Assembly (NCBI RefSeq): GCF_900182705.1
Contig: NZ_FXTP01000002.1
Location: 1 to 64,000, forward strand
Reading direction: 5' to 3'
DNA: 64,000 nucleotides
From: Gracilimonas mengyeensis
Lineage (GTDB): Bacteria; Bacteroidota; Rhodothermia; Balneolales; Balneolaceae
Made by a program: the position numbers and the translations under genes. A model generated the notes under the pieces. It saw only the letters and a program-made list of their open reading frames with translations, did no database searches and had not been told where the DNA came from. Of the stretch, positions 1 to 64,000 are shown piece after piece (the first letter of the stretch is position 1; each line of letters opens with the position of its first letter).

Positions 1-46
1 CAGCGCCGATGGTACTGCTTACGCGGTAGAGTAGGTCGTCGCCTCC
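1..46 (+). rRNA. rrf: 5S ribosomal RNA, 3' end (partial)
   Basis: The first bases match the conserved 3' part of bacterial 5S rRNA: the AGCGCCGATGGTACTGC segment followed by the GTAGAGTAGGTCGTCGCC helix. The 5' part lies outside the window. An intrinsic terminator follows at once, as expected at the end of an rrn operon. The exact mature 3' end (about 44-48) is estimated. Confidence 0.88.
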
Positions 47-50
47 TTCC

Positions 51-96
51 TTTTTGTACCCCACAAGCCCCGGATCAACATCCGGGGCTTTTTTTG
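51..96 (+). terminator. Intrinsic terminator of the rRNA operon
   Basis: A perfect 9-bp stem AGCCCCGGA / TCCGGGGCT (66-74 and 81-89) with a 6-nt loop runs into a T tract. It lies just after the 5S end. The 5' flank TTTTTGTACCCC (51-62) recurs before both terminators behind the DegQ gene (41.6-41.7 kb). Confidence 0.92.
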
Positions 97-184
97 TTTT
101 CTCAAAGAATTACAAAATTCCCTTTTAGGAATGTTTATATTATAATTCTGTGTTATAAAAGTGATCTAATAACCTATCAATGCT

Positions 185-1681
185 ATGAATTTGGATTTTC
201 AAAGTTTTTTGAAGCAGTACAAACAAAAGCTCCATGAAGTATTTACTGCCAGTAGTGAGGCAGATGAAAATACATTGGTTAGAGGAATAGAGGATTCTAC
301 TCTTAACGAAATCATGGATATTTCTCCTTTAAGCGCTTTTATACCTGAAGAGTACGGAGGCTTTGGAGCTCATACCCCTGAAGCGCTGGCTATGCTGGAA
401 GCAAGTTCTTATGAATCACTTCCACTCTCGTTAATGATGGGGATTAATGGGGCCCTTTTTCTGCAACCAGTTGCTAACTACGGTGAAGAATCCGTTAAGA
501 AGGAGATTTTTGGACGTGTAATTAAAAAAAATAAGTTGGGCGGATTAATGATTACCGAGCCCGACTATGGATCTGATGCCCTGAGGATGCAAACATCCTA
601 TGAAAAAGATGGTGACACTTACAAAATTGAAGGAGTTAAGCACTGGGGCGGGCTAACAGGAATGGCCGATTACTGGTTGATTACCGCCCGTGGTATGAAT
701 GAAAAAGGGGATCTTGAACGAGATATTTCATTTTTCATCCATGACAGCCGTAATGGTGGTATTGAAGTAGAAGAATATTACAATAACCTGGGCCTGTATA
801 TGCTGCCTTATGGTAAAAATCGTATCAATATTGAAGTAGATAAATCCCATAAACTTGAGCCTGAGTCTACAGGGGTAACCATGATGCTGGATCTTTTACA
901 CCGAAGCCGGTTGCAGTTTCCTGGGATGGGTATTGGTTTTTTGAGAAGAATGATGGATGAAGCCGTAACCCACTGTAAACAGAGATTTGTAGGCGGCCAA
1001 AGTTTATTTAACTACGACCAAGTGAAACACCGTTTGTCTGAAATTCAGGCATATTTCACCATTTGTTCTGCCATGTGTAATTTTACCGGCAGTAAAGTAC
1101 CGCTTGATAAAAACACTTCCCGCATGGATATCGAAGCGAATGCTATTAAATCGGTAGTGACCGATTTTATGCAAAAAGCTTCTCAGTCCTTACTACAGCT
1201 TACAGGTGCTATGGGCTACCGTTTGGACCACATAGCTGGGCGATCGGTGGTAGATAGTCGGCCATTTCAGATTTTTGAAGGATCCAACGATATCTTATAT
1301 CAACAGATTACTGAATCTGTATTGAAGAAAATGAGACGTTTAAAAAGTAAAAATCTTAAAGAGTTTTTAAGCGAGTTTACACTTACCAAGAGATCTTCCG
1401 AATACTTCAAAGACACCTTCAATTTTGAAGTTGATCCCAAAATGCCACAGAGAAAATTGGTTGATCTCGGTAAAGTATTGGGACGTATGATTTCCATGGA
1501 ATTTACCCTAAGCCTTCAAGATCAGGGATTCAACAAAGAACTTGTACAGAATGCCCTTAAAACCATGGAGGACGAGATTTCTTCTATTATGGCAAATTAT
1601 ATGCATGGCGGGGATGCCGATGTTGTTGAAGATTACGAAAGAGAAAGTAATTGGTACAAATTTGCTTTAATGGATGCCTGA
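185..1681 (+). CDS. Acyl-CoA dehydrogenase family protein
   Basis: FAD-dependent alpha,beta-dehydrogenation of acyl-CoA thioesters (family function). The 498-residue protein has the N-terminal helical domain, the middle beta domain with the signature GGLMITEPDYGSD around residues 118-130, and the C-terminal helical domain. The stretch QIFEGSNDILYQQI near residue 365 corresponds to the IYEGT region that carries the catalytic glutamate of MCAD-type enzymes, so the enzyme is probably active. About 100 extra C-terminal residues follow, as in several long bacterial acyl-CoA dehydrogenases. The ATG at 185 follows an A+T-rich leader. The stop overlaps the next gene by 8 bp, so it heads a coupled operon with a sirtuin and an SGNH hydrolase. 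Substrate chain length cannot be told. Confidence 0.9.
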   Translation: MNLDFQSFLKQYKQKLHEVFTASSEADENTLVRGIEDSTLNEIMDISPLSAFIPEEYGGFGAHTPEALAMLEASSYESLPLSLMMGINGALFLQPVANYGEESVKKEIFGRVIKKNKLGGLMITEPDYGSDALRMQTSYEKDGDTYKIEGVKHWGGLTGMADYWLITARGMNEKGDLERDISFFIHDSRNGGIEVEEYYNNLGLYMLPYGKNRINIEVDKSHKLEPESTGVTMMLDLLHRSRLQFPGMGIGFLRRMMDEAVTHCKQRFVGGQSLFNYDQVKHRLSEIQAYFTICSAMCNFTGSKVPLDKNTSRMDIEANAIKSVVTDFMQKASQSLLQLTGAMGYRLDHIAGRSVVDSRPFQIFEGSNDILYQQITESVLKKMRRLKSKNLKEFLSEFTLTKRSSEYFKDTFNFEVDPKMPQRKLVDLGKVLGRMISMEFTLSLQDQGFNKELVQNALKTMEDEISSIMANYMHGGDADVVEDYERESNWYKFALMDA

Positions 1682-2384
1682 TACGAAAATTGTTGTCATA
1701 ACCGGGGCCGGAGTCAGCGCAGAAAGTGGCCTTGCCACATTCAGAGATGCAGGAGGATTGTGGGAAGGCTATGACATCAATGAAGTAGCTTCCATTGAAG
1801 GATGGAGGAAAGATCCCGAAAACGTCCTCAGTTTTTACAATTTACGAAGGAAGCAGGCAGCCAAGGCAGAACCCAATGAAGCACATCTGGCATTAGCTGA
1901 ACTTGAAGATCACTATGACGTTTCTATTGTAACGCAAAACGTAGATGATCTGCATGAAAGAGCTGGCTCAAATCAAGTGCTACACCTCCATGGAGAACTC
2001 AAAAAAGTTAGAAGCATTAATGATCCTTCCCTGATCAAGGATATAGGATCAGATGCTATCGAAATGGGGGATGTGGCTGAAGATGGTGGGCAGTTGCGTC
2101 CCCATGTAGTATGGTTTGGGGAAATGGTGCCTATGATAGAACCGGCAGCTGAAGAAGTTTCCACCGCAGATATTCTGATCGTAATAGGAACTTCTTTGGT
2201 AGTATACCCTGCTGCAGGATTAATTGATTATGCCCGTCCCAACATCCCCAAATACATTGTAGACCCATCAGATCCTCAGCTTTATGATCGGGAAGATTGG
2301 CATCACTATAAAGAAAATGCAGGAACGGGCGTTAGGAAATTAGCAGACAAACTTATAAAAGAGAAAACCAACAATGGCGAATAA
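1674..2384 (+). CDS. cobB: Sir2-family NAD-dependent protein deacylase lacking zinc cysteines
   Basis: NAD+-dependent removal of acyl groups from lysine side chains, in the cytoplasm. Visible motifs are the Rossmann GAGVSAESGL near residue 11, TQNVDDLHERAG near 87, the catalytic His of HLHGEL (H106), RPHVVWFGE, and the late nucleotide-binding GTSLVVYPAAG. Tyr55 and Arg58 (YNLR) match the Y-x-x-R pair that marks class III sirtuins of CobB/SIRT5 type, which accept succinyl and malonyl groups. The module that normally holds four zinc-binding cysteines (about residues 112-140) has none, and I see no cysteine anywhere in the 236 residues. It overlaps the acyl-CoA dehydrogenase upstream by 8 bp and the SGNH hydrolase downstream by 11 bp. 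Gene symbol by family similarity. Confidence 0.9.
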   Translation: MPDTKIVVITGAGVSAESGLATFRDAGGLWEGYDINEVASIEGWRKDPENVLSFYNLRRKQAAKAEPNEAHLALAELEDHYDVSIVTQNVDDLHERAGSNQVLHLHGELKKVRSINDPSLIKDIGSDAIEMGDVAEDGGQLRPHVVWFGEMVPMIEPAAEEVSTADILIVIGTSLVVYPAAGLIDYARPNIPKYIVDPSDPQLYDREDWHHYKENAGTGVRKLADKLIKEKTNNGE

Positions 2385-3231
2385 GAAAGCAAGCGAAGAA
2401 GAAAAAGGCGTATTAGAACAGTTTATGATCCCTTTTTATCATGTTTCTAAAAGGGTGCCACTATTTCCCGGTAAAAATAATACGAGCTCAGAGGCAGGAC
2501 TTTTTGGTATTGAAGAAGAAGAGCTTAAAAGCTACAGGGAGCATTTTGAACAGAACGCCAAAGAAGCTGCTTTAGAAGTACTGAAAGATGATGAAGTAGT
2601 AGATAGTTTAGATCGGCTGCCGTTGGATGGTGAAGAGACTATTGTAGCTTTTGGTGATTCCATTACTGAAGATGCACAGGGCTGGTTTACCATTCTTAAG
2701 CATGTGCTTGAAATATCGATTGAAAAAGCTGATTTCAATTTCATCAATGCCGGCGTTTCTTATAATACGTCTTCGGAGGCTTTACGGCGAATAGACCGGG
2801 ATGTATTGGTAAATGAGCCGGATTGGGTGATTGTTGCTCTTGGTACTTTTGATGCCCTAAGGCTAAATATCGCTCCAGACCGCACACTGCTTCCCCTTTC
2901 TGAAACATGGGAGAATATTGAGACCATTCAATCCGTACTGGAAAGCCGTGTTGACAATCCTCTTATATGGATTACACCTGCTCCCGTAATAACCGATATG
3001 CTTGATGAGAACCTTCTCTATGACTTTACCATCCAACCCAGAGATTTAAGCCAGGTGCAAGAGTTGGTAGCCGGTAAACAAGGGGCTATTGTGGATGGGC
3101 AAGCTAAACGAATGGGAGATGATAAACCTCAAGCCTGGAATTACCTGCCAGATGGTCTGCATCATTCCCTATCCGGACATATGGAAACCGTTAAGGCTAT
3201 TATTAAAAAACTGGCTGAGCCTAAAAACTAA
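2374..3231 (+). CDS. SGNH/GDSL-family hydrolase
   Basis: Probable esterase, lipase or thioesterase of the SGNH superfamily. Block I is FGDSITED with nucleophile Ser96. The block II glycine lies in NAGVSYNTSS. Block III is atypical, GTFDA in place of the usual GxND. Block V is DGLHHSLSGH near the C terminus and supplies the Asp-His pair. About 80 N-terminal residues before the domain are charged and have no signal peptide, so the protein is likely cytoplasmic. It overlaps the sirtuin gene by 11 bp. Its 3' end overlaps the convergent gene on the other strand by 11 bp (3221-3231). Substrate unknown. Confidence 0.82.
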   Translation: MANKKASEEEKGVLEQFMIPFYHVSKRVPLFPGKNNTSSEAGLFGIEEEELKSYREHFEQNAKEAALEVLKDDEVVDSLDRLPLDGEETIVAFGDSITEDAQGWFTILKHVLEISIEKADFNFINAGVSYNTSSEALRRIDRDVLVNEPDWVIVALGTFDALRLNIAPDRTLLPLSETWENIETIQSVLESRVDNPLIWITPAPVITDMLDENLLYDFTIQPRDLSQVQELVAGKQGAIVDGQAKRMGDDKPQAWNYLPDGLHHSLSGHMETVKAIIKKLAEPKN

Positions 3232-3889
3232 CTTTCAGGTTAACAAGATTTACTGCAGGACTGATTTTATTTTGAATGGAGCCTGCATTTAACTGAAAAG
3301 TTTGAGTTAGCGTTGGTGAAATAAAACCAACGCTTTTCTTTTCATCAAAGTTAACGGCCAAAAGTCCATTTGCTGAGTTTGGCGAAGCTTGATTATAAGC
3401 CTGCCCTACAACGGTGCGTTCTGAAAGTAGAAAAGCATCAAATAAGCCAAAGCCAAACCCAGCCCAAGCTCCTACGGAGGAACCATATTGAAGGCCATCT
3501 AACAAAGGTTCATTCGCTACCAACATTACGGAAGTCACGACCAGTGCTCCAGCCGCAGCTCCATAAAAAGTGTCCAGCAAGACGATGATGCTCGTATTGG
3601 TACCATCGTTGAACATTCCGGAAACCAAAAGATCAGAACCTTCGGTAGAGCTGAGATCGTAAACACCAACTCCCATCCCATATAAAGTACCAAGTCCCAA
3701 TCCTACCCGTAGTGGGCCAAAATCAGAATCATTGGTCAATCCCATCGTAGCTCCACCCAGCAAAGTTCCATTTACCGATCCATTCAAGGTATTGCCGGCC
3801 AGAATTTCAATAGTTTGACCAGAGGCATACTTCGGTAAAACGGTTAGTGCAGCGAGAAGAATCACAAAAACTAAGTTTTTACGGAACAT
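3221..3889 (-). CDS. Hypothetical exported Gly-rich protein
   Basis: I do not recognise this 222-residue protein. It has a clear signal peptide (FVILLAALTVLPKYASGQ) and a mature part made of alternating small and aromatic residues rich in Gly, Ala, Leu and Val, with repeated G-x-G stretches. It ends in an aromatic residue (VSF). Those traits fit an outer-membrane or membrane-embedded beta protein, but glycine-zipper-type hydrophobic segments are equally possible. It is convergent with and overlaps the SGNH hydrolase, so it is probably a single-gene unit. Confidence 0.65.
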   Translation of the reverse strand: MFRKNLVFVILLAALTVLPKYASGQTIEILAGNTLNGSVNGTLLGGATMGLTNDSDFGPLRVGLGLGTLYGMGVGVYDLSSTEGSDLLVSGMFNDGTNTSIIVLLDTFYGAAAGALVVTSVMLVANEPLLDGLQYGSSVGAWAGFGFGLFDAFLLSERTVVGQAYNQASPNSANGLLAVNFDEKKSVGFISPTLTQTFQLNAGSIQNKISPAVNLVNLKVSF

Positions 3890-3952
3890 ATAGATATAGG
3901 TGTAATTTATTTTTGATCAAGTTAGCAAATAATGATGCTCAATACCATAGAG

Positions 3953-4648
3953 TTAATCAGGGTCGTTTAGAGCAACAGGCAGTATTTTACCATTATAAAA
4001 TTGATGAGCGTCCAAAACAAAATCCGCTATGTAGCTACCCATTTGTTCAGGAGAAACCGGAGCCTCAAAGCCAGGAAAAGCATTTTCCAACATCTCAGTT
4101 TGCACAGCTCCTATGGCCAGGCAGTTAATGGATATTTTTTCTTCTGCAAATTCGGCACTCAAAACTTCTGTGAGTCCTGCTATTGCTGCTTTGGCTGCTC
4201 CATAAGCAGTGAGCCCTCCAAACTTCAAGCTGCCCTGATAACCGGACATACTGGAGATATTTAAGATGTGGCTGCCCTCTTTTAGTTTGGGTTTTAGTGC
4301 TTTAATCAGGCGTACGGCCGCATAAAGGTTTACATCCATGAGATGTTGCCAGGTTGAAAGGTCGGTTTCCATGAAAGGTCCACGATGTACAGCCCCGGCA
4401 TTATTTACAAGCCCATGAATCTGGTCGTAATCTTCAGCTGCATTTGCTATACGTTTAATGCCTGCCACTTCAGTTAGGTCTGCCACTACAGGAATGATTT
4501 TGCCTTTTTTTGCAGCTTTGGCAAGCTCATTAAGCTTATCTTTACTGCGGGCGGTGGCAATTACGTGATGTCCGTCGTTAGCTAATTTCAGGGCCGTTTG
4601 ATAGCCAATCCCCCGACTTGCGCCTGATATTAATAGTGTTTTATTCAT
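3953..4648 (-). CDS. Short-chain dehydrogenase/reductase (SDR)
   Basis: Classical SDR of 231 residues, NAD(P)-dependent oxidoreductase. It shows the cofactor motif SGASRGIG at residues 8-15, NNAG near 87, the catalytic Ser of NISSMSG and the YGAAK pair (Y-x-x-x-K) near residue 150. It resembles sepiapterin-reductase or FabG-like SDRs; no substrate can be assigned. It is transcribed alone, divergent from the HisC-like gene. Confidence 0.87.
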   Translation of the reverse strand: MNKTLLISGASRGIGYQTALKLANDGHHVIATARSKDKLNELAKAAKKGKIIPVVADLTEVAGIKRIANAAEDYDQIHGLVNNAGAVHRGPFMETDLSTWQHLMDVNLYAAVRLIKALKPKLKEGSHILNISSMSGYQGSLKFGGLTAYGAAKAAIAGLTEVLSAEFAEEKISINCLAIGAVQTEMLENAFPGFEAPVSPEQMGSYIADFVLDAHQFYNGKILPVALNDPD

Positions 4649-4794
4649 AGGAAGTTAACAGAGTCTTTTTATGATTTAATGGCTAAACAATTGTAAATGT
4701 AAATAGTTCACAGAACTTACCACATGCTTGGAAAAAGCGCTTTTTTAGTGGTAAATTTGATGCTGTCAGTAATCAATAATCAAGTTAGTAGTTA

Positions 4795-5913
4795 ATGAGT
4801 GAAAAAACTGGTAAACCATTAGTACCCAGTAATATAGAAAATTTGAAGCCGTATGTGGCCGGTAAAACCATTGCAGAGGTTGTCGATCAATACAAGCCGG
4901 AAAAAATTGCAAAGCTTGCCTCAAATGAAAATCGGGTTGGTTGCAGCCCCAAAGTAAAAGCTGCCATTGATGAAGCTTTTGGCAGTATACAGGACTATCC
5001 GGATCCTATTGCCCGAAAATTAAGAGCTGCTATTGCTGAACGCAATAATGTAGATCCCGAACAAGTGTTGTTGGCATCGGGTTCTGAGAGTATCATTTCT
5101 ATTTTATGCCGCACCTTCTTTTTGAACCGTGAAAACGTCATTACCGCTGATGCCACTTTCGTTGGTTTTTTTGTTCAGATTGGCGTGTGTGGTGTGCATT
5201 TGAAACGAATTCCATTAACACCGGATTATCGCTATGACGTAAAAGCCATAGCCAGCGCTATGGACGAGAACACCAAGATGGTGTACATTGCGAACCCGAA
5301 TAATCCTACCGGCACCTACATCAACAAAGATGAATTTGAATGGCTTATGAAGCAGGTGCCAAGTGATACGCTGGTGGTAATGGATGAGGCTTATTATGAA
5401 TATGCCACTAAAGTGGAAGACTATCCGGCTACGCTGGACTACGACTACGATAATGTGATCACCTTACGCACTTTCTCAAAAGCATATGGGCTGGCGGGCT
5501 TTAGAGTAGGATACGCCATTGCTCATCCCCGGCTTATTAAAAATATGATGAAGACAAAGCTCACCTTTGAGCCTTCAACATTGGCTCAGGCGGGAGCATT
5601 GGCTGCGTTTAACGATCGTGAGTTCCTGGCTAAAGGCATTGAGGTGGTAGAGAAAAGTAAAGAACGCCTCTATCGATTTTTTGACGAACACAATGTTGAA
5701 TACGTGAAGTCAGTTTCCAATTCTGTAATGATGATTTTGCCTAGTGAAGAAGAAGCTGCGGATTTCACCCAAAAGATGTTGGAGAAAGGCGTGATTCTAC
5801 GCAGGATCAATGCTTTTGGGCTTCCAAATTGTATTCGTATAACCGTAGGTTTGCCGGAAGAAATGGATCATTTTGAGAATACTTTTAAAGAGATTACCGC
5901 TTCTGTCGTCTGA
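4795..5913 (+). CDS. hisC: Histidinol-phosphate aminotransferase-like PLP enzyme
   Basis: Class I/II fold aminotransferase of 372 residues. Visible are ASNENRVGCSP (substrate arm), the NPNNPTGTY motif, MDEAYYEY, and the PLP lysine in TFSKAYGLAG followed by the phosphate-binding Arg of FRVGYA. HisC converts imidazole-acetol phosphate and glutamate to histidinol phosphate. No other his gene is nearby and the next gene is a 2-oxoacid dehydrogenase E1, so a broader role (aromatic or branched-chain transamination) is possible. No attenuator or T-box-like leader was seen in the 146-bp upstream gap. Confidence 0.8.
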   Translation: MSEKTGKPLVPSNIENLKPYVAGKTIAEVVDQYKPEKIAKLASNENRVGCSPKVKAAIDEAFGSIQDYPDPIARKLRAAIAERNNVDPEQVLLASGSESIISILCRTFFLNRENVITADATFVGFFVQIGVCGVHLKRIPLTPDYRYDVKAIASAMDENTKMVYIANPNNPTGTYINKDEFEWLMKQVPSDTLVVMDEAYYEYATKVEDYPATLDYDYDNVITLRTFSKAYGLAGFRVGYAIAHPRLIKNMMKTKLTFEPSTLAQAGALAAFNDREFLAKGIEVVEKSKERLYRFFDEHNVEYVKSVSNSVMMILPSEEEAADFTQKMLEKGVILRRINAFGLPNCIRITVGLPEEMDHFENTFKEITASVV

Positions 5914-5982
5914 CATCACAGATAGATTCTGTTGGTACGAACATCAAAAAAAGAAATTTAAACTAAGCAGTAAATAGTTTTT

Positions 5983-8064
5983 ATGGCCAAAAAGAAAAAG
6001 GCATCAAGTGCTAAGGATAAGGCGCCTAAAGTGGATTGGAAAAAAGTAGCGCATCTTATGCTTACTTCGAGGGCGATGGATGAAAAAGAAGAAAATGAAT
6101 TGGTACCCAATAAGGACGTACTGTATCAATTTTCGGCCCGTGGACATGAATTGGGACAGATATTGTTAGGCAGCCGCTTGAACAATAAACACGATGCAGC
6201 CAGTGCCTATTACCGATCGCGTCCGTTACTCTTAAGTCTAGGACTGTCAGAAGAGGATGCAATGGCCGCTCCAATGGGTAAGTCAGGTGGTTATAGTGAT
6301 GGCCGGGATATCGGTGTGGTTTGTAATAAGCCCGATAGCGACGCTCCCAAGGTTTTACCCATGGCCGGTGACGTAGGTTCCCAATATACCCCGGCTATCG
6401 GATGGGCACAGGGTATTGAGTATCGCCGAAATGTGTTGGGTGAAAAGGAATATGAAAAAGCGATCTCAGTAATTTTAGGTGGGGATGGCTCGGTAGCTAC
6501 TAACGGTTTTTGGTCGGCCTTAACCATTGCTACTACCCAAAATTTGCCGGTGCTGTTTTATATTGAAGATAATGGTTATGGAATATCGGTAACCAGCGAA
6601 TACCAAACGCCGGGCGGGATCATCAGCAATAATCTCCGTTCCTTCAAAAACCTGAAGATCTATGATGGCGATGGAACTGATCCTGTGGAAGCCTCGGAAT
6701 TATTGGATGAATCGGTGAATTATGTCCGGGACCGCAAAGGACCGGCCCTGATTCGTTTGACGGTTCCCCGTTTGAATGGTCACTCTTACCAGGATAATCA
6801 GGCTTATAAAGACGAAGAATTGCTCAAAAAAGAGCAGGAAAAAGATCCGCTAAAAAAATTGAAAGCTTTCATGGTGCCGGATCATATTACGGAAAGAACC
6901 TGGAAGAACTGGGAAAAGAAAGCCAAAGAGACGATAGAGGAAGCGACCGAAGCAGCCTTGCAGCGTGATGAACCCGATGCTTCAAAAACCGAGAAATTTG
7001 CTTTTGCAGAAGATGAGGTGCAAACCATTGGCGGCTTGGCACCGGAAGGTCATGAATTTCCAAAAGGCTCAGAGAAGCCCAAGCCGGAGAAACAACGCAT
7101 CAACATCGTAGAAGCTATCCGGCGAACGCTACGGCATGAGCTGGATACCAATCCAAAACTCATGGTTTTTGGGGAAGATGTAGGAATGAAGGGGGGCGTG
7201 CATGCAGCCACTATGGACCTGCAATCTCAGTTCGGGGAGGACCGGGTGTTTGACACCAGTCTTTCCGAAGAAGGGATTATTGGTCGTGCTGTCGGGCTGG
7301 CGTATTCCGGTTTGATGCCGGTTGCTGAAATACAGTTTCGTAAGTATGCCGATCCTGCTACAGAACAACTAAATAATTGCGGTACCACCCGCTGGAGAAC
7401 CGCCAACAGGTTTGCTGCTCCCATTGTCGTGCGGATGCCGGGCGGCCATGCCAAGTGTGGAGATCCATGGCACAGTATGAGCAACGAAGTGTTTTTTACC
7501 CATGCTATCGGTTGGCAGCTGGCTATGCCCAGCAATGCTGAAGATGCGGTGGGTTTACTTCGATCTGCCATGCGAAGTAACAACCCTACCATCTTTTTTG
7601 AACACCGGAATCTGCTGGATGCGAAATATGCCCGGAAACCGTACCCGGGAGATGAGTTTGTAGTCCCATTCGGTAAAGCCCGGAAACTTCATGAAGGCGA
7701 TGATCTGACAATAGTAACCTGGGGCGCCATGTGTGAGCGTTGCGAAGAAGCCGTAGATGAGACAGGTGTTTCGGCAGATATTTTGGATTTAAGAACACTG
7801 ATGCCCTGGGATAAAGAGGCTGTTTTGGAGTCAATCCAACGAACAAACCGCTGTATCATCGTTCATGAAGATAACCGTACTGCCGGCTTCGGAGCCGAAA
7901 TAGCGGCAGTGCTTGTGCGCGAGGCATTTACCTATCTTGATGCCCCTGTAGAGCGCCTGACTATGCCTGATATTCCTGTTCCTTATAACGTTGGCCTTAT
8001 GGAGTCGGTACTGCCAACCAAGGCTAAAATAGCAGATGCCATCAATGAACTAATGAGCTTTTAA
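5983..8064 (+). CDS. Fused alpha/beta E1 component of a 2-oxoacid dehydrogenase
   Basis: Thiamine-diphosphate E1 that decarboxylates a 2-oxoacid and transfers the acyl group to an E2 lipoyl domain. One 693-residue chain holds the alpha part (about 20-320), with the ThDP motif starting GGDGSVATNG and ending in the Asn of EDNGYG, then a charged linker, then the beta part (about 370-693) with FGEDVGMKGG and GIIGRAVGLA. Fused E1 of the branched-chain (2-oxoisovalerate) type is common in Bacteroidota and relatives. No E2 or E3 gene is next to it. The N terminus is Lys-rich (KKKKASSAKDK). It lies 69 bp after the HisC-like gene; a link through branched-chain or aromatic keto acids is inference. Confidence 0.87.
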   Translation: MAKKKKASSAKDKAPKVDWKKVAHLMLTSRAMDEKEENELVPNKDVLYQFSARGHELGQILLGSRLNNKHDAASAYYRSRPLLLSLGLSEEDAMAAPMGKSGGYSDGRDIGVVCNKPDSDAPKVLPMAGDVGSQYTPAIGWAQGIEYRRNVLGEKEYEKAISVILGGDGSVATNGFWSALTIATTQNLPVLFYIEDNGYGISVTSEYQTPGGIISNNLRSFKNLKIYDGDGTDPVEASELLDESVNYVRDRKGPALIRLTVPRLNGHSYQDNQAYKDEELLKKEQEKDPLKKLKAFMVPDHITERTWKNWEKKAKETIEEATEAALQRDEPDASKTEKFAFAEDEVQTIGGLAPEGHEFPKGSEKPKPEKQRINIVEAIRRTLRHELDTNPKLMVFGEDVGMKGGVHAATMDLQSQFGEDRVFDTSLSEEGIIGRAVGLAYSGLMPVAEIQFRKYADPATEQLNNCGTTRWRTANRFAAPIVVRMPGGHAKCGDPWHSMSNEVFFTHAIGWQLAMPSNAEDAVGLLRSAMRSNNPTIFFEHRNLLDAKYARKPYPGDEFVVPFGKARKLHEGDDLTIVTWGAMCERCEEAVDETGVSADILDLRTLMPWDKEAVLESIQRTNRCIIVHEDNRTAGFGAEIAAVLVREAFTYLDAPVERLTMPDIPVPYNVGLMESVLPTKAKIADAINELMSF

Positions 8065-8167
8065 GCAGCATTTAAATTGTTACATGAGGTTTTTTTAATA
8101 TTGCGATTATAGAGATTACACAGAGGAATCTATACTTTGGAGCTTCCTTGAAATTGATTTTTATAGT

Positions 8168-9964
8168 TTGAGATTAGGAACCAAAATAATAATTGGCTTT
8201 ATCTGTATAAGCCTTTTGCTTGCCTTAATTGGTTTTATAACAAACCGGTTTACTTCTGACATCCGGGAAGAGCAAATGCGATATGTGAATGAAGCCTCTG
8301 AAGTTGTCATTTACACAGGGCAGATGGAGAGAAATCTCTTTCAAAGCCTCAATTTTCTAAACGGCATCCGTGAAGGACTGGAAGCCAATGTTGAGAATAC
8401 TACTTTTCAGGAATTACCCGCTGTATCTGAGCAAACCAAAAACTTTCAGCAAGAGCTTGTACATTTTGAGGAATCATTTGCAGCGTTAAAAGCGCTGCTA
8501 AATGAAAACGAAGAACTGCCGGAAGATCTGACTGAACTGTTAAAGAGCTATCAGGTATATAAATCTATAAGCCGGGAATGGTTGCAGCTGGGGACTGAAA
8601 ATTTTGAGCAGGCCAATGTAATGTTCATTAATTCCATTGAGCCCTATTTCAGGAATAACATCATTCCGGAAATCACAGACCTTAGAAGTTATGTGTTGAA
8701 TATTCAGGATCGCAGAAACCGATCGCTGGAAAATTCATTAGATAGAGCGGCTTTGGCTAATTTTCTGGCCACCCTTTTCTCTGTTCTCTTTGCCATCGCT
8801 CTTGCGGTATACATTTACCGTTCTATCGCCAATCCGCTTTCAAAGTTAAGCTTGGCGGCTAAAAAACTGGGGCAGGGAAATCTTAATGAGCGCATTGAAT
8901 ATCGCTCAAAAGATGAAATTGGAGAGTTGGCAGATGCTTTCAATTCTATGGCAGAGGGATTGCAGAATAAAACGGTTTCCATCACATATGTAGATAATAT
9001 CATAGAATCTATTCATGAAGCCCTTTTTGTAACCGACAACGACGGTATTTTGAAACGGGTTAATTCTGCCGCTGCACGGCTTACAGGTTATTTACCGGAA
9101 GAGATGATTGGAAAGCCAGCTAAAAAGTTTTATGAGTTAGATAAACGGAATAAACCTGATGATGAGGAAGCTGAAGAGTCGGGAACTTCGTACGAATATG
9201 CCCTAAAGAAGAAAGATAATACCAGTATACCGGTATTGTTTTCCGAGGCGCGGCTTAGAGACAGCCAGGGGGAGATGGTAGGTATGGTCTCCGTAGCCAG
9301 TGATATTTCTGAGCGTATTGAGCGCGAAAAAGAAATTCGCGAAAGCCTGAAAGAAAAAGAGGTGATGCTGGCAGAGATTCATCACCGGGTAAAAAATAAC
9401 CTGGCCGTAGTTTCCGGATTATTACAATTACAGAGCTTCAATGCCGAAGATAAAGAAGTACTCAAAGCCCTTACCGACAGCCAAACCAGGATTCAATCAA
9501 TAGCATTGGTGCATGAAATGCTTTATGAGAGTGAATCACTGGCCTATATCAAATACAATAAATACGTCAACGATCTGCTACAGGCTATCCAAAGTATGCA
9601 CCTCAACAGTTCTAATAATATTGACCTTGTAGCCGATGTAGACCCTATTTCCCTCTCAATCAACCAGGCTATACCCTGTTCATTGCTTATTAATGAACTG
9701 GTAGTAAATGCTTTTAAGCATGCTTTTGATGAAGGAAAGGAAGGGAAGATTTTTATTGATGTGAAAAAGAAAGAGAATAAAATAAGGGTTGCCATACGGG
9801 ATAACGGTATTGGGATTGATTCCACACGGTTTGAAGAGGCAACCAGCCTGGGAGCCACCCTGATAAAGACACTGTCACGTCAGCTAAAAGCTAAGTTTCA
9901 GGTAATAGATAGAAAAGAAAATCAAGGCAGTGAATTTTTTATTGAATTTGTTCATGATCAATAA
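8168..9964 (+). CDS. Membrane sensor histidine kinase (HAMP-PAS-HisKA_2)
   Basis: Two-component sensor. TM1 is at residues 5-27, an extracytoplasmic helical sensor region at about 30-195, TM2 at 196-218, HAMP at 219-268 (KDEIGELADAFNSMAEGL), PAS at 275-385, the phosphoacceptor box EIHHRVKNNL with His405/406, and an HATPase domain with NELVVNAFKHAF and DNGIGID. The box is of the HisKA_2 type. The start is TTG at 8168: no ATG occurs upstream in frame before a stop, and a later ATG (8276) would remove TM1. No response regulator gene is adjacent. The next gene, 113 bp on, is a SpoIIE-type phosphatase, suggesting a phosphatase/partner-switch output (inference). Confidence 0.88.
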   Translation: MRLGTKIIIGFICISLLLALIGFITNRFTSDIREEQMRYVNEASEVVIYTGQMERNLFQSLNFLNGIREGLEANVENTTFQELPAVSEQTKNFQQELVHFEESFAALKALLNENEELPEDLTELLKSYQVYKSISREWLQLGTENFEQANVMFINSIEPYFRNNIIPEITDLRSYVLNIQDRRNRSLENSLDRAALANFLATLFSVLFAIALAVYIYRSIANPLSKLSLAAKKLGQGNLNERIEYRSKDEIGELADAFNSMAEGLQNKTVSITYVDNIIESIHEALFVTDNDGILKRVNSAAARLTGYLPEEMIGKPAKKFYELDKRNKPDDEEAEESGTSYEYALKKKDNTSIPVLFSEARLRDSQGEMVGMVSVASDISERIEREKEIRESLKEKEVMLAEIHHRVKNNLAVVSGLLQLQSFNAEDKEVLKALTDSQTRIQSIALVHEMLYESESLAYIKYNKYVNDLLQAIQSMHLNSSNNIDLVADVDPISLSINQAIPCSLLINELVVNAFKHAFDEGKEGKIFIDVKKKENKIRVAIRDNGIGIDSTRFEEATSLGATLIKTLSRQLKAKFQVIDRKENQGSEFFIEFVHDQ

Positions 9965-10077
9965 AAAGTTATTGTTCCCGGCATATTTTTTAGGTATCAG
10001 GTAACAAAAAGGATAAACTCTTCGTACTTACTTCTGGTGCTTTAATTTTTAAAAAATAACAGGGCTACTTTTTTACG

Positions 10078-12627
10078 TTGATTGATAAACGCTCCTACAT
10101 ATTACTAACCATCGGTTTGGCGGGTATTCTGTGTTTTTTTGTCCTTCGCCCCCATATTGATTTTTTTGCGTCTGCACCTATTGCTGAAAGTAAAGCAACG
10201 GTAGAAGAGCGTATTCAGGACTTGGCACCGGGACTTGGTTTCTCAACCGATTCACTGGCCGTTGTTTCTATGCGTAAACAACACCAGAGTTTTTTCCAGG
10301 AGATATCCGGCAAGAAAAAGGAAGAACTAAGCATTGCCGATTTGAATAAACGGGGCGTACAACTTCATAGCTGGGAAAGCATTATTGGCGAGGCAGCTGG
10401 AAGTGAAGGCTATTATGCGACTACCGAACAGGTATTTGAATCTTCAGGTAGATTACGGCTGCTTACCGCAAACAACGGTCGTATTATCCGCATGGAAGCA
10501 CACCCCGAACAACCCAATCCTACCTTTATTCAGGGCGACTCTTTACTTACAATCGCAGAGTATGTGGTACAGCATTTATTTAATTACGAACTGGACAACT
10601 ACCGACTGAGCGAGCAGGATTTTTCGGATTCTACGGACCTGTCAAACTTAACGGATGGTCAAAGTTCCTATCAGTCATTGGGTGAAGAGGATGAGATAGA
10701 GTCTTTAAATATTATTTGGCGTAAAATTGCCTCGGCCGACAGTTCTGCTCCTGATGAAATTGCACTAAGTCTGAATCCGGTAGTAAGGGAAATTGATGAC
10801 CAGGATGGTTTTAGGACAGAATTTGGATTCAGCATAGAATCATTTGTTGCTAAAGACGATGTAGAGCCGGTAGACCTTGTTACAACCAGTGCCGGGCTGG
10901 AAGGCGAAAACATTGTATTTGTTACCCTGATGTTTGGGTCTGTATTTGTACTGTTCACCTTTATCATCATAGTAGGGGTGCGGAATATTTTTAAAGGAAA
11001 AGTAGAGTGGCGCCGGGCATTATTTATTTTGATTGCAACAGCCCTGGGTTTATACGGCTGGCGCACCCTCTTTTTTATTGATGCCTTTCAGCCCTTTTTG
11101 AGCAATCCGGGAATTTTTATCACCCATATCAATAATTTAGTATTTGCAATTATAGGGGGACTTTATGCCTCACTTGCCTACATCTGTTGGGAAGCACTGG
11201 CGCGAACACAAAAGCAAAGCCAGCTGGATGTAATCGATGCCTTATGGCAACGCAAATTCTTTTTAAGTGAGGCAGGGGCTGCTATCATAAATGGTCTGGC
11301 TTTCGGAGGGATCGCTATCGGCATCGTAACTTCTCTGGTCTTTTTTATGGATCAGATATTGATACAAACCGACAGTCAGTTTGGTTTTACCGAACCTTCC
11401 ATCACTTTTAAGTTATTTAGTATCAACTTGAATGCATGGACTACCACCTGGCTGGTAACCATAGCCCAGATTGGTTTTGTCTATTCCATCCTGAAGCATT
11501 GGATAAAGAAAGAATGGGTAGTGGGAATAGCAGCTATAGTTTTTTCAGGGATATTTATGACGGTGCTGGGACGTCTTATTGGTACCACCGGAAGCATCTA
11601 TCAGGATATGCTTATTTATACCGGTATAGCCGTGGTATTTGTGTATGCCATTCGCGAGTTCGGCTTGTTGAGCGTGATATCAGGTTTTTGGCTGTTTACT
11701 GTGTTTTTCATGGTATTGCCCTATTGGAATTCTCCTTCACTGGATGTGGCCTATGTAGGTTGGGGACAAATTATAGTTGTATTTGCGATCGTGGTTTATG
11801 CCGTAGCAGCTTATCGTTATGGTACAACCGTTTCGGAAGTGGGGGATTATATACCAGAGTATGAGGAGCGCATTGCACAGCACCTGCGGGTAGAAAAGGA
11901 GATTGAGATCGCCCGTGAAAGCCAGTATAAGTTAATGCCGTTGCAACCTCCTAAAGCCGATGGTATCGATGTGTATGGGTTTTTCCTGCCTTCTTTTGAA
12001 GTGGGGGGCGATTATTTTGATTATTTGGTGACCAACGATGAAAACGGTACGCCTAAAGCTTTGACGATGGCTGTGGTGGATGTATCAGGCAAGGCCATGC
12101 GTGCTGCAATGCCGGCAGTTTTTACCAGCGGTTTGTTACTGTCCAGGATGAAGCACGATTGCCCCGATGAAGTATTGACGGAGATTTCAGAACCTATTTT
12201 CCTTCGCACGGATAAACGAACATTTATAACCTGTGTGCTGGCCCGGTATGAGCTGGACAGCATGAAAATGAGTATTGCCAATGCCGGTCATTGTAGGCCT
12301 ATCCTGAAAAGAAACGGTATAGCTGAATACATTCATACCCCCGAACCTGCCTATCCCTTAGGCATTAAACAAGGCGTGAAGTACAAAACCGAAGAAATAG
12401 TACTTAAAAAAGGAGATTTCTTCCTGTTGTATTCTGATGGTTTACCTGAAGCGGTAAACGAAAAAGGAGAACGTTATGGTTTTGACCAGGTACCTCGTCT
12501 TATTGAATCTATAGACACCGACAACCTGACTGCAAATGAGATAGCTCAGGAAATTAAAAGAACGGTTCAAAAGTTCAGTAACTATCAATTGGCTGATGAT
12601 ACCACTATCATATGCCTGAAGGTTTAA
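10078..12627 (+). CDS. Membrane-bound SpoIIE/RsbU-type PP2C serine phosphatase
   Basis: 849 residues. TM1 at about 7-24 is followed by an extracytoplasmic region to about 275, then a polytopic block of about eight hydrophobic segments (280-575), a short coiled coil (EYEERIAQHLRVEKEIEIA), and the C-terminal SpoIIE phosphatase domain (about 615-849). Metal-binding acidic motifs are GGDYFDY, VVDVSGKAM and SDGLPEAVN. Such phosphatases dephosphorylate anti-anti-sigma factors in partner switching; no STAS or anti-sigma gene is in the window. The start is TTG at 10078, which keeps TM1. It follows the histidine kinase and precedes hflK. Confidence 0.86.
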   Translation: MIDKRSYILLTIGLAGILCFFVLRPHIDFFASAPIAESKATVEERIQDLAPGLGFSTDSLAVVSMRKQHQSFFQEISGKKKEELSIADLNKRGVQLHSWESIIGEAAGSEGYYATTEQVFESSGRLRLLTANNGRIIRMEAHPEQPNPTFIQGDSLLTIAEYVVQHLFNYELDNYRLSEQDFSDSTDLSNLTDGQSSYQSLGEEDEIESLNIIWRKIASADSSAPDEIALSLNPVVREIDDQDGFRTEFGFSIESFVAKDDVEPVDLVTTSAGLEGENIVFVTLMFGSVFVLFTFIIIVGVRNIFKGKVEWRRALFILIATALGLYGWRTLFFIDAFQPFLSNPGIFITHINNLVFAIIGGLYASLAYICWEALARTQKQSQLDVIDALWQRKFFLSEAGAAIINGLAFGGIAIGIVTSLVFFMDQILIQTDSQFGFTEPSITFKLFSINLNAWTTTWLVTIAQIGFVYSILKHWIKKEWVVGIAAIVFSGIFMTVLGRLIGTTGSIYQDMLIYTGIAVVFVYAIREFGLLSVISGFWLFTVFFMVLPYWNSPSLDVAYVGWGQIIVVFAIVVYAVAAYRYGTTVSEVGDYIPEYEERIAQHLRVEKEIEIARESQYKLMPLQPPKADGIDVYGFFLPSFEVGGDYFDYLVTNDENGTPKALTMAVVDVSGKAMRAAMPAVFTSGLLLSRMKHDCPDEVLTEISEPIFLRTDKRTFITCVLARYELDSMKMSIANAGHCRPILKRNGIAEYIHTPEPAYPLGIKQGVKYKTEEIVLKKGDFFLLYSDGLPEAVNEKGERYGFDQVPRLIESIDTDNLTANEIAQEIKRTVQKFSNYQLADDTTIICLKV

Positions 12628-12663
12628 GCAAAACTTTATTTTAAAAACAAGAGCACTGTAACG

Positions 12664-12718
12664 CTGCCATCCCAAAACACCATATTTTATGGTTGTAGAT
12701 TGGCAGTACTATGGTGTT
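12664..12718 (+). other. Candidate interleaved RNA structure ahead of hflK
   Basis: Two inverted repeats interleave: CTGCCA (12664-12669) with TGGCAG (12701-12706), and AACACCATA (12676-12684) with TATGGTGTT (12710-12718). The order A-B-A'-B' gives a pseudoknot or two exclusive folds. A third segment, TATGGTTGT (12688-12696), can also pair with B as a local hairpin. It lies between the phosphatase stop and hflK. Confidence 0.4.
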
Positions 12719-12752
12719 TCCCTCTCACAAAAAAGTAAATTAACGAATTAAT

Positions 12753-13766
12753 ATGGCTCAAGATCAAAATTTTGATTTTAATGTACCGCCTCAATTCGAG
12801 AAGATTACAAAAAATATCCGGGTGATTGTTATCGGATTGATTGTGCTGCTCGTTGGTTTTTCTACCTTTTTCACGGTAGATCCGGAAGAAGTTGGTGTAG
12901 TAGTGCGGTTAGGAAAATATGTTGAAACGGTTGAACCAGGGCTGAATTACAAAATACCCCTGATCGATCAGGTAGAAAAAGTACCTGTTGAACGGCAACT
13001 GAAACAAGAGTTTGGCTATCGTACCGTAAGTGCGGGCGTTGAATCTCAGTACCGAAAAGCAGGGTATGAAGATGAATCCTTAATGCTGACTGGAGATTTA
13101 AACCTGGCAGATGTAGAGTGGGTGGTTCAATACCGTATCTTTGATCCTTACAGTTATTTGTTCAAAGTCCGTAATGCTGAATCTACCCTCTCTGATATAT
13201 CTGAGGCAGCAATGCGACAGGTTGTTGGAGATCGAACGGTGAATGAGGTACTAACCGTAGGACGTGCTGAAGTTTCCATTCGGGCACAGGAACTCATCCA
13301 AGACTTGGTGACCGAATATGAACTTGGCATTACCATTGAGCAGGTTGTGCTGCAGGATATCAACCCGCCAAACCCGGTAAAACCTTCCTTTAACGCGGTG
13401 AATGAGGCTCAGCAGGAACGAGAAACCCTGATTAACCAGGCCAAAGCGGATTATAACCGGGTTATTCCGCGTGCCCGTGGACAGGCTGAAGAAACCATTC
13501 AGAGAGCCGAAGGTTATGCCTCTGAGCGCGTCAATAACGCTGAGGGTGAGGTTTCTCGATTTAATGATTTATATGCAGAGTATATAAAAGCGCCGGAAGT
13601 AACAAAGCGACGAATATTTTTAGAAACTATGGAAGAAGTTATCCCAAAAATGGGTAAAAAAATCATTACAGATCAGAACGGAAATAACGTATTGCCCCTG
13701 TTGCAAATGCAGTTAGAAGGTGCACAGCGTTCAGGTTCAACCCAAAACAATAACGGAGGCAACTAA
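12753..13766 (+). CDS. hflK: HflK, FtsH modulator (SPFH/band 7)
   Basis: Inner-membrane SPFH protein that with HflC forms a large cage around the FtsH protease and tunes membrane protein turnover. 337 residues: cytoplasmic N terminus, one TM at about 26-46 (VIVIGLIVLLVGFSTFF), the band 7 domain opening with DPEEVGVVVRLGKY, then a long coiled coil with EAQQERETLINQAKADYN. It lacks the Gly-rich N-terminal tail of E. coli HflK. Its stop TAA shares a base with the hflC start, indicating translational coupling. Confidence 0.93.
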   Translation: MAQDQNFDFNVPPQFEKITKNIRVIVIGLIVLLVGFSTFFTVDPEEVGVVVRLGKYVETVEPGLNYKIPLIDQVEKVPVERQLKQEFGYRTVSAGVESQYRKAGYEDESLMLTGDLNLADVEWVVQYRIFDPYSYLFKVRNAESTLSDISEAAMRQVVGDRTVNEVLTVGRAEVSIRAQELIQDLVTEYELGITIEQVVLQDINPPNPVKPSFNAVNEAQQERETLINQAKADYNRVIPRARGQAEETIQRAEGYASERVNNAEGEVSRFNDLYAEYIKAPEVTKRRIFLETMEEVIPKMGKKIITDQNGNNVLPLLQMQLEGAQRSGSTQNNNGGN

Positions 13767-14713
13767 TGAAACAGGCAAAAGGAATTATTGCAGCCGTTGT
13801 TGGAGTAGTCATTTTACTAACGGCCCTCGACGGATTTTATATAGTACATGAAACAGAGCAAGTTATAATCACCCAGTTTGGTGATCCGGTAGGGGATGCG
13901 GTGGTTGAACCAGGCTTAAAGTTTAAGATCCCCTTTGTCCAAAAAGCCAATTTTTTTGATAAGCGTTACTTGGAATGGGATGGCGACCGTAATCAAATAC
14001 CAACGCGTGATAAGAAGTTTATTTTTGTGGATTCATATGCCAGATGGCAGATAACCGATCCATTACAGTTTTATCAACGTTTGGGTAGCGAACGTGGTGC
14101 CCAATCGCGACTGGATGATATCCTGGATGGTGAAACCCGTAATGCCATTGCTGCACACGACCTGTTGGAGATTGTACGCTCCAGTAACCGTGAGCCGGAT
14201 ACTACCGGTGCATTGATGCTGGAAGTAGTGGAAGACTCGCTGGAAGACATTAACACCGGCAGGCAGCGAATTCAGGAAGACATTCAGAATTTAGGAAATC
14301 AACGAGCATCTGACCTCGGTATCGCCATTCTTGATTTTCGTATCAAACGCGTGAATTATGTGGAAGACGTACGCCGCACCGTTTACGACCGGATGATCTC
14401 AGAACGTAATCGCATCGCCGATGAATTCCGTTCGGAAGGTCAGGGTGAAGCCTCTCGTATTAATGGTGAGAAGGAGCGGGATCTTGCCCGTATTCAATCC
14501 GAAGCTTTCCGGGAAGCTGAGATTATCCGTGGAGAAGCCGATGCCCAGGCTGCAGCCATTTATAATTCTGCATACAACCGAAATGCCCAGGCACGAGAAC
14601 TGTATTCTTTTATACGTTCAATGAACGCATACAGTAAAACCCTGGACAAGGAAACCAATATCATCCTGTCAACCGATAGTGACTTTTTCCGTTATCTAAA
14701 TCGGATAGATTGA
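13766..14713 (+). CDS. hflC: HflC, FtsH modulator (SPFH/band 7)
   Basis: Partner of HflK in the FtsH-HflKC membrane complex. 315 residues with an N-terminal TM (IIAAVVGVVILLTALDGFYIV), a band 7 domain (ETEQVIITQFGDPVG), and the helical segment with ISERNRIADEFRSEGQGEA typical of HflC. The ATG overlaps the hflK stop by 1 base. A terminator follows 28 bp after the stop. Confidence 0.93.
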   Translation: MKQAKGIIAAVVGVVILLTALDGFYIVHETEQVIITQFGDPVGDAVVEPGLKFKIPFVQKANFFDKRYLEWDGDRNQIPTRDKKFIFVDSYARWQITDPLQFYQRLGSERGAQSRLDDILDGETRNAIAAHDLLEIVRSSNREPDTTGALMLEVVEDSLEDINTGRQRIQEDIQNLGNQRASDLGIAILDFRIKRVNYVEDVRRTVYDRMISERNRIADEFRSEGQGEASRINGEKERDLARIQSEAFREAEIIRGEADAQAAAIYNSAYNRNAQARELYSFIRSMNAYSKTLDKETNIILSTDSDFFRYLNRID

Positions 14714-14741
14714 TCAGGGTTTGAAAAGCATAAATTGTGTG

Positions 14742-14769
14742 AGGCGGGCCAGATGGTCCGCCTTTTTTT
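14742..14769 (+). terminator. Intrinsic terminator after hflKC
   Basis: The 9-bp stem AGGCGGGCC / GGTCCGCCT (one G-T pair, loop AGAT) is followed by seven T. It lies between hflC and the convergent recQ gene. Confidence 0.88.
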
Positions 14770-14793
14770 ATGTGAACAGGTTTTGAGTGAAAG

Positions 14794-17022
14794 CTAATGC
14801 ACGCTTTCCTTGTCACTTAAAAGGTAATACAGTTTTACGATCCTGATTTCCTGGTAGGATACCTGTTGGTCCGTGGCTTCATAAACAGGCCGCAATACGG
14901 ATGTACCAAGTTCTTCGAAAGCTTTTTGAACTTCTTTGAATTGGCTGTTTTTTAAAGAAGAAGTTTCCCGGATACGATCAGCGGGGAGTTTGTATCCGGC
15001 CTGCACATATTTGGTGAGATTAGAAATTACTGTTGATTCTTTAACCCCGAAAGTATCAGCAATTTCATTGACAGACCTGCCTTCTTTAAACAAGCTGGCT
15101 ACCTGGAAAGGTCGGCTATTTTTGCTCAATGTTTTCTTTTTGGGATAAGCCATTTTTCCGGCGTTTTTGGCGCGTTCTTTTAGTCCATGATGTTTGCAAT
15201 ATTCATGTATCACCCCTAAAAAATCTTCGCCGTAAGAATTGTGCTTTTTGTTGCCTACCCCGTGGATGCTCAACAATGCCTGGCTGGATTGCGGATAATA
15301 ATAAGCCATCTCAATCAGGGTGGTATCTTCAAAAATTATGTAAGGAGGCAGCGAGTATTTTCGGGCTAGTTCCGTACGTTTTTCCCTGAGCAGCTGGAAC
15401 AACTCCCGGTCATAATCCAGTGCTTCGATATCAGTTTTTGAAGTCTTAATAGTTTTTTTCTTGTCAGGCTCCTTAATCACTCCAAACACTTCTTTATTTC
15501 CCTTAAGGATGTCCACCGCTTTCGGAGCAAGCTTCAGGCTTTTGTGTTCTATATCCCGCACAATGATATCTTGCTTCATAAGCTCACGGTACAACTGTTT
15601 CCACTCCTTTCGGCTGAACTCTTTTCCAATGCCGTAGGTCGAAAGTTTATCGTGGTGATTATACAGGATGTCTTTTCGCCGGGAACCCACTAAAATGTCT
15701 TTGATGTGATGAAAGCCAAAACGCTGATCCGTACGCACCATGGTAGAGAGAAATTTTTGAGCCGGTATGGTGATATCGACCTGCTCGGGTGCTTCGCCGG
15801 TACAGATATCGCACATACCACAGTTTTCTTCCTCGAAAGTTTCCCCAAAATAATCCAGCAGCTTAATTCGCCGGCACTTGTGCGTTTCCACGAAATTCAT
15901 CAGCTGCTGCAGGTGCTGCTCGGCAACCTTTTGTTCTTCCAGTGGTTTTTGATCAATGAAATAGCGGATTTTGTTGGCATCGCTGTAACTGAACAAAAAC
16001 AGGCAATGCGATTGCAAGCCATCCCGTCCCGCACGGCCAATTTGCTGATAATACGACTCGATGTTTTTAGGCATATCATAATGAATCACAAAGCGTACAT
16101 CGGGTTTGTCAATTCCCATTCCGAAGGCAATAGTGGCCACGATGATGTCTGTTTCATCCCGGATAAAAGCTTCCTGATTTTCCATGCGCTCAGTCTCCGA
16201 AAGTCCGGCGTGATAGGGAAGGGCCGAAAAGCCGTTGGCCGTCAAATCCTCTGCCAGTTCGTTTACTTGCCGGCGAGAAAAACAATAGATAATGCCGGAC
16301 TGATCCTCATGTTTTTGCAAAAACCGGATAGTCTGATCCAGCGGACTGTTTTTATTAACAATGTCCAAATACAAGTTCTTGCGATCAAAGCTGGCTACGT
16401 AGATATTGGCTTCACGCAGGCCCAGAGAGTCCGCTATATCCTGCTGAACCCGCGGAGTGGCCGTAGCGGTTAAGCCGAGATACACCGCATCGGTAAAGCG
16501 GTTTTTGACCTCCGACAATTGCCGGTACTCCGGCCTGAAATCGTGCCCCCATTCCGAAATACAATGGGCTTCATCAATGGCGAAGCAATCAACTTGCAGC
16601 CCGGATAGTAAATGCAGGATATTGCGCTTTAAAAGAGTTTCGGGGGCCAGGTACAGCAAATCAAGCTGGTTGCGACGGATGTCATCCAGAGTGGATTGAT
16701 AGTCTTCCGGACTAAGAGAACTGTTGAGATAAGAAGCGGAGATTCCATAAGCCGTTAACTTATCCACCTGATCTTTCATTAGCGAGATCAGGGGAGATAC
16801 GACGATAGTGAGGCCGTCAAATAGGAGCGCAGGGATTTGGTAGCATAGTGATTTACCTCCGCCGGTGGGCATGATGGCCAGGGTGTCTTTTTTAGCGAGG
16901 ATGCTTTCGATAATGTCCTGCTGCAGCGGCCGAAATTGCTTAAAGCCAAAGACTTGATGCAATACTTGTTCCGCTTGCTGAATATCGGGCATAGAAAGAG
17001 AGGGATTTTTGGTGGATTTCAT
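14794..17022 (-). CDS. recQ: ATP-dependent DNA helicase RecQ
   Basis: 3'-5' DNA helicase in recombination and repair. 742 residues. Walker A is MPTGGGKSLCYQIPAL near residue 53; the DEAH box is AIDEAHCISEWGHDFRPEY; motif VI is QQIGRAGRDG. The RQC zinc site has Cys residues in HKCRRI, ENCGMCDIC. A winged-helix follows, then an HRDC domain (about 520-590, with the helix pair near LLSIHGVGNKK), and a C-terminal helix-turn-helix-like domain (RSVNEIADTFGVKESTVISNL). This is the long RecQ layout. It is convergent with hflKC. Confidence 0.94.
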   Translation of the reverse strand: MKSTKNPSLSMPDIQQAEQVLHQVFGFKQFRPLQQDIIESILAKKDTLAIMPTGGGKSLCYQIPALLFDGLTIVVSPLISLMKDQVDKLTAYGISASYLNSSLSPEDYQSTLDDIRRNQLDLLYLAPETLLKRNILHLLSGLQVDCFAIDEAHCISEWGHDFRPEYRQLSEVKNRFTDAVYLGLTATATPRVQQDIADSLGLREANIYVASFDRKNLYLDIVNKNSPLDQTIRFLQKHEDQSGIIYCFSRRQVNELAEDLTANGFSALPYHAGLSETERMENQEAFIRDETDIIVATIAFGMGIDKPDVRFVIHYDMPKNIESYYQQIGRAGRDGLQSHCLFLFSYSDANKIRYFIDQKPLEEQKVAEQHLQQLMNFVETHKCRRIKLLDYFGETFEEENCGMCDICTGEAPEQVDITIPAQKFLSTMVRTDQRFGFHHIKDILVGSRRKDILYNHHDKLSTYGIGKEFSRKEWKQLYRELMKQDIIVRDIEHKSLKLAPKAVDILKGNKEVFGVIKEPDKKKTIKTSKTDIEALDYDRELFQLLREKRTELARKYSLPPYIIFEDTTLIEMAYYYPQSSQALLSIHGVGNKKHNSYGEDFLGVIHEYCKHHGLKERAKNAGKMAYPKKKTLSKNSRPFQVASLFKEGRSVNEIADTFGVKESTVISNLTKYVQAGYKLPADRIRETSSLKNSQFKEVQKAFEELGTSVLRPVYEATDQQVSYQEIRIVKLYYLLSDKESVH

Positions 17023-17106
17023 AAGCTTTTCTAAGGTAAGAGCTCTGAAATCCGAATTCCTTACAAATTTTCTGTAAAAGTGGAGGCTAAATATAAGCTT
17101 GTCTGG

Positions 17107-18441
17107 TTATCCCGCTTCTTTTAACTCCCCAAAATTCACATCCAGCATATCACTTAGTATTTCTTTGCTTTTGGAGGTGTCGATATGTGCGCCCATTTTC
17201 ATCAGCAAGTTGTAGAGGCCGAGGTGTACGCGGGTGGTATAAAGGAAATGCTGCGATCCGCGGGGTTCATTCCCGATGGGCGCATCTTTGGTATAGTGCT
17301 TGATGGAATTCCGGTAGTCTTTATCCCCGAAATCAAAAAATTCGTGCTTGTAAGGTTCGGCGAAAGTCATCCCGTAATTGCGGGCAAAATTGAAATAGCG
17401 TTCTTCGTGTTCGGGATTATCTGCATTGGGTTTGATGACATTTAGCTTTTTATAGAGTTCCCGAATAGCTTCTTCATCATCAGCAAGATGTGTAGGTAAC
17501 AGCCGGAGGTAATTCATGAAAAACTCTTCAGGGAATTTCTTCACGCAACCAAAATCAATCACGCCTAATTTATCATCATAAGTGAAAAGGAAATTCCCCG
17601 GATGCGTATCGGCATGCACAAAATCCATGTCTTTTATCTGCTCATGGAAAAAATCCCATAGCAGCTGGCCAAAATGATTCCGCTGTTCCTGGCTTGGATC
17701 TTCCTTGAGGAATTCCCCGAGGTGCCGTCCCTCCAAATAAGTCATGCACAGCACTTTATCGGTTGAGTATTCTTCCACCCATTCAGGAATGACAATATTC
17801 AAGCCGCCAAAACGCTCCCGGAACAGGTCAATCTGTTTGCCTTCTTTCTGATAATCTGTTTCATCCAGCAGCGTTTGTTTCACTTCATCGAAATAGGGGT
17901 CAATGTCAGCGCCTTTCTTTACGATGCGCTTCATTAATATCTTGGCAAGGCCCAGATCCGAGTCAATGGTTTCCCGTACGTTGGGATATTGAATTTTGAT
18001 AGCCACTTTGCGGCCGTCTTTCAACTCGGCTTTATGTACCTGGCCAATGGAGGCGGCTGCAAATGCTTCCGATTCAAAACTGGCAAACAGCTGCTCCGGG
18101 TATTTCCCCAACTCACGTTTTATGATAGACCGAACCAGTGCCTTGTTGATAGGTGGTACCGAGTATTGGGCCTGACTCATCACTTCGGCGAACTCTTCAG
18201 GCAAAAAACCCTGGTCCATGCTCATGCCCTGGGCAATTTTCAGGGCCGTGCCACGCAGTTTGGTAAATTCCTGGAATACCTGTTTTGCGTTTTCAGCATG
18301 AAAATTACCGTCACCGGAGTCGTCCTCTTTACCGGACTTTTTACGCAGGTAGCGTTTGGCATAGTTGGTTCCAACTTTTAATCCGGTTTTAGCGATACGG
18401 GTTCCTCGTTCAAACTTTGAGGAAGGAAAATCATTACTCAT
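17107..18441 (-). CDS. AarF/ABC1/UbiB-family kinase-like protein
   Basis: Atypical protein-kinase-like ATPase of the ABC1/ADCK/UbiB family, linked to ubiquinone or other isoprenoid-lipid metabolism. 444 residues. The family KxGQ motif appears as LKIAQGMSMD near residue 66. Ala-rich loop and lysine motifs are in AAASIGQVHKAEL and VAIKIQYPN. The catalytic loop is DFVHADTHPGNFLF, and the metal-binding motif VIDFGCVKKF. No C-terminal TM helices are evident. It lies 69 bp downstream of a TetR-like regulator on the same strand, an arrangement I associate with Bacteroidota. Confidence 0.88.
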   Translation of the reverse strand: MSNDFPSSKFERGTRIAKTGLKVGTNYAKRYLRKKSGKEDDSGDGNFHAENAKQVFQEFTKLRGTALKIAQGMSMDQGFLPEEFAEVMSQAQYSVPPINKALVRSIIKRELGKYPEQLFASFESEAFAAASIGQVHKAELKDGRKVAIKIQYPNVRETIDSDLGLAKILMKRIVKKGADIDPYFDEVKQTLLDETDYQKEGKQIDLFRERFGGLNIVIPEWVEEYSTDKVLCMTYLEGRHLGEFLKEDPSQEQRNHFGQLLWDFFHEQIKDMDFVHADTHPGNFLFTYDDKLGVIDFGCVKKFPEEFFMNYLRLLPTHLADDEEAIRELYKKLNVIKPNADNPEHEERYFNFARNYGMTFAEPYKHEFFDFGDKDYRNSIKHYTKDAPIGNEPRGSQHFLYTTRVHLGLYNLLMKMGAHIDTSKSKEILSDMLDVNFGELKEAG

Positions 18442-18447
18442 AGGGAA

Positions 18448-18495
18448 ATGTTGAATTGTGAATGTTGAATGCGAAATGATTCATTAAGTATTCAA
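18448..18495. repeat. TTGAATN heptamer array
   Basis: In the 69-bp gap between the TetR-like gene and the AarF gene, units of the form TTGAATN or TGTGAAT recur at 7-bp spacing (18450-18471), with an inverted partial copy (TATTCAACA) at 18489-18497. It belongs to the same family as arrays near 55.7, 57.4, 60.9 and 62.2 kb. Confidence 0.6.
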
Positions 18496-18510
18496 CAGGA
18501 AATATGTAGA

Positions 18511-19266
18511 TTATTCAGAGGTTTTATCGCTGTCATTATCACTTTCTTCCTCATCTTCGTCTTCGATATCAACGTTTACTTCTGGCTCGTCCTCAAACCA
18601 GCTGGCCACCCAGTTGTTGAGGTCTTCCACCTGTTGTTTAAAACCAGAAGTGTTTAACAGGTATTTGGCCAGGTCAAATCCCTTATCAGCAATTTTGGAA
18701 TAAACCAGTTCTTGGATAAAACCGGTTATTTTATCGGTCAGGGCCCACGTGCGTGCTTTTTGTTCGCTATCGTCCTCTATCCAAAATTTTACCAGCAGCA
18801 AGTATTGGGTTTTGAGAAACCCATAAAACAGATAACCCATAAACATGGATGCACTGGTAGAAATTCGATTATCCTGCTCAAAAAAGTCTTTAAAAAGTTC
18901 TTTTAACTGGCGGTGAAAATCCCTGCCGGCTCCCGGACTGCAGGCAAACTTCTCAAATGTTTTCTGAACGAAAGCCTGCTTCTCCTCCATCATATCGAAT
19001 AGCGTGAAGATGAAATTGGAGAGTTTTTCGCTGATGGTGTAAGATGCAAAATCATCGATCTCACCAATCATAGCCCGGTAGCGAATAATTAATGCAGGAT
19101 AGTAGAATTCAAGAATAGCCTTCTTGCTCGGGAAAAGAGCATAAATTTCAGAAGCAGTCTTTCCGGTAGCATTCACCAGATTTGGCATACTGTAAGCATC
19201 ATCCAAATACAGGGTAATGGCCGCTTCGCAAATCTCAATTTTGGTATTAAAAGTTTCAGTGTCCAT
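18511..19266 (-). CDS. TetR-like transcriptional regulator
   Basis: The N terminus resembles a TetR helix-turn-helix: IEICEAAITLYLDDAYSMPNL, then TGKTASEIYALFPSKKAILEFYY, where the F-P-S-K-x-A-I-L segment is typical of HTH helix 4. The rest is helical and would be the ligand/dimer domain. The C-terminal tail is very acidic (EDEDEEESDNDSD). I take ATG at 19266 as the start rather than TTG at 19272. It probably controls or accompanies the AarF gene 69 bp downstream. Ligand unknown. Confidence 0.75.
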   Translation of the reverse strand: MDTETFNTKIEICEAAITLYLDDAYSMPNLVNATGKTASEIYALFPSKKAILEFYYPALIIRYRAMIGEIDDFASYTISEKLSNFIFTLFDMMEEKQAFVQKTFEKFACSPGAGRDFHRQLKELFKDFFEQDNRISTSASMFMGYLFYGFLKTQYLLLVKFWIEDDSEQKARTWALTDKITGFIQELVYSKIADKGFDLAKYLLNTSGFKQQVEDLNNWVASWFEDEPEVNVDIEDEDEEESDNDSDKTSE

Positions 19267-19445
19267 AAACAAGCTCTGTTTTATCCATTAAACATTTGAA
19301 CAGAATGTTCAGTTCGCGTTGATTAGATAAAAGTTACAGTAATCTTAAAAATGGAGAGATAGCGAAGCCCTATTTAAACCTGGGTTGATGAGTTGGTACA
19401 CTTCTCCCATATCTAACTCCGAAGATCCCAAATGCTTAGCTAAGA

Positions 19446-19655
19446 TCAGTTAAATATTCTTCCAAAAATTCGTTGAAACGCACTCTTATTCAGAGCAGCG
19501 TTTTTTTTACGAGCCTTGGCCTGTTCTCTTGCCGTACATTTTTGACATAGTAATCTCTTGGTATCCTCGATGGTTACTTCTTGAACTTTAACTTCATAAT
19601 TACCAATTGGGTGCTTTTTGCCTTCTTCAGCCATACACCTTTCACAACGTATCAT
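19446..19655 (-). CDS. Small two-CxxC zinc-ribbon-like protein
   Basis: A 69-residue protein with CERC at residues 4-7 and CQKC at residues 37-40, the spacing of a small zinc ribbon, followed by a strongly basic tail (REQAKARKKNAALNK). This suggests a nucleic-acid-binding or ribosome-associated role, but I do not recognise the family. ATG at 19655. It stands alone, 180 bp from the TetR-like gene. Confidence 0.6.
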   Translation of the reverse strand: MIRCERCMAEEGKKHPIGNYEVKVQEVTIEDTKRLLCQKCTAREQAKARKKNAALNKSAFQRIFGRIFN

Positions 19656-20011
19656 AACCTCATTACCTTAGTAGTTGGTTAAATACCCAAACCGTATTTT
19701 ATCGTACCTAATAATATGTATACCAATTTAATTTAATATTGACCAAATGCGAATTAAGAAATTTTTATAGTTTATCTTTAAGCACATGTTTTGCAGGGTG
19801 AAAAGAGCTTGATTTAACTGTATGGCTCGCAAGACTTAATTGCTATAATTAATTGGTAAATTTTAACCTAAAAAGCATGTTTTTTTGAGGTCGTTTTATC
19901 TAAAGAAGGACACTTTTTAAATTTGAATGTTACCGGCTATTTGATAGGTGAAAAACGAATGCTGTGCCGGTAAAATTTGGTTTTAAAGAAAATTAATAAC
20001 CACAGGTAATC
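19656..20011. other. 356-bp A+T-rich intergenic region with one stem
   Basis: No ORF or RNA gene was recognised. Close to the epimerase start there is a perfect 8-bp inverted repeat TTACCGGC (19930-19937) and GCCGGTAA (19966-19973) with a 28-nt loop; it could be a 5'-UTR hairpin or an operator. The region presumably carries divergent promoters, but no clear -33/-7 pair could be assigned. Confidence 0.45.
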
Positions 20012-20908
20012 ATGAATATTTTAATTAGTGGCGGAACCGGATTTATAGGACAAGAACTAAGGACGCTCTTGCTAAAACAGGGACATGATTTGGTGATTTT
20101 GACTCGGAGTCCGGAAAAATATAAAGATGAAAGTGCCAAGAACCAGCGATTCGTAAGTTGGGATGATAACTTGCCGGGCCTGATGAATGACGTTGATGCC
20201 GTGGTAAATCTTGCAGGAGAAAATATATTTGCCCTGCGCTGGACCCCGGAAAAGAAAGAACGGATTTTAAACAGCCGAATTAAAACCACCCGTACATTGG
20301 TAGAGGCAATGAAAGAAGCCGGGGATAAGCCTGTGGCATTTGTTTCCTCTTCCGGAGCTAATGTATACGGAGATCGCGGAGATGAAGTATTGGATGAAAA
20401 TGAACCGCCAGCAGATGACTTTTTAGCGGATGTGTGTATCCAATGGGAACAAGAAGCAGAAAAAGCCACCGAGTTTGGAGTTCGGGTTGCTAACCCCAGA
20501 ACTGGGGTCGTACTTGAAAAAGAAGGCGGTGCCCTCGAAAAAATGTTGCTTCCATTTAGGATGGGAGTAGGTGGTCCCATCGGACCGGGCACCCAGTATA
20601 TGAGCTGGATTCACCGAACAGATTTATGTCGCAGTATTATTTTTGCAATCGAAAACGAAGAAATGCAAGGGCCCTACAATGCCTGTGCGCCAAACCCGGT
20701 TACGATGAATGAGTTTTCAAAGACTTTAGCAGCAACACTGAACAGACCGGCTATATTTAAAGTACCTGAGTTTATCATTGAAACAGCCCTGGGAGAAGTG
20801 TCCAAGTTGGTGATTGACAGCGTACGGATGCAGCCCAAAAAGCTACAGGTAGCGGGATTTGATTTCCAGTTTGAAGAATTGGAAGAAGCACTTGCAGACA
20901 TTGTATGA
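20012..20908 (+). CDS. TIGR01777-type NAD-dependent epimerase/dehydratase (YfcH/SulA-like)
   Basis: Extended SDR of 298 residues. The N-terminal cofactor motif is SGGTGFIGQEL at residues 6-16. Other family marks are VVNLAGENIF near 70, SSSGANVYG near 115 and NPRTGVVLEKEGGALEKM. The C-terminal helical part (about 245-298) corresponds to the DUF1731 tail, with KVPEFIIETALGE and QPKKLQVAGFDFQF. In cyanobacteria and plants this family is tied to cell division or chlorophyll metabolism; its role here is unknown. Confidence 0.88.
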   Translation: MNILISGGTGFIGQELRTLLLKQGHDLVILTRSPEKYKDESAKNQRFVSWDDNLPGLMNDVDAVVNLAGENIFALRWTPEKKERILNSRIKTTRTLVEAMKEAGDKPVAFVSSSGANVYGDRGDEVLDENEPPADDFLADVCIQWEQEAEKATEFGVRVANPRTGVVLEKEGGALEKMLLPFRMGVGGPIGPGTQYMSWIHRTDLCRSIIFAIENEEMQGPYNACAPNPVTMNEFSKTLAATLNRPAIFKVPEFIIETALGEVSKLVIDSVRMQPKKLQVAGFDFQFEELEEALADIV

Positions 20909-20968
20909 GCCAACATGAAGGACTTAACTAAAGCTATTTAATGCGGCCTCACGATTGGTGCTGCTGTT

Positions 20969-23605
20969 CTAATCTACGGCTTGATTGATGGTCCAGCAGC
21001 GCAGTCCTTCTCGGGTTTGGGCAATCAGTTCCATTTTTCCATCGCTGTTTAAGTCGGTTACTACCGGATATTTCATTCCAGAAGTAGGAAGGTTAAATAG
21101 TCGTTTTTCGGTTAGGACCTCCCAGGCAAAAAGACGTCCGAATTCTGCTAAAGCAATCACTTCTTTATCGTCGTCCTGGTTTAAGTCTATGATAATTGGA
21201 TTGAGTGAGGAAGAGGATGGCTGCCCAAGACTTTGTGTAAAGCGCAACTGTCCATCTTTGTTAAACACAAAAACGGACCCATTTACACTTTGTGTTGTGA
21301 TTACATCTTCACGGATAAACCCAGTTGAATCTTGTAGCAGCACTTCGGGCTGGAAAGAAAGGGTTGAAAGCTCATCATTGGAAGCGTAAAGCGCATGAAT
21401 AGAAATGGAGTCTGTTCCAATGGGGGTTGCGTATTCGGCACTGAAATAAGGCTCGGTGCCAATAGAATATAAACGGCCGTCAGCACCGCTGCCCAGTACC
21501 TGATTTTCCCTAACTATGGGAGAGTCGGTGAACCGGGTATTCACAAATTGAGGAAAACCTCCTCGTACAGCTCCACTTCGTAACCAGCTGTGCAATGTAT
21601 TTTCAGAATAAGCCCAAACCGACCAGATTTCATTTTGTATTTTAAATACGGGCTGAGAGGTAATAACCGTGTTAGTATTTTGAGGCCATCCTCTTACGTT
21701 TTCTCCACGGGCATCCAGTACATGCAGCTTTCGGTCTTCGGTGGCAGTTACAATTTCAGGAACTCCGTTCCGAAGCACATCGGTAACCAGTATCGGGGCA
21801 GAAATGGTTTCGCCAAGTTCAATAGGGAAGCGTGGAAGCAGGTCTCCGTTTTGGTTCCAGGCAAAAATCTGGGAACCGGCTCCCAGCAATACAATTCGTT
21901 CGCCGTTGCCGTACCAGTCATATAAAACCGGGCTTCCGACTGGAGTGAGTCCCTCTGTTGAAGTTTGCATGGCAATGGTTCCATCAGAGGCCAATGCCAA
22001 TACCCGGCCTTCATTGGTAGCAAAAACCACTTCATCTGCAATGCTACCCACTAAATCTCCAAATACCGGTTTGCCACTTAACTCAAAATCGGAAAGCGGC
22101 ATGACCCACAACTCTTCATAGGGCAACTCCGAACTAGAGTCGGTATGGGTATTCAGGGTCACATCCACTGTTTGTTGGCCTGCAACAAAGTGCATACTCA
22201 AAATATCAAAACGGTTTAGCAAGCCGGCTGAATTATTATCGGGCTTTAGATATGGGGCTATAAACTGGCTGAAATTATCAGCATACGACCATACAAAGCC
22301 ACTGACTTCGGCCGGAAGGGATCTTCGTACTTTTGAATAAGTTTCATCGTAATAAATAACCCGGCGCCGGATGCGGTCTGAATTCACACTTTCAGCCAAG
22401 CCTTTCCGCTTCGCCATCACCAATACGTTATTGGAGAAATCGAGATAGAAATCGCGGAGTGTTGCCATTTCAGAGCCCACGAGAGTAGCCATTACGGCGC
22501 TGTTCACATGGTAACTATCTTCTTGTTTTGAGATAAGTCCTTTTTCTACAAAAGCGTCCAGTTGCTGCTGTACGGCATCAATGTTATTCATTTTGCGAAG
22601 GAACAGATACTCGCCACTGGCCAATAAGCCTGATTCTGAGAATGCCTGAAAAGCAAACTCAGTATCCAATGCACCGGCCATAGATTGATAGGTATCCAAA
22701 TCATTGAGAAACAAAGAATCCAGGGGAGAAATGATACTGTCGGCCGGGGTGGTTGGGATGGATGCAGGGGGCAGACGGAGCAGGGCAAAGGCAGCCGCAT
22801 TACTGGCAATGTGTCGGTCTAATGTAAGAGGTTTGTTTTCATAGGAGATGGCATCCGTCAAAACAGAGTGCCGGTTTTCTGTGAGTGGCATGCGTCCGGT
22901 TGCTTGAAATTCATTCAAAGAATCAGATCTGCTACTGATGCGCAGTGAAAAAGGGATGGTGCCATCAAATTTACCAATCACGGAAGGGCGATGAGTCACA
23001 GCCGCAAATTGTTCAACCCAGCGGTCAAGCTTTGGAGTATTTACAATAAGGGTTCCTGGCTGCGGTGTTTGTTGTAGCGCAATAGGATTGAACTCTCCAT
23101 TAACGGTTCGCAAAGCATTCTCAACAACCAGGCTGGATTTTGAGATTACGATCCAATTTTGAATTTGAGCGGCATAAATATTGGTTCGGGCCCGGTGCAA
23201 TTTATGGATGACATGGCCCTGGAAGTCATAGTTGTTTTGAGTGAAAGACTGGTAAAAGGCCGATGCCCAGCTATCCAAACTTTGTCCATCCGTTTCTGCT
23301 ATCCATAAGAAATCAGATTCTACAGAGGTTGACGGCACCAAAGCCAATGCTTTTAATTGAAGCTGGCCGGATAATTCTCCACCCAGTTCTGTAATTTGTT
23401 GCATGGGGGCGGCAGAAAGTTCATTCAGATAGGGGAAATAGTTGGTGCTGGCTATATCCTGTACATTTAGTCCTGCTTCGGGAACAAATACGAAGGAAGA
23501 TTGTTCAGGTATCAGTTCGTTCCAGCTGCTATTGGATGAGGAAGAACAAGCGGTGAGAGATACTGCAATAAAACATGAAATTAATAGCTGGAGGATGCGT
23601 TGCAT
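20969..23605 (-). CDS. Large lipoprotein with C-terminal beta-propeller repeats
   Basis: 878 residues, unrecognised as a whole. The signal ends in a lipobox (SLTAC, Cys20) followed by a Ser-rich linker, so it is lipid-anchored. Residues about 30-520 are helical/beta and begin with IPEQSSFVFVPEAG; this recalls DUF3352-type proteins, a weak resemblance. Residues about 540-878 hold repeated beta-propeller blades with the pattern D-x-x-x-x-G-x-x-E-(I/L)-(V/I), for example DVLRNGVPEIVTA, DLNQDDDKEVIAL and DLNSDGKMELIAQ, as in FG-GAP/VCBS repeats. It is divergent from the BatA-domain gene across a 104-bp gap. Confidence 0.72.
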   Translation of the reverse strand: MQRILQLLISCFIAVSLTACSSSSNSSWNELIPEQSSFVFVPEAGLNVQDIASTNYFPYLNELSAAPMQQITELGGELSGQLQLKALALVPSTSVESDFLWIAETDGQSLDSWASAFYQSFTQNNYDFQGHVIHKLHRARTNIYAAQIQNWIVISKSSLVVENALRTVNGEFNPIALQQTPQPGTLIVNTPKLDRWVEQFAAVTHRPSVIGKFDGTIPFSLRISSRSDSLNEFQATGRMPLTENRHSVLTDAISYENKPLTLDRHIASNAAAFALLRLPPASIPTTPADSIISPLDSLFLNDLDTYQSMAGALDTEFAFQAFSESGLLASGEYLFLRKMNNIDAVQQQLDAFVEKGLISKQEDSYHVNSAVMATLVGSEMATLRDFYLDFSNNVLVMAKRKGLAESVNSDRIRRRVIYYDETYSKVRRSLPAEVSGFVWSYADNFSQFIAPYLKPDNNSAGLLNRFDILSMHFVAGQQTVDVTLNTHTDSSSELPYEELWVMPLSDFELSGKPVFGDLVGSIADEVVFATNEGRVLALASDGTIAMQTSTEGLTPVGSPVLYDWYGNGERIVLLGAGSQIFAWNQNGDLLPRFPIELGETISAPILVTDVLRNGVPEIVTATEDRKLHVLDARGENVRGWPQNTNTVITSQPVFKIQNEIWSVWAYSENTLHSWLRSGAVRGGFPQFVNTRFTDSPIVRENQVLGSGADGRLYSIGTEPYFSAEYATPIGTDSISIHALYASNDELSTLSFQPEVLLQDSTGFIREDVITTQSVNGSVFVFNKDGQLRFTQSLGQPSSSSLNPIIIDLNQDDDKEVIALAEFGRLFAWEVLTEKRLFNLPTSGMKYPVVTDLNSDGKMELIAQTREGLRCWTINQAVD

Positions 23606-23709
23606 TAAATACAGATACTGTGAAGTTTATTTTATAGGTTATACAAGCTAAGTGCCGGAGCTCCTAAAAGTTCCGGATCAAAATAAAGGTAACATTTTTT
23701 AAGCGCTAA

Positions 23710-25818
23710 ATGAGTTTTCTAAACCCTCTTTTTTTAATGGCCCTTGTTGCGGTGGGACTTCCCCTGCTCATCCATTTGCTAAACCTACGACGTCCGCAAA
23801 AGGTGGCTTTTTCAACTTTGGCTTTTTTTCGGGATTTAAAGAATACTACCATCCGGCGTATTCGCATAAAAAGATACCTTCTTTTGTTGCTTCGTTTGCT
23901 GGCCATAGCCTGTTTGGCGATGGTGCTGGCGCGCCCCTTTTTGCCGCCGGGACTTACCGGAGGAGGTAACAGCCAGGCGCCAGCTCTAAACGCAGTACTT
24001 CTTGATAATAGTGTGAGCATGTCTCGGATTGGCACCCAGGGACCGCTGTTTGAGTATGCTAAAGAAATTGCTGGACGCATTAATGAAGCGGCCAAAGATG
24101 AAGACCGTTACATGCTGCAGCTCACCAATGGGGAAGCCGATTACGGAAATATCATGAATTGGGCGAATATGAAAAAAGCTTTGGAGGAAGCCGAAGTAAA
24201 ATCCGCCGGTAATTTTATGGAAAACAGGCTCACCGGTTTGCTGGAGACTATAAAGGAGGCGCCTTATGCCAATAAAAGCATCTACATATTAACGGATGCA
24301 CAGCACAGCCAACTGGCGCAGGCAGGCAGCGAGCTGGATATGGAAGGCGTCAACCTTACGGTGATCGATGTAGGTTCTGCAGAAGTCCAAAACACATCCA
24401 TTACTTCCGTAAGTACATCCACCAACATGATTGGCGTTGATATTCCCTTTACCCTCAATGTTGAAATAGCCAATCAAAGTGAGGTAGCTGCGGTTAACCA
24501 GTTTGTGTCATTAGAGTTTGAGGGGCAGGCAGCTGGACAGTATTCAGTGTCACTGGAACCCGGTGAGCGAAGAACGTATGCCTTTGAAGTGACTCCATCT
24601 CAAGTTGGGTCTGCGCGGGCTGTTGTAAGCATAGAGGGGGACGGATTTCAGCCCGACAACCAATATTTTGTGAGCTTACAGGTACCCGAAACCCGAAATG
24701 TACTTTGGGTGAGTGAACAGGAAAACAGGAGCGGATTTATTTCCTACACCGGCGCTGTGCTACAGGCAGCTGGAGAAAACGATGCCCAGCTGGATTATGA
24801 TCAAACCAACATCGAAAACTTTGATGTGGCTGACTTGTCAGCTTACGATGTGGTTTTGCTGGACGGGGTGAAAGAGATCCCGGAATATATATTCAGTCCT
24901 TTGCAAGAGTTTGTGCAAACCGGTGGAGGGGTGATGTTCTTTCCGGCTGAAGACGGAAATTTGAGAAATTACAATGACTTTTTGGGTCAATTTAATGCCG
25001 GTAGATATGTGGGCCTGCAGGGTGAATACGGCTCTTTTAACAGTGTTGCTACAGCAGACGAACTTTTGGAAGATCATCCGGCCTTTGCAGGATTATTTGA
25101 ACGCGAAGGTGAACAACAGTTGCGCTTCACGAATCCGGAAATTTATTATTACTACCGGCTGAATACCTCTTCGAATGGCACGGGGTTTAGTTTGCTGAAC
25201 ATGAATAACGGAGATCCTTTAGTGTATGAAAAACAAGTGGGACAGGGAACTTTGGTGCTCTCGGCGGCTGGTAACGACCCAGGCTGGTCCAATTTTCCGG
25301 TTAAAGCACTTTACGCCCCTTTCTACTATCGCATTTTGCTGTATTCAGCTTCATCCGACCAGGGAGGCTTTGCTGATTTTACATTGGGACAACCCTTTGC
25401 CTGGACCGGGAACGTAGACCCCGAAAGTGTGGTATTGCAGGTAGATGACGATACAATAAAACCCGGAACAGCGGTTGTATCATCAGGGGTGCGTGTAAGC
25501 TATCCGGCAGAAGAATGGACGCCGGGCTGGATTAAAATTCAGGATGATGACGGGCAAGTAATTACACTGGCTGCCAACTTATCCCAAGAAGAATCCGTGT
25601 TCACAAAAGCTGAGCAGGAAGAGGCGGAAAATTTGTTAAGTAACGAATCATTGGTTTGGGTGGATACAGCCGATATGAATGAAGAACAGCTGCAAAATGA
25701 GATTGTAGCCTCCGGATTTGGCCGGGAAATTTGGAGCTGGTTTATGTTAGCCGGATTGTTATTTTTAATAACTGAAACCCTGGTATCCATTGGGTATCGG
25801 GCAGAAACGGTAGAATGA
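23710..25818 (+). CDS. BatA-domain / VWA-like membrane protein
   Basis: 702 residues. The N terminus is the BatA signature: hydrophobic start FLNPLFLMALVAVGLPLLIH, then LNLRRP and a second TM with RYLLLLLRLLAIACLAMVLARP. A von Willebrand A-like domain follows; DNSVS (residues 99-103) fits a DxSxS metal site. A long extracytoplasmic beta region follows, and a C-terminal TM ends the chain (WFMLAGLLFLITETLVSIG). Such proteins sit near Bat/MoxR systems in Bacteroidota, but no MoxR ATPase is in the window. It starts a likely operon: the next gene is 8 bp downstream. Confidence 0.83.
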   Translation: MSFLNPLFLMALVAVGLPLLIHLLNLRRPQKVAFSTLAFFRDLKNTTIRRIRIKRYLLLLLRLLAIACLAMVLARPFLPPGLTGGGNSQAPALNAVLLDNSVSMSRIGTQGPLFEYAKEIAGRINEAAKDEDRYMLQLTNGEADYGNIMNWANMKKALEEAEVKSAGNFMENRLTGLLETIKEAPYANKSIYILTDAQHSQLAQAGSELDMEGVNLTVIDVGSAEVQNTSITSVSTSTNMIGVDIPFTLNVEIANQSEVAAVNQFVSLEFEGQAAGQYSVSLEPGERRTYAFEVTPSQVGSARAVVSIEGDGFQPDNQYFVSLQVPETRNVLWVSEQENRSGFISYTGAVLQAAGENDAQLDYDQTNIENFDVADLSAYDVVLLDGVKEIPEYIFSPLQEFVQTGGGVMFFPAEDGNLRNYNDFLGQFNAGRYVGLQGEYGSFNSVATADELLEDHPAFAGLFEREGEQQLRFTNPEIYYYYRLNTSSNGTGFSLLNMNNGDPLVYEKQVGQGTLVLSAAGNDPGWSNFPVKALYAPFYYRILLYSASSDQGGFADFTLGQPFAWTGNVDPESVVLQVDDDTIKPGTAVVSSGVRVSYPAEEWTPGWIKIQDDDGQVITLAANLSQEESVFTKAEQEEAENLLSNESLVWVDTADMNEEQLQNEIVASGFGREIWSWFMLAGLLFLITETLVSIGYRAETVE

Positions 25819-25826
25819 GGTAGGTT

Positions 25827-26411
25827 ATGGAATACTACTTATCAATATTTTTTAAAGGTGTGATTGTTTTCTTTAGTATCGCATCTACTTTATTGGCGGC
25901 CTATTCCTATCAGAATAAGTTACGCTTGCGTACGGTACGACTGAGTTGGGGAGCTGGAAAGCTGGGCGGGTACCCTCTATTTGCCACAGTATTTTTGTTG
26001 ATTATAATGGGGCTTTCCTGGGTTGTTTTATATCAGGAAGATATTTCTAGATATCCGGTGTTTTTAGCCTACATGTGGATTGGCAGCATGTGGTTTATCT
26101 CCAGCTATCTGGCGTCAAAATATTATATCACCGATTACGGCATAGTCAAGAATATCAACGAGCCCTCCCAAACCATCCCATGGTTTCAGATTATGGATTA
26201 TGTAGAACGCCCAAAAACGGATGGAGTAGAATATTTGTTTACTTATTCCGAGATGGATAAAACACTGATGGATGGTTATCAAAAAGTAAAATTCTTTGTA
26301 CCGAGGAGGCGATATTATGCAGTTAAAAAAATTGTATCTTTAAAACTCGAAAATCGCATAGAAGGACAGTACCTGCCGGATATTGACCTCAAGAGAATTC
26401 AAGAAGACTAA
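25827..26411 (+). CDS. Hypothetical membrane protein with PH-like tail
   Basis: 194 residues with three hydrophobic segments: about 8-26, 52-72 and 78-98. A soluble C-terminal part follows (YITDYGIVKNINEPSQTIPW, then KVKFFVPRRRYYAVKKIV) that looks like a bacterial PH-type or DUF5673-like fold; this is only a resemblance. It lies between the BatA-domain gene (8 bp) and hflX (22 bp), so it is probably co-transcribed with both. Confidence 0.65.
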   Translation: MEYYLSIFFKGVIVFFSIASTLLAAYSYQNKLRLRTVRLSWGAGKLGGYPLFATVFLLIIMGLSWVVLYQEDISRYPVFLAYMWIGSMWFISSYLASKYYITDYGIVKNINEPSQTIPWFQIMDYVERPKTDGVEYLFTYSEMDKTLMDGYQKVKFFVPRRRYYAVKKIVSLKLENRIEGQYLPDIDLKRIQED

Positions 26412-26433
26412 TACCTCATAAGACTTAATACAT

Positions 26434-27723
26434 TTGTTAGACGACGTAAAAAATTCTGATATAGAACGAGAACGGGTAGCATTGGTGGGCCTGTATGGTC
26501 CCGATACTACAAGATTCCAGGCTGAAGAATACCTGGATGAGCTGGAGCTTTTAGCGGATACGGCCGGGGGCATCACTGTAGAAAAGATCCTCCAGAATAA
26601 AACCCATCCCGATGTTTCCACCTACATAGGTAAGGGAAAGCTGAATGAGCTGAAACGCATCATGGGCGAGAAAAACATTGATACGGTCATTTTTGATGAT
26701 GACCTGACTCCCACCCAGCTCCGCAACATTGAAAAAGGAACCGATGGCAAAGTACTGGACCGGAGTTCGCTAATCCTTGATATTTTTGCCGGCCGTGCGA
26801 AAACGGCTGCTGCCAAAACACAGGTTGAGCTCGCTCAATTGCAATATCTGCTACCACGACTGACCCGCTACTGGACTCACCTTTCCCGCCAAAAAGGTGG
26901 AATTGGAACCAAAGGTCCTGGTGAAACCCAGATTGAGACCGACCGCCGGTTGATTGGCAAGCGTATTGCTACGCTCAAAGAAAAACTGGAGAAGCTGGAG
27001 AAACAACGAACCACACAGCGCAAAGGCCGAGAGGACATGGTACGTATCTCGCTGGTTGGATATACCAACGCCGGGAAGTCAACTTTGATGAACGCCCTCA
27101 CTGAAACAGGCGTATTTGCTGAAGACCGGTTGTTTGCTACTCTCGATTCTACCGTGCGGCGCCACGAGATGGAAAATCATTCCGTGCTATTATCCGACAC
27201 CGTAGGCTTTATTCGTAAGCTGCCCCACAATTTGGTAGAAAGTTTTAAATCCACTTTAGATGAGGTCCGGGAAGCCGATATACTATTACATGTAGTGGAT
27301 GCTTCTTCGAAGATGGCTCCAGAGTATATTGAAGTTGTTGAGGAAACTTTGGAGGAGATTGAAGCGACCAACAAGCGAACCATACTGGTGTTCAATAAAG
27401 TTGATTTACTGGATCCCGGAAAAGTCTCTGAGTTGAAGCGTGCTTATCCGAATGCAGTGCTGGTTTCGGCTGAACAGCGTATTGGTTTGAAGGAACTGGA
27501 GCAGAGCATTGAGGATATGATTGAACTGGAATATTCAACCCATACCATGCAAATTCCGGTTTCAAAATATAAAGCGGTGGCCTTTATTCACGAAAATGCA
27601 AATGTGGAAAAAGAATCGTACGAGGGCACCGATGTGGAATTAACATTTAGCATCGCTAATAAAGATTTTAAGCAATTATCCCATTTGTTGGATACTATTG
27701 GCGTTAACAGCGAAGTTGTATAA
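26434..27723 (+). CDS. hflX: GTPase HflX
   Basis: Ribosome-associated GTPase that can split stalled or heat-damaged 70S ribosomes. 429 residues with the N-terminal HflX domain (THPDVSTYIGKGKLNEL), the linker with GGIGTKGPGETQIETDRR, and the G domain: G1 GYTNAGKS, G2/G3 near LFATLDSTVRR and DTVGFIRKLP, G4 NKVDLL, and G5 VSA. A C-terminal beta domain follows. The start is TTG at 26434. It is 22 bp after the membrane protein and 2 bp before the CBS gene. Confidence 0.93.
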   Translation: MLDDVKNSDIERERVALVGLYGPDTTRFQAEEYLDELELLADTAGGITVEKILQNKTHPDVSTYIGKGKLNELKRIMGEKNIDTVIFDDDLTPTQLRNIEKGTDGKVLDRSSLILDIFAGRAKTAAAKTQVELAQLQYLLPRLTRYWTHLSRQKGGIGTKGPGETQIETDRRLIGKRIATLKEKLEKLEKQRTTQRKGREDMVRISLVGYTNAGKSTLMNALTETGVFAEDRLFATLDSTVRRHEMENHSVLLSDTVGFIRKLPHNLVESFKSTLDEVREADILLHVVDASSKMAPEYIEVVEETLEEIEATNKRTILVFNKVDLLDPGKVSELKRAYPNAVLVSAEQRIGLKELEQSIEDMIELEYSTHTMQIPVSKYKAVAFIHENANVEKESYEGTDVELTFSIANKDFKQLSHLLDTIGVNSEVV

Positions 27724-27725
27724 CC

Positions 27726-28391
27726 ATGTTAGTAAATGAAATCACAAATACGGAGATCTCTCCACTGAAATTAACGGATACGGTTTCAGCGGCGATGTTG
27801 CGTCTTGATTTGTTGCACAGCACACAGATTGCCGTTGTGGATGAAGACGATCAGCTTGTAGGGATGGCGTCGCTGGCCAAACTGGTGGAAGTGGTAGATG
27901 ATCAGTCATTACTTTCGGAAGTGGAGTTGAGTACCCCCGTATCTGTGCCTGATTATCAGCATTTGTTTGAAGCATCGAGGGTTATGTTAGCCCATGAGCT
28001 CTATTTGCTCCCTGTAGTTGATGTTAACCGGCAGTTTCTGGGCATGGTGAAAAAGAGGGATGTACTTACTGCGCTGGGCGATGTTTTTAATCTGTCCAGT
28101 TATGGTTCCGTGATTACCGTAGAACTGAGCCAAAAAGATTTTGCACTGTCTGATCTGGTTCGAATTATTGAAATGGAAGGCGCCAAGATTTTGGGCGTAG
28201 CAGTTCAGCAGCCGCGCGCACACAATCCATCGTACAGTGTATCGTTCAAATTAAATATGGAAGATTCTTCGGTGGTAAGCTCAAGCTTGCGCCGTTTTGG
28301 CTACACAATTACCTCCGAAGCCGATAGCGAAATGCTGGAGCATAATTTTTCTGACCGTGCAGACGAACTTATTCGCTATCTTGACATATAA
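27726..28391 (+). CDS. CBS-domain protein with ACT-like C-terminal domain
   Basis: 221 residues. Two CBS motifs occupy about 1-120 (STQIAVVDEDDQLVGMASL and LYLLPVVDVNRQFLGMVKK), a pair that usually binds adenosine nucleotides. The C-terminal part (about 130-200) has the beta-alpha-beta pattern of an ACT-like fold (SVITVELSQKDFALSDLVRI). It is probably a small regulatory protein; no partner is shown. It begins 2 bp after hflX. Confidence 0.82.
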   Translation: MLVNEITNTEISPLKLTDTVSAAMLRLDLLHSTQIAVVDEDDQLVGMASLAKLVEVVDDQSLLSEVELSTPVSVPDYQHLFEASRVMLAHELYLLPVVDVNRQFLGMVKKRDVLTALGDVFNLSSYGSVITVELSQKDFALSDLVRIIEMEGAKILGVAVQQPRAHNPSYSVSFKLNMEDSSVVSSSLRRFGYTITSEADSEMLEHNFSDRADELIRYLDI

Positions 28392-28436
28392 AGCTAAAAG
28401 AAGAAACTGTTAACCTTACATATCTCGACGAGCTTC

Positions 28437-31436
28437 ATGCAATTCGTCCCCAAAAGTACCTTCCTGGTGTTCTTACTGTTTGTAGTAAGTTCGCAATCCA
28501 TTTTTTCGCAGGACCTCCAATCACCAGCCACCCAATTGTATCGTTCGGGAATTGACCTGTACGAAAAGGGTTTTTACGAAGAATCGGCACAGCATTTCTC
28601 CGATTTTACCACTTCTTATCCTGAGCATGATTTAAGAATATCAGCTGAATACTATTTGACCCGAGCGAAAACCGGCGCTGATTCTGCCAATATAGAAGCC
28701 TATTACCAGGATTTTGTGCTACGCTATCCGGGTACGGATCTCTCTGAAGTATTGCTTAAAGATTTGGGACATCGCTTTACGGATGCAGGTGAATACGAAG
28801 CGGCCATAGAGTATTATCAGCAGGCGGTTGATTCCTGGATGAAAGAAAAGAGTGCAGCAGAAACGAAATACTGGATTGCTGAAGCCGCAGCTGAAAATCA
28901 GGATTACGAGTATTCGCGCCAATATTTTATGGCGGTAGCCGATGACCATCTGCGTTCATCCTGGGCCCCTAAAGCGTTATATGCCCGTGGGCGTTTGTAT
29001 CTGGAAGAAGAGAAGTATGATGCCTCTACCGAAGCTTTTGAAGTATTGCGCGACCGATTTCCTAACAGCGAGATCACCCGTCGCGTAGGTACGGCATTGG
29101 GTGAAGCTTATTACCAGCAGGGAAGGTATGAAGAAGCAACGGAAGCTTTACGCTCAGCCTTACCTCATCTTGATACTACCTCAAGAACTAAAGCCGTATT
29201 TCTGATTGCTGAAAGTCAGAATTATTTAGGGAACTATGACGAAGCCTCGAAAGCCTATCTCCAATACATCAACCTGACCAAAGGAACACCTGAAGAACGT
29301 ATTGCCCATTACGGACTGGGTTGGCTATACAACAAACAGGAAATTTACCACTGGGCGGCTGAGTCATTTGGACGAGCAGCCACCGGAGACGATGAAATTG
29401 CACGAAAAGCACTGTATTACAAAGCAGTGAATGAAAAATTGGGAAGCCAGTATGGGAAATCCCTGGATTCCTTCCGGGAGTTCGGAGATCGTTTCAAAGA
29501 AGGATTTTGGGTAGAAAAAGCCTATTACGAATGGGCGGTATCGGCTTTTGAAGTCTCCCGGTATGATGAAGCTATTGAAGTGCTGCTGGAGCTGGTACGC
29601 AGTGATATGCAACTGGAGGATGCGGGCAAGGTTTACACCATGCTGGGTGAAGCCTTTTATGCCAATGCCGAATACACACGAGCCTTACAGGCTTTTGAAG
29701 AGGCTGAAAAGGCCGGGGATATTAGTCCTCAGTTAAAGCGGCAGGCACGTTTTCAGAAAGCCTGGATTATGTATAGGAACCAGGCCTATGAGCAGGCTCA
29801 GCCTGGTTTTGAAGCTGTCTATGCGGAAGCTCCTCAAACTGAAATTGGAAAAGAAGCTTTATTCTGGAGTGCCGATACCTATTACAAAATGAACCAGTAT
29901 AGCCAGGCGGCTCGCCGGTTCAAAATGTTTGTAGATAATTATCCCGACGACACTATGGCGGGAGCAGCTCTGTATTCGCTTGGATGGAGTTACTTCGAAA
30001 TGGGACAGTTTCAAAATGCTGTGGGGCCACTCAGAAACTTCCTGCAAAATTATAAAGCACCCGATGAAGCATTATTCCCTTACGATACGGACACGCAGCT
30101 GCGTATTGGGGATGCTTATTATGCAGTAGGTAATTACCAGGAAGCTATTGCCAGTTACAGCCAGGCACTTGGGGCTGAGCCGGGCGGGGATTATGCCATG
30201 TTCCAGATTGCCAACAGCTACTACCGGGCCGGCCGTACTTTCGATGCCGTATCAAATTTCCGCAAAACCCTTCGCATTTATCCCTACAGCCGTCTTCGTG
30301 AACAGGCACAATACAACATCGCCTACATATATCTGAATACGAACAACTACTCACAGGCGGTTGAAGAATTTAAGGCAGTAATCAGCAAATATCCTGGTAC
30401 CCATTGGGCTGCACGATCGCAATACAATATCGGGGATGCGTATTACAATGCCGGCGAATACGAACGTGCCATCCAGGCCTACAAAAAAGTGCTGGATGAA
30501 TATCCGCGCAGCGATTATATCATTGAAGCCATTAACGGCATTCAGTACGCACAACTTTCGGCCGGTCGGTCAGATAGCAGTTCAGCTATTTTAGAAGACT
30601 TTTTAAGTGATAACCCCACCAGTGCTACGGCCGATCAATTGCGATACCGTCAGGCTTTGAATGTATTTCAGTCGGGTGACTATGAGAATGCCATTAGCGA
30701 ATTTCGCCAGTATTTACGTGTAACAAACTCTGAAGAGCTGGTGCCCGAAACTTACGCCAACCTTGCCGAGGCTTATCAGCAGACAGATCAAGCCAAAAAT
30801 GCATTAGAAGCATATCGCACCATTGCCGATGAGTATCCGGATAGTGATCAGGCGCCATCGGCTCTTAGCTCAATGGGAACTATTCAGCTTGAGCTTGGAC
30901 GAAACCCCGAGGCACATACCAGCTATACCCGGTTGTTGGATAGTTATCCACGGTTCCGGCAGGAAGCCTATGTTGGGATGGGAAATGCCAGTTTAGCACA
31001 GGGTAAAACGGATCAGGCCAAACAAGAATTTGAATCGGCTCTTGAGGTAAATGCGAATAGTCAGCCCGCAAAAGTTGGTTTGGGTAAAGTGGCGGTTTCA
31101 AACGGTAATTACGAACGTGCCCGCGAGATGCTGGTTCCTGTAGCTGAAAGCAGTAGCACCGAGATAGGTGCCGAGGCTCAATACTACGTAGGACAAATGC
31201 TGCAAAAGCAGGGCTCTTATAATGAAGCAATTGAAGAATATGCAAAAGTAAAAGTATTGTTTGAAGCCTTTGACTATTGGGTGTCACAGGCTATGTATAA
31301 CGGCGCAGAGTGCCATATCCGGATGGGGAATCGTGGTGAAGCAATGACAATCTTAAACTCCATCATCAACGATTATCCCGGTACTGATGCCCAGCAAAAA
31401 GCTCAGGCATTATTAGAACGAAGCGGGGAATCTTAA
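28437..31436 (+). CDS. Large exported tetratricopeptide-repeat protein
   Basis: 999 residues with a signal peptide (FLVFLLFVVSSQSIFSQD) and then almost continuous TPR units of about 34-37 residues, many carrying A-x-x-x-Y-x-x-x-L patterns such as GDYENAISEFRQYL, GEYERAIQAYKKVLDEYP and GNYERAREMLVP. Proteins of this layout (YbgF/BamD-like TPR arrays) act as periplasmic scaffolds, often in envelope assembly. It follows the CBS gene by 45 bp and probably ends the operon that begins at 23710. No enzymatic domain was seen. Confidence 0.85.
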   Translation: MQFVPKSTFLVFLLFVVSSQSIFSQDLQSPATQLYRSGIDLYEKGFYEESAQHFSDFTTSYPEHDLRISAEYYLTRAKTGADSANIEAYYQDFVLRYPGTDLSEVLLKDLGHRFTDAGEYEAAIEYYQQAVDSWMKEKSAAETKYWIAEAAAENQDYEYSRQYFMAVADDHLRSSWAPKALYARGRLYLEEEKYDASTEAFEVLRDRFPNSEITRRVGTALGEAYYQQGRYEEATEALRSALPHLDTTSRTKAVFLIAESQNYLGNYDEASKAYLQYINLTKGTPEERIAHYGLGWLYNKQEIYHWAAESFGRAATGDDEIARKALYYKAVNEKLGSQYGKSLDSFREFGDRFKEGFWVEKAYYEWAVSAFEVSRYDEAIEVLLELVRSDMQLEDAGKVYTMLGEAFYANAEYTRALQAFEEAEKAGDISPQLKRQARFQKAWIMYRNQAYEQAQPGFEAVYAEAPQTEIGKEALFWSADTYYKMNQYSQAARRFKMFVDNYPDDTMAGAALYSLGWSYFEMGQFQNAVGPLRNFLQNYKAPDEALFPYDTDTQLRIGDAYYAVGNYQEAIASYSQALGAEPGGDYAMFQIANSYYRAGRTFDAVSNFRKTLRIYPYSRLREQAQYNIAYIYLNTNNYSQAVEEFKAVISKYPGTHWAARSQYNIGDAYYNAGEYERAIQAYKKVLDEYPRSDYIIEAINGIQYAQLSAGRSDSSSAILEDFLSDNPTSATADQLRYRQALNVFQSGDYENAISEFRQYLRVTNSEELVPETYANLAEAYQQTDQAKNALEAYRTIADEYPDSDQAPSALSSMGTIQLELGRNPEAHTSYTRLLDSYPRFRQEAYVGMGNASLAQGKTDQAKQEFESALEVNANSQPAKVGLGKVAVSNGNYERAREMLVPVAESSSTEIGAEAQYYVGQMLQKQGSYNEAIEEYAKVKVLFEAFDYWVSQAMYNGAECHIRMGNRGEAMTILNSIINDYPGTDAQQKAQALLERSGES

Positions 31437-31545
31437 GTAGAAAAGAGCAACAATAACGGGGGACAAATGCAGTGCATGCCAGAGTTTGTTATGTTTAACC
31501 CGTGGTCGCTAAAATGAGTCATACACAGAAAAATAAACTCCAAGC

Positions 31546-32835
31546 ATGATTAAAACTGTACAGCCAGCTAATTCTCTAATAGGTGAACTGCATCTGCCAC
31601 CCGATAAATCCATTTCACAGCGGGCCGCTATATTTTCGCTTTTGCATGATGGAGTTTCAGTGGTTAAGAATTATTCACCTGCACAAGATCCGCAAAGTAC
31701 ACTGAGTTGTGTACAGCAACTAGGTGCGGAGGTAGAAAAGGCTGATGGGCAGTTAAAGATTAAAGGTACAGGCCGCGATGGACTTAAAAAGCCCGTAAAG
31801 GATTTGGATTGTGGAAATTCCGGGACAGCCATGAGGCTGCTTTCCGGAGTGTTGACCGGTGCAGGTATCTCAGCCAAACTGATTGGCGATCCCTCTCTTT
31901 CTGCTCGAACGATGAAACGAATTATTGATCCAATGGAGGCCATGGGTGCACATATTCTGGCCCGGAACAGCCAATACGCCCCGCTGTTCATTAACCGGAT
32001 TGATGCGCTAAAGCCTATGAAATACGAATTGCCCATTCCCAGTGCCCAGCTGAAGTCGTGCGTGTTACTTGCCGGTTTGTTCGGGGATGAGCCTACCCAA
32101 GTGATTGAAATACTGCCCAGCCGCGACCATACAGAGCGTTTGCTTAACCTGGATCAGAAAATGGTGCAGCATCGCAAAATTATTTCGGCTAGCCGCGAGG
32201 ACGTGATCCCGGAACAAAGCTATACTATCCCCGGTGATTTTTCGGCCGCCGCATTTTGGCTGGTGGCTGCTGCTATTCAGGAAAAGGCGGAGTTGGTGTT
32301 GAAGAATATAGGATTAAATCCCACGCGAAATGCCTTGCTGGATATTTTGAAGGATATGGGTGCCGATATTGCTATAGAGAATGAACATAATGAAGGTGCT
32401 GAACCAGCTGGAGATATTGTGGTGCGTCAGTCCAGCCTGAAAGCTTTAGATATTGATCCCAAAATGATTCCTAATTGTATTGATGAGCTGCCTATCATTG
32501 CGGTAGCGATGTTGTTTGCAGAGGGATCTTCAGTTATCGCCGGAGCCGAGGAGTTGCGGCATAAAGAAACGGACCGGATCATGGCCATGGCAAAGATGCT
32601 AAAAGCTGTTGGGGCTGATTTTGAAGAAAAAGAAGACGGCTTAATCATTCATGGTAATCCGGATTTCACTTTTGAGCAAGCTACCTTTGAGTCTTTTCAT
32701 GATCACCGTATTGCGATGTCGGCAGCGGTGTTATCTCTGAAAAGTAGAAAAGAGTGTAAGATCCGTGATGCAGAATCGGCAGCAGTTTCCTATCCTGGTT
32801 TTTGGGAAGATCTTGGGCTTGTGGCCAAAGGGTGA
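31546..32835 (+). CDS. aroA: 3-phosphoshikimate 1-carboxyvinyltransferase (EPSP synthase)
   Basis: Sixth step of the shikimate pathway: transfer of enolpyruvyl from PEP to shikimate-3-phosphate. 429 residues. Visible motifs are DKSISQRAAI (residues about 22-31, substrate-binding Lys), DCGNSGTAMRLLSG near 89, SAQLKSCVLLAGL near 165, RDHTERLL and the late RHKETDRI and DHRIAMSAA. The length is normal. It stands alone here; the DAHP synthase of the same pathway is 5 kb away. Confidence 0.94.
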   Translation: MIKTVQPANSLIGELHLPPDKSISQRAAIFSLLHDGVSVVKNYSPAQDPQSTLSCVQQLGAEVEKADGQLKIKGTGRDGLKKPVKDLDCGNSGTAMRLLSGVLTGAGISAKLIGDPSLSARTMKRIIDPMEAMGAHILARNSQYAPLFINRIDALKPMKYELPIPSAQLKSCVLLAGLFGDEPTQVIEILPSRDHTERLLNLDQKMVQHRKIISASREDVIPEQSYTIPGDFSAAAFWLVAAAIQEKAELVLKNIGLNPTRNALLDILKDMGADIAIENEHNEGAEPAGDIVVRQSSLKALDIDPKMIPNCIDELPIIAVAMLFAEGSSVIAGAEELRHKETDRIMAMAKMLKAVGADFEEKEDGLIIHGNPDFTFEQATFESFHDHRIAMSAAVLSLKSRKECKIRDAESAAVSYPGFWEDLGLVAKG

Positions 32836-32922
32836 TTTAGTGATATGGTGAAGCGGTGATGTGCTGAGGGAGATAGTTTAATTATCCCTGGCTTTTAATG
32901 GCTGTCTGATATGGTATCCCAA

Positions 32923-33107
32923 AACACCTCTCACAAGCAATTCGGGAATAGCCGAATTGCTTGATCTCTCCTCAAGGAGAGACTTTTCTGAATTGTGTTC
33001 AAGCTGCGAAGCCTGGCGATGTGTCTGAAGTGGGGTTCTTAATCGAAGGAAGTCCTCCCTTGAGGGAGGTGCCTGGTTTTGACTTGTCAAAACTGGCGGA
33101 GGGTGTG
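32923..33107. repeat. REP/BIME-like inverted pair (copies A1 and B1)
   Basis: Fills most of the 353-bp gap after aroA, where I see no gene. Copy A1 (32923-32985) reads AACACCTCTCAC, a perfect 12-bp hairpin CAAGCAATTCGG / CCGAATTGCTTG, then CTCTCCTCAAGGAGAGACT. Copy B1 (33051-33107) is the opposite orientation: AGTCCTCCCTTGAGGGAGG, an inner hairpin GTTTTGAC-TT-GTCAAAAC, then GGAGGGTGTG. Related copies are at 55.9-56.1 kb and 57.4 kb. Confidence 0.8.
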
Positions 33108-33188
33108 AGATGGCAATTGTCACATCAATTTTTTGGAGAAGTTAAAAACCTAAAACCACCTCCATCACCGCTTCACCAAATCACTAAA

Positions 33189-33959
33189 TTACCCGACGGA
33201 TAACTTCCACAAAGCAATACTGGTAGCCACAGCGGCATTAAGGCTCTCTACGTTCTCCTGCCCGGCGCCTGATTCAATACGCACTTTTCTTCTGCTGGAG
33301 TTTAAAAGCTCTGGATTGATTCCGTTGCCCTCATTTCCTACAACCAGCACCGTTTTTTCTGTGAGTTGAACCGTCCCCAGGTTTATACTGTCCGCCCCGC
33401 CATCCAGCAGCAGGGTTTGCCAACCAGCGCTTTCTAAATCTTCAAAAATGTTTTGAAGTTCTCCGGTCATCACCGGAATGCTACCCGTTGCACCAACGGT
33501 ACTACGGACTACTTTGGGGTGATACACATCTACACTTCCCTTACCGGCAATAAGTGCTTTAGCGCCAAACCAGGCGGCTGTGCGTAATATCGTGCCCATG
33601 TTGCCGGGGTCTTGGATGGCATCGGTTGCTACAATAACCCCGGCTTGATTGACAAGCTCTTCCGGAGTGATTTCTCCGGGCATTTTACAAACCGCCAAAA
33701 TGCCCTGTGGATTGTCCGTATCAGCCACTTCTTCAAAGGTTCCGTGATCTACTTCACAAACTTCAACTCCCTTGAACATTGCACCTTGTATCTTAAATCT
33801 TTCCCCCACAAAAACGGTATCAATTTTTATCAACCCGTTTTCAATGACTTGTTCTACGGCGCGTTCACCTTCTACCACAAAGCGTTGTTCTTTCTCGCGG
33901 TATTTCTTACGCCCTAATTTTCGAAGCAGCTTTATTTCGTTGTTTGATGCTTTTCTCAT
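33189..33959 (-). CDS. TrmH/SpoU-family RNA 2'-O-methyltransferase
   Basis: SAM-dependent ribose methylation of rRNA or tRNA. 256 residues with an N-terminal substrate-binding domain (KYREKEQRFVVEGERAVEQV) and the SPOUT knot motifs: ATDAIQDPGNMGTILRTA (motif 1, with the conserved Asn and Arg), VVGNEGNGINPELL (motif 2) and VESLNAAVATSIALW (motif 3). It is closest in layout to RlmB/TsnR-like proteins; the target nucleotide cannot be told. Confidence 0.9.
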   Translation of the reverse strand: MRKASNNEIKLLRKLGRKKYREKEQRFVVEGERAVEQVIENGLIKIDTVFVGERFKIQGAMFKGVEVCEVDHGTFEEVADTDNPQGILAVCKMPGEITPEELVNQAGVIVATDAIQDPGNMGTILRTAAWFGAKALIAGKGSVDVYHPKVVRSTVGATGSIPVMTGELQNIFEDLESAGWQTLLLDGGADSINLGTVQLTEKTVLVVGNEGNGINPELLNSSRRKVRIESGAGQENVESLNAAVATSIALWKLSVG

Positions 33960-34120
33960 GGGGCAAGAATACAGAACTCAGCATTCAGAATACAGCCGCT
34001 GTTTAGTTTTGGTAAGCCAAATTCTGAAGCGTTCAAAATGTGACCGACCTGTCTATCTGGCCATAGCTAAGGTGGCGCAAAAGGTTTTTGGTTTAGTCCA
34101 GAGGGATTTAGCCCATTAAT

Positions 34121-34140
34121 GTCGGACAAATCTGCCCGAC
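34121..34140. repeat. Small palindrome related to the clpB terminator
   Basis: GTCGGACAAATCTGCCCGAC (34121-34140) closely resembles the reverse complement of the stem-loop behind clpB (46210-46229). Here there is no T tract, so it is probably a dispersed palindrome rather than a terminator. It lies 3' of the lipoprotein gene. Confidence 0.45.
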
Positions 34141-34156
34141 CTGCGGGTTTGAACAA

Positions 34157-35041
34157 TTAGCTGCCGTTTGAAGCAGTCCGGTACACAAAATCCTCAAGAC
34201 TTACTGCTACGCCACCACTGGATTCATCATGCCGGGTACACACGGTTTCAGGATAATAGCCGCTTAGTGCAACTTCCGGTGTGGTTTTAATGGGGAAGCA
34301 GTCATTTGGGAGTGTTTGCATGTAGCTTTGTGCCAGCATCTCCTCATAGAAAATGACTTCGGCATCGTACACCCCATAAATCCAGGAGCGGGTAAAAGGA
34401 GTTCCGGAAAACTCTGCTGCAGTGGTGTCAACCAGATGGTTGCCCATGGCGGGAGCGGCCGCACCTACGTTAATATAATCGGGATGCATCAGATGATCGG
34501 GTACGGGCTTGGTGGCAATTTCATACTGATCGCAGCGAAGAAACTCTGGACCGCAGTCGCCGCGTTGCAGGCCAAATATTTTTTCTATGGGGGCGATGTA
34601 AAAGTGCACATCAAAATGCGGTTCATTCCAAATGCCATCTGGAATATGCCCTTCCAGGTTCCAGTTTACCAAAGCCCATTTAAAAGGCATGTCCACGTTA
34701 CGTGTGATGGTTGCAGGCAGGGGGATCACCCGCTCGTGCCACGGCATGCATTCGGTGTCGGTGTCAATACTTCCGCTATTGTCGTGATCAAAACATCGAT
34801 TACCGTCTGAAAGCGTTGTAGGTGGACTATCGAGAGCCTCCTTTGAAAATGAGACCCCTATTTTCAGCGGATTCCCATCTTTATCAATCTCCCCAAAAGT
34901 TTCCAGTGTACCTTCACCCATGGCAACCACAGCGCCCTTTAGTGACTTGGTCTCAGTTTCATTAGCCTTAATTTTTGTACAGGCAATAACTCCGGCTAGT
35001 AAAATACAGCTCATTGCCATCCATTGAATGGTTGGTTTCAT
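34157..35041 (-). CDS. Exported lipoprotein of unknown function
   Basis: 294 residues with a lipoprotein signal (LLAGVIAC, Cys21). Residues around 84-97 (DHDNSGSIDTDTE) form an Asp/Ser-rich loop that resembles a calcium-binding EF-hand-like or dockerin loop. Further on are HFDVHFYIAP, YINVGAAAPAMGNHLVD and GVYDAEVIFYEEM, a set that resembles the TTHB210-like/DUF5602 family (resemblance only). Several cysteines (CFDH, ECMPW, DCGP, RCDQY, DCFP, VCTRH) could form disulfides. The start at 35041 is preceded by a strong AGGAGGG site, unusual in this genome. Single-gene unit. Confidence 0.7.
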   Translation of the reverse strand: MKPTIQWMAMSCILLAGVIACTKIKANETETKSLKGAVVAMGEGTLETFGEIDKDGNPLKIGVSFSKEALDSPPTTLSDGNRCFDHDNSGSIDTDTECMPWHERVIPLPATITRNVDMPFKWALVNWNLEGHIPDGIWNEPHFDVHFYIAPIEKIFGLQRGDCGPEFLRCDQYEIATKPVPDHLMHPDYINVGAAAPAMGNHLVDTTAAEFSGTPFTRSWIYGVYDAEVIFYEEMLAQSYMQTLPNDCFPIKTTPEVALSGYYPETVCTRHDESSGGVAVSLEDFVYRTASNGS

Positions 35042-35301
35042 ATACCCTCCTAATTTATTGTATCACCCCCTTTCCACATACCGATAGCGACCTCGAAAAA
35101 GAATAAATCAGTTTTTATTTATGAAAAATAATGTAATAAGCAGGGGTGGTTTTCAAAAAGACCAGCTTCTGAAGGTTAATGAGAATTTAAAAGCCGGTTA
35201 AAAATCTTTAATAGCCGACTTTTAAATCTTGCCGTAGAGTGCTGTTTTCTAAACCCTGACTTGACTATCTTCAGGCCAAATTCAGCTTAAATTTATTTGT
35301 T

Positions 35302-36810
35302 ATGGAGTTTTTGAAGTCATTAGGTATTGAAGGTATTAATCCAGGGACCAGTACCGGTTGCAGGCATTTTGAGAGCAAAGAGAGTATTAGCAGTTTCACC
35401 CCTTCCGACGGGAAGAAAATTGCTACCGTAGGCACAACTACCCGCGAACAATACGAGCATGTGGTGGCAGAGGCCGAGAAAGCATTTAAAGTATGGCGCG
35501 AAATGCCCGCCCCTCAACGAGGAGATATTGTACGGCAGATCGGGGAAAAACTGCGTGAGTATAAAGAACCGCTTGGCAAACTGGTGACTTATGAAATGGG
35601 TAAGATTTACCAGGAAGGCCTTGGCGAAGTACAAGAGATGATTGATATCTGTGATTTTGCCGTGGGGCAATCACGTATGTTGTATGGAAAGACCATGCAC
35701 AGCGAGCGTCCGCAGCACCGGATGTACGAGCAATGGCATCCCTTGGGTATTGTAGGTATTATTTCCGCATTTAACTTTCCGGTTGCCGTTTGGAGCTGGA
35801 ATGCAATGATTGCCGCTGTTTGTGGCAACGTGATGATATGGAAAGGCTCCGAGAAAACCCCATTATGTGGCGTGGCCGTGCAAAAAATTGTAGCTAAAGT
35901 GCTCAAAGAAAATAACCTGCCCGAAGGCATTTTTAACCTGGTAACGGGGGATCGTGAAGTAGGTGAATGGATGACCGAAGATCATCGCATCCCGTTGATC
36001 TCAGCCACAGGTTCAACCCGAATGGGCCGGGAAGTAGGCAAAACGGTGGCTTCCCGCTTAGGTAAAACCATTCTGGAGCTGGGCGGAAACAACGCCATTA
36101 TCATTTCTGAAAACGCAGATATCGAGATGGCCATTCGTGCTACGGTATTTGGCGCAGTGGGTACCTGCGGGCAGCGTTGCACCAGCACGCGCCGACTCAT
36201 TATTCATGAATCGGTGTACGACCAGGTGAAAGAGCGCTTGATGAATATTTATGAGAATATCACCATTGGTGATCCGCTGGATGAAGATACGCTGGTGGGC
36301 CCAATGATTGACGAAGGTGCTGTGGAAAACATGCAGAAGGCACTGGAAGCCATCAAAGAACAGGGTGGAGAAGTTATCTATGGGGGAGAAGTGCTGGATG
36401 AAGATGGTTTTTATGTACGTCCTGCGCTGGCCGAGGTTGAAAACGACTATGATATTGTACAGCAAGAAACTTTTGCCCCAATCCTGTATCTCATCAAATA
36501 TGAAACCCAGGAAGAAGCCATGGTAATGCACAACGGCGTGAAGCAGGGACTCAGTTCGTCCATGTTTACGCTGAATATGCGCGAAGCCGAGAAATTCTTA
36601 AGCGCGGCGGGATCAGATTGCGGAATTGCCAACATCAACATTGGCACCAGCGGGGCCGAAATAGGCGGTGCTTTTGGGGGAGAGAAAGAAACGGGAGGCG
36701 GGCGAGAATCCGGCTCGGATGCCTGGAAAGCCTACATGCGCCGTCAAACCAATACCATCAATTGGGGCGATTCATTACCGCTTGCACAGGGCATCGATTT
36801 TGATGTTTAG
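35302..36810 (+). CDS. ALDH7-family aldehyde dehydrogenase (aminoadipate semialdehyde type)
   Basis: NAD(P)+-dependent oxidation of an aldehyde, most likely alpha-aminoadipic semialdehyde (piperideine-6-carboxylate) in lysine breakdown. Similarity to human ALDH7A1/antiquitin runs the whole 502 residues, for example PAPQRGDIVRQIGEKLREYK, NFPVAVWSWN, SATGSTRMGREVG, the catalytic Glu of LELGGNNAI, the nucleophile Cys of GTCGQRCTSTRR, and the C-terminal FGGEKETGGGRESGSDAW. No other lysine catabolic gene is adjacent. Confidence 0.92.
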   Translation: MEFLKSLGIEGINPGTSTGCRHFESKESISSFTPSDGKKIATVGTTTREQYEHVVAEAEKAFKVWREMPAPQRGDIVRQIGEKLREYKEPLGKLVTYEMGKIYQEGLGEVQEMIDICDFAVGQSRMLYGKTMHSERPQHRMYEQWHPLGIVGIISAFNFPVAVWSWNAMIAAVCGNVMIWKGSEKTPLCGVAVQKIVAKVLKENNLPEGIFNLVTGDREVGEWMTEDHRIPLISATGSTRMGREVGKTVASRLGKTILELGGNNAIIISENADIEMAIRATVFGAVGTCGQRCTSTRRLIIHESVYDQVKERLMNIYENITIGDPLDEDTLVGPMIDEGAVENMQKALEAIKEQGGEVIYGGEVLDEDGFYVRPALAEVENDYDIVQQETFAPILYLIKYETQEEAMVMHNGVKQGLSSSMFTLNMREAEKFLSAAGSDCGIANINIGTSGAEIGGAFGGEKETGGGRESGSDAWKAYMRRQTNTINWGDSLPLAQGIDFDV

Positions 36811-36816
36811 TATTAA

Positions 36817-36955
36817 TTGAAGATTAAAGATTAAAAATGGAAGATTTTTTTGATCCAATGGTAGCTTTAGGAAATGACAAGCCCCCTACTGCTACTCTTG
36901 CTTCAACTTACTTTGCATAAGCATTGTAAATCTGGAAATCTTCCATTTTTTAATC
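36817..36955. repeat. AAGATTN heptamer arms flanking a 90-bp core
   Basis: Seven bases after the ALDH stop an AAGATTA-type array begins. Its part GATTAAAAATGGAAGATTT (36829-36847) is matched by the inverted AAATCTTCCATTTTTTAATC (36936-36955), one indel apart. The enclosed segment has no ORF. Same family as arrays at 39.1, 46.2, 47.6, 55.7 and 57.4 kb. Confidence 0.7.
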
Positions 36956-36989
36956 TTCCATTTTAAATCATGCTCTCCTGTTTTCAGGG

Positions 36990-37017
36990 TTTGGATACTC
37001 GAGAAAGAGTATCCAAA
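36990..37017 (+). promoter_or_regulatory. Perfect 11-bp hairpin ahead of the cupin gene
   Basis: TTTGGATACTC and GAGTATCCAAA pair perfectly around loop GAGAAA. There is no T tract, and the structure ends 26 bp before the TTG start of the cupin gene, so an operator or 5'-UTR element is more likely than a terminator. Confidence 0.5.
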
Positions 37018-37043
37018 AGTCTATCAACTCAAATGCCACTGCC

Positions 37044-37547
37044 TTGAACACCATCCAAAAACTTATTGATACGCTGGAGCTGGAAGAGCATCCCGAGGGC
37101 GGCTACTTCAAAGAGACCTACCGCAGCGAGGAAATCATCCCCGAAAAAGAATTACCGGAAGTGTTTGAAGGGGAGCGTAACTGCTGCACGGGCATCTATT
37201 TTCTGCTGACTTCCGATACCTTCTCGGCCTTCCACAAAATCCACCAGGATGAGATGTGGCATTTTTATGAGGGATCATCGTTAACCATACACATGATTTA
37301 TTCCGATGGCCGGTATGAAAAACAGGAAGTCGGAATGAATTTAGAAAAAGGTGAACGTCCACAATTTACGGTGCCTAAAGAAGTTTGGTTTGCAGCTGAG
37401 GTAAGTGAACCGAATAGCTATAGTTTAGTGGGATGCACGGTTTCACCGGGATTTGATTTCCGGGATTTTGAATTGGCGGAACGGGAGTCTTTAACAAAGC
37501 GGTTTTACAATCATGGCGATATCATATCCAAATTTACTCGCGCCTGA
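37044..37547 (+). CDS. Cupin protein, DUF985 family
   Basis: 167-residue single cupin. The pattern EEHPEGGYFKETYRS, then YFLLTSDTFSAFHKIHQDEMWHFYEGSSL (cupin motif 1 with metal-type His/Glu), and SLVGCTVSPGFDFRDFELA is characteristic of the DUF985 cupins, whose substrates are unknown. The start is TTG at 37044; an ATG at 37033 is out of frame and closes at once. Confidence 0.87.
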   Translation: MNTIQKLIDTLELEEHPEGGYFKETYRSEEIIPEKELPEVFEGERNCCTGIYFLLTSDTFSAFHKIHQDEMWHFYEGSSLTIHMIYSDGRYEKQEVGMNLEKGERPQFTVPKEVWFAAEVSEPNSYSLVGCTVSPGFDFRDFELAERESLTKRFYNHGDIISKFTRA

Positions 37548-37690
37548 GGCATGAAACTTCCTCATTTGCGATATTCAATCTCATACAAGATTTTATCTCA
37601 AGCAGCGTTTAGAAGGGCCTAAAATAAAATTCAGCATTATCGCAAAAAAACCAATAGTTTTATAGCTCACTCATTCAACAACCGAACTTT

Positions 37691-39049
37691 ATGCAACAAG
37701 TAGCGAACAAAAACTGGAGTCCAACTTCCTGGAAAGAGAAACCGGTAAAACAATTGCCGGATTATCCGGATCAGGAAAAATTAGAGCAGAGCTATCAAGT
37801 ACTAAAGGATTTACCGCCATTGGTAACTTCCTGGGAAATCGAGGCTCTTAAAAATAAACTGGCTGACGTAGCGGCCGGAAAAGGATTTTTACTTCAAGGG
37901 GGTGACTGTGCCGAGAGTTTTGATGCCACCAAAGCACCCAAGATTGTAAACATGGTGAAGGTGTTGCTGCAAACCAGTTTCATCCTGATTCATGAGATGG
38001 GAATCCCCGTACTACGGGTGGGCCGCATTGCCGGACAGTATGCCAAGCCGCGATCCAATGATTTTGAAACGGTGGATGGAGAAAAAATTCATAACTATCG
38101 TGGCGACCTTATCAATAGTTTTGAATCAGATTCTGGGGCACGCATGCCAGATCCTGATCGTCTCATTGAAGGATATCATAAAGCCGGGCTTACCCTGAAC
38201 TTTTTGCGCGCTCTTGCGGATGAAGGCTTTGCCGATTTACATCATCCCGAGCAGTGGGAACTCGATTTTATGCGGAATAACGAGTATTACAAGGATTATG
38301 AAGACATGGTGTCATCCATCACCAAAGCCGTGAAGTTTGTGGAAGCCATTGCTCCCGATACTTTTACCACCCTGCAGAAAGTTGATTTCTACACCTCGCA
38401 CGAGGCACTAAATCTGTATTACGATTCAGCCCAAACCCGTCCTGTGCCCCGCAAGAATGGCCACTTTAACCTGAGTGCACATATGGTATGGCTGGGCAAC
38501 CGAACCCGTGATCTGGATGGAGCTCATGTAGAATATTTCAGAGGCATTAACAACCCGGTGGGGATTAAAATAGGACCTCCATATGAAATTGATGAGACTC
38601 TAAAACTGATTGAGGCACTGAATCCCAATCATGAAGCTGGGAAAATTGTGTTGATTACTCGTTTTGGTAAAGACATCATTGAAGATGAATTGCCTAAGTT
38701 GATCAAAGCCGTTCGTCAGGAAGGTTTCCCTGTGGTATGGAGCTCAGATCCGATGCACGGAAATACCTTTAGCACTGATGGTGGTATTAAGACCCGTAAT
38801 TTCGACGCTATTTTGAGCGAGATGCAATCGGCTTTCGCCATTCACCGCTCAGAAGGAAGCTATTTGGGAGGCGTTCACCTGGAGCTTACCGGTGATAACG
38901 TGACCGAATGCGTAGGCGGAGCAAATGGCCTGGATGTGAAAGGGCTCAATAAAAACTACGAGACTTTCTGCGATCCCCGCCTGAATTATGAGCAGAGCCT
39001 GGAAATGGCCTTTCTCGTAGCCCGCGAATGGAAGAAAAGCTATTCGTAG
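37691..39049 (+). CDS. Class II 3-deoxy-7-phosphoheptulonate synthase (DAHP synthase)
   Basis: First step of the shikimate pathway: condensation of PEP and erythrose-4-phosphate. 452 residues of the plant/microbial class II type: WSPTSWKEKPVKQLPDYPD at the N terminus, FLLQGGDCAESFD with the conserved Cys, RVGRIAGQYAKPRS, HMVWLGNRTR, WSSDPMHGNTF and HLELTGDNVTECVGG. These hold the PEP- and metal-binding residues. It may be feedback-controlled through the N-terminal extension, but that cannot be read here. A terminator follows. Confidence 0.94.
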   Translation: MQQVANKNWSPTSWKEKPVKQLPDYPDQEKLEQSYQVLKDLPPLVTSWEIEALKNKLADVAAGKGFLLQGGDCAESFDATKAPKIVNMVKVLLQTSFILIHEMGIPVLRVGRIAGQYAKPRSNDFETVDGEKIHNYRGDLINSFESDSGARMPDPDRLIEGYHKAGLTLNFLRALADEGFADLHHPEQWELDFMRNNEYYKDYEDMVSSITKAVKFVEAIAPDTFTTLQKVDFYTSHEALNLYYDSAQTRPVPRKNGHFNLSAHMVWLGNRTRDLDGAHVEYFRGINNPVGIKIGPPYEIDETLKLIEALNPNHEAGKIVLITRFGKDIIEDELPKLIKAVRQEGFPVVWSSDPMHGNTFSTDGGIKTRNFDAILSEMQSAFAIHRSEGSYLGGVHLELTGDNVTECVGGANGLDVKGLNKNYETFCDPRLNYEQSLEMAFLVAREWKKSYS

Positions 39050-39051
39050 GA

Positions 39052-39247
39052 AATTCAAGATTTAAGATTGGTTGTGAGCCAATTTTAGACTTTTCATGAA
39101 GCCGCGGCATTTTGCTTGCGGCTTTTTTCATGAACCGCAAAGAATGCCAGGAGGCGCAAAGTTCTCTGAAGAAATAAATGCCCCATATAATTCAAAATTC
39201 ATCATCCAAAATCCTAATCTTTAATCTTTAATTTTGAATCTTTAATC
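39052..39247. repeat. Heptamer arms around the DAHP synthase terminator
   Basis: Two bases after the DAHP synthase stop there is an array (39052-39070, AATTCAAGATTTAAGATTG). The inverted arm is at 39189-39247, with units ATTCAAA, AATCTTT and TTTAATC repeating every 7 bp. Between them lie the terminator and a Gly/Cys-codon-free stretch with CCGCAAAG and GGCGCAAAG, the same CTTTGCG-type motif that recurs at 56.1 and 57.6 kb. It fills about half of the 409-bp gap. Confidence 0.7.
39099..39128 (+). terminator. Intrinsic terminator after the DAHP synthase gene
   Basis: AAGCCGC (39099-39105) pairs with GCGGCTT (39118-39124), followed by a T run. Flanking TTCATGAA segments can extend the stem. Confidence 0.82.
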
Positions 39248-39366
39248 ACCCCACCTCTGCCATTTTGATCAGCAATTCTGCCACCGCTTCAAAAGCGTCA
39301 TAATCACTTTGTCAGCTTCAAATAGCAGTCTGAAATTTCATCAGCATTTTTTGCCCGACTGTCAGG

Positions 39367-39383
39367 ACTGCTTTCAGAGCAGT
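39367..39383. promoter_or_regulatory. Palindrome upstream of the sigma-54 promoter
   Basis: ACTGCT-ttcag-AGCAGT, a perfect 6-bp inverted repeat with a 5-bp spacer, ends 4 bp before the -24 element of the hsp20 promoter. It could bind a repressor or activator; it is closer than typical sigma-54 enhancer sites. Confidence 0.4.
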
Positions 39384-39386
39384 TTA

Positions 39387-39404
39387 TTGGCACATGCCTT
39401 GCAA
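39387..39404 (+). promoter_or_regulatory. Sigma-54 (RpoN) promoter of hsp20
   Basis: TTGGCACATGCCTTGCA matches the -24/-12 consensus TTGGCAC-N5-TTGCW. The invariant GG (39389-39390) and GC (39401-39402) are exactly 10 bp apart. Transcription would start near 39414, about 45 bp before the hsp20 ATG. No other site this good was noticed in the window. Confidence 0.78.
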
Positions 39405-39458
39405 TATTACTTGTGAATTTTTGAAACAAAGAAATCAAAATTAACAGCGAGGTTAGTT

Positions 39459-39887
39459 ATGGCACTTATCAATTATACCCGACCAAACTTAGACGTTCAG
39501 AACAAACGATTCAGTGACATCTTAGACGAATTCTTCAACGATTCACTGAAATACCGCAATGATTCTTTCACTCCCAGTGTAGATATCTCAGAAACCGAAG
39601 AGAATTTTGAAGTTTCTGTAGCACTACCGGGAATGAATAAAGATGATATTCAGGTAGATCTTGAAAATGGTCGCCTGACTATTAGCGGTGAACGCAAATT
39701 TGAAAATGAAGACAAAGGCAAAAACTACCATCGTGTAGAATCCGGATTCGGAACCTTTAGCCGTTCCTTCCATCTGCCCGATACGGTAGACGAAAGCAGC
39801 ATTTCCGCCAAATACGAAAATGGCGTACTGAACATCACTATTGCCAAGAATGAAGAGAAAGTTAAAAGACAGATCGAGGTATCGTAA
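39459..39887 (+). CDS. Hsp20/alpha-crystallin small heat-shock protein
   Basis: ATP-independent holdase chaperone. 142 residues with a short N-terminal arm (DVQNKRFSDILDEFFNDSL), an alpha-crystallin domain at about 38-130 (PSVDISETEENFEVSVALPG, GRLTISGERKF, GTFSRSFHLPD, YENGVLNI), and a C-terminal extension where the I-x-I/V motif is poorly conserved (KRQIEVS). It is the first of a proteostasis group with degQ and clpB. The sequence points to sigma-54 control. A terminator follows, so it is monocistronic. Confidence 0.93.
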   Translation: MALINYTRPNLDVQNKRFSDILDEFFNDSLKYRNDSFTPSVDISETEENFEVSVALPGMNKDDIQVDLENGRLTISGERKFENEDKGKNYHRVESGFGTFSRSFHLPDTVDESSISAKYENGVLNITIAKNEEKVKRQIEVS

Positions 39888-39912
39888 CCCGATCGTATTT
39901 TAGGTTAAGGGA

Positions 39913-39947
39913 ACCGGAGCCGTTTGATTACGGCTTCGGTCTTATTT
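39913..39947 (+). terminator. Intrinsic terminator after hsp20
   Basis: ACCGGAGCCG / CGGCTTCGGT (10 bp, one G-T pair, loop TTTGATTA) is followed by CTTATTTTTT. Confidence 0.87.
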
Positions 39948-40044
39948 TTTGTAAGGCTTGTAAAGATTATCACAAGCATACAATTTTTTTATATACACGC
40001 GTTGTAGAGAGCGAATAACAAACTTCATCAAAACTTGAGGAATT

Positions 40045-41547
40045 ATGAATACGACCGTTCGAAATATATTCGGGGTGGCTGCAGCAATATTGGTATTGCT
40101 TGGAGTAAACATAGCCACCGATAATATTAATGGAGCCTTCAATGGAACAGAAAAGGAAGGTAATGTCGACTCAGTAGTAAACACAGAAAAACCAACACCT
40201 GCGGAAAACCGATCTGTAGCATCTCTAAAAGATTTTAATGATGCTATTGTAGACATCGCTGAAAAAACCAACCCGGCGGTAGTTACCATCACCACCAAGC
40301 GTACCCAGGAAATAAGAAGAGTAAATCCTTTCTCCCAGTTTTTTGGGATGCCACAAGGTGAAGGACAAACTCAAGAGCGTATTCAGCGTGGGCTGGGATC
40401 CGGAGTGATTGTCTCTGAGGATGGTTATATCCTTACCAACAACCACGTGATTGATAACACCGATGAGATCACTGTACGGATGTACAGTGGCGAAGAAGTG
40501 GAAGCCGAACTGATAGGCACCGATCCACAAACTGATATTGCGGTGCTGAAAGTAGAAGAAAATAACCTGCCGGCAGTAACTTTAGGTAACAGCGACAACC
40601 TGAAAGTAGGCTCTTTTGTATTGGCTATCGGTAGTCCGCTGAGTGAAAATTTAGCACACACCGTATCCTTCGGTATTGTGAGTGCACGGGGCCGTTCGCT
40701 TACTAACCTGACAGCATATGGTGATTACATCCAGACTGATGCCGCTATCAACCCTGGAAACTCCGGAGGAGCCCTTATTGATGTGAACGGGCAACTGGTA
40801 GGCATTAACTCGGCTATAGCATCCCGCTCGGGCGGTAATGATGGTATTGGCTTTGCGATCCCTGCAAACCTTGCCAAGCGTATTATGGATGATTTAGTTG
40901 ATGACGGTGAAGTTAGCCGTGGCTACCTGGGCATGACAATGGGCGGTGAAGTAGATCAAACCATGGCTAAAGCTTTAGACCTGGATGATACCCGCGGAAT
41001 CATGGTAGGAAGAGTAGAAGAGGGCAGTCCGGCCGAAAATGCGGGTTTACAAGCTGAAGATGTAATCGTATCTTTGAACGGTGAGGAGATAAGAAACTGG
41101 GACAACTTCCGAACAAGCATTGCATCATTCAAACCCGGAGACGAAATAACACTGGGTATTGTTAGAGACAATGACAATATGGAACTGGAAGTAACGTTAG
41201 GTGAACGTCCCGATGATGCAACAGCATCCGCTTCTTCTCAGGATAAAGATGATTTAAATGAGCGATTAGGTTTCACCGTTACTGATTTGACTGCTGAAAT
41301 AAGAAGACAGTTGGATCTCGAAAACGAAACGGAAGGCGTTATTGTTAGGAATGTACGCCAAGGCAGCGATGCCTTTGAACGAGGACTCAGAAGAGGAGAT
41401 GTAATCACTTCTGTAAACAAGAATAAAATTGATTCATCCGATGAATTTTATTCTCAGCTTGAACGTTCATTATCTGAAGAAGACAACGTTGTACTATTGA
41501 CAGTCCTCCGTAACGACGTGAAACAATACCTGGCTTTTGAACTATAA
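40045..41547 (+). CDS. degQ: Do/DegQ-family periplasmic serine protease (HtrA)
   Basis: Envelope protease/chaperone. 500 residues: an N-terminal signal anchor (IFGVAAAILVLLGVNIA), the trypsin-like domain with the catalytic His of LTNNHVID, Asp of DIAVLKV and Ser of NPGNSGGALID, then PDZ1 (about 290-385, GYLGMTM and EGSPAENAGLQ) and PDZ2 (about 400-500, GVIVRNVRQGSDAFERGL). DegP/DegQ/DegS cannot be separated firmly; two PDZ domains exclude DegS. It has its own leader with a weak IR (GCTTGT/ACAAGC at 39956-39977), and two terminators follow. Confidence 0.92.
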   Translation: MNTTVRNIFGVAAAILVLLGVNIATDNINGAFNGTEKEGNVDSVVNTEKPTPAENRSVASLKDFNDAIVDIAEKTNPAVVTITTKRTQEIRRVNPFSQFFGMPQGEGQTQERIQRGLGSGVIVSEDGYILTNNHVIDNTDEITVRMYSGEEVEAELIGTDPQTDIAVLKVEENNLPAVTLGNSDNLKVGSFVLAIGSPLSENLAHTVSFGIVSARGRSLTNLTAYGDYIQTDAAINPGNSGGALIDVNGQLVGINSAIASRSGGNDGIGFAIPANLAKRIMDDLVDDGEVSRGYLGMTMGGEVDQTMAKALDLDDTRGIMVGRVEEGSPAENAGLQAEDVIVSLNGEEIRNWDNFRTSIASFKPGDEITLGIVRDNDNMELEVTLGERPDDATASASSQDKDDLNERLGFTVTDLTAEIRRQLDLENETEGVIVRNVRQGSDAFERGLRRGDVITSVNKNKIDSSDEFYSQLERSLSEEDNVVLLTVLRNDVKQYLAFEL

Positions 41548-41561
41548 CTTATTGAAGAACA

Positions 41562-41614
41562 TTTGTACCCCGAAAACCCAAACCTTGATCCCTGATACGG
41601 ATCAGGGTTTTTCT
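41562..41614 (+). terminator. First terminator after degQ
   Basis: TTTGTACCCC (41562-41571) precedes an 11-bp stem AACCTTGATCC / GGATCAGGGTT (one G-T pair) with loop CTGATAC, then a T-rich tract. It is a near-duplicate in layout of the element at 41714-41767. Confidence 0.87.
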
Positions 41615-41713
41615 TAGAATGTATTGATGGGAGCGATTGATAGATTCTGTGCTGTTTACAAAAAATTGCACAGATAAAATAGAATCATTTCGTATCTTAA
41701 GGATTACAGAATT

Positions 41714-41767
41714 TTTGTACCCCGAAAAACCCAAACCCCGTGCTCTGATACAGCTCGGGGTTTTTTT
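41714..41767 (+). terminator. Second, paralogous terminator after degQ
   Basis: The same 5' flank (TTTGTACCCC then GAAAAACCCA) and the same loop CTGATAC, but a different stem AACCCCGTGCT / AGCTCGGGGTT (one mismatch) and seven T. A short inverted repeat TCTGTGC / GCACAGA (41646-41674) lies between the two. No ORF is evident in this 346-bp gap. Confidence 0.85.
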
Positions 41768-41893
41768 ATGGGATTTTGGTTTTGGGTAGATAAGAAATAG
41801 AACGCGGATGACACGGATTAAGCGGATAGGAAAAAAGTAATCTTGGCTTAAATTCAGATTTGCCCCGTTCTTCTTCCTTATGCCGTATCACCA

Positions 41894-43369
41894 TCAAAAC
41901 AAATTGCGGGCAAAGTAGTAGCGGATGCTGGCATTGACGTTCCAGTTAAACAATTTTTCCTTCATAGTAACAACGCTCTCTCTATTATAGATTTCCATTC
42001 CCACAGAAGCACCTCCGGTTAGAGCAATTCGATTTTCAATAAAATAGCTGAGGTTACCTGATAAATATGTTGTGTTCCTTAAATAGTCGAAGTTAGATGT
42101 ATTCAGTTTACGCTTAGGATTAAGAAGCTGATTTTGCAGACGGGTGGTAAATAGATACCGGTCTGTCAAAGTCCATAGCCAGTTAAAAGAGGTTTGTGAT
42201 GATAAAGTCCACTTTAAGTCACTTTCGTCTTCAAGAGGGAATTGAAGGTTATTTTCGCTGACAAAGCTGATCTGGTGATTCAGGTTCAGGTTTTTATACC
42301 ATCTGATAGTGGCTGTGGTAATCAGCGCTTTATTGATGTCGGTATCGCGATCTATACTTGTTTCTCCCAATTGTTTGCTCTCTTCTCTTCGCAAACGGTT
42401 AAAGTAACTAAAGGTACCGGAAATTGAGGTTTCAAAACCTTCCAGCCGTTGTCCCAGTGTTTCGTTTAATACATCAGTGAGATATAACAAATTGTAAGCA
42501 TTTATCGCATCTAATTTTCCGGATAAAACCTGGTTCATATCACCCCAAAAATATTTTTGATAGCGATCGGTAGTTCGTTGATACCCTCGTAATTTGGTAA
42601 AGTGTTCTGCAGTAGCGATAATTTCCCTGTTAGTTAAGGAGGCTTCTCCAAGGCTTTTGTATCGTTCATTAAGACGAATAGCTCGAATTTGTGGCGTGAT
42701 ATTTCGGAGACGGCCAAAACCAATACCGAGTTCCGGGTTTAGATATAATCGCCTTTCCAACAGATCCCTTCTTCTTTTAGGTAGTATATCATCAGAACCT
42801 TTTCGGGAATAATCAGTCCACTGGTATCTAAAGTCGGCATCAATAGCAGTAAGGAGAAAGAAATTCTCGTTTAGGTAGTTCTGAATACTTAGATCCACTT
42901 GATAATTACTGCCGTAAGAACCGTTATATATATCCCGGTCGTAACCTAAAGCCCTTATTTCAGTGTTTGAGTCATATTCATATTCAAGCTGTCTGCTTGA
43001 ACCTTGCAAGCAGGTATTAACTCCTAATCGGGTATTCAAAGAGATTGTTTTATCCTCTGACTGCCGAAAATAACGATACGCCGGGGTTAAATTAATACGT
43101 ATGGAATGAGTATTGTGATCGGTATCTGTTGTAACTATGCCGGATTGACTGATATCAAAAAGTTCGTCATCAATCCGTAAGTATTCACCGGAAGATTGAA
43201 ACGAACCGCTCTCCAAATAAAAATTACTGTATCCCCAATCCGGCAGGCGGTAGTCGAGGATGTATTGAAAATCGGTGCTGTCCGAAAAACCGATACTTTG
43301 TTGGGCGAAAAGAGGGGAGCTACATACAGTTAAAAAGAGAAGAGCGAAAGGTAAGGCAGGTTTCTTCAT
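41894..43369 (-). CDS. Hypothetical exported beta-rich (outer-membrane barrel-like) protein
   Basis: I choose the ATG at 43369 because it starts a clear signal peptide (KKPALPFALLFLTVCSSPLFAQQ); the open frame extends 32 codons further upstream without one. The mature part (about 465 residues) is made of alternating hydrophobic and polar strands rich in Tyr, Asn, Arg and Ser (NLSYFIENRIALTGGASVG, NVNASIRYYFARNLF) and ends in Phe, as outer-membrane beta-barrels do. Family not recognised. It is convergent with degQ and divergent from clpB. Confidence 0.72.
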   Translation of the reverse strand: MKKPALPFALLFLTVCSSPLFAQQSIGFSDSTDFQYILDYRLPDWGYSNFYLESGSFQSSGEYLRIDDELFDISQSGIVTTDTDHNTHSIRINLTPAYRYFRQSEDKTISLNTRLGVNTCLQGSSRQLEYEYDSNTEIRALGYDRDIYNGSYGSNYQVDLSIQNYLNENFFLLTAIDADFRYQWTDYSRKGSDDILPKRRRDLLERRLYLNPELGIGFGRLRNITPQIRAIRLNERYKSLGEASLTNREIIATAEHFTKLRGYQRTTDRYQKYFWGDMNQVLSGKLDAINAYNLLYLTDVLNETLGQRLEGFETSISGTFSYFNRLRREESKQLGETSIDRDTDINKALITTATIRWYKNLNLNHQISFVSENNLQFPLEDESDLKWTLSSQTSFNWLWTLTDRYLFTTRLQNQLLNPKRKLNTSNFDYLRNTTYLSGNLSYFIENRIALTGGASVGMEIYNRESVVTMKEKLFNWNVNASIRYYFARNLF

Positions 43370-43530
43370 GTCATCTGGGTTTAGGTTAGAACATTTTGGC
43401 ATTTGTACCTGACTGTTAACATCATAAAAGACAGTATATAGTTTAATAACATGTAAATGCGACACTATAAAAAAACAGGCACGGTTTTGGATTTATTTCA
43501 TCCAGAAAAGAACACAAAAGGAGATGAACC

Positions 43531-46170
43531 ATGAATTTGAATAAATTTACTTTAAAGGCACAGGAAGCCGTACAAAAGGCACTGGAAATAGCCCAGGGAG
43601 AGAACAACCAGGCGGTGGAGCCTGCTCATATCCTGAAAGCATTTTTAAGTGACAGTGAGAGTATTGTAAACACTCTGCTGGATAAGTTGGGAGCCAACAG
43701 TCAGGGTATTGGAAATGCATTAGACAGTATCATAGCTCGTTTGCCCAATGTACAAGGGGCTTCGGTGACGGGACAATACCTGTCCAATACCAGCAAAGAG
43801 GCTTTCGATAAAGCCCAGAAACAAGCCACTGAAATGGGCGATGATTACATCAGCTCGGAGCACGTACTGATTGGTCTTACCCAGGTGAAGGGTGAAGTGA
43901 GCAGCGTGTTGAAAGATCAGGGTGTGACCAAGGATAACATCCTGAAAGTATTAACGGATGTACGCGGTAACCAATCGGTGGATGACCCCAATGCAGAAAG
44001 TCGCTACGGAGCCCTCAAGAAATACGGTCGTGATCTGAACGAGCAAGCAGAAAAGAATAAGTTGGACCCGGTGATTGGCCGTGATCAGGAAATCCGGCGC
44101 GTGATGCAGATTTTATCCCGCCGAACCAAAAACAACCCGGTGTTGATTGGCGAGCCCGGCGTGGGTAAAACCGCCATCGCCGAAGGTATGGCGCTGCGTA
44201 TTGTGCGGGGGGATGTACCCGAAGGTCTCAAGTCCAAGCGTATTGTAGCCTTGGATATGGGATCACTGGTAGCCGGAACCAAATTCCGGGGTGAGTTTGA
44301 AGAACGCCTGAAAGCCATCGTGAAGGAAGTGACCGAATCCGACGGGGAAGTGATCCTGTTTATTGATGAGATTCATACCCTGGTGGGAGCCGGTGCTACT
44401 GAAGGTGCCATGGATGCCGCCAACATTCTGAAGCCGGCTCTGGCCCGTGGTGAACTGCATGCCATAGGCGCCACCACGCTGGACGAATACCGTAAGCACA
44501 TCGAAAAAGACAAAGCCCTGGAGCGACGCCTGCAAACGGTGCTGATTAATGAGCCCTCGGTAGAAGATACCGTATCCATCCTTCGTGGATTGCAGGAACG
44601 CTACGAGGTGCACCACGGGGTTCGTATTAAAGATGCTGCGGTGGTGGCTGCAGCCGAGCTTTCACACCGTTACATCGGCGATCGTTTTCTGCCGGATAAA
44701 GCCATTGACCTGATTGACGAGGCCGCTTCCCGTTTGCGATTGCAGATTGACTCGTTGCCGGAAGAACTGGATGCGCTGGAGCGACAAATCCGTCAGCTTG
44801 AGATCGAACGCGAGGCCCTGAAGCGAGAGAAAGATGAATCCAAGATCGAAGGCATCGAAAAAGAACTGGCCGATTTGGAAGAGCAGCGCAAAACCATGCA
44901 CGTGCAGTGGGAGAAAGAACGTGACTTGATCCAGAAAGTGCGCGAATTAAAGCAGGTGATAGATACTACCCGCAACGAAGCCGACAAAGCCGAGAGGCAG
45001 GGCAACTACGAAAAAGTGGCTGAGTTACGCTACGGTACTATCGCCCAGCTGGAAAATGATCTGAAAGAATCGCAGGCCAAGCTGGATGATATGCAGGAAA
45101 ATCAATCCCTGCTAAAAGAGGAAGTGGATGCTGAAGACATCGCCGATATTGTAGCGCGCTGGACCGGCATCCCCGTCCGCAAGATGTTGCAGAGTGAGCG
45201 TAAGAAACTGCTCCACCTGGAAGAAGAATTGCACAAGCGAGTTGTTGGTCAGGATAAAGCCATTGAGGCCATTTCTGATGCCGTACGTCGCTCCCGTGCC
45301 GGTTTGCAGGATGAACAAAAGCCGATTGGGTCGTTTTTCTTCCTTGGCTCTACCGGGGTTGGTAAAACCGAGCTGGCCCGTTCGCTGGCTGATTTCCTGT
45401 TTAATGACGAGCAAGCCATGATCCGCATTGATATGAGTGAGTACATGGAGAAACACAGCGTGAGCCGTTTGGTAGGTGCGCCTCCGGGATACGTGGGCTA
45501 CGATGAAGGCGGACAACTAACCGAAGCTGCTCGCCGGCATCCGTATTCTGTAATATTGCTGGATGAGATCGAGAAAGCCCACCCGGATGTGTTTAACATC
45601 CTGCTGCAGGTGCTGGATGAAGGTCGCCTGACGGACAATAAGGGCACCACGGTGGATTTCAAAAATACCATCATCATCATGACTTCCAACATTGGTTCGC
45701 ACCTTATTTCTAATGAAATCGAGAAAACCGGCGGCGATATGACGGACGAGAAATACGAAGAGCTGCAGAACAAGCTGATTGATCAGCTGAAGCAGACTAT
45801 TCGTCCTGAATTCCTGAACCGTGTGGACGACACCATCGTATTCCACCCGCTGGGCAAAGAGCATATCCGGTCAATAGTGGATATTCAACTGCGCCGTGTA
45901 CACGAGATGCTCGGTAAAAACGAAGTGACGCTGGAGGTCCCCGAAAAAGTTAAAGACTGGCTGGCTGAGCGTGGATACGACCCGGTATACGGAGCTCGTC
46001 CGTTGAAGCGGGTAATCCAGCAGAACATTACCAACAGGCTGGCTACTCTGCTCATTAGCCGTGATGAAGAAGGTCCGGTGCACTTTGAAGCTACCATGGC
46101 GAAGAATGGCGAGTACATAGATTTTGCCGAGGTGGTGGAAGATGTAGATGCCTGGGCGGAAACGGATTAA
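43531..46170 (+). CDS. clpB: ATP-dependent disaggregase ClpB
   Basis: Hexameric AAA+ chaperone that pulls proteins out of aggregates together with DnaK. 879 residues: N-terminal Clp repeat domain (about 1-150), AAA1 with GEPGVGKT near 208, the long coiled-coil M domain (about 405-530), AAA2 with [18 protein letters not shown] near 610, and the C-terminal D2 small domain. No ClpP-binding IGF/L loop was noticed, as expected for ClpB. A good ribosome site (AAGGAGA) precedes ATG 43531. The stop TAA lies inside the first unit of a heptamer array, and a terminator follows at 46210. Confidence 0.96.
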
Positions 46171-46382
46171 AGATTCAAGATTTAAAATTCAAGACTTGAA
46201 AAAGAGTAGGGCGGACAGATTTGTCCGCCTTTCTTTTACATGGAAAGGATGGGAATTTTGAGTGTTGAATTAAAGTGCCGTGGAGTTCAGGTACATATCT
46301 CCAAGAACAGAAGTTGTTGCGAGCTCCGTATTCACCTCAGTTTCTGATCCAATTCAACATTCAAAATTCAAAACTTAAAATT
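46165..46382. repeat. Heptamer arms around the clpB terminator
   Basis: The array GATTAAAGATTCAAGATTT (from 46165) contains the clpB stop codon TAA (46168-46170). Inverted units lie at 46351-46382 (AATTCAACATTCAAAATTC). TTGAATN-like units also appear at 46259-46270. Between the arms are the terminator and about 110 bp without an ORF. This is most of the 349-bp gap before the propeller gene. Confidence 0.7.
46210..46237 (+). terminator. Intrinsic terminator after clpB
   Basis: A perfect 8-bp stem GGCGGACA / TGTCCGCC with loop GATT is followed by TTTCTTTT. A related palindrome without T tract is at 34121-34140. Confidence 0.88.
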
Positions 46383-46398
46383 CCTTCCACGTTTGATT

Positions 46399-46447
46399 CT
46401 CGTTCCGCCGCTCTGCTGCGGAATGTATGTCAGAGGCTCTGCCTCGC
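46399..46447. repeat. Double-hairpin dispersed repeat (AGGCTCTGCCT type)
   Basis: TTCCGC / GCGGAA (46403-46423) and AGGC-TCT-GCCT (46434-46444) sit side by side. This layout, with its GCTCTGC core, recalls small palindromic repeats seen in many unrelated bacterial genomes. A partial match (CACGCTCTGCGCTGGAAC) is at about 61002-61019. Confidence 0.5.
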
Positions 46448-46519
46448 AAACCTCATTTGCTACTTATCTTCCATAAAATTAGATTCTATCGTCAATAGAA
46501 ATAAATTTTCGGATAAAAA

Positions 46520-47635
46520 ATGGGGTATCGAGTTTTAGGGTGCGTACTGTTAGTTCTAACGGTCTCTTGCACCTCTTCAGAAGAGCAGGAAAATAAGCAA
46601 ATAGCTTTTAGCGCTACCTATAAAAAAGTGCTGGAAATCAGTGGTCAGGAAGGACCGGAGGCAAGCTGGATGTTACGCCCCGGCAATATCTCCCTGGATA
46701 AGGAAGGCCGTATTTACATCACTGATGAGCAGCGGAATTTCATACAAAAATTCGACTCATCAGGTACTTTCATTCAGAAGATAGGCGCTTCAGGCAGTGG
46801 GCCGGGCGAGTTTAACAATCTGTTTGGGGTATATGCAGATAGTGTACTCATTGGCTTTTCCAGAGGTACTTCCAGAATGCTCAGGTTTTCGCTTGATGGA
46901 GATTTTCAACAATCCTATCCCATACAAGGCGTCTCCTCAAAACCCCAAATGCACCGTATCGGAGATCAGTTCCTACTGTTTCATGTGAACTACGGGGATG
47001 CCCCGGATGAAAAATACACCCTGCATATCTACAATAAATCCTTCGAATTGATCGACGAACAGATTCATTTATCCGAATTATATGAGAACTTTAACCCCGA
47101 TCACACGAACCTGGCTTTGGCTTTTCCCAATTCGGTGGTTTTTTTAGATGATAGCCGATTACTGATGGCGCCGGCCATTTATTCCGGAAAACTTTTTGAA
47201 TACAAGCTGAACCCTCAAAGCGGTGAGTGGGAGCAGGCATCCGTCGTAGAAGGGAAGTCAATAGCCAAAGGGTATTCGGTGTTAAACAACAGTAAGGATG
47301 CCGATATGGTGCTTTTCCCGAAGCACAGCGATGATGGTCTGTATTTTCGCATATACGGACAATCTATGTACTTGTCGCAATTGAGGGACGGCCGGTACGT
47401 ACACTTCATTCGCCGGGATGTGGATCAGATCCGGGAATATGGTATAGAGCTCTACGATGAAGACTTAAATTTCCTGGGCTACAAGGAACTGCTGACCGAT
47501 CCGAACCCTAATGACGAAGAGAAAATTATTTTAAGGCAACCTCAGGATATGGATAGCAGAAACCGGTTTTACAGTATCGATTTTGGCGATGACGGGGCGA
47601 TGGTGGTAGCGCACGAATTGGTGATTGAGAATTAA
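46520..47635 (+). CDS. 6-bladed beta-propeller lipoprotein
   Basis: 371 residues with a lipoprotein signal (LLVLTVSC, Cys17). Repeated blade motifs follow: DKEGRIYITDEQRNFIQKFD, SGTFIQKIGASGSGPGEF (the G-x-G-P-G-E-F block is typical of this family) and YDEDLNFLGYKE near the end. Bacteroidota carry many such DUF4934/DUF5128-like surface propellers, usually of unknown function. Its stop TAA is inside an AAGATTA array. Three relatives lie at 49.5, 51.1 and 61.1 kb. Confidence 0.85.
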   Translation: MGYRVLGCVLLVLTVSCTSSEEQENKQIAFSATYKKVLEISGQEGPEASWMLRPGNISLDKEGRIYITDEQRNFIQKFDSSGTFIQKIGASGSGPGEFNNLFGVYADSVLIGFSRGTSRMLRFSLDGDFQQSYPIQGVSSKPQMHRIGDQFLLFHVNYGDAPDEKYTLHIYNKSFELIDEQIHLSELYENFNPDHTNLALAFPNSVVFLDDSRLLMAPAIYSGKLFEYKLNPQSGEWEQASVVEGKSIAKGYSVLNNSKDADMVLFPKHSDDGLYFRIYGQSMYLSQLRDGRYVHFIRRDVDQIREYGIELYDEDLNFLGYKELLTDPNPNDEEKIILRQPQDMDSRNRFYSIDFGDDGAMVVAHELVIEN

Positions 47636-47689
47636 AGATTAAAGATTGCAGAAAATGCGCTCGTTTCACCGCGCCGTTTCGAAATGTCT

Positions 47690-47860
47690 TAAGGGGCTTT
47701 TTCCAGCCAAGTCCTGAAGGGACACCAGCACCAGTGCAGGGCAACGCCCTGTGAAACAAACGCCCGCCAAAGCAAAAGCCCAATGGGGCGTAATTACCAA
47801 CGGACCGGGAAGTCCGGGCAGGCATTGCTCCCGAAGGGATACCCGGGACGCAACCAAATA
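47690..47860. repeat. REP-like palindromic cluster
   Basis: A G+C-rich block with short palindromes (CAGGGC-AAC-GCCCTG near 47737, GCCCAATGGGGC near 47779, CGGACCGGGAAGTCCG near 47801, CCCGAAGGGATACCCGGG near 47828). It fills the gap after the propeller gene. Part of it, from ACGGACCGGGA to GGGACG, is repeated in diverged form at 50673-50730. Confidence 0.6.
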
Positions 47861-47916
47861 GTTTAGGAACAAGCACGTCCAATTATTTATAGGTTAATAA
47901 TTTCTAATGTAACATT

Positions 47917-47924
47917 GGGGGGGG
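47917..47924 (+). repeat. G8 homopolymer tract
   Basis: Eight consecutive G in a strongly A+T-rich region, 74 bp before the small ORF that leads the accessory island. Such tracts are slippage-prone and, near promoters, can vary expression between cells. Confidence 0.55.
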
Positions 47925-47997
47925 TATTGCTCTTAGCTATAGATTGGTGTGGAATAAAAACCAAGGGGTAAATTCACGCCAATTATTGGAAGGACAC

Positions 47998-48180
47998 ATG
48001 AGAGTGGTTATGGTAATGGGTACAATTACAAACAAAAAAAACAGAAAGAATATGGGAAAACTTCCAATTGAGCAGGCAATAATATTTCTAAAAACTGAGA
48101 TTAGAGGTGCTTACTCCAACCAAAACAGGGATAAGAAGTTAAGGGCAATTTCTTATATAGATATCAAACTGGGGGGTTGA
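47998..48180 (+). CDS. Small ORF upstream of the AraC-type regulator
   Basis: 60 codons from ATG 47998, which has GGAAGGA just upstream; the frame is open from TTG 47944 and another ATG is at 48052. The C-terminal 42 residues (GKLPIEQAIIFLKTEIRGAY) look like an amphipathic helix; no family recognised. It stops 1 bp before the ATG of the AraC-type gene, right after a G6 run (48171-48176). Losing one G would join it in frame to that gene. It may be a real small protein, a leader peptide, or the 5' part of a frameshifted regulator. Confidence 0.42.
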   Translation: MRVVMVMGTITNKKNRKNMGKLPIEQAIIFLKTEIRGAYSNQNRDKKLRAISYIDIKLGG

Positions 48181-48181
48181 T

Positions 48182-48604
48182 ATGCATTCCAGCTTCAAAT
48201 CTGTTCAAGAAATATTAGAAAAGACCAAGAATGAAATAGTAGTCAATGGTTCTGACTTGCCACAAGATGTAAAAGACATGCTATGTTATATCCGGAAAAA
48301 CTTATTCAATGATTCTTTAACTATTTCAGAAATGAGGAATGATTTAAGAATTTTGAATAAGAACTATGCTGCTAGATTTAAATTATATACTGGATATAAT
48401 CCAAAAATATATATTATTGTAAAAAGACTAGAAACAGCAAAAAAAATTTTAACGAAAACTGAATTATCTATTACGCAAGTAAGTATTGCTTTGGGATTTT
48501 TATCACATTCATCTTTTAGCAAGATTTTTATAAAGAGTTTTGGGATAAGTCCTTCTAAGTGGATAGATGAGGAATTAAATTCAGATAAAAACTCACAAAA
48601 GTAA
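48182..48604 (+). CDS. AraC-type helix-turn-helix protein, DNA-binding domain only
   Basis: 140 residues consisting almost entirely of the double HTH of AraC/XylS regulators (about 28-130): first HTH around LTISEMRNDLRILNKNYAARF, second around ITQVSIALGFLSHSSFSKIF, then the signature SFGISPSKWI. No ligand-binding domain is attached. A+T-rich codon use matches the island rather than flanking genes. It is likely the regulator of the genes that follow; a 14-bp palindrome lies 9 bp after its stop. Confidence 0.82.
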   Translation: MHSSFKSVQEILEKTKNEIVVNGSDLPQDVKDMLCYIRKNLFNDSLTISEMRNDLRILNKNYAARFKLYTGYNPKIYIIVKRLETAKKILTKTELSITQVSIALGFLSHSSFSKIFIKSFGISPSKWIDEELNSDKNSQK

Positions 48605-48612
48605 AAAACTAG

Positions 48613-48626
48613 TATAGTATACTATA
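48613..48626. promoter_or_regulatory. 14-bp perfect palindrome, candidate operator
   Basis: TATAGTATACTATA lies in the 48-bp gap between the AraC-type gene and the thioredoxin-like gene. AraC proteins often bind direct repeats, so another factor or a simple A+T-rich promoter element is also possible. Confidence 0.4.
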
Positions 48627-48652
48627 AGAGCAATAAAATTTATACCATAATA

Positions 48653-49198
48653 ATGAAATACTTAAAGCTGTTTTTAATTGCCACATTTTTAAGTGCAGGT
48701 GCATATTTTTTTTATTCTTCAGTAAGTAATCAAGATATTTTGAGCGAGGAAAGTGATAGAATAGAATATATTACAAATAAAGTACGCTTAGATAATATTG
48801 GTTTAAATAAGAGCCTAGATAAAAGAGATATAAGATTAGTTTTTGCATTAGAGAATGTTTCTTGTTCTTCTTGTTTGAATGAAATTGATAGCTATATAAA
48901 TTTTATAGAAAAGACTTATCCAAAAAAGGATTTTAGTATTTTATTTTGGTTTAACATGGAGGATAGAGAGATTGCGGAGGGATATTATGAATCACTTGGA
49001 GGAAATTATGATTATTCATTTTCTGAGTTTGACACTACTTATTATAATTTATTAAGCAATGGTAATAAGTTATTGTTCGTGTCTGAATCAAATAATGTCT
49101 TTGCATATACAAGGGTACCTAATCTGATAACATCTGATGAAGAGAAAAAAAGCATATTCGATGATGTTGTCCATAACACTAATCTTAAAAGTAAATAA
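48653..49198 (+). CDS. Membrane-anchored thioredoxin-like protein (CSSC)
   Basis: 181 residues: one N-terminal hydrophobic segment (FLIATFLSAGAYFFYSS, residues 7-23), then a domain whose LVFALENVSCSSCLNEIDSY has Cys71 and Cys74 in the position of the thioredoxin active site after the first core strand, with DFSILFWF as a following strand. This fits a periplasmic MauD/TlpA-like thiol-disulfide protein, though the sequence is divergent and the cis-Pro cannot be fixed with certainty. It lies 1 bp before the cysteine-rich peptide gene, so the peptide is its likely substrate (inference). Confidence 0.72.
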   Translation: MKYLKLFLIATFLSAGAYFFYSSVSNQDILSEESDRIEYITNKVRLDNIGLNKSLDKRDIRLVFALENVSCSSCLNEIDSYINFIEKTYPKKDFSILFWFNMEDREIAEGYYESLGGNYDYSFSEFDTTYYNLLSNGNKLLFVSESNNVFAYTRVPNLITSDEEKKSIFDDVVHNTNLKSK

Positions 49199-49199
49199 T

Positions 49200-49454
49200 A
49201 TGAGATACATAAATAACATACTAAAAATCAGTTTCATTTTTTTTGCAATATCTTTGTGCTTTTCACAATGGAATAGCTCAAAGGCATCATCTAAGAGTGA
49301 CTTGAATAACAATAAATTTAGGACTAGTTGTTATTGGTGTCTTGAGGGTGATTGTCAAAGACAAGGTGGTGGGTCTGGATGGTCAGGCTGTGCTGATGGA
49401 TATAGCTATTGTGGATTTAGTGGGAATAGTTGCTGTGTAAGTTGTTTTCAGTAA
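49200..49454 (+). CDS. Small secreted cysteine-rich peptide
   Basis: 84 residues from ATG 49200 (the frame is open further upstream, but this start gives a signal peptide, ILKISFIFFAISLCFSQ). The mature peptide of about 60 residues has a polar spacer (SSKASSKSDLNNNKF) and a C-terminal core with eight cysteines: C44, C47, C52, C64, C71, C78, C79, C82, and many Gly and Ser (RQGGGSGWSG). Even cysteine number, size and position resemble the NVEALA-type and other Cys-rich peptides next to beta-propeller genes in Bacteroidota, but the NVEALA motif itself is absent. Possible toxin, signal or structural peptide. A strong terminator follows. Confidence 0.75.
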   Translation: MRYINNILKISFIFFAISLCFSQWNSSKASSKSDLNNNKFRTSCYWCLEGDCQRQGGGSGWSGCADGYSYCGFSGNSCCVSCFQ

Positions 49455-49474
49455 TAAGTAAAAGAATAATCAAT

Positions 49475-49516
49475 ATTAATGGGCTGACTTTTAGTAAAGT
49501 AGCCCATTAATTTTTC
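49475..49516 (+). terminator. Strong intrinsic terminator behind the peptide gene
   Basis: ATTAATGGGCT pairs with AGCCCATTAAT (11 bp), with an inner ACTTT / AAAGT extension around TAGT and one bulged G, then TTTTTCT. It ends 17 bp before the downstream propeller gene and would set peptide mRNA levels apart from it. Confidence 0.9.
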
Positions 49517-49532
49517 TATATCACATGAAATA

Positions 49533-50642
49533 ATGAAATCAATTAAAATAATAGCTTCATTCCTATTTTATTTTAGTTTAACTATAAGTATTGAGGCTCA
49601 GGACAAATTAAATATAGTCGTAGAAGAAGTCTCAGTTATTCAAACTGATGAAGATATATTTATAGGTGATCCAAGACATATTATTGCTGATAGTCTGATA
49701 TATGTTGCAGATCATGTTGATTTGACAATAAAAGTCTTCAATAAGGGCGGGAAGTATATCTCTAAATTTGGTGGAAGGGGCCGTGGTCCTGGAGAAATGC
49801 TTGATATGTCTGTGTTCTGGAAAACTAAAAATCACTTATTAGTATTTGATAATTTAAATGCAAAAGTAATAAAATGGACTCTGGAAGGTGATTTTTTGGA
49901 AGAAATTTTTATAAAAAATAGTGAATTGCAATGGCCTAGGGCAGTAGAAAACTATAGAGAGACAAATCATTTGTTAGTATATCACTTACCGAATCCTGAA
50001 GATGAAAGCTTATTCCATATATGGGATGAAAATTTTGATAGAAGGGTAAGATCCTTTTCTATAATTTCTTTGATTGAAGATAATATGGATAATTCTCAGC
50101 TAGAAAAAAATTTAATGAAATTTCAACCTGGTTCAATAGTTATTGACCGTAATGGTAAACTTTATTATTCTCCTTTTTTGTACAGAGGTATAATTTATGA
50201 GTATGACCTATCTTCAGCAAATGATTGGAATAATGTATACAAGGGTTACTCCGTATCTAATGATGTGTATGATGAAGTTCGCCGTAAAAAAACCGGGGCA
50301 GCCAAAAATTATGACATAAGTTTTTCTTTAAATGGTATTTCTTACGCCATTTTACTAAAAAGTATAAGTGTTGGAATGTATGAAACTAAAGAAGGCTATT
50401 TAATACATTTCATATCCTTTGTTAAAAATGGAAGAAAATTATGGGGGTTTGAAGTTTATGATGAAAATAGAAACTATTTAGGCTTCAAAAACTTAGTTAC
50501 TAAAGAAATAAAGGGAGAGGAGTCTACTTTGATACGGTTATTTACTAAAACAATTGATGATGAAAACCGTGTATTTGTAGTCGAAGACAAGGGGCAAGGG
50601 AAAAGGGAAATTAAATCATATAAAGTACATATCAACCAATAA
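49533..50642 (+). CDS. Exported 6-bladed beta-propeller protein
   Basis: 369 residues with a signal peptide (IIASFLFYFSLTISIEAQ; no lipobox seen, so periplasmic or surface). Blade motifs include DLTIKVFNKGGKYISKFG, the family block GGRGRGPGEMLDM, and DEDNRVFVVED-like endings; VYDENRNYLGFKNL matches the C-terminal strand of the lipoprotein at 46.5 kb. It starts 17 bp after the terminator behind the peptide gene, so it is expressed by read-through or a promoter within the terminator region. A+T-rich codons. Confidence 0.83.
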   Translation: MKSIKIIASFLFYFSLTISIEAQDKLNIVVEEVSVIQTDEDIFIGDPRHIIADSLIYVADHVDLTIKVFNKGGKYISKFGGRGRGPGEMLDMSVFWKTKNHLLVFDNLNAKVIKWTLEGDFLEEIFIKNSELQWPRAVENYRETNHLLVYHLPNPEDESLFHIWDENFDRRVRSFSIISLIEDNMDNSQLEKNLMKFQPGSIVIDRNGKLYYSPFLYRGIIYEYDLSSANDWNNVYKGYSVSNDVYDEVRRKKTGAAKNYDISFSLNGISYAILLKSISVGMYETKEGYLIHFISFVKNGRKLWGFEVYDENRNYLGFKNLVTKEIKGEESTLIRLFTKTIDDENRVFVVEDKGQGKREIKSYKVHINQ

Positions 50643-50672
50643 AATGGGCTACCTTTGTTGAATAATACACCA

Positions 50673-50782
50673 CGGACCGGGAGGCCCGCAAAGGCATTCC
50701 CAACCGGGTGATTGGGAACGATAACTGACGAGAGTTAATCAAGCCAAATTCTACCAAAGGTCATTCCTGCGCAGGCAGGAAT
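50673..50782. repeat. Diverged REP copy plus a 20-bp palindrome
   Basis: 50673-50730 resembles 47800-47855 (shared ACGGACCGGGA, AGGCATT, GGGA). At 50763-50782 lies ATTCCTGC-GCAG-GCAGGAAT, a palindrome of a type widespread in bacterial genomes. It lies just upstream of the pseudogene and marks its 5' break. Confidence 0.6.
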
Positions 50783-50789
50783 CCTATTA

Positions 50790-51090
50790 TTGATATAATA
50801 TCAAAAGGTGAAAACCTGCAATGCAATGGTTCATAGTTAAGTGCATTAAACCCATCTAATGTAACAAAGCCGTTACTAATATCTCTTGAAATAAGCGGAT
50901 ATAGTAAAGAAGATTTAAATCCTCAAAATGGAACAAGTGGTACATAACACCTACGGCAGGTGCTGGATACCAGTATTCAGCAAATCGGTTTGTAATTGGA
51001 GCCAAAATTACGCTAAGCTACGTAGAATATATGTCAGACTTGCCAACTTTATTACCCGGATTGGGTATTAAATTTGGGTATAAATTTTGA
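50790..51090 (+). pseudogene. Remnant of an outer-membrane beta-barrel gene
   Basis: Translating with one in-frame stop (TAG at 50834-50836) and one frameshift near 50938 gives a continuous barrel-like C terminus: LSALNPSNVTKPLLISLEI, GYSKEDLNPQNGTS, then WYITPTAGAGYQYSANRF, VIGAKITLSYVEYMSDL and GLGIKFGYKF followed by TGA at 51088-51090. Alternating strands and the terminal Phe are typical of outer-membrane barrels. The 5' part is missing and abuts a palindromic repeat. The family is not recognised. Confidence 0.62.
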
Positions 51091-51104
51091 TAGATATATT
51101 TGCT

Positions 51105-52151
51105 ATGATGAAATACATTTTTGTCCTTATTGTACTTTTTGTAGTAGATCCATTTAATGGGTACTCACAGGAGCTGAAATTATTAGCATCCTACGAAGAG
51201 CATATATATAGCCCAACTACTTTTTATGTGCTGGCAGAAGACACCATATTAACAGTAGAGTTAGGCAATAAGGAAGCAGTCCTGAACTTATTGGACTTAA
51301 AAAATAACAAAGTCATAAATTCTCAAAGGGCGGGTATGGGGCCCGGAGAGCTTGCTCAAAATGGAATGAAGTATATCACCAAAATAAGTAAAGACTCTAT
51401 TTGGGTGTGGGATGATGGTCTTCGCCGGGGTATGCTATATGATCAAGAATTGAATTATATCACGGATATTAAAGCGGAGGATCATGCTATTAACGCTGCT
51501 TTGTATGTAAACGATTCAACGGTTATTGCAAAAAAACCATATGAGAACCATAGTGTAGTGGGGCTTTATCCTTTGGACAAACTTCGTATTAAAAGTATTC
51601 CTTATTACCATATTGCTTCTTACGTATACAAAAGCTTTAATCCCTTTTTTCGAAATCCCTTGCTAAATCAGGGGCCCATGTTAGTAGGTTCTAAAGAAAC
51701 AGTATATATTGGTTTTGATTTTGGCTCTACTGTTCTTTCCATAGATCCAAATGGAAGTGTAGATACATTATCTACTCCTTATTTTTTTCCCTTTCCCAAG
51801 GTCACAAGCAATTCGGGATATATGGCTCCAGATCATGCAAAATCCCCCCTTACAACATTAAGTTTAAGCGGTGATGCAGAGTCAATTTATCTATTATTTT
51901 CAGGTGAAAAATTTGACGATAGTCCATTTAAAAATTTAGGTAGAGTGATTACTGGAAAAATTGCCGATGCCATTGAAGAATCTGAAAACGCAAAACAGGT
52001 ATTTATATTTGATAAAAAAAGTAGAAAAGTTATTAACAGTTTTAATTTACCTGTGCAATCAAAAGTGATTCAGGTGTATAAAGATTTTCTTTATACTCTT
52101 TCCTATCAACAAGGAAAGTATGTTATACTAAAATTTGACTTTATTCGGTAA
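51105..52151 (+). CDS. Exported 6-bladed beta-propeller-like protein
   Basis: From ATG 51105 (348 residues; the frame is open from TTG 51087, inside the pseudogene tail, and ATG 51108 is equally plausible). Signal peptide YIFVLIVLFVVDPFNGYSQ. Blades are weaker than in its relatives; AGMGPGELAQNGM corresponds to the G-x-G-P-G-E block, and KKSRKVINSFNLPV to a late blade. Its stop overlaps the start of the DoxX/MauE-like gene by 1 base, so the two are translationally coupled. Function unknown. Confidence 0.78.
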   Translation: MMKYIFVLIVLFVVDPFNGYSQELKLLASYEEHIYSPTTFYVLAEDTILTVELGNKEAVLNLLDLKNNKVINSQRAGMGPGELAQNGMKYITKISKDSIWVWDDGLRRGMLYDQELNYITDIKAEDHAINAALYVNDSTVIAKKPYENHSVVGLYPLDKLRIKSIPYYHIASYVYKSFNPFFRNPLLNQGPMLVGSKETVYIGFDFGSTVLSIDPNGSVDTLSTPYFFPFPKVTSNSGYMAPDHAKSPLTTLSLSGDAESIYLLFSGEKFDDSPFKNLGRVITGKIADAIEESENAKQVFIFDKKSRKVINSFNLPVQSKVIQVYKDFLYTLSYQQGKYVILKFDFIR

Positions 52152-52552
52152 TGTATTATTTAAAATTAATTTTAGGCATTTATTTTATTATTTCTAGTAT
52201 AAATAGGTTTTTGACTTCCGACCATTTATTATTGGTACATAATACTTCTGATTTTTATCCGGTTTCGAAGTTATTTTTGGCAATTGTTGAATGTGGTATT
52301 GCAAGCTTGCTGTTAATATCATCAAGGCAAAAGTTGGTTGTTTTTGTAGGGCTTTTTCTTATTATTCCGGGGCTGATAATTGCGCTTGTCAATCTTCTTC
52401 TTAATTTCGGGCCATCTTGTCAAATAGGATACACCACCAATCCACCGCTATTCTCTCTCCTTCAGAAAACCTTGTTAAGCATATTGCTAATGTTAGTTTA
52501 TAACGTCAAAGGATCTAGTATAAATACTGTCATTTCTCGTTTTAATAGTTAA
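52151..52552 (+). CDS. DoxX/MauE-like four-TM membrane protein
   Basis: 133 residues with four hydrophobic segments (about 2-18, 38-55, 62-87, 102-118). The layout and LKLILGIYFIISSINRFL start fit DoxX/MauE redox-associated proteins. MauE works with the thioredoxin-like MauD to make the many disulfides of methylamine dehydrogenase. Two cysteines are visible, in IVECGIA and GPSCQIG, not as a close CxxC pair. Coupled to the propeller gene. It is proposed as the membrane redox partner of the CSSC protein. Confidence 0.68.
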   Translation: MYYLKLILGIYFIISSINRFLTSDHLLLVHNTSDFYPVSKLFLAIVECGIASLLLISSRQKLVVFVGLFLIIPGLIIALVNLLLNFGPSCQIGYTTNPPLFSLLQKTLLSILLMLVYNVKGSSINTVISRFNS

Positions 52553-52669
52553 TTGATTTTTAAACACAACAACTACTCTGGCTGATATTAGTAGCATATC
52601 TACTAAAACAATAGTTTGCAAAACTCTAATATTTTGCTATACTCCGCTAAGTAACTAAAAATCTGACAT

Positions 52670-55600
52670 TTGCTGCTTAAAAAACCCATAGCTTCGGTCA
52701 TACTGGTGCTGGCGGTACTTATTTTCGGGAGTATTGCACTGGAGAGACTTTCCATCGAACTGATGCCGGACATTGCCCGTCCCACCCTGCTGGTGCGTAC
52801 GGATTATACCGGTGCGCCTGCTTCTGAAGTGGAATTCCGGGTCACCGAGCAGCTGGAGGGCATGCTTTCCGGCGTGCGGGGCGTGCAGCAGATTGAGTCC
52901 CTTTCGCGGCAGGGACAAAGCCTCATCTTCCTCACCTTTGAGTGGGGTTTTGATATGGACATCGCTTTTCTGAACGTACGCGAGAAACTGGACCAGGCGC
53001 GCTACCTGTTGCCCAACCAGGCCGAGCGGCCGCAACTGGTGTACTCCTCTGCCTCGGATGAACCCATAGCCACCATCGCCCTGCAGCTTAAAAATGCCAG
53101 CAACCAGGCTTTTGATAACCGTTTGTCCCTAAAGCGCTGGGCCGACCAGGTATTTACCCGTCGGCTCGAGCAACAGGATGGCATTGCCCAGGCTTTGTTG
53201 GTGGGAGAAGTACAGCCGGAAGTCCAGATCCGGTTCAACCCGAGATTTATTGATCGATACGGACTCTCGCTGTCTCAGATTCAGCAGGCCGTGCAGGATG
53301 CCAACCTCTTTTCGTCCACCGGTGAATTACGCGACGGCTGGTACCGCTACGCTCTCAAAATCGAAAGCCGGATTGAGTCGCTGGAAGATCTCCGTAAAAC
53401 TCCTGTGATCTCTTTGGCAAGCGGACGCGTATTGCTGCTGGAGGAACTGGCGGACGTCCGAATGGACGAGGCCGATCCCACCTCTTTTGCCCTGCTGGAT
53501 GGTGAGGAAGTGCTGAACGTGCTGGTAAAAAAAGAATACGGCTCCAACACTGTGGAGGTATTCGAGACGCTGGAGGAGGTGCTGAAAGAAATAAGAAGTC
53601 AAAACCCGGATATCGCCATGGAGGTGATACAGGAGGATGCCAGCTACATCGAAAACTCCATTTCCAACCTCTTGCAAACATTGCTTATTGGGGGCGTGCT
53701 GGCTTTCCTGGTACTATTCCTGTTTTTGGATGACGCCCGTAGTCCTTTCACTATCGGCATCTCCATTCCTGTCAGTATCTTCCTCACCTTTGTGGTGATG
53801 TATTTGTTTGATATTCAGCTCAATATTATCTCCCTGAGCGGACTCACCCTTGGTATCGGTCTGTTGCTGGATAATGCCATTGTGGTGCTGGAAAATATCA
53901 GTCGCTATCGCCAAAAGGGGTTGGGTAGGTTTGAAGCGGCGCGGGAGGGAACCAAGGAAATTAGTCTGGCCGTGACGGCTTCTACCTTCACCACCATCTC
54001 GGTCTTTCTGCCGCTTATTTTTTTAGGGGGATTTGAAGGTGCCTTCTTTCGCGATCTGGCTGCTACGCTTTCCTTCAGTTTGATTGCTTCCCTGTTGGTG
54101 GCGTTGTTTATCCTGCCGGTATTTGTGGCACAAATCAGCAAGGAGTCAAAATCCGAAGGCATGCTGAGTCGTATATCGGCTATGCTGGACAAGGTGGTGA
54201 TGGCCTATGAACGAAACCTTGGCCGGGTCATCAAAAAACCCATGCCCTTGGTTATTACCGCTTTGATTTTATTAACTGGGGCAGGGGTGGCTTTTATGAC
54301 CATCCCCAAAGCGGTGCTTCCGCCGGATGAGCCTTCCGAAGTAGAATACCTGGTATCCATGCCGGGCAATACGGCATTGCGGTCGGCAAAGGCGGCTGCG
54401 GTTGAAATCACCAACATTCTGCTGGCGCGAACCGATCAAACCAATATTTTATCTCTGGGTGGCTACACGGACAACACCAATCTCCGCTCCATCACTAACG
54501 AGGGACTAAACCGGTTCACACTATCGGTGCCGGTGAGCGGTTTCGAGGAGGCCGAGGAAGTAGACCGCTTGATGGAAGGTATTGCCGACACCTATGCCAA
54601 CTGGAGCTTCCGCAAGATGGATGATAATGCCACGGGAGCAGTTGGGATTGGACAGGACGCCCCGGTACAGTTCAGCGTAGTGGGCACCGACCGGAATTTC
54701 AGTGCCCGGGTGGCTGCAGCCTATGCAGACTTTATGAACCGCAATTACGGCGAAGTGGAGCTCAACTTGAAATACCCGCAGCGGATTGATGCCTACCAGG
54801 TGCAGTTTAAGACAGAAGAGTTGTTAGCCTACGAATTGGCTGAAGACGAAATCATCCGGTATCTGGAATCCCTGACGCGTGGCGCATTTATCACCGACTG
54901 GAACCGGCAGGATGAACAAATTTCCATTCGTTTGATAGGAGAGAAGAACGACAACCTGGATCCCCGGGAAATTACGCTGGATGTACAAAACAAAATCATC
55001 CCGCTGACCAACGTGGCACAAATTACTCGCATTGATGAAGCCGAGCAAATTGAGCGCATCAGGCAGGCTCCTATTTTGACCTACAACTCCGATCTCAGCT
55101 TTATGGATTGGTGGTGGGATAGTGATGAAATACAGGAACTAACCAATCGCTTTATGCAACAGACAGGGCATGAAATCCAAATCCGCGGTTCAGCTTTACA
55201 GGTCATTGATTTATTGAAAGAACTGGGCTGGCTGCTGGGCATCAGCGTGTTGTTGATTTACCTGATTCTGGCTATCCAGTATGAAAACCTGAAGTACCCC
55301 TTTATCATTATCCTGGCCATTCCTTTTGCGTGGATTGGGTCGGTGTTTGCATTGTTTATTGGCGGGGTAAGCCTGAATGCACTGTCGTTTATGGGTATTT
55401 TGATTTTGACGGGGATTGCAGTGAACGACTCCATCCTAAAGGTAGATTTCATGCGGCGTTATTACGATGAAACCGGCGAACTGGAGGAGGCTATCCGGCA
55501 GGCAGGCATCAATCGTTTTCGCCCGGTAGTGATGACGAGCATGACGACTATCCTGGCCCTCATCCCCATGTTAATTCCCTTTGGGGATGGCTATGTATTG

Positions 55601-55723
55601 CGTCAGTCGTTGGCTATTGCACTCATGGGCGGAATGATTACGAGTACTTTGTTGACCTTGTACTTGATTCCGCTGGTGTTTAAATGGAGTGAAGGGGTTA
55701 GAGATTCAAAATTGAAGATTTAA
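52670..55723 (+). CDS. RND efflux permease subunit (first)
   Basis: 1017-residue inner-membrane transporter of the HAE1/SwrC-like RND type with the 12-TM, two-porter-domain layout: TM1 at about 5-22, a first periplasmic loop to about 335, the TM2-6 block, a second loop, and a final TM block. TM4 reads GIGLLLDNAIVVLENI, that is D-N in place of the AcrB D-D pair; TM10 reads GIAVNDSILKVDF without the AcrB-type Lys. The start TTG 52670 is forced by a stop two codons upstream. The last codons (SKLKI) come from a heptamer array that also supplies the stop. It precedes the adaptor gene by 568 bp of repeats. Confidence 0.9.
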   Translation: MLLKKPIASVILVLAVLIFGSIALERLSIELMPDIARPTLLVRTDYTGAPASEVEFRVTEQLEGMLSGVRGVQQIESLSRQGQSLIFLTFEWGFDMDIAFLNVREKLDQARYLLPNQAERPQLVYSSASDEPIATIALQLKNASNQAFDNRLSLKRWADQVFTRRLEQQDGIAQALLVGEVQPEVQIRFNPRFIDRYGLSLSQIQQAVQDANLFSSTGELRDGWYRYALKIESRIESLEDLRKTPVISLASGRVLLLEELADVRMDEADPTSFALLDGEEVLNVLVKKEYGSNTVEVFETLEEVLKEIRSQNPDIAMEVIQEDASYIENSISNLLQTLLIGGVLAFLVLFLFLDDARSPFTIGISIPVSIFLTFVVMYLFDIQLNIISLSGLTLGIGLLLDNAIVVLENISRYRQKGLGRFEAAREGTKEISLAVTASTFTTISVFLPLIFLGGFEGAFFRDLAATLSFSLIASLLVALFILPVFVAQISKESKSEGMLSRISAMLDKVVMAYERNLGRVIKKPMPLVITALILLTGAGVAFMTIPKAVLPPDEPSEVEYLVSMPGNTALRSAKAAAVEITNILLARTDQTNILSLGGYTDNTNLRSITNEGLNRFTLSVPVSGFEEAEEVDRLMEGIADTYANWSFRKMDDNATGAVGIGQDAPVQFSVVGTDRNFSARVAAAYADFMNRNYGEVELNLKYPQRIDAYQVQFKTEELLAYELAEDEIIRYLESLTRGAFITDWNRQDEQISIRLIGEKNDNLDPREITLDVQNKIIPLTNVAQITRIDEAEQIERIRQAPILTYNSDLSFMDWWWDSDEIQELTNRFMQQTGHEIQIRGSALQVIDLLKELGWLLGISVLLIYLILAIQYENLKYPFIIILAIPFAWIGSVFALFIGGVSLNALSFMGILILTGIAVNDSILKVDFMRRYYDETGELEEAIRQAGINRFRPVVMTSMTTILALIPMLIPFGDGYVLRQSLAIALMGGMITSTLLTLYLIPLVFKWSEGVRDSKLKI

Positions 55724-56251
55724 GATTAAAGATTGAGAAGAAGAGTTATGAATTGTGAATGTTGAATTTTGAATGATGGAATCGGAGCGGACGAGGAGCT
55801 TTCGTAAAGAAAGCAGAGAGCAAACTTTGTACAGTCTTTGCTTTCTTAACGGTTAGAAAAATTGTTCTTAGGAATCAATGTAGCAGTAAATTTAATGTTG
55901 AATACGGCAAGGAAAATTCCTCCCTTGAGGGAGGTGCAGGATTTTAACTTGTTAAAATACGCGGAGGGTGTTCGTGCTAAGGGCGGGGTTGTTTGATATA
56001 AAGCAGTGTTGCCCTTGGCGCCAACACCTCTCACAACCAATGCGGGAACAGCCGCATTGGTTGATCTCCCCTCAAGGAGAGACTTTTTGTAGTTGAAATC
56101 ATTATTTGAAGCATAATGAAAGCTGTGTTATTTGTTGCGAACTCAGCGAATTCTTAGCGTTCTTTGCGGTTAGAAAAATTGATCGGACGGGCTGAAGCCG
56201 TCAGACCGAGGCCAAATGAATCTTTAATTTTAAATCTTGAATCTTAAATTA
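55702..56251. repeat. Composite mosaic repeat between RND permease and adaptor
   Basis: Fills the 568-bp gap; no gene seen. In order: AAGATTN array containing the RND stop (55702-55737), TTGAATN array (55750-55778), REP copy B2 (55917-55977) and inverted copy A2 (56023-56094) joined by complementary GCTAAGGGC / GCCCTTGGC segments, the motif GCGAACTCAGCGAATTC..CTTTGCGGT (56137-56171), the hairpin GACGGGCTGAAGCCGTC (56187-56203), and an inverted AATCTTN array (56217-56251). Confidence 0.78.
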
Positions 56252-56291
56252 CATATACAAAACGGTCAAATGTAGAAGACGGGAAACAGGT

Positions 56292-57368
56292 ATGAAAAAA
56301 TATATGAACCTACTATTGAATTACTGCTTACTGATTACGGTACTATTGGTCACTGTTACGGGGTGCAAGAGTGAAGACGAATCGGAAAACCGCCCGGATT
56401 TAGACAGTGTGGAAATTCGCCCCGAGGTGGTGTTTGATGTGGTGGATGACGAGCCGTTGCAATTTTTTATCGAAAGCCGGGGTGTGGTGGAGCCGGCCCA
56501 GCGCATCCAAATCACCCCAAGAATTGGCGGCTTTGTGGAACAGCATAATATTGTGGAGGGACGTTTTGTAGAACAGGGGTACATCCTGCTAGAACTGAAC
56601 GACGATGAGTGGGTGAACGAAGAACGCCAAGCCTACAATGAATATCAGAAAGCAAAAAATGAGTATGAGATAGAATCACGGCTGCGTAACGATTCCGGGA
56701 GTGGTAGTAATGGAGATGAGAGCTTGTTGCGTATCACTACGGGACTGGCGGAGGCGGAGCTGGCATGGGAGCGTGCCAAGCTGAATCTGAGCTACGCCAC
56801 CCTGGAAGCCCCTTTTAGCGGACGTGTATCGGCAGAACAGGTGGTGTCAAACGGGGCGTATGTGTCGGCGGGTCAGAATCTGGGTTTGTTGATCGATGCC
56901 AGCCGGGTGCGCATTCGCTTTGATGTGCTGGAATCAGAAATTGATGCTCTCGAAGAGGGGATGGCGGTGGAGCTTACTGGTCCGGGAGGAAAGGAGTTTG
57001 AGGGTGAAATCATAGCGATATCGCCCGTGGTAAAAACGGAAACCAAAACAGGTCAGGTGCTGGTGGAAGTGGAGAACCCGGACTACGAACTGAAAAGCGG
57101 GATGACGGTAGAGGGCCGTGTATTTGTGCGCAGTGAATCCAGTAAGGTACGCATGCCCCGTGAAGCACTTCTGGAGCGTGATGGCCGTACGCTGGTCTTC
57201 AAGCTCAATACAGATGAAGTGCAGTGGATTTACGTGACCCCGGAAGCCATGAACTCTGAATGGGTGCTGATTAATCATCCCGAAATTGCACCGGGTGATA
57301 CTCTGGCCGTGGACCAGCACTTTAGTATTAGCCATCAGCAGAAGGTGGTGCCGCTTTTGGTTGATTAA
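56292..57368 (+). CDS. RND periplasmic adaptor (membrane fusion) lipoprotein
   Basis: 358 residues. Lipobox TVTGC (Cys25). Then a barrel-sandwich hybrid (RIQITPRIGGFVEQHNIVEG and the mirror half YATLEAPFSGRVSAEQV), a short helical hairpin (about 110-165), the beta-barrel domain (VRIRFDVLESEIDALEEGM) and a membrane-proximal domain (REALLERDGRTLVFKL). It bridges an inner-membrane RND pump to an outer-membrane channel. It lies between two permease genes; no TolC-type gene is in the window. Its stop TAA is within an AAGATTC array. Confidence 0.9.
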   Translation: MKKYMNLLLNYCLLITVLLVTVTGCKSEDESENRPDLDSVEIRPEVVFDVVDDEPLQFFIESRGVVEPAQRIQITPRIGGFVEQHNIVEGRFVEQGYILLELNDDEWVNEERQAYNEYQKAKNEYEIESRLRNDSGSGSNGDESLLRITTGLAEAELAWERAKLNLSYATLEAPFSGRVSAEQVVSNGAYVSAGQNLGLLIDASRVRIRFDVLESEIDALEEGMAVELTGPGGKEFEGEIIAISPVVKTETKTGQVLVEVENPDYELKSGMTVEGRVFVRSESSKVRMPREALLERDGRTLVFKLNTDEVQWIYVTPEAMNSEWVLINHPEIAPGDTLAVDQHFSISHQQKVVPLLVD

Positions 57369-57697
57369 AGATTCAAGATTAAAGATTGGAAATGGGAAAT
57401 TTTGAATGTTGAATTGTGAATGGTTCTCGGCAATAGAAAGTCCTCCCTTGAGGGAGGTGCCTTGGTTTTGGCTCGCCAAAACCGGCGGAGGGTGTTCGTG
57501 CCAAGGCACAGGAATATCGAATATTGAACATTCAACATTGAAGTCAGAAGTAATGAGGAATTTGAAATGTTGAATTATTGGTACTGCGAACTCTGCGAAA
57601 CCTTGGCGCACTTTGCGGTAAATACAATTGGTCGGATGGGCTGAAGCCGTCAGACCAAGAACACAATCTTAAATCTTTAATTTTTAATCTTAAATCC
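57363..57697. repeat. Composite mosaic repeat between adaptor and second RND permease
   Basis: Same order of parts as 55702-56251: AAGATTN array holding the adaptor stop (57363-57388), TTGAATN array (57400-57420), a single REP copy B3 (57439-57508, inner hairpin GGTTTTGGC-TC-GCCAAAACC), inverted TTGAATN units (57522-57543), GCGAACTCTGCGAAACC..CTTTGCGGT (57586-57619), the GATGGGCTGAAGCCGTC hairpin (57635-57651) and an inverted AATCTTN array (57665-57697). The whole 333-bp gap is repeat. Confidence 0.78.
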
Positions 57698-57701
57698 ACC
57701 T

Positions 57702-60700
57702 TTGCGCGAGCTTTTAAATCGAAAATATCTCGTTTCCTTCTTCTATCTCATCGTGTGTGTGATTGGGATAGCGGTGTGGCGCGTGCTGCCGATTGAGAGC
57801 ACCCCAGAGCTGAACCTGCCTTCGGTGACGGTGAATTATAACTGGGGGAGTACCTCACCGGAAATCATGGAGCAGGAGATCACCCGGAAGGTGGAGCGTG
57901 AAGCCAACCGCTTGCGGGATGTGACGGACATCCGTTCGGTTACCCAAGAAGGCCGATCCACGGTCACTATCACCTTTAGAAAAGGGGCGCCTGTGGATTA
58001 TCGCGTGCTGGAGTTACGAGAGTATCTTTTTGGTTTGGATGAAAACCTTCCTGAAAGTATATCGCCGCCTAGCATCAGCCGGCAGGTGCCCGAGGAGCTG
58101 GAAGATCAGCAAACGTTTATCGTGTACACCTTAAATGGGGAGATGCCGCCACGGCAGCTTCTGGATTATGCCCGCACTAATATCCGCCCCAAGCTGCTGG
58201 CGTTGGATGGACTGGCAGAAGTCGCCATTCGCGGGGTGCAGGATCCGGCGCTGGTGATAGAATTTGATATCGAACAGGTAGAGAAATACGGCCTTTCTCC
58301 CATGCAAATATTGGTGCAGATTCGGGAGCAGCTGAGCTGGCGTTCGGCCGGTTTTACTGAAGAAGGGATTTCGCGCTACAGCCTCATCATTCCGCCCAAG
58401 TTTGAGAATATTGCCGATATCGCAGCACTGAAGGTGCAATTGCCCGGCGCGATGAAACAATTGCGAGTAGATGATATTGCCAAAGTCTCGGTGCAGGATT
58501 ATCCCGCCAAAACTATCAAACGTATAAACGGAGACCCGGCGCTGACCATCGAGTTTGTAAAAGAATCCGGGGCTGATGCCTTTACTCTGGCCGAAAGCAT
58601 CCTGGAGCGAATGGAAGAAATGGAGGCGCAATTGCCCGAAAGTCTCTCGCTGATGCTCACCGTTGATTCCACCGAAGAGCTTCGTGAGCAGTTTGATGAA
58701 CTACAGCTGCAGGCCATATTCAGTGGTATCCTGGTGTTTTTGGTGGTGATATTATTCATCCGGAAAATACGGGCCCCGGTGGTAATTATCGGGAGTGTGG
58801 TTTTTTCGGTACTGCTTAGTGTGATCGTGTTGTACCTGCTGGATTACAGCCTGAATATCATTACCCTGGCCGGTATCACCATTGCGCTGGGCATGCTGAT
58901 TGATAATGCCGTGGTGGTGTTTGAGCATTTGAACCCGGGTCTGCCCTCTGATAAAAGTGAAAGAATCGGCCATATCACCAATGAAATTGGCAATGCGGTG
59001 GTACCGGTGTTGGGCAGTACCTTTACCACCGTCGGTATTTTTGTACCGCTGCTTTTTGCTCTGGATGAACTCCGCATCTTCCTGGTGCCGCTGGCGGTGG
59101 CGCTGACAGTTACACTGGTGAGTTCGGTACTGATCGCCTTTACATGGATTCCATACGCTCTGGTGTGGCTAACTCCGGGCGGCATCAAACCAAAAAAGAA
59201 AAAAGGGAAAATGGGCCGTTGGGTGAAGCGTGGGCTGATGCGGAGCTTTTTGCTGAAGTCAAAACTGCGGTGGGTGCTGCCGGTGGTGCTGATTGGGGTG
59301 ATTGGGATTCCACTGTTTGCCATCGAGGAGCCGGAGTGGGAGGCCGAAGAGGATACGTGGTGGCCGGAGTTTACGCAGGTGTATTTCAACAACCGGGATA
59401 TGATTGATCCCTGGATCGGTGGTTTGACTCGCAAGTTTGTGACGGAGACTTATTTTGGAAGCCCATGGAAGGGACGTGAAAACGAAATCATTTCGGTGTA
59501 TATCCGCTCTCCACAGGGAACGCCGTTGTCTGAAATTGACAAAATCGTCCAGAATTATGAGGAAATCGTGCAGCCTTACGAGCAGGCTTTTGAATTTTAT
59601 GAGGCCAACATATCGGAATATTACGGGGCTCGAATGCAGTTCATTGTGAAGCCGGAATACCTGGTGCAGCCCGATCCCTATTACTTCTTCGGGGAAGCCA
59701 TGTACATGGCGGCACGGACTGGAAATGTGGCAACGTCTGTTTCTGGTTTTAATGATGGCATCAGTACGGGTTTTGGGGGCGGATCTTCCAATCACTCCAT
59801 TCAACTAACCGGCTATTCCTACGATGAGCTGCTGAATCTGGCGAAGGATTTAGAAAGACGACTTAAAACTAACCGGCGGGTACGGGAGGTGGATATCAAC
59901 TCCAGCTACTACTTCAGCCGGGATGATTTTCAACAATATATTCTGCGGCTGAAGGAGGAGAAGATTCTGGCCAAAAGCCTGGACCGCAGGGAAGTCATTT
60001 CAACCCTGATGTTGGATCTCAATCCGGAGAATACGGTGGGCAAGGTGGAATTCGGCGGACAGGAAATGTATCTGATTGGCCGGAACGAGCGTGGAAAAAC
60101 CTTCGAAGAAGATATGATGAACCGCACCCGGAAGTTCGGAGAGGTAAATTTCAATATGAGCACTATTGGCGAAGTGGTGAAGGAAGGAGGGCTGAGTGAA
60201 ATTCGGCGCGACAATCAGTCGTACGAGCGAGTGGTTAGTGTAGATTACCTGGGCAATTATCGAATGGGGCGCGAGTATATTGAGGAAGTGCTGGAAGGTA
60301 CTCCGGTGCCGGTGGGAGCGTCCATTGAGTTTGGGCGTGGTTTTTTTGGTTTTGGGGATGACGGTCAGTCGCGGAATGTGCTGTTCATTGCCTTGTTGAG
60401 TTTGTTGAGTGTATGGATGATTGTTTCGGCCTTGCTGGAAAGTGTGAAATATCCCTTGTTTGTGATTATGGCCGTACCGTACAGCCTTATCGGAATTATG
60501 CTGGGCACCCTGTCCAACGATCTTGCCTTTGACCGTGGGGCTATTGCCGGTTCGCTGTTGTGTATAGGGGTGGTGGTGAATAACGCCATCCTGATTTATC
60601 ACCAAAAACAGCTGGAAAACGGAAATGGGATCTTTGGCTTGCGCTGCTGGATGCATGTATACCGCAAACGCATGCGGGCTATTTTGATCACCACAGTAAC

Positions 60701-60848
60701 AACCATCACCGGGCTGCTTCCTATGATGTTGTTCGGAGCAAATCAGTTCTGGGAAAACCTGGCGATTGTGGTGATTTGGGGGCTTTCGGTGAGTACGTTG
60801 CTTTTACTGTTGATGACGGGACTGAGGGTTAAGAATATCGAACATTGA
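57702..60848 (+). CDS. RND efflux permease subunit (second)
   Basis: 1048 residues, RND fold with TM1 (VSFFYLIVCVIGIAVWRVLP), two large periplasmic regions and two six-TM halves. TM4 reads IALGMLIDNAVVVFEHL (D-N) and TM10 CIGVVVNNAILIYHQ (no Lys), as in SwrC-like pumps. Its porter loops differ strongly from the first permease, with an unusually acidic, Trp-rich stretch EPEWEAEEDTWWPEFTQ. The start is TTG 57702, directly after the repeat arm. Together with the adaptor it may form one pump or a hetero-permease complex of the MdtBC kind (inference). Confidence 0.88.
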   Translation: MRELLNRKYLVSFFYLIVCVIGIAVWRVLPIESTPELNLPSVTVNYNWGSTSPEIMEQEITRKVEREANRLRDVTDIRSVTQEGRSTVTITFRKGAPVDYRVLELREYLFGLDENLPESISPPSISRQVPEELEDQQTFIVYTLNGEMPPRQLLDYARTNIRPKLLALDGLAEVAIRGVQDPALVIEFDIEQVEKYGLSPMQILVQIREQLSWRSAGFTEEGISRYSLIIPPKFENIADIAALKVQLPGAMKQLRVDDIAKVSVQDYPAKTIKRINGDPALTIEFVKESGADAFTLAESILERMEEMEAQLPESLSLMLTVDSTEELREQFDELQLQAIFSGILVFLVVILFIRKIRAPVVIIGSVVFSVLLSVIVLYLLDYSLNIITLAGITIALGMLIDNAVVVFEHLNPGLPSDKSERIGHITNEIGNAVVPVLGSTFTTVGIFVPLLFALDELRIFLVPLAVALTVTLVSSVLIAFTWIPYALVWLTPGGIKPKKKKGKMGRWVKRGLMRSFLLKSKLRWVLPVVLIGVIGIPLFAIEEPEWEAEEDTWWPEFTQVYFNNRDMIDPWIGGLTRKFVTETYFGSPWKGRENEIISVYIRSPQGTPLSEIDKIVQNYEEIVQPYEQAFEFYEANISEYYGARMQFIVKPEYLVQPDPYYFFGEAMYMAARTGNVATSVSGFNDGISTGFGGGSSNHSIQLTGYSYDELLNLAKDLERRLKTNRRVREVDINSSYYFSRDDFQQYILRLKEEKILAKSLDRREVISTLMLDLNPENTVGKVEFGGQEMYLIGRNERGKTFEEDMMNRTRKFGEVNFNMSTIGEVVKEGGLSEIRRDNQSYERVVSVDYLGNYRMGREYIEEVLEGTPVPVGASIEFGRGFFGFGDDGQSRNVLFIALLSLLSVWMIVSALLESVKYPLFVIMAVPYSLIGIMLGTLSNDLAFDRGAIAGSLLCIGVVVNNAILIYHQKQLENGNGIFGLRCWMHVYRKRMRAILITTVTTITGLLPMMLFGANQFWENLAIVVIWGLSVSTLLLLLMTGLRVKNIEH

Positions 60849-60866
60849 ACAAGGAAGGGAGAAGTA

Positions 60867-60996
60867 ATTTTGAATGATGAATGTTGAGTTTTGAATGGAG
60901 GAATCACAGATAGCAATAGGCATTGTAGTCTGCGAATATTTAACGTCCTCTGCGGTTACAACTCAATTCATCATTCAGCATTCAAAATTTAAAATT
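60867..60996. repeat. Inverted TTGAATN arms after the second RND permease
   Basis: Left arm 60867-60898 (TTTTGAATGATGAATGTTGA) and right arm 60959-60996 (ACTCAATTCATCATTCAGCA) are imperfect inverted repeats of about 25 bp. Between them is TCTGCGAATATTTAACGTCC then TCTGCGGTTA, a diverged copy of the GCGAACTCTGCG-type motif. No ORF in this 248-bp gap. Confidence 0.65.
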
Positions 60997-61096
60997 TCTA
61001 ACACGCTCTGCGCTGGAACACACTATTACTGTGGGTTGGAAAAATATCCAAAATCATAATATTCAAAACATATAAATCAAAAATGGGGTAATAGAA

Positions 61097-62230
61097 ATGA
61101 ATAATCCGAAAATCAGAGGTCTGATAACAGTACAATTTGTATTGATATTAGCAATAGGGGTTGCTTGCGGCAGTAAAGAGGAATACTCGCCAATAGTTAA
61201 GGAGGATGGACTAATCCAAAATCCGGCGCAGGGATTTTTACAGGATGAAAATCCACCCGTTGAGTTTGAACTGATAGATACTTTTGACTTATCCGGGATA
61301 GACGATCCTGTAATTGGAGATATCAGCTATTTACAAATTGATGCGGAAGGTAATTTTTATTTCATCGACCGGCGTTCAAATAAACTGGTTTCTACCGATT
61401 CCGAGGGAAATCTAAGGTGGACTACCGGGCAAGGTGGCAATGGCCCCGGTGATTTCGAAAATCCTTTTGGATTAGAACTTCATCAGGAAAAGCTTTTCGT
61501 AGCCAACATTATGGGAACGCGGCTTGATGCATTCGATAAGGAGGGTAATTTTATCAAAAGTTACGATATGCCCAAAGATATTCGCTACGCTATGCTGAGG
61601 GGTATTCGGGACGATGGATTGATTCTGATGCAATCTGCTAATTTCGGAACGGTTGGCGCAATGGCGCACGTAATGGAATTGACGGACAGCCTGAGAGTAA
61701 GGCAAAATGTAAATATTAAGGAAACTGAAGATGAAAAGTACTCTATGGCTACGGTCATGGGGAGTTTGAAAATGCAGGATGAAGGATTTGTTTATTCTTT
61801 CAACACCAGGTACGCTCATCAGTTTTATGATTATGAAGGGAACCTGAAGCTGGAAGTGCAGCGAGACTTCGATGGAGTGGTGGGACCCGGAATTTATGCC
61901 GAGGGCGGAAGGGTAAGCCTCTATGGATTAGGAGAAATAAGTTCTCCGGTTTATTTGGATAACGGGCAGTATTTGGTTCAGGTCAGATACCCGGTGAATA
62001 TTGATGATCCCAATGAGTACGCCCGCAGAGCTGCAACCGGTGAAACAGCCGAGCCGGTTTATGAGATCTTCATGGATGTATATAGTGCCGATCATGAGCT
62101 GTTGTATACTTTTGATGACTCCAAATTTGTGGAGGAACTCGGAGGCCTCACGGTTCGTGATCAGGAGGGATTCTACTATTCTGTATTTGGGGATGGGCTT
62201 ATGATCAAGAAGTTTAGGGTGGAGATGTAA
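61097..62230 (+). CDS. 6-bladed beta-propeller lipoprotein
   Basis: 377 residues with a lipoprotein signal (ILAIGVAC, Cys24). Blade motifs DAEGNFYFIDRRSNKLVSTD, the family block GQGGNGPGDFENPFG and DKEGNFIKSYD closely follow the pattern of the lipoprotein at 46.5 kb. The C-terminal blade is VYSADHELLYTFDDS. It stands between the RND set and two convergent VOC genes. Function unknown. Confidence 0.84.
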   Translation: MNNPKIRGLITVQFVLILAIGVACGSKEEYSPIVKEDGLIQNPAQGFLQDENPPVEFELIDTFDLSGIDDPVIGDISYLQIDAEGNFYFIDRRSNKLVSTDSEGNLRWTTGQGGNGPGDFENPFGLELHQEKLFVANIMGTRLDAFDKEGNFIKSYDMPKDIRYAMLRGIRDDGLILMQSANFGTVGAMAHVMELTDSLRVRQNVNIKETEDEKYSMATVMGSLKMQDEGFVYSFNTRYAHQFYDYEGNLKLEVQRDFDGVVGPGIYAEGGRVSLYGLGEISSPVYLDNGQYLVQVRYPVNIDDPNEYARRAATGETAEPVYEIFMDVYSADHELLYTFDDSKFVEELGGLTVRDQEGFYYSVFGDGLMIKKFRVEM

Positions 62231-62240
62231 CTGAACACTG

Positions 62241-62415
62241 AAAATCCAACATTCAACTCCGAAGGGAGAAGTGGTTTTGAATGTTGGATTTTAAATTTTG
62301 AATTAAGTAGCAACCAAAGGATAAAGAGTTGTCGTAAAGTTTGCGAGGTTTTGCGAACCCTTGTCGATCTCGGTGGTTTTAAATACAATTCAAAACTCAT
62401 CATTCTTAACTCAAA
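62241..62415. repeat. Perfect 16-bp inverted repeat and heptamer arms
   Basis: AAAATCCAACATTCAA (62241-62256) and TTGAATGTTGGATTTT (62277-62292) pair perfectly around a 20-nt loop, 10 bp after the propeller stop, and could act as a terminator. Then come GTTTGCGAGGTTTTGCGAACC (62339-62359) and further ATTCAAA-type units (62388-62416). Confidence 0.7.
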
Positions 62416-62424
62416 ATTCCCACC

Positions 62425-62847
62425 CTACCCGCTCAAATTTGTTTCTCCCTTAATCTTGTCATACTCCTCGTCATTTGGCTCCCAGAGTTCAATTTTGTAG
62501 CCATTGGGGTCCATGATCCAGCCGAACTTTCCGTATTCGTACACTTCCATTTCCCCGATAATCTTTACGCCTTCCTCTTCGAGCACTTTTAGCAGCTCCT
62601 CCAGGTTTTCTACCCGGTAGTTGATCATCGCATCTTTTTTACTGGGATTTGTGTATTCCGTGGTTTCGTCAAAAATGCTCCAGGCGGTGAAGCCTTTTTG
62701 ATCCGGTGCTTCGGCTTTGCGCCATTCAAAGGTGCCGCCGTATTTACCACTTTGAATACCGAGGTGTTGCCGGTACCATTCTTTTGTCGCTTTGGGATCT
62801 TTGGCCTTGAGAAAAACTCCGCCAATGCCGGTTACTCGTTTTTTCAT
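62425..62847 (-). CDS. VOC-family (glyoxalase/bleomycin-resistance fold) protein
   Basis: 140 residues, one VOC unit of two beta-alpha-beta-beta-beta modules: GIGGVFLKAKDPKATKEWYRQHLG at the start and YGKFGWIMDPNGYKIELWEP at the end, where the Glu of IELWEP fits a metal ligand. It resembles glyoxalase I-like proteins of unknown substrate. It lies 20 bp downstream of a second VOC gene on the same strand. Confidence 0.87.
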   Translation of the reverse strand: MKKRVTGIGGVFLKAKDPKATKEWYRQHLGIQSGKYGGTFEWRKAEAPDQKGFTAWSIFDETTEYTNPSKKDAMINYRVENLEELLKVLEEEGVKIIGEMEVYEYGKFGWIMDPNGYKIELWEPNDEEYDKIKGETNLSG

Positions 62848-62867
62848 GGGGTGATGTGATTTAGGGT

Positions 62868-63215
62868 TTAATCGTTGTGCTGATCAAAAAGAATCTGGTT
62901 GCCATCGGGATCGGCAATACAAAAGTGGCAGGGCCCTTTTTCTTCGTGGATGGATTCAGACTCCATCAAAAATTCCACGCCCTGTTCTTTTAAGTCATGA
63001 TAAACATTGCGGGCGTTAGTCGGATTAAAGATGATATTTTCTTCAAACATATCCTGGAAGAGTCCAATAAGGGAATTCCCTTTTTTCATGATGATCCAGT
63101 TGTCTTCAATGGGGCCGGTACCTTCTACCGGTTCAAAGCCCAGCTTTTCATAAAAGGTTTTGGATGCATGGATATCTTTGACGGCAAGGGAAAGAGAATG
63201 ATTGTTCGGATTCAT
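62868..63215 (-). CDS. VOC-family protein
   Basis: 115 residues, a VOC domain beginning SLAVKDIHASKTFYEKLGFE and ending CHFCIADPDGNQILFDQ, where the usual metal-ligand Glu is replaced by Asp (FDQ). Substrate unknown. It is the first gene of a two-gene VOC unit. Confidence 0.86.
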   Translation of the reverse strand: MNPNNHSLSLAVKDIHASKTFYEKLGFEPVEGTGPIEDNWIIMKKGNSLIGLFQDMFEENIIFNPTNARNVYHDLKEQGVEFLMESESIHEEKGPCHFCIADPDGNQILFDQHND

Positions 63216-63519
63216 AGCATTATGGTTTTTGGAATGATGATGAAATTTTAAACCAGAGAAATCTAGAATAGAAGTATCTGGTATATTAGTTGGATAGATT
63301 GTGGGATATACCCTATACAGGACAAATTGGTTACAATTATTTTATATGATGGGGTTTGTTATTTCTGATCCGGTTAATCATCTTGATAAAAATAATAGCG
63401 CTTCCACGGCTTAAAACGAACTTTTTTAAGAGTTTTATGGGATGTAATTCACAAAACGTTCACGAATTTTTACGTTTTTGGAAGTGTCGAACAAAGACTA
63501 ATACTTAATCCATAAAATC
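63216..63519. other. 304-bp region between VOC and pckA genes
   Basis: A+T-rich, no ORF or strong stem. It presumably carries the divergent promoters of the VOC unit and pckA. AACGTTCACGAATTTTTACGTT (about 63456-63477) contains a loose inverted repeat (AACGT/ACGTT), too weak to call an operator. Confidence 0.35.
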
Positions 63520-64000
63520 ATGGCTGCAAAAGAATTCAACCTGTCGAAACACGACATCAACGTAGAAAAAATATTTAGAAATCCGGCCCCGGCTACCTTT
63601 TACGAGGAAGCAATAAAATATGACTCCGGATCAGCAATAGCCAAAAATGGAGCGCTTATTGTTCGCTCCGGAAAGCGCACAGGCCGTAGCCCCGCTGACA
63701 AACGCGTAGTGAACACCCCTGATGTTTCAGATAACATTTGGTGGGGAGATATCAACATTTCACTGGATGAGCATACCTTTAATATCAACCATCAAAGAGC
63801 AACCGATTACCTGAATACTTGCGAGCGCCTGTATGTAATAGACGGTTTTGCAGGCTGGGATCCCAAATACCGCCTGAAAGTGCGCATTATTGCCGAACGT
63901 CCTTATCATGGATTGTTCATGCATAACATGCTTATTCGTCCAACTGAAGAAGAGCTTGAAAACTTTGGCGAGCCAGATTTTGTGGTATACAATGCCGGTA
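63520..64000 (+). CDS. pckA: ATP-type phosphoenolpyruvate carboxykinase (5' part)
   Basis: Gluconeogenic conversion of oxaloacetate to PEP with ATP. The open frame from ATG 63520 runs off the window end after about 160 codons. The visible N-terminal part has the family signatures NPAPATFYEEAI, GALIVRSGKRTGRSPADK (substrate-binding Arg region) and DNIWWGDINISLDE, plus ERLYVIDGFAGWDP. The nucleotide-binding core lies beyond the window. Confidence 0.92.
   Translation, partial: MAAKEFNLSKHDINVEKIFRNPAPATFYEEAIKYDSGSAIAKNGALIVRSGKRTGRSPADKRVVNTPDVSDNIWWGDINISLDEHTFNINHQRATDYLNTCERLYVIDGFAGWDPKYRLKVRIIAERPYHGLFMHNMLIRPTEEELENFGEPDFVVYNAG

Follow-up and report, generated by a model that had tools for sequence, protein, structure and literature searches.

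Small heat-shock genes are more usually controlled by sigma-32-like factors or HrcA, and the hsp20 gene described here raises the question of whether RpoN controls it and, if so, which other genes and which activator share that control. The window is a stretch of 64,000 nucleotides from Gracilimonas mengyeensis (family Balneolaceae), part of a 4.67-Mb draft genome in 33 contigs (G000:C2). A first-pass annotation had noted TTGGCAC-N5-TTGCA about 55 bases before the hsp20 start codon, with GG and GC ten bases apart, and this reads as described (Table 1). Its further suggestion, that RpoN links protein stress to another signal, fared less well.

The hsp20 promoter and its conservation

The core of the element, TGGCAC-N5-TTGCA, spans positions 39388-39403, and 55 bases separate its -12 box from the ATG at 39459. 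If the C of GC is taken as -12, transcription of hsp20 would start near 39414, the position expected in the first-pass annotation. An HtrA-like protease (40045-41547) and ClpB (43531-46170), both named from sequence, adjoin hsp20 on the same plus strand. They were discarded as regulon members, with sites all below 9/11.

Table 1. Features upstream of and including hsp20, in window coordinates
Feature	Start	End	Strand	Remarks
CTGCCA repeat, proposed activator site	39257	39262	+	CTG.CA invariant in 10 genus members
CTGCCA repeat, proposed activator site	39278	39283	+	CTG.CA invariant in 10 genus members
TTGTCAG repeat, proposed activator site	39309	39315	+	TGWCA enriched upstream of hsp20
TTGCCCGACTGTCAG, proximal conserved block with TGTCA	39351	39365	+	TTG.CC and TGTCA invariant in 10 genus members
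Palindrome ACTGCT-N5-AGCAGT	39367	39383	+	Not conserved (alignment); probably without role
-24 element TTGGCAC	39387	39393	+	TGG and A invariant in 10 genus members (alignment)
-12 element TTGCA	39399	39403	+	TTG and final A invariant in 10 genus members (alignment)
Predicted start region	39414	39417	+	Placed from the -12 box; TGAA invariant in 10 genus members
hsp20 gene, 142 residues	39459	39887	+	Open reading frame; Pfam HSP20, E 1.1e-26

By itself, the pattern is only modestly rare, and it is conservation that carries the case. The window contains three matches to TGGCACNNNNNTTGCW with at most one mismatch, where shuffles give 2.25; the hsp20 site is the sole exact one. Genome-wide, TGGYAYNNNNNTTGCW, a strict pattern that covers strong members only, has 25 matches against 14 for the reversed pattern (about 1.8 times), with 16 of its matches overlapping an open frame. 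We collected the regions upstream of hsp20 from 54 of 57 genomes, the window's own included (30 nearest and 24 further; G045, G047 and G052 were left out), and found the element conserved before orthologous genes, with at least 9/11 at 48 of the 54 loci. All 30 of the nearest loci reach at least 9/11 and 27 reach at least 10/11, against 7.6% and 0.33% of dinucleotide shuffles; the further 24 do so in 18 and 11 cases, against 9.3% and 0.87% of shuffles, with the caveat that counts across genomes are not independent, because the genomes are related. The modest genome-wide excess is what one might see if the match arose by chance and an ordinary promoter transcribed hsp20, but such recurrence in near and distant relatives makes that explanation extremely improbable.

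Six loci fall below 9/11: those of G012, G030, G040, G053 and G054, each at 8/11, and that of G017 (L124), which is probably another hsp20 paralog (42% identity) and was counted as a miss. Two further paralogs of hsp20 have the element at 9/11 or better, the second at 8/8 and the third at 7/8 of the loci read.

The genome of the window encodes RpoN, with the AID, CBD and DBD domains in one protein, and Sigma54_DBD is above cut-off in 54 of 57 genomes. One genome counts against our main explanation: G012 (98% complete) has no Sigma54_DBD match, though its groES promoter is kept. This is probably a gap in the assembly; its congener G030 has the match. Conservation, rpoN and three strong matches to the sigma-54 interaction domain (see below) together support the sigma-54 control of hsp20 that the first-pass annotation had predicted from the letters.

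Other chaperone genes and an apparent exchange with HrcA

The genome-wide matches include chaperone genes: 5 of the 25 strict matches stand before three hsp20 genes, groES and grpE, and dnaK follows one of these hsp20 genes at about 100 bases. Another two lie inside the flagellar-type cluster of contig C19. The same promoter type precedes the other main chaperone genes, apparently in place of the HrcA repressor. From sequence comparison, we think it likely that hsp20 is transcribed by RpoN polymerase as one member of a sigma-54 chaperone regulon, which would comprise groES, grpE and all three hsp20 genes, including the one with dnaK behind it. Proteins of the activator family, on which a connection to another signal would depend, are present. 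Since the promoter type recurs before groES, grpE and the remaining hsp20 genes, sigma-54 seems to be the means by which chaperones themselves are controlled, and not a connection between protein stress and an unrelated signal. In addition to groES, the window's genome has a second, divergent match to the Cpn10 family (G000:C3:236117-236422, E 3.5e-11), and so do many relatives.

HrcA was found in 15 of the 57 genomes, and in none of the 34 from the Balneolaceae, the window's own included; it is also missing in 6/6 genomes of genus g24. Among 19 genomes reached through named loci, four have it (Salinibacter, an uncultured record, Neomarinimicrobiota and an Ignavibacteriales record). We sought groES and grpE in 28 chosen genomes of the 57 and found them in 25 and 27, respectively. 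CIRCE was called at 14 or more of the 18 positions of its consensus, and a repeat in this comparison means TG[ATG]CA within the 330-base upstream stretch. On this scale the window's genome has no CIRCE, with best matches of 10 of 18 before hsp20 and groES and 9 of 18 before grpE.

The two systems show an inverse pattern. Before groES, a sigma-54 site with a repeat is present in 15/19 HrcA-negative genomes and CIRCE in 0/19, whereas CIRCE is present in 6/6 HrcA-positive genomes, one of which (G034) has both. At the groES locus of G034, L161, a CIRCE-like sequence matching 16 of 18 positions is combined with a 9/11 site of sigma-54 type that has three repeats upstream, possibly an intermediate between the systems. 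Four HrcA-negative genomes (G010, G039, G042 and G045) fail the sigma-54 test at groES, and this, like the pass of HrcA-positive G034, counts against the main explanation. Before grpE, the sigma-54 site with a repeat is found in 18/20 HrcA-negative and 0/7 HrcA-positive genomes, and in the latter grpE lies directly behind hrcA in 7/7. Among individual grpE loci, L187 (G018) has a 10/11 site with TGTCA upstream, and L191 (G012) has TGTCA at -58 and -27, but these lie beyond the 330 bases used, and the locus entered the count as a miss. After genera were collapsed by hand, the p values from Fisher's test are 0.03 (groES) and 0.0005 (grpE), which still contain common descent. The hsp20 promoter is of sigma-54 type in both groups (36/40 HrcA-negative, 12/14 HrcA-positive), and we infer that hsp20 may be the older sigma-54 member, while groES and grpE would have changed hands. 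In 4 of the 15 HrcA-positive genomes we also looked upstream of hrcA itself for either type of site; the best matches there were 8/11 for sigma-54 and 10/18 for CIRCE, and the idea was dropped.

Upstream repeats and a candidate activator

The palindrome to which the first-pass annotation had drawn attention is present, but it is not the conserved element: it occurs in 0/9 aligned congeners, and for lack of conservation among the 10 genus members it was rejected as an activator site. What is conserved upstream of hsp20 are CTGNCA/TGWCA repeats. The TGNCA cores of the window begin at 39258, 39279, 39310 and 39360. In the alignment of the 10 genus members, TTG.CC.....TGTCA precedes the promoter in all and CTGAAATTTC..CA is conserved in most. 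Of the 17 anchored sites with at least 9/11 in the window, the hsp20 site alone has TGWCA in the 130 bp upstream. Counting one locus per genus, and only loci with at least 9/11, TGWCA occurs within this distance of hsp20 in 28/28 genera (66 sites against 11.2 in shuffles, maximum 20) and of grpE in 11/11 (13 against 2.5, maximum 7). For groES, where the GG/GC anchor was not required and some HrcA-positive genomes were included, it occurs in 14/16 (26 against 5.9, maximum 12).

These repeats are the proposed binding sites of an activator. Upstream of hsp20 they peak near -90 and -30 from TGG, and the second position is close for a classic enhancer site, which counts against the activator-site reading. 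It could be that the -24/-12 element is real and the repeats serve another DNA-binding protein, for instance a repressor, since a repeat near -30 stands close to the polymerase. In 5/12 relatives (L080, L083, L084, L086 and L095), TGWCA is also found 23-33 bases ahead of the candidate activator gene described below, there without a sigma-54 site and possibly for self-repression. Against this, the repeats are common to the hsp20, groES and grpE promoters alike, and we regard another binding protein as unlikely.

Three proteins in the genome of the window match Sigma54_activat strongly. One is an NtrX-like response regulator (C1) with a full activator domain and a receiver. Another is a receiver-type protein with a full activator domain in the C19 cluster, whose genes we take to be flagellar-type from their sequences. 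The third, of about 430 residues, is encoded beside lptE and has AAA+ and HTH domains without a receiver or other N-terminal domain. Two exact sigma-54-like sites lie in the C19 cluster that encodes the receiver-type activator (G000:C19:63998-64321; L069, L070, L043).

The lptE-linked protein is, on present comparisons, the most likely activator of the hsp20 promoter. It matches at E 1.1e-139 or better in 52/57 genomes, and its GAFTGA, Walker and arginine-finger-like motifs are intact. G024 and G029 have no other strong Sigma54_activat match, although a second activator may be missed because these genomes are 96% and 90% complete; their hsp20, groES and grpE sites all reach at least 9/11, and the grpE upstream region of G024 has no repeat. 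The hsp20 promoter might instead answer to the NtrX-like or the flagellar-type protein, and through it to a two-component or motility signal, close to what the first-pass annotation had in mind. Both are encoded in the genome of the window, with full activator domains plus receivers. Yet G024 and G029 keep the promoters without a strong match to either, and the C19 protein sits among flagellar-type genes that have sigma-54-like sites of their own. This option seems to us somewhat less probable still than the one involving another binding protein.

The neighbourhood of the lptE-linked gene also touches the chaperones. Of 80 named loci, 75 have lptE next to it, and 9 have groES within 10 kb, in some other Bacteroidota and all among the 48 loci L235-L282, a number that may be too low because contig ends cut many of the 80. 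The genes of L264, L268, L275 and L278 run activator, lptE, another gene, secG-like, groES and groEL (names assigned from reading frames), and in some loci a miaB-like gene precedes the cluster. HrcA was found in 0/9 of the genomes with this proximity. Of the nine groES upstream regions, seven reach 9/11, six with GG in place, and TGTCA or TGACA is visible in most; several -12 halves are weak, and in L269, L275 and L279 the GG-anchored sites all stay below 9/11. Sigma-54 autoregulation of the activator gene was rejected: the window's genome reaches 7/11 at best there, and none of 12 relatives exceeds 8/11.

By sequence, the solved relatives of the candidate are NtrC-family proteins, ZraR, FleQ and PspF. 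It shares with PspF, of the sigma-54 activator (NtrC) family, the AAA+ domain, the Fis-type HTH and the lack of an N-terminal sensor, but it scores below the curated PspF cut-off (TIGR02974, 299.4 against 443.55 bits). In the predicted structure of a close relative (mean pLDDT 79), the AAA+ domain is followed up by a long helix (287-321), a disordered part and the HTH; unlike PspF, the candidate has a 120-residue linker with this long predicted helix.

A proposed mechanism and its relation to known systems

A closed RpoN polymerase would wait at the -24/-12 element of hsp20, and an AAA+ activator, most likely the lptE-linked protein, would bind the upstream CTGNCA/TGWCA repeats and open the complex using ATP. 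As this activator lacks a recognised sensor domain, it is likely to be controlled by a partner or by its own amount. PspA controls PspF, and if the partner here were a chaperone, the result would be the kind of feedback that heat-shock control calls for, which we offer as a proposal only, with heat or unfolded protein as the presumed signal. In lineages without HrcA, this sigma-54 system would act on groES and grpE where sister families have HrcA/CIRCE. The two have in common groES and grpE as targets, in families of the same order; they differ in that HrcA represses at an inverted repeat, whereas here ATP-driven activation is proposed and HrcA was not found in the window's family. Extended to the Bacteroidota as a whole, the proposal becomes tentative, a serious possibility that we would not yet favour: one sensor-less AAA+ activator beside lptE, in part of the phylum within an lptE-secG-groES-groEL cluster, might read TGWCA repeats, be held by a chaperone and freed when unfolded protein occupies that chaperone, and have taken over from HrcA/CIRCE in lineages that lost HrcA.

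A sigma-54 promoter of E. coli ibpB was reportedly described by Kuczynska-Wisnik et al. in 2001. Passages of PMC4316790 and PMC4370416 cite it, placing it upstream of ibpB only, in addition to a sigma-32 promoter that serves the ibpAB operon. The likeness is a sigma-54 promoter before a small heat-shock gene; as far as those passages go, the present case differs by including groES, grpE and hsp20-dnaK, by the conserved repeats and by a different candidate activator. Sigma-54 control of Bacteroidota chaperones is already predicted in print: the covered parts of PMC12316311 (2025) predict such promoters before genes for GroEL, IbpA (COG0071), GroES, GrpE, DnaJ and DnaK in Bacteroidota and Planctomycetota, with enrichment in the former. 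The string 'Balneol' is absent from its text, and those parts name no activator, upstream sites or exchange with HrcA, unlike the present analysis. For sigma-54-dependent grpE and groES it cites reference 80, a paper on a Blattabacterium genome that by its title seems to hold no test of this. Covered passages of PMC3162934 contain nothing on chaperone control in Bacteroidota. In the literature consulted, mostly titles and the starts of abstracts, with subscription papers largely outside, we recognised no description of this activator, of the sites proposed for it or of an exchange with HrcA.

To our knowledge, little is known about how chaperones are controlled in Bacteroidota without HrcA. 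A named candidate activator and defined sites make this control directly testable. The order studied here also offers a before-and-after comparison, on the same genes, of a passage from HrcA repression to what would be ATP-driven activation.
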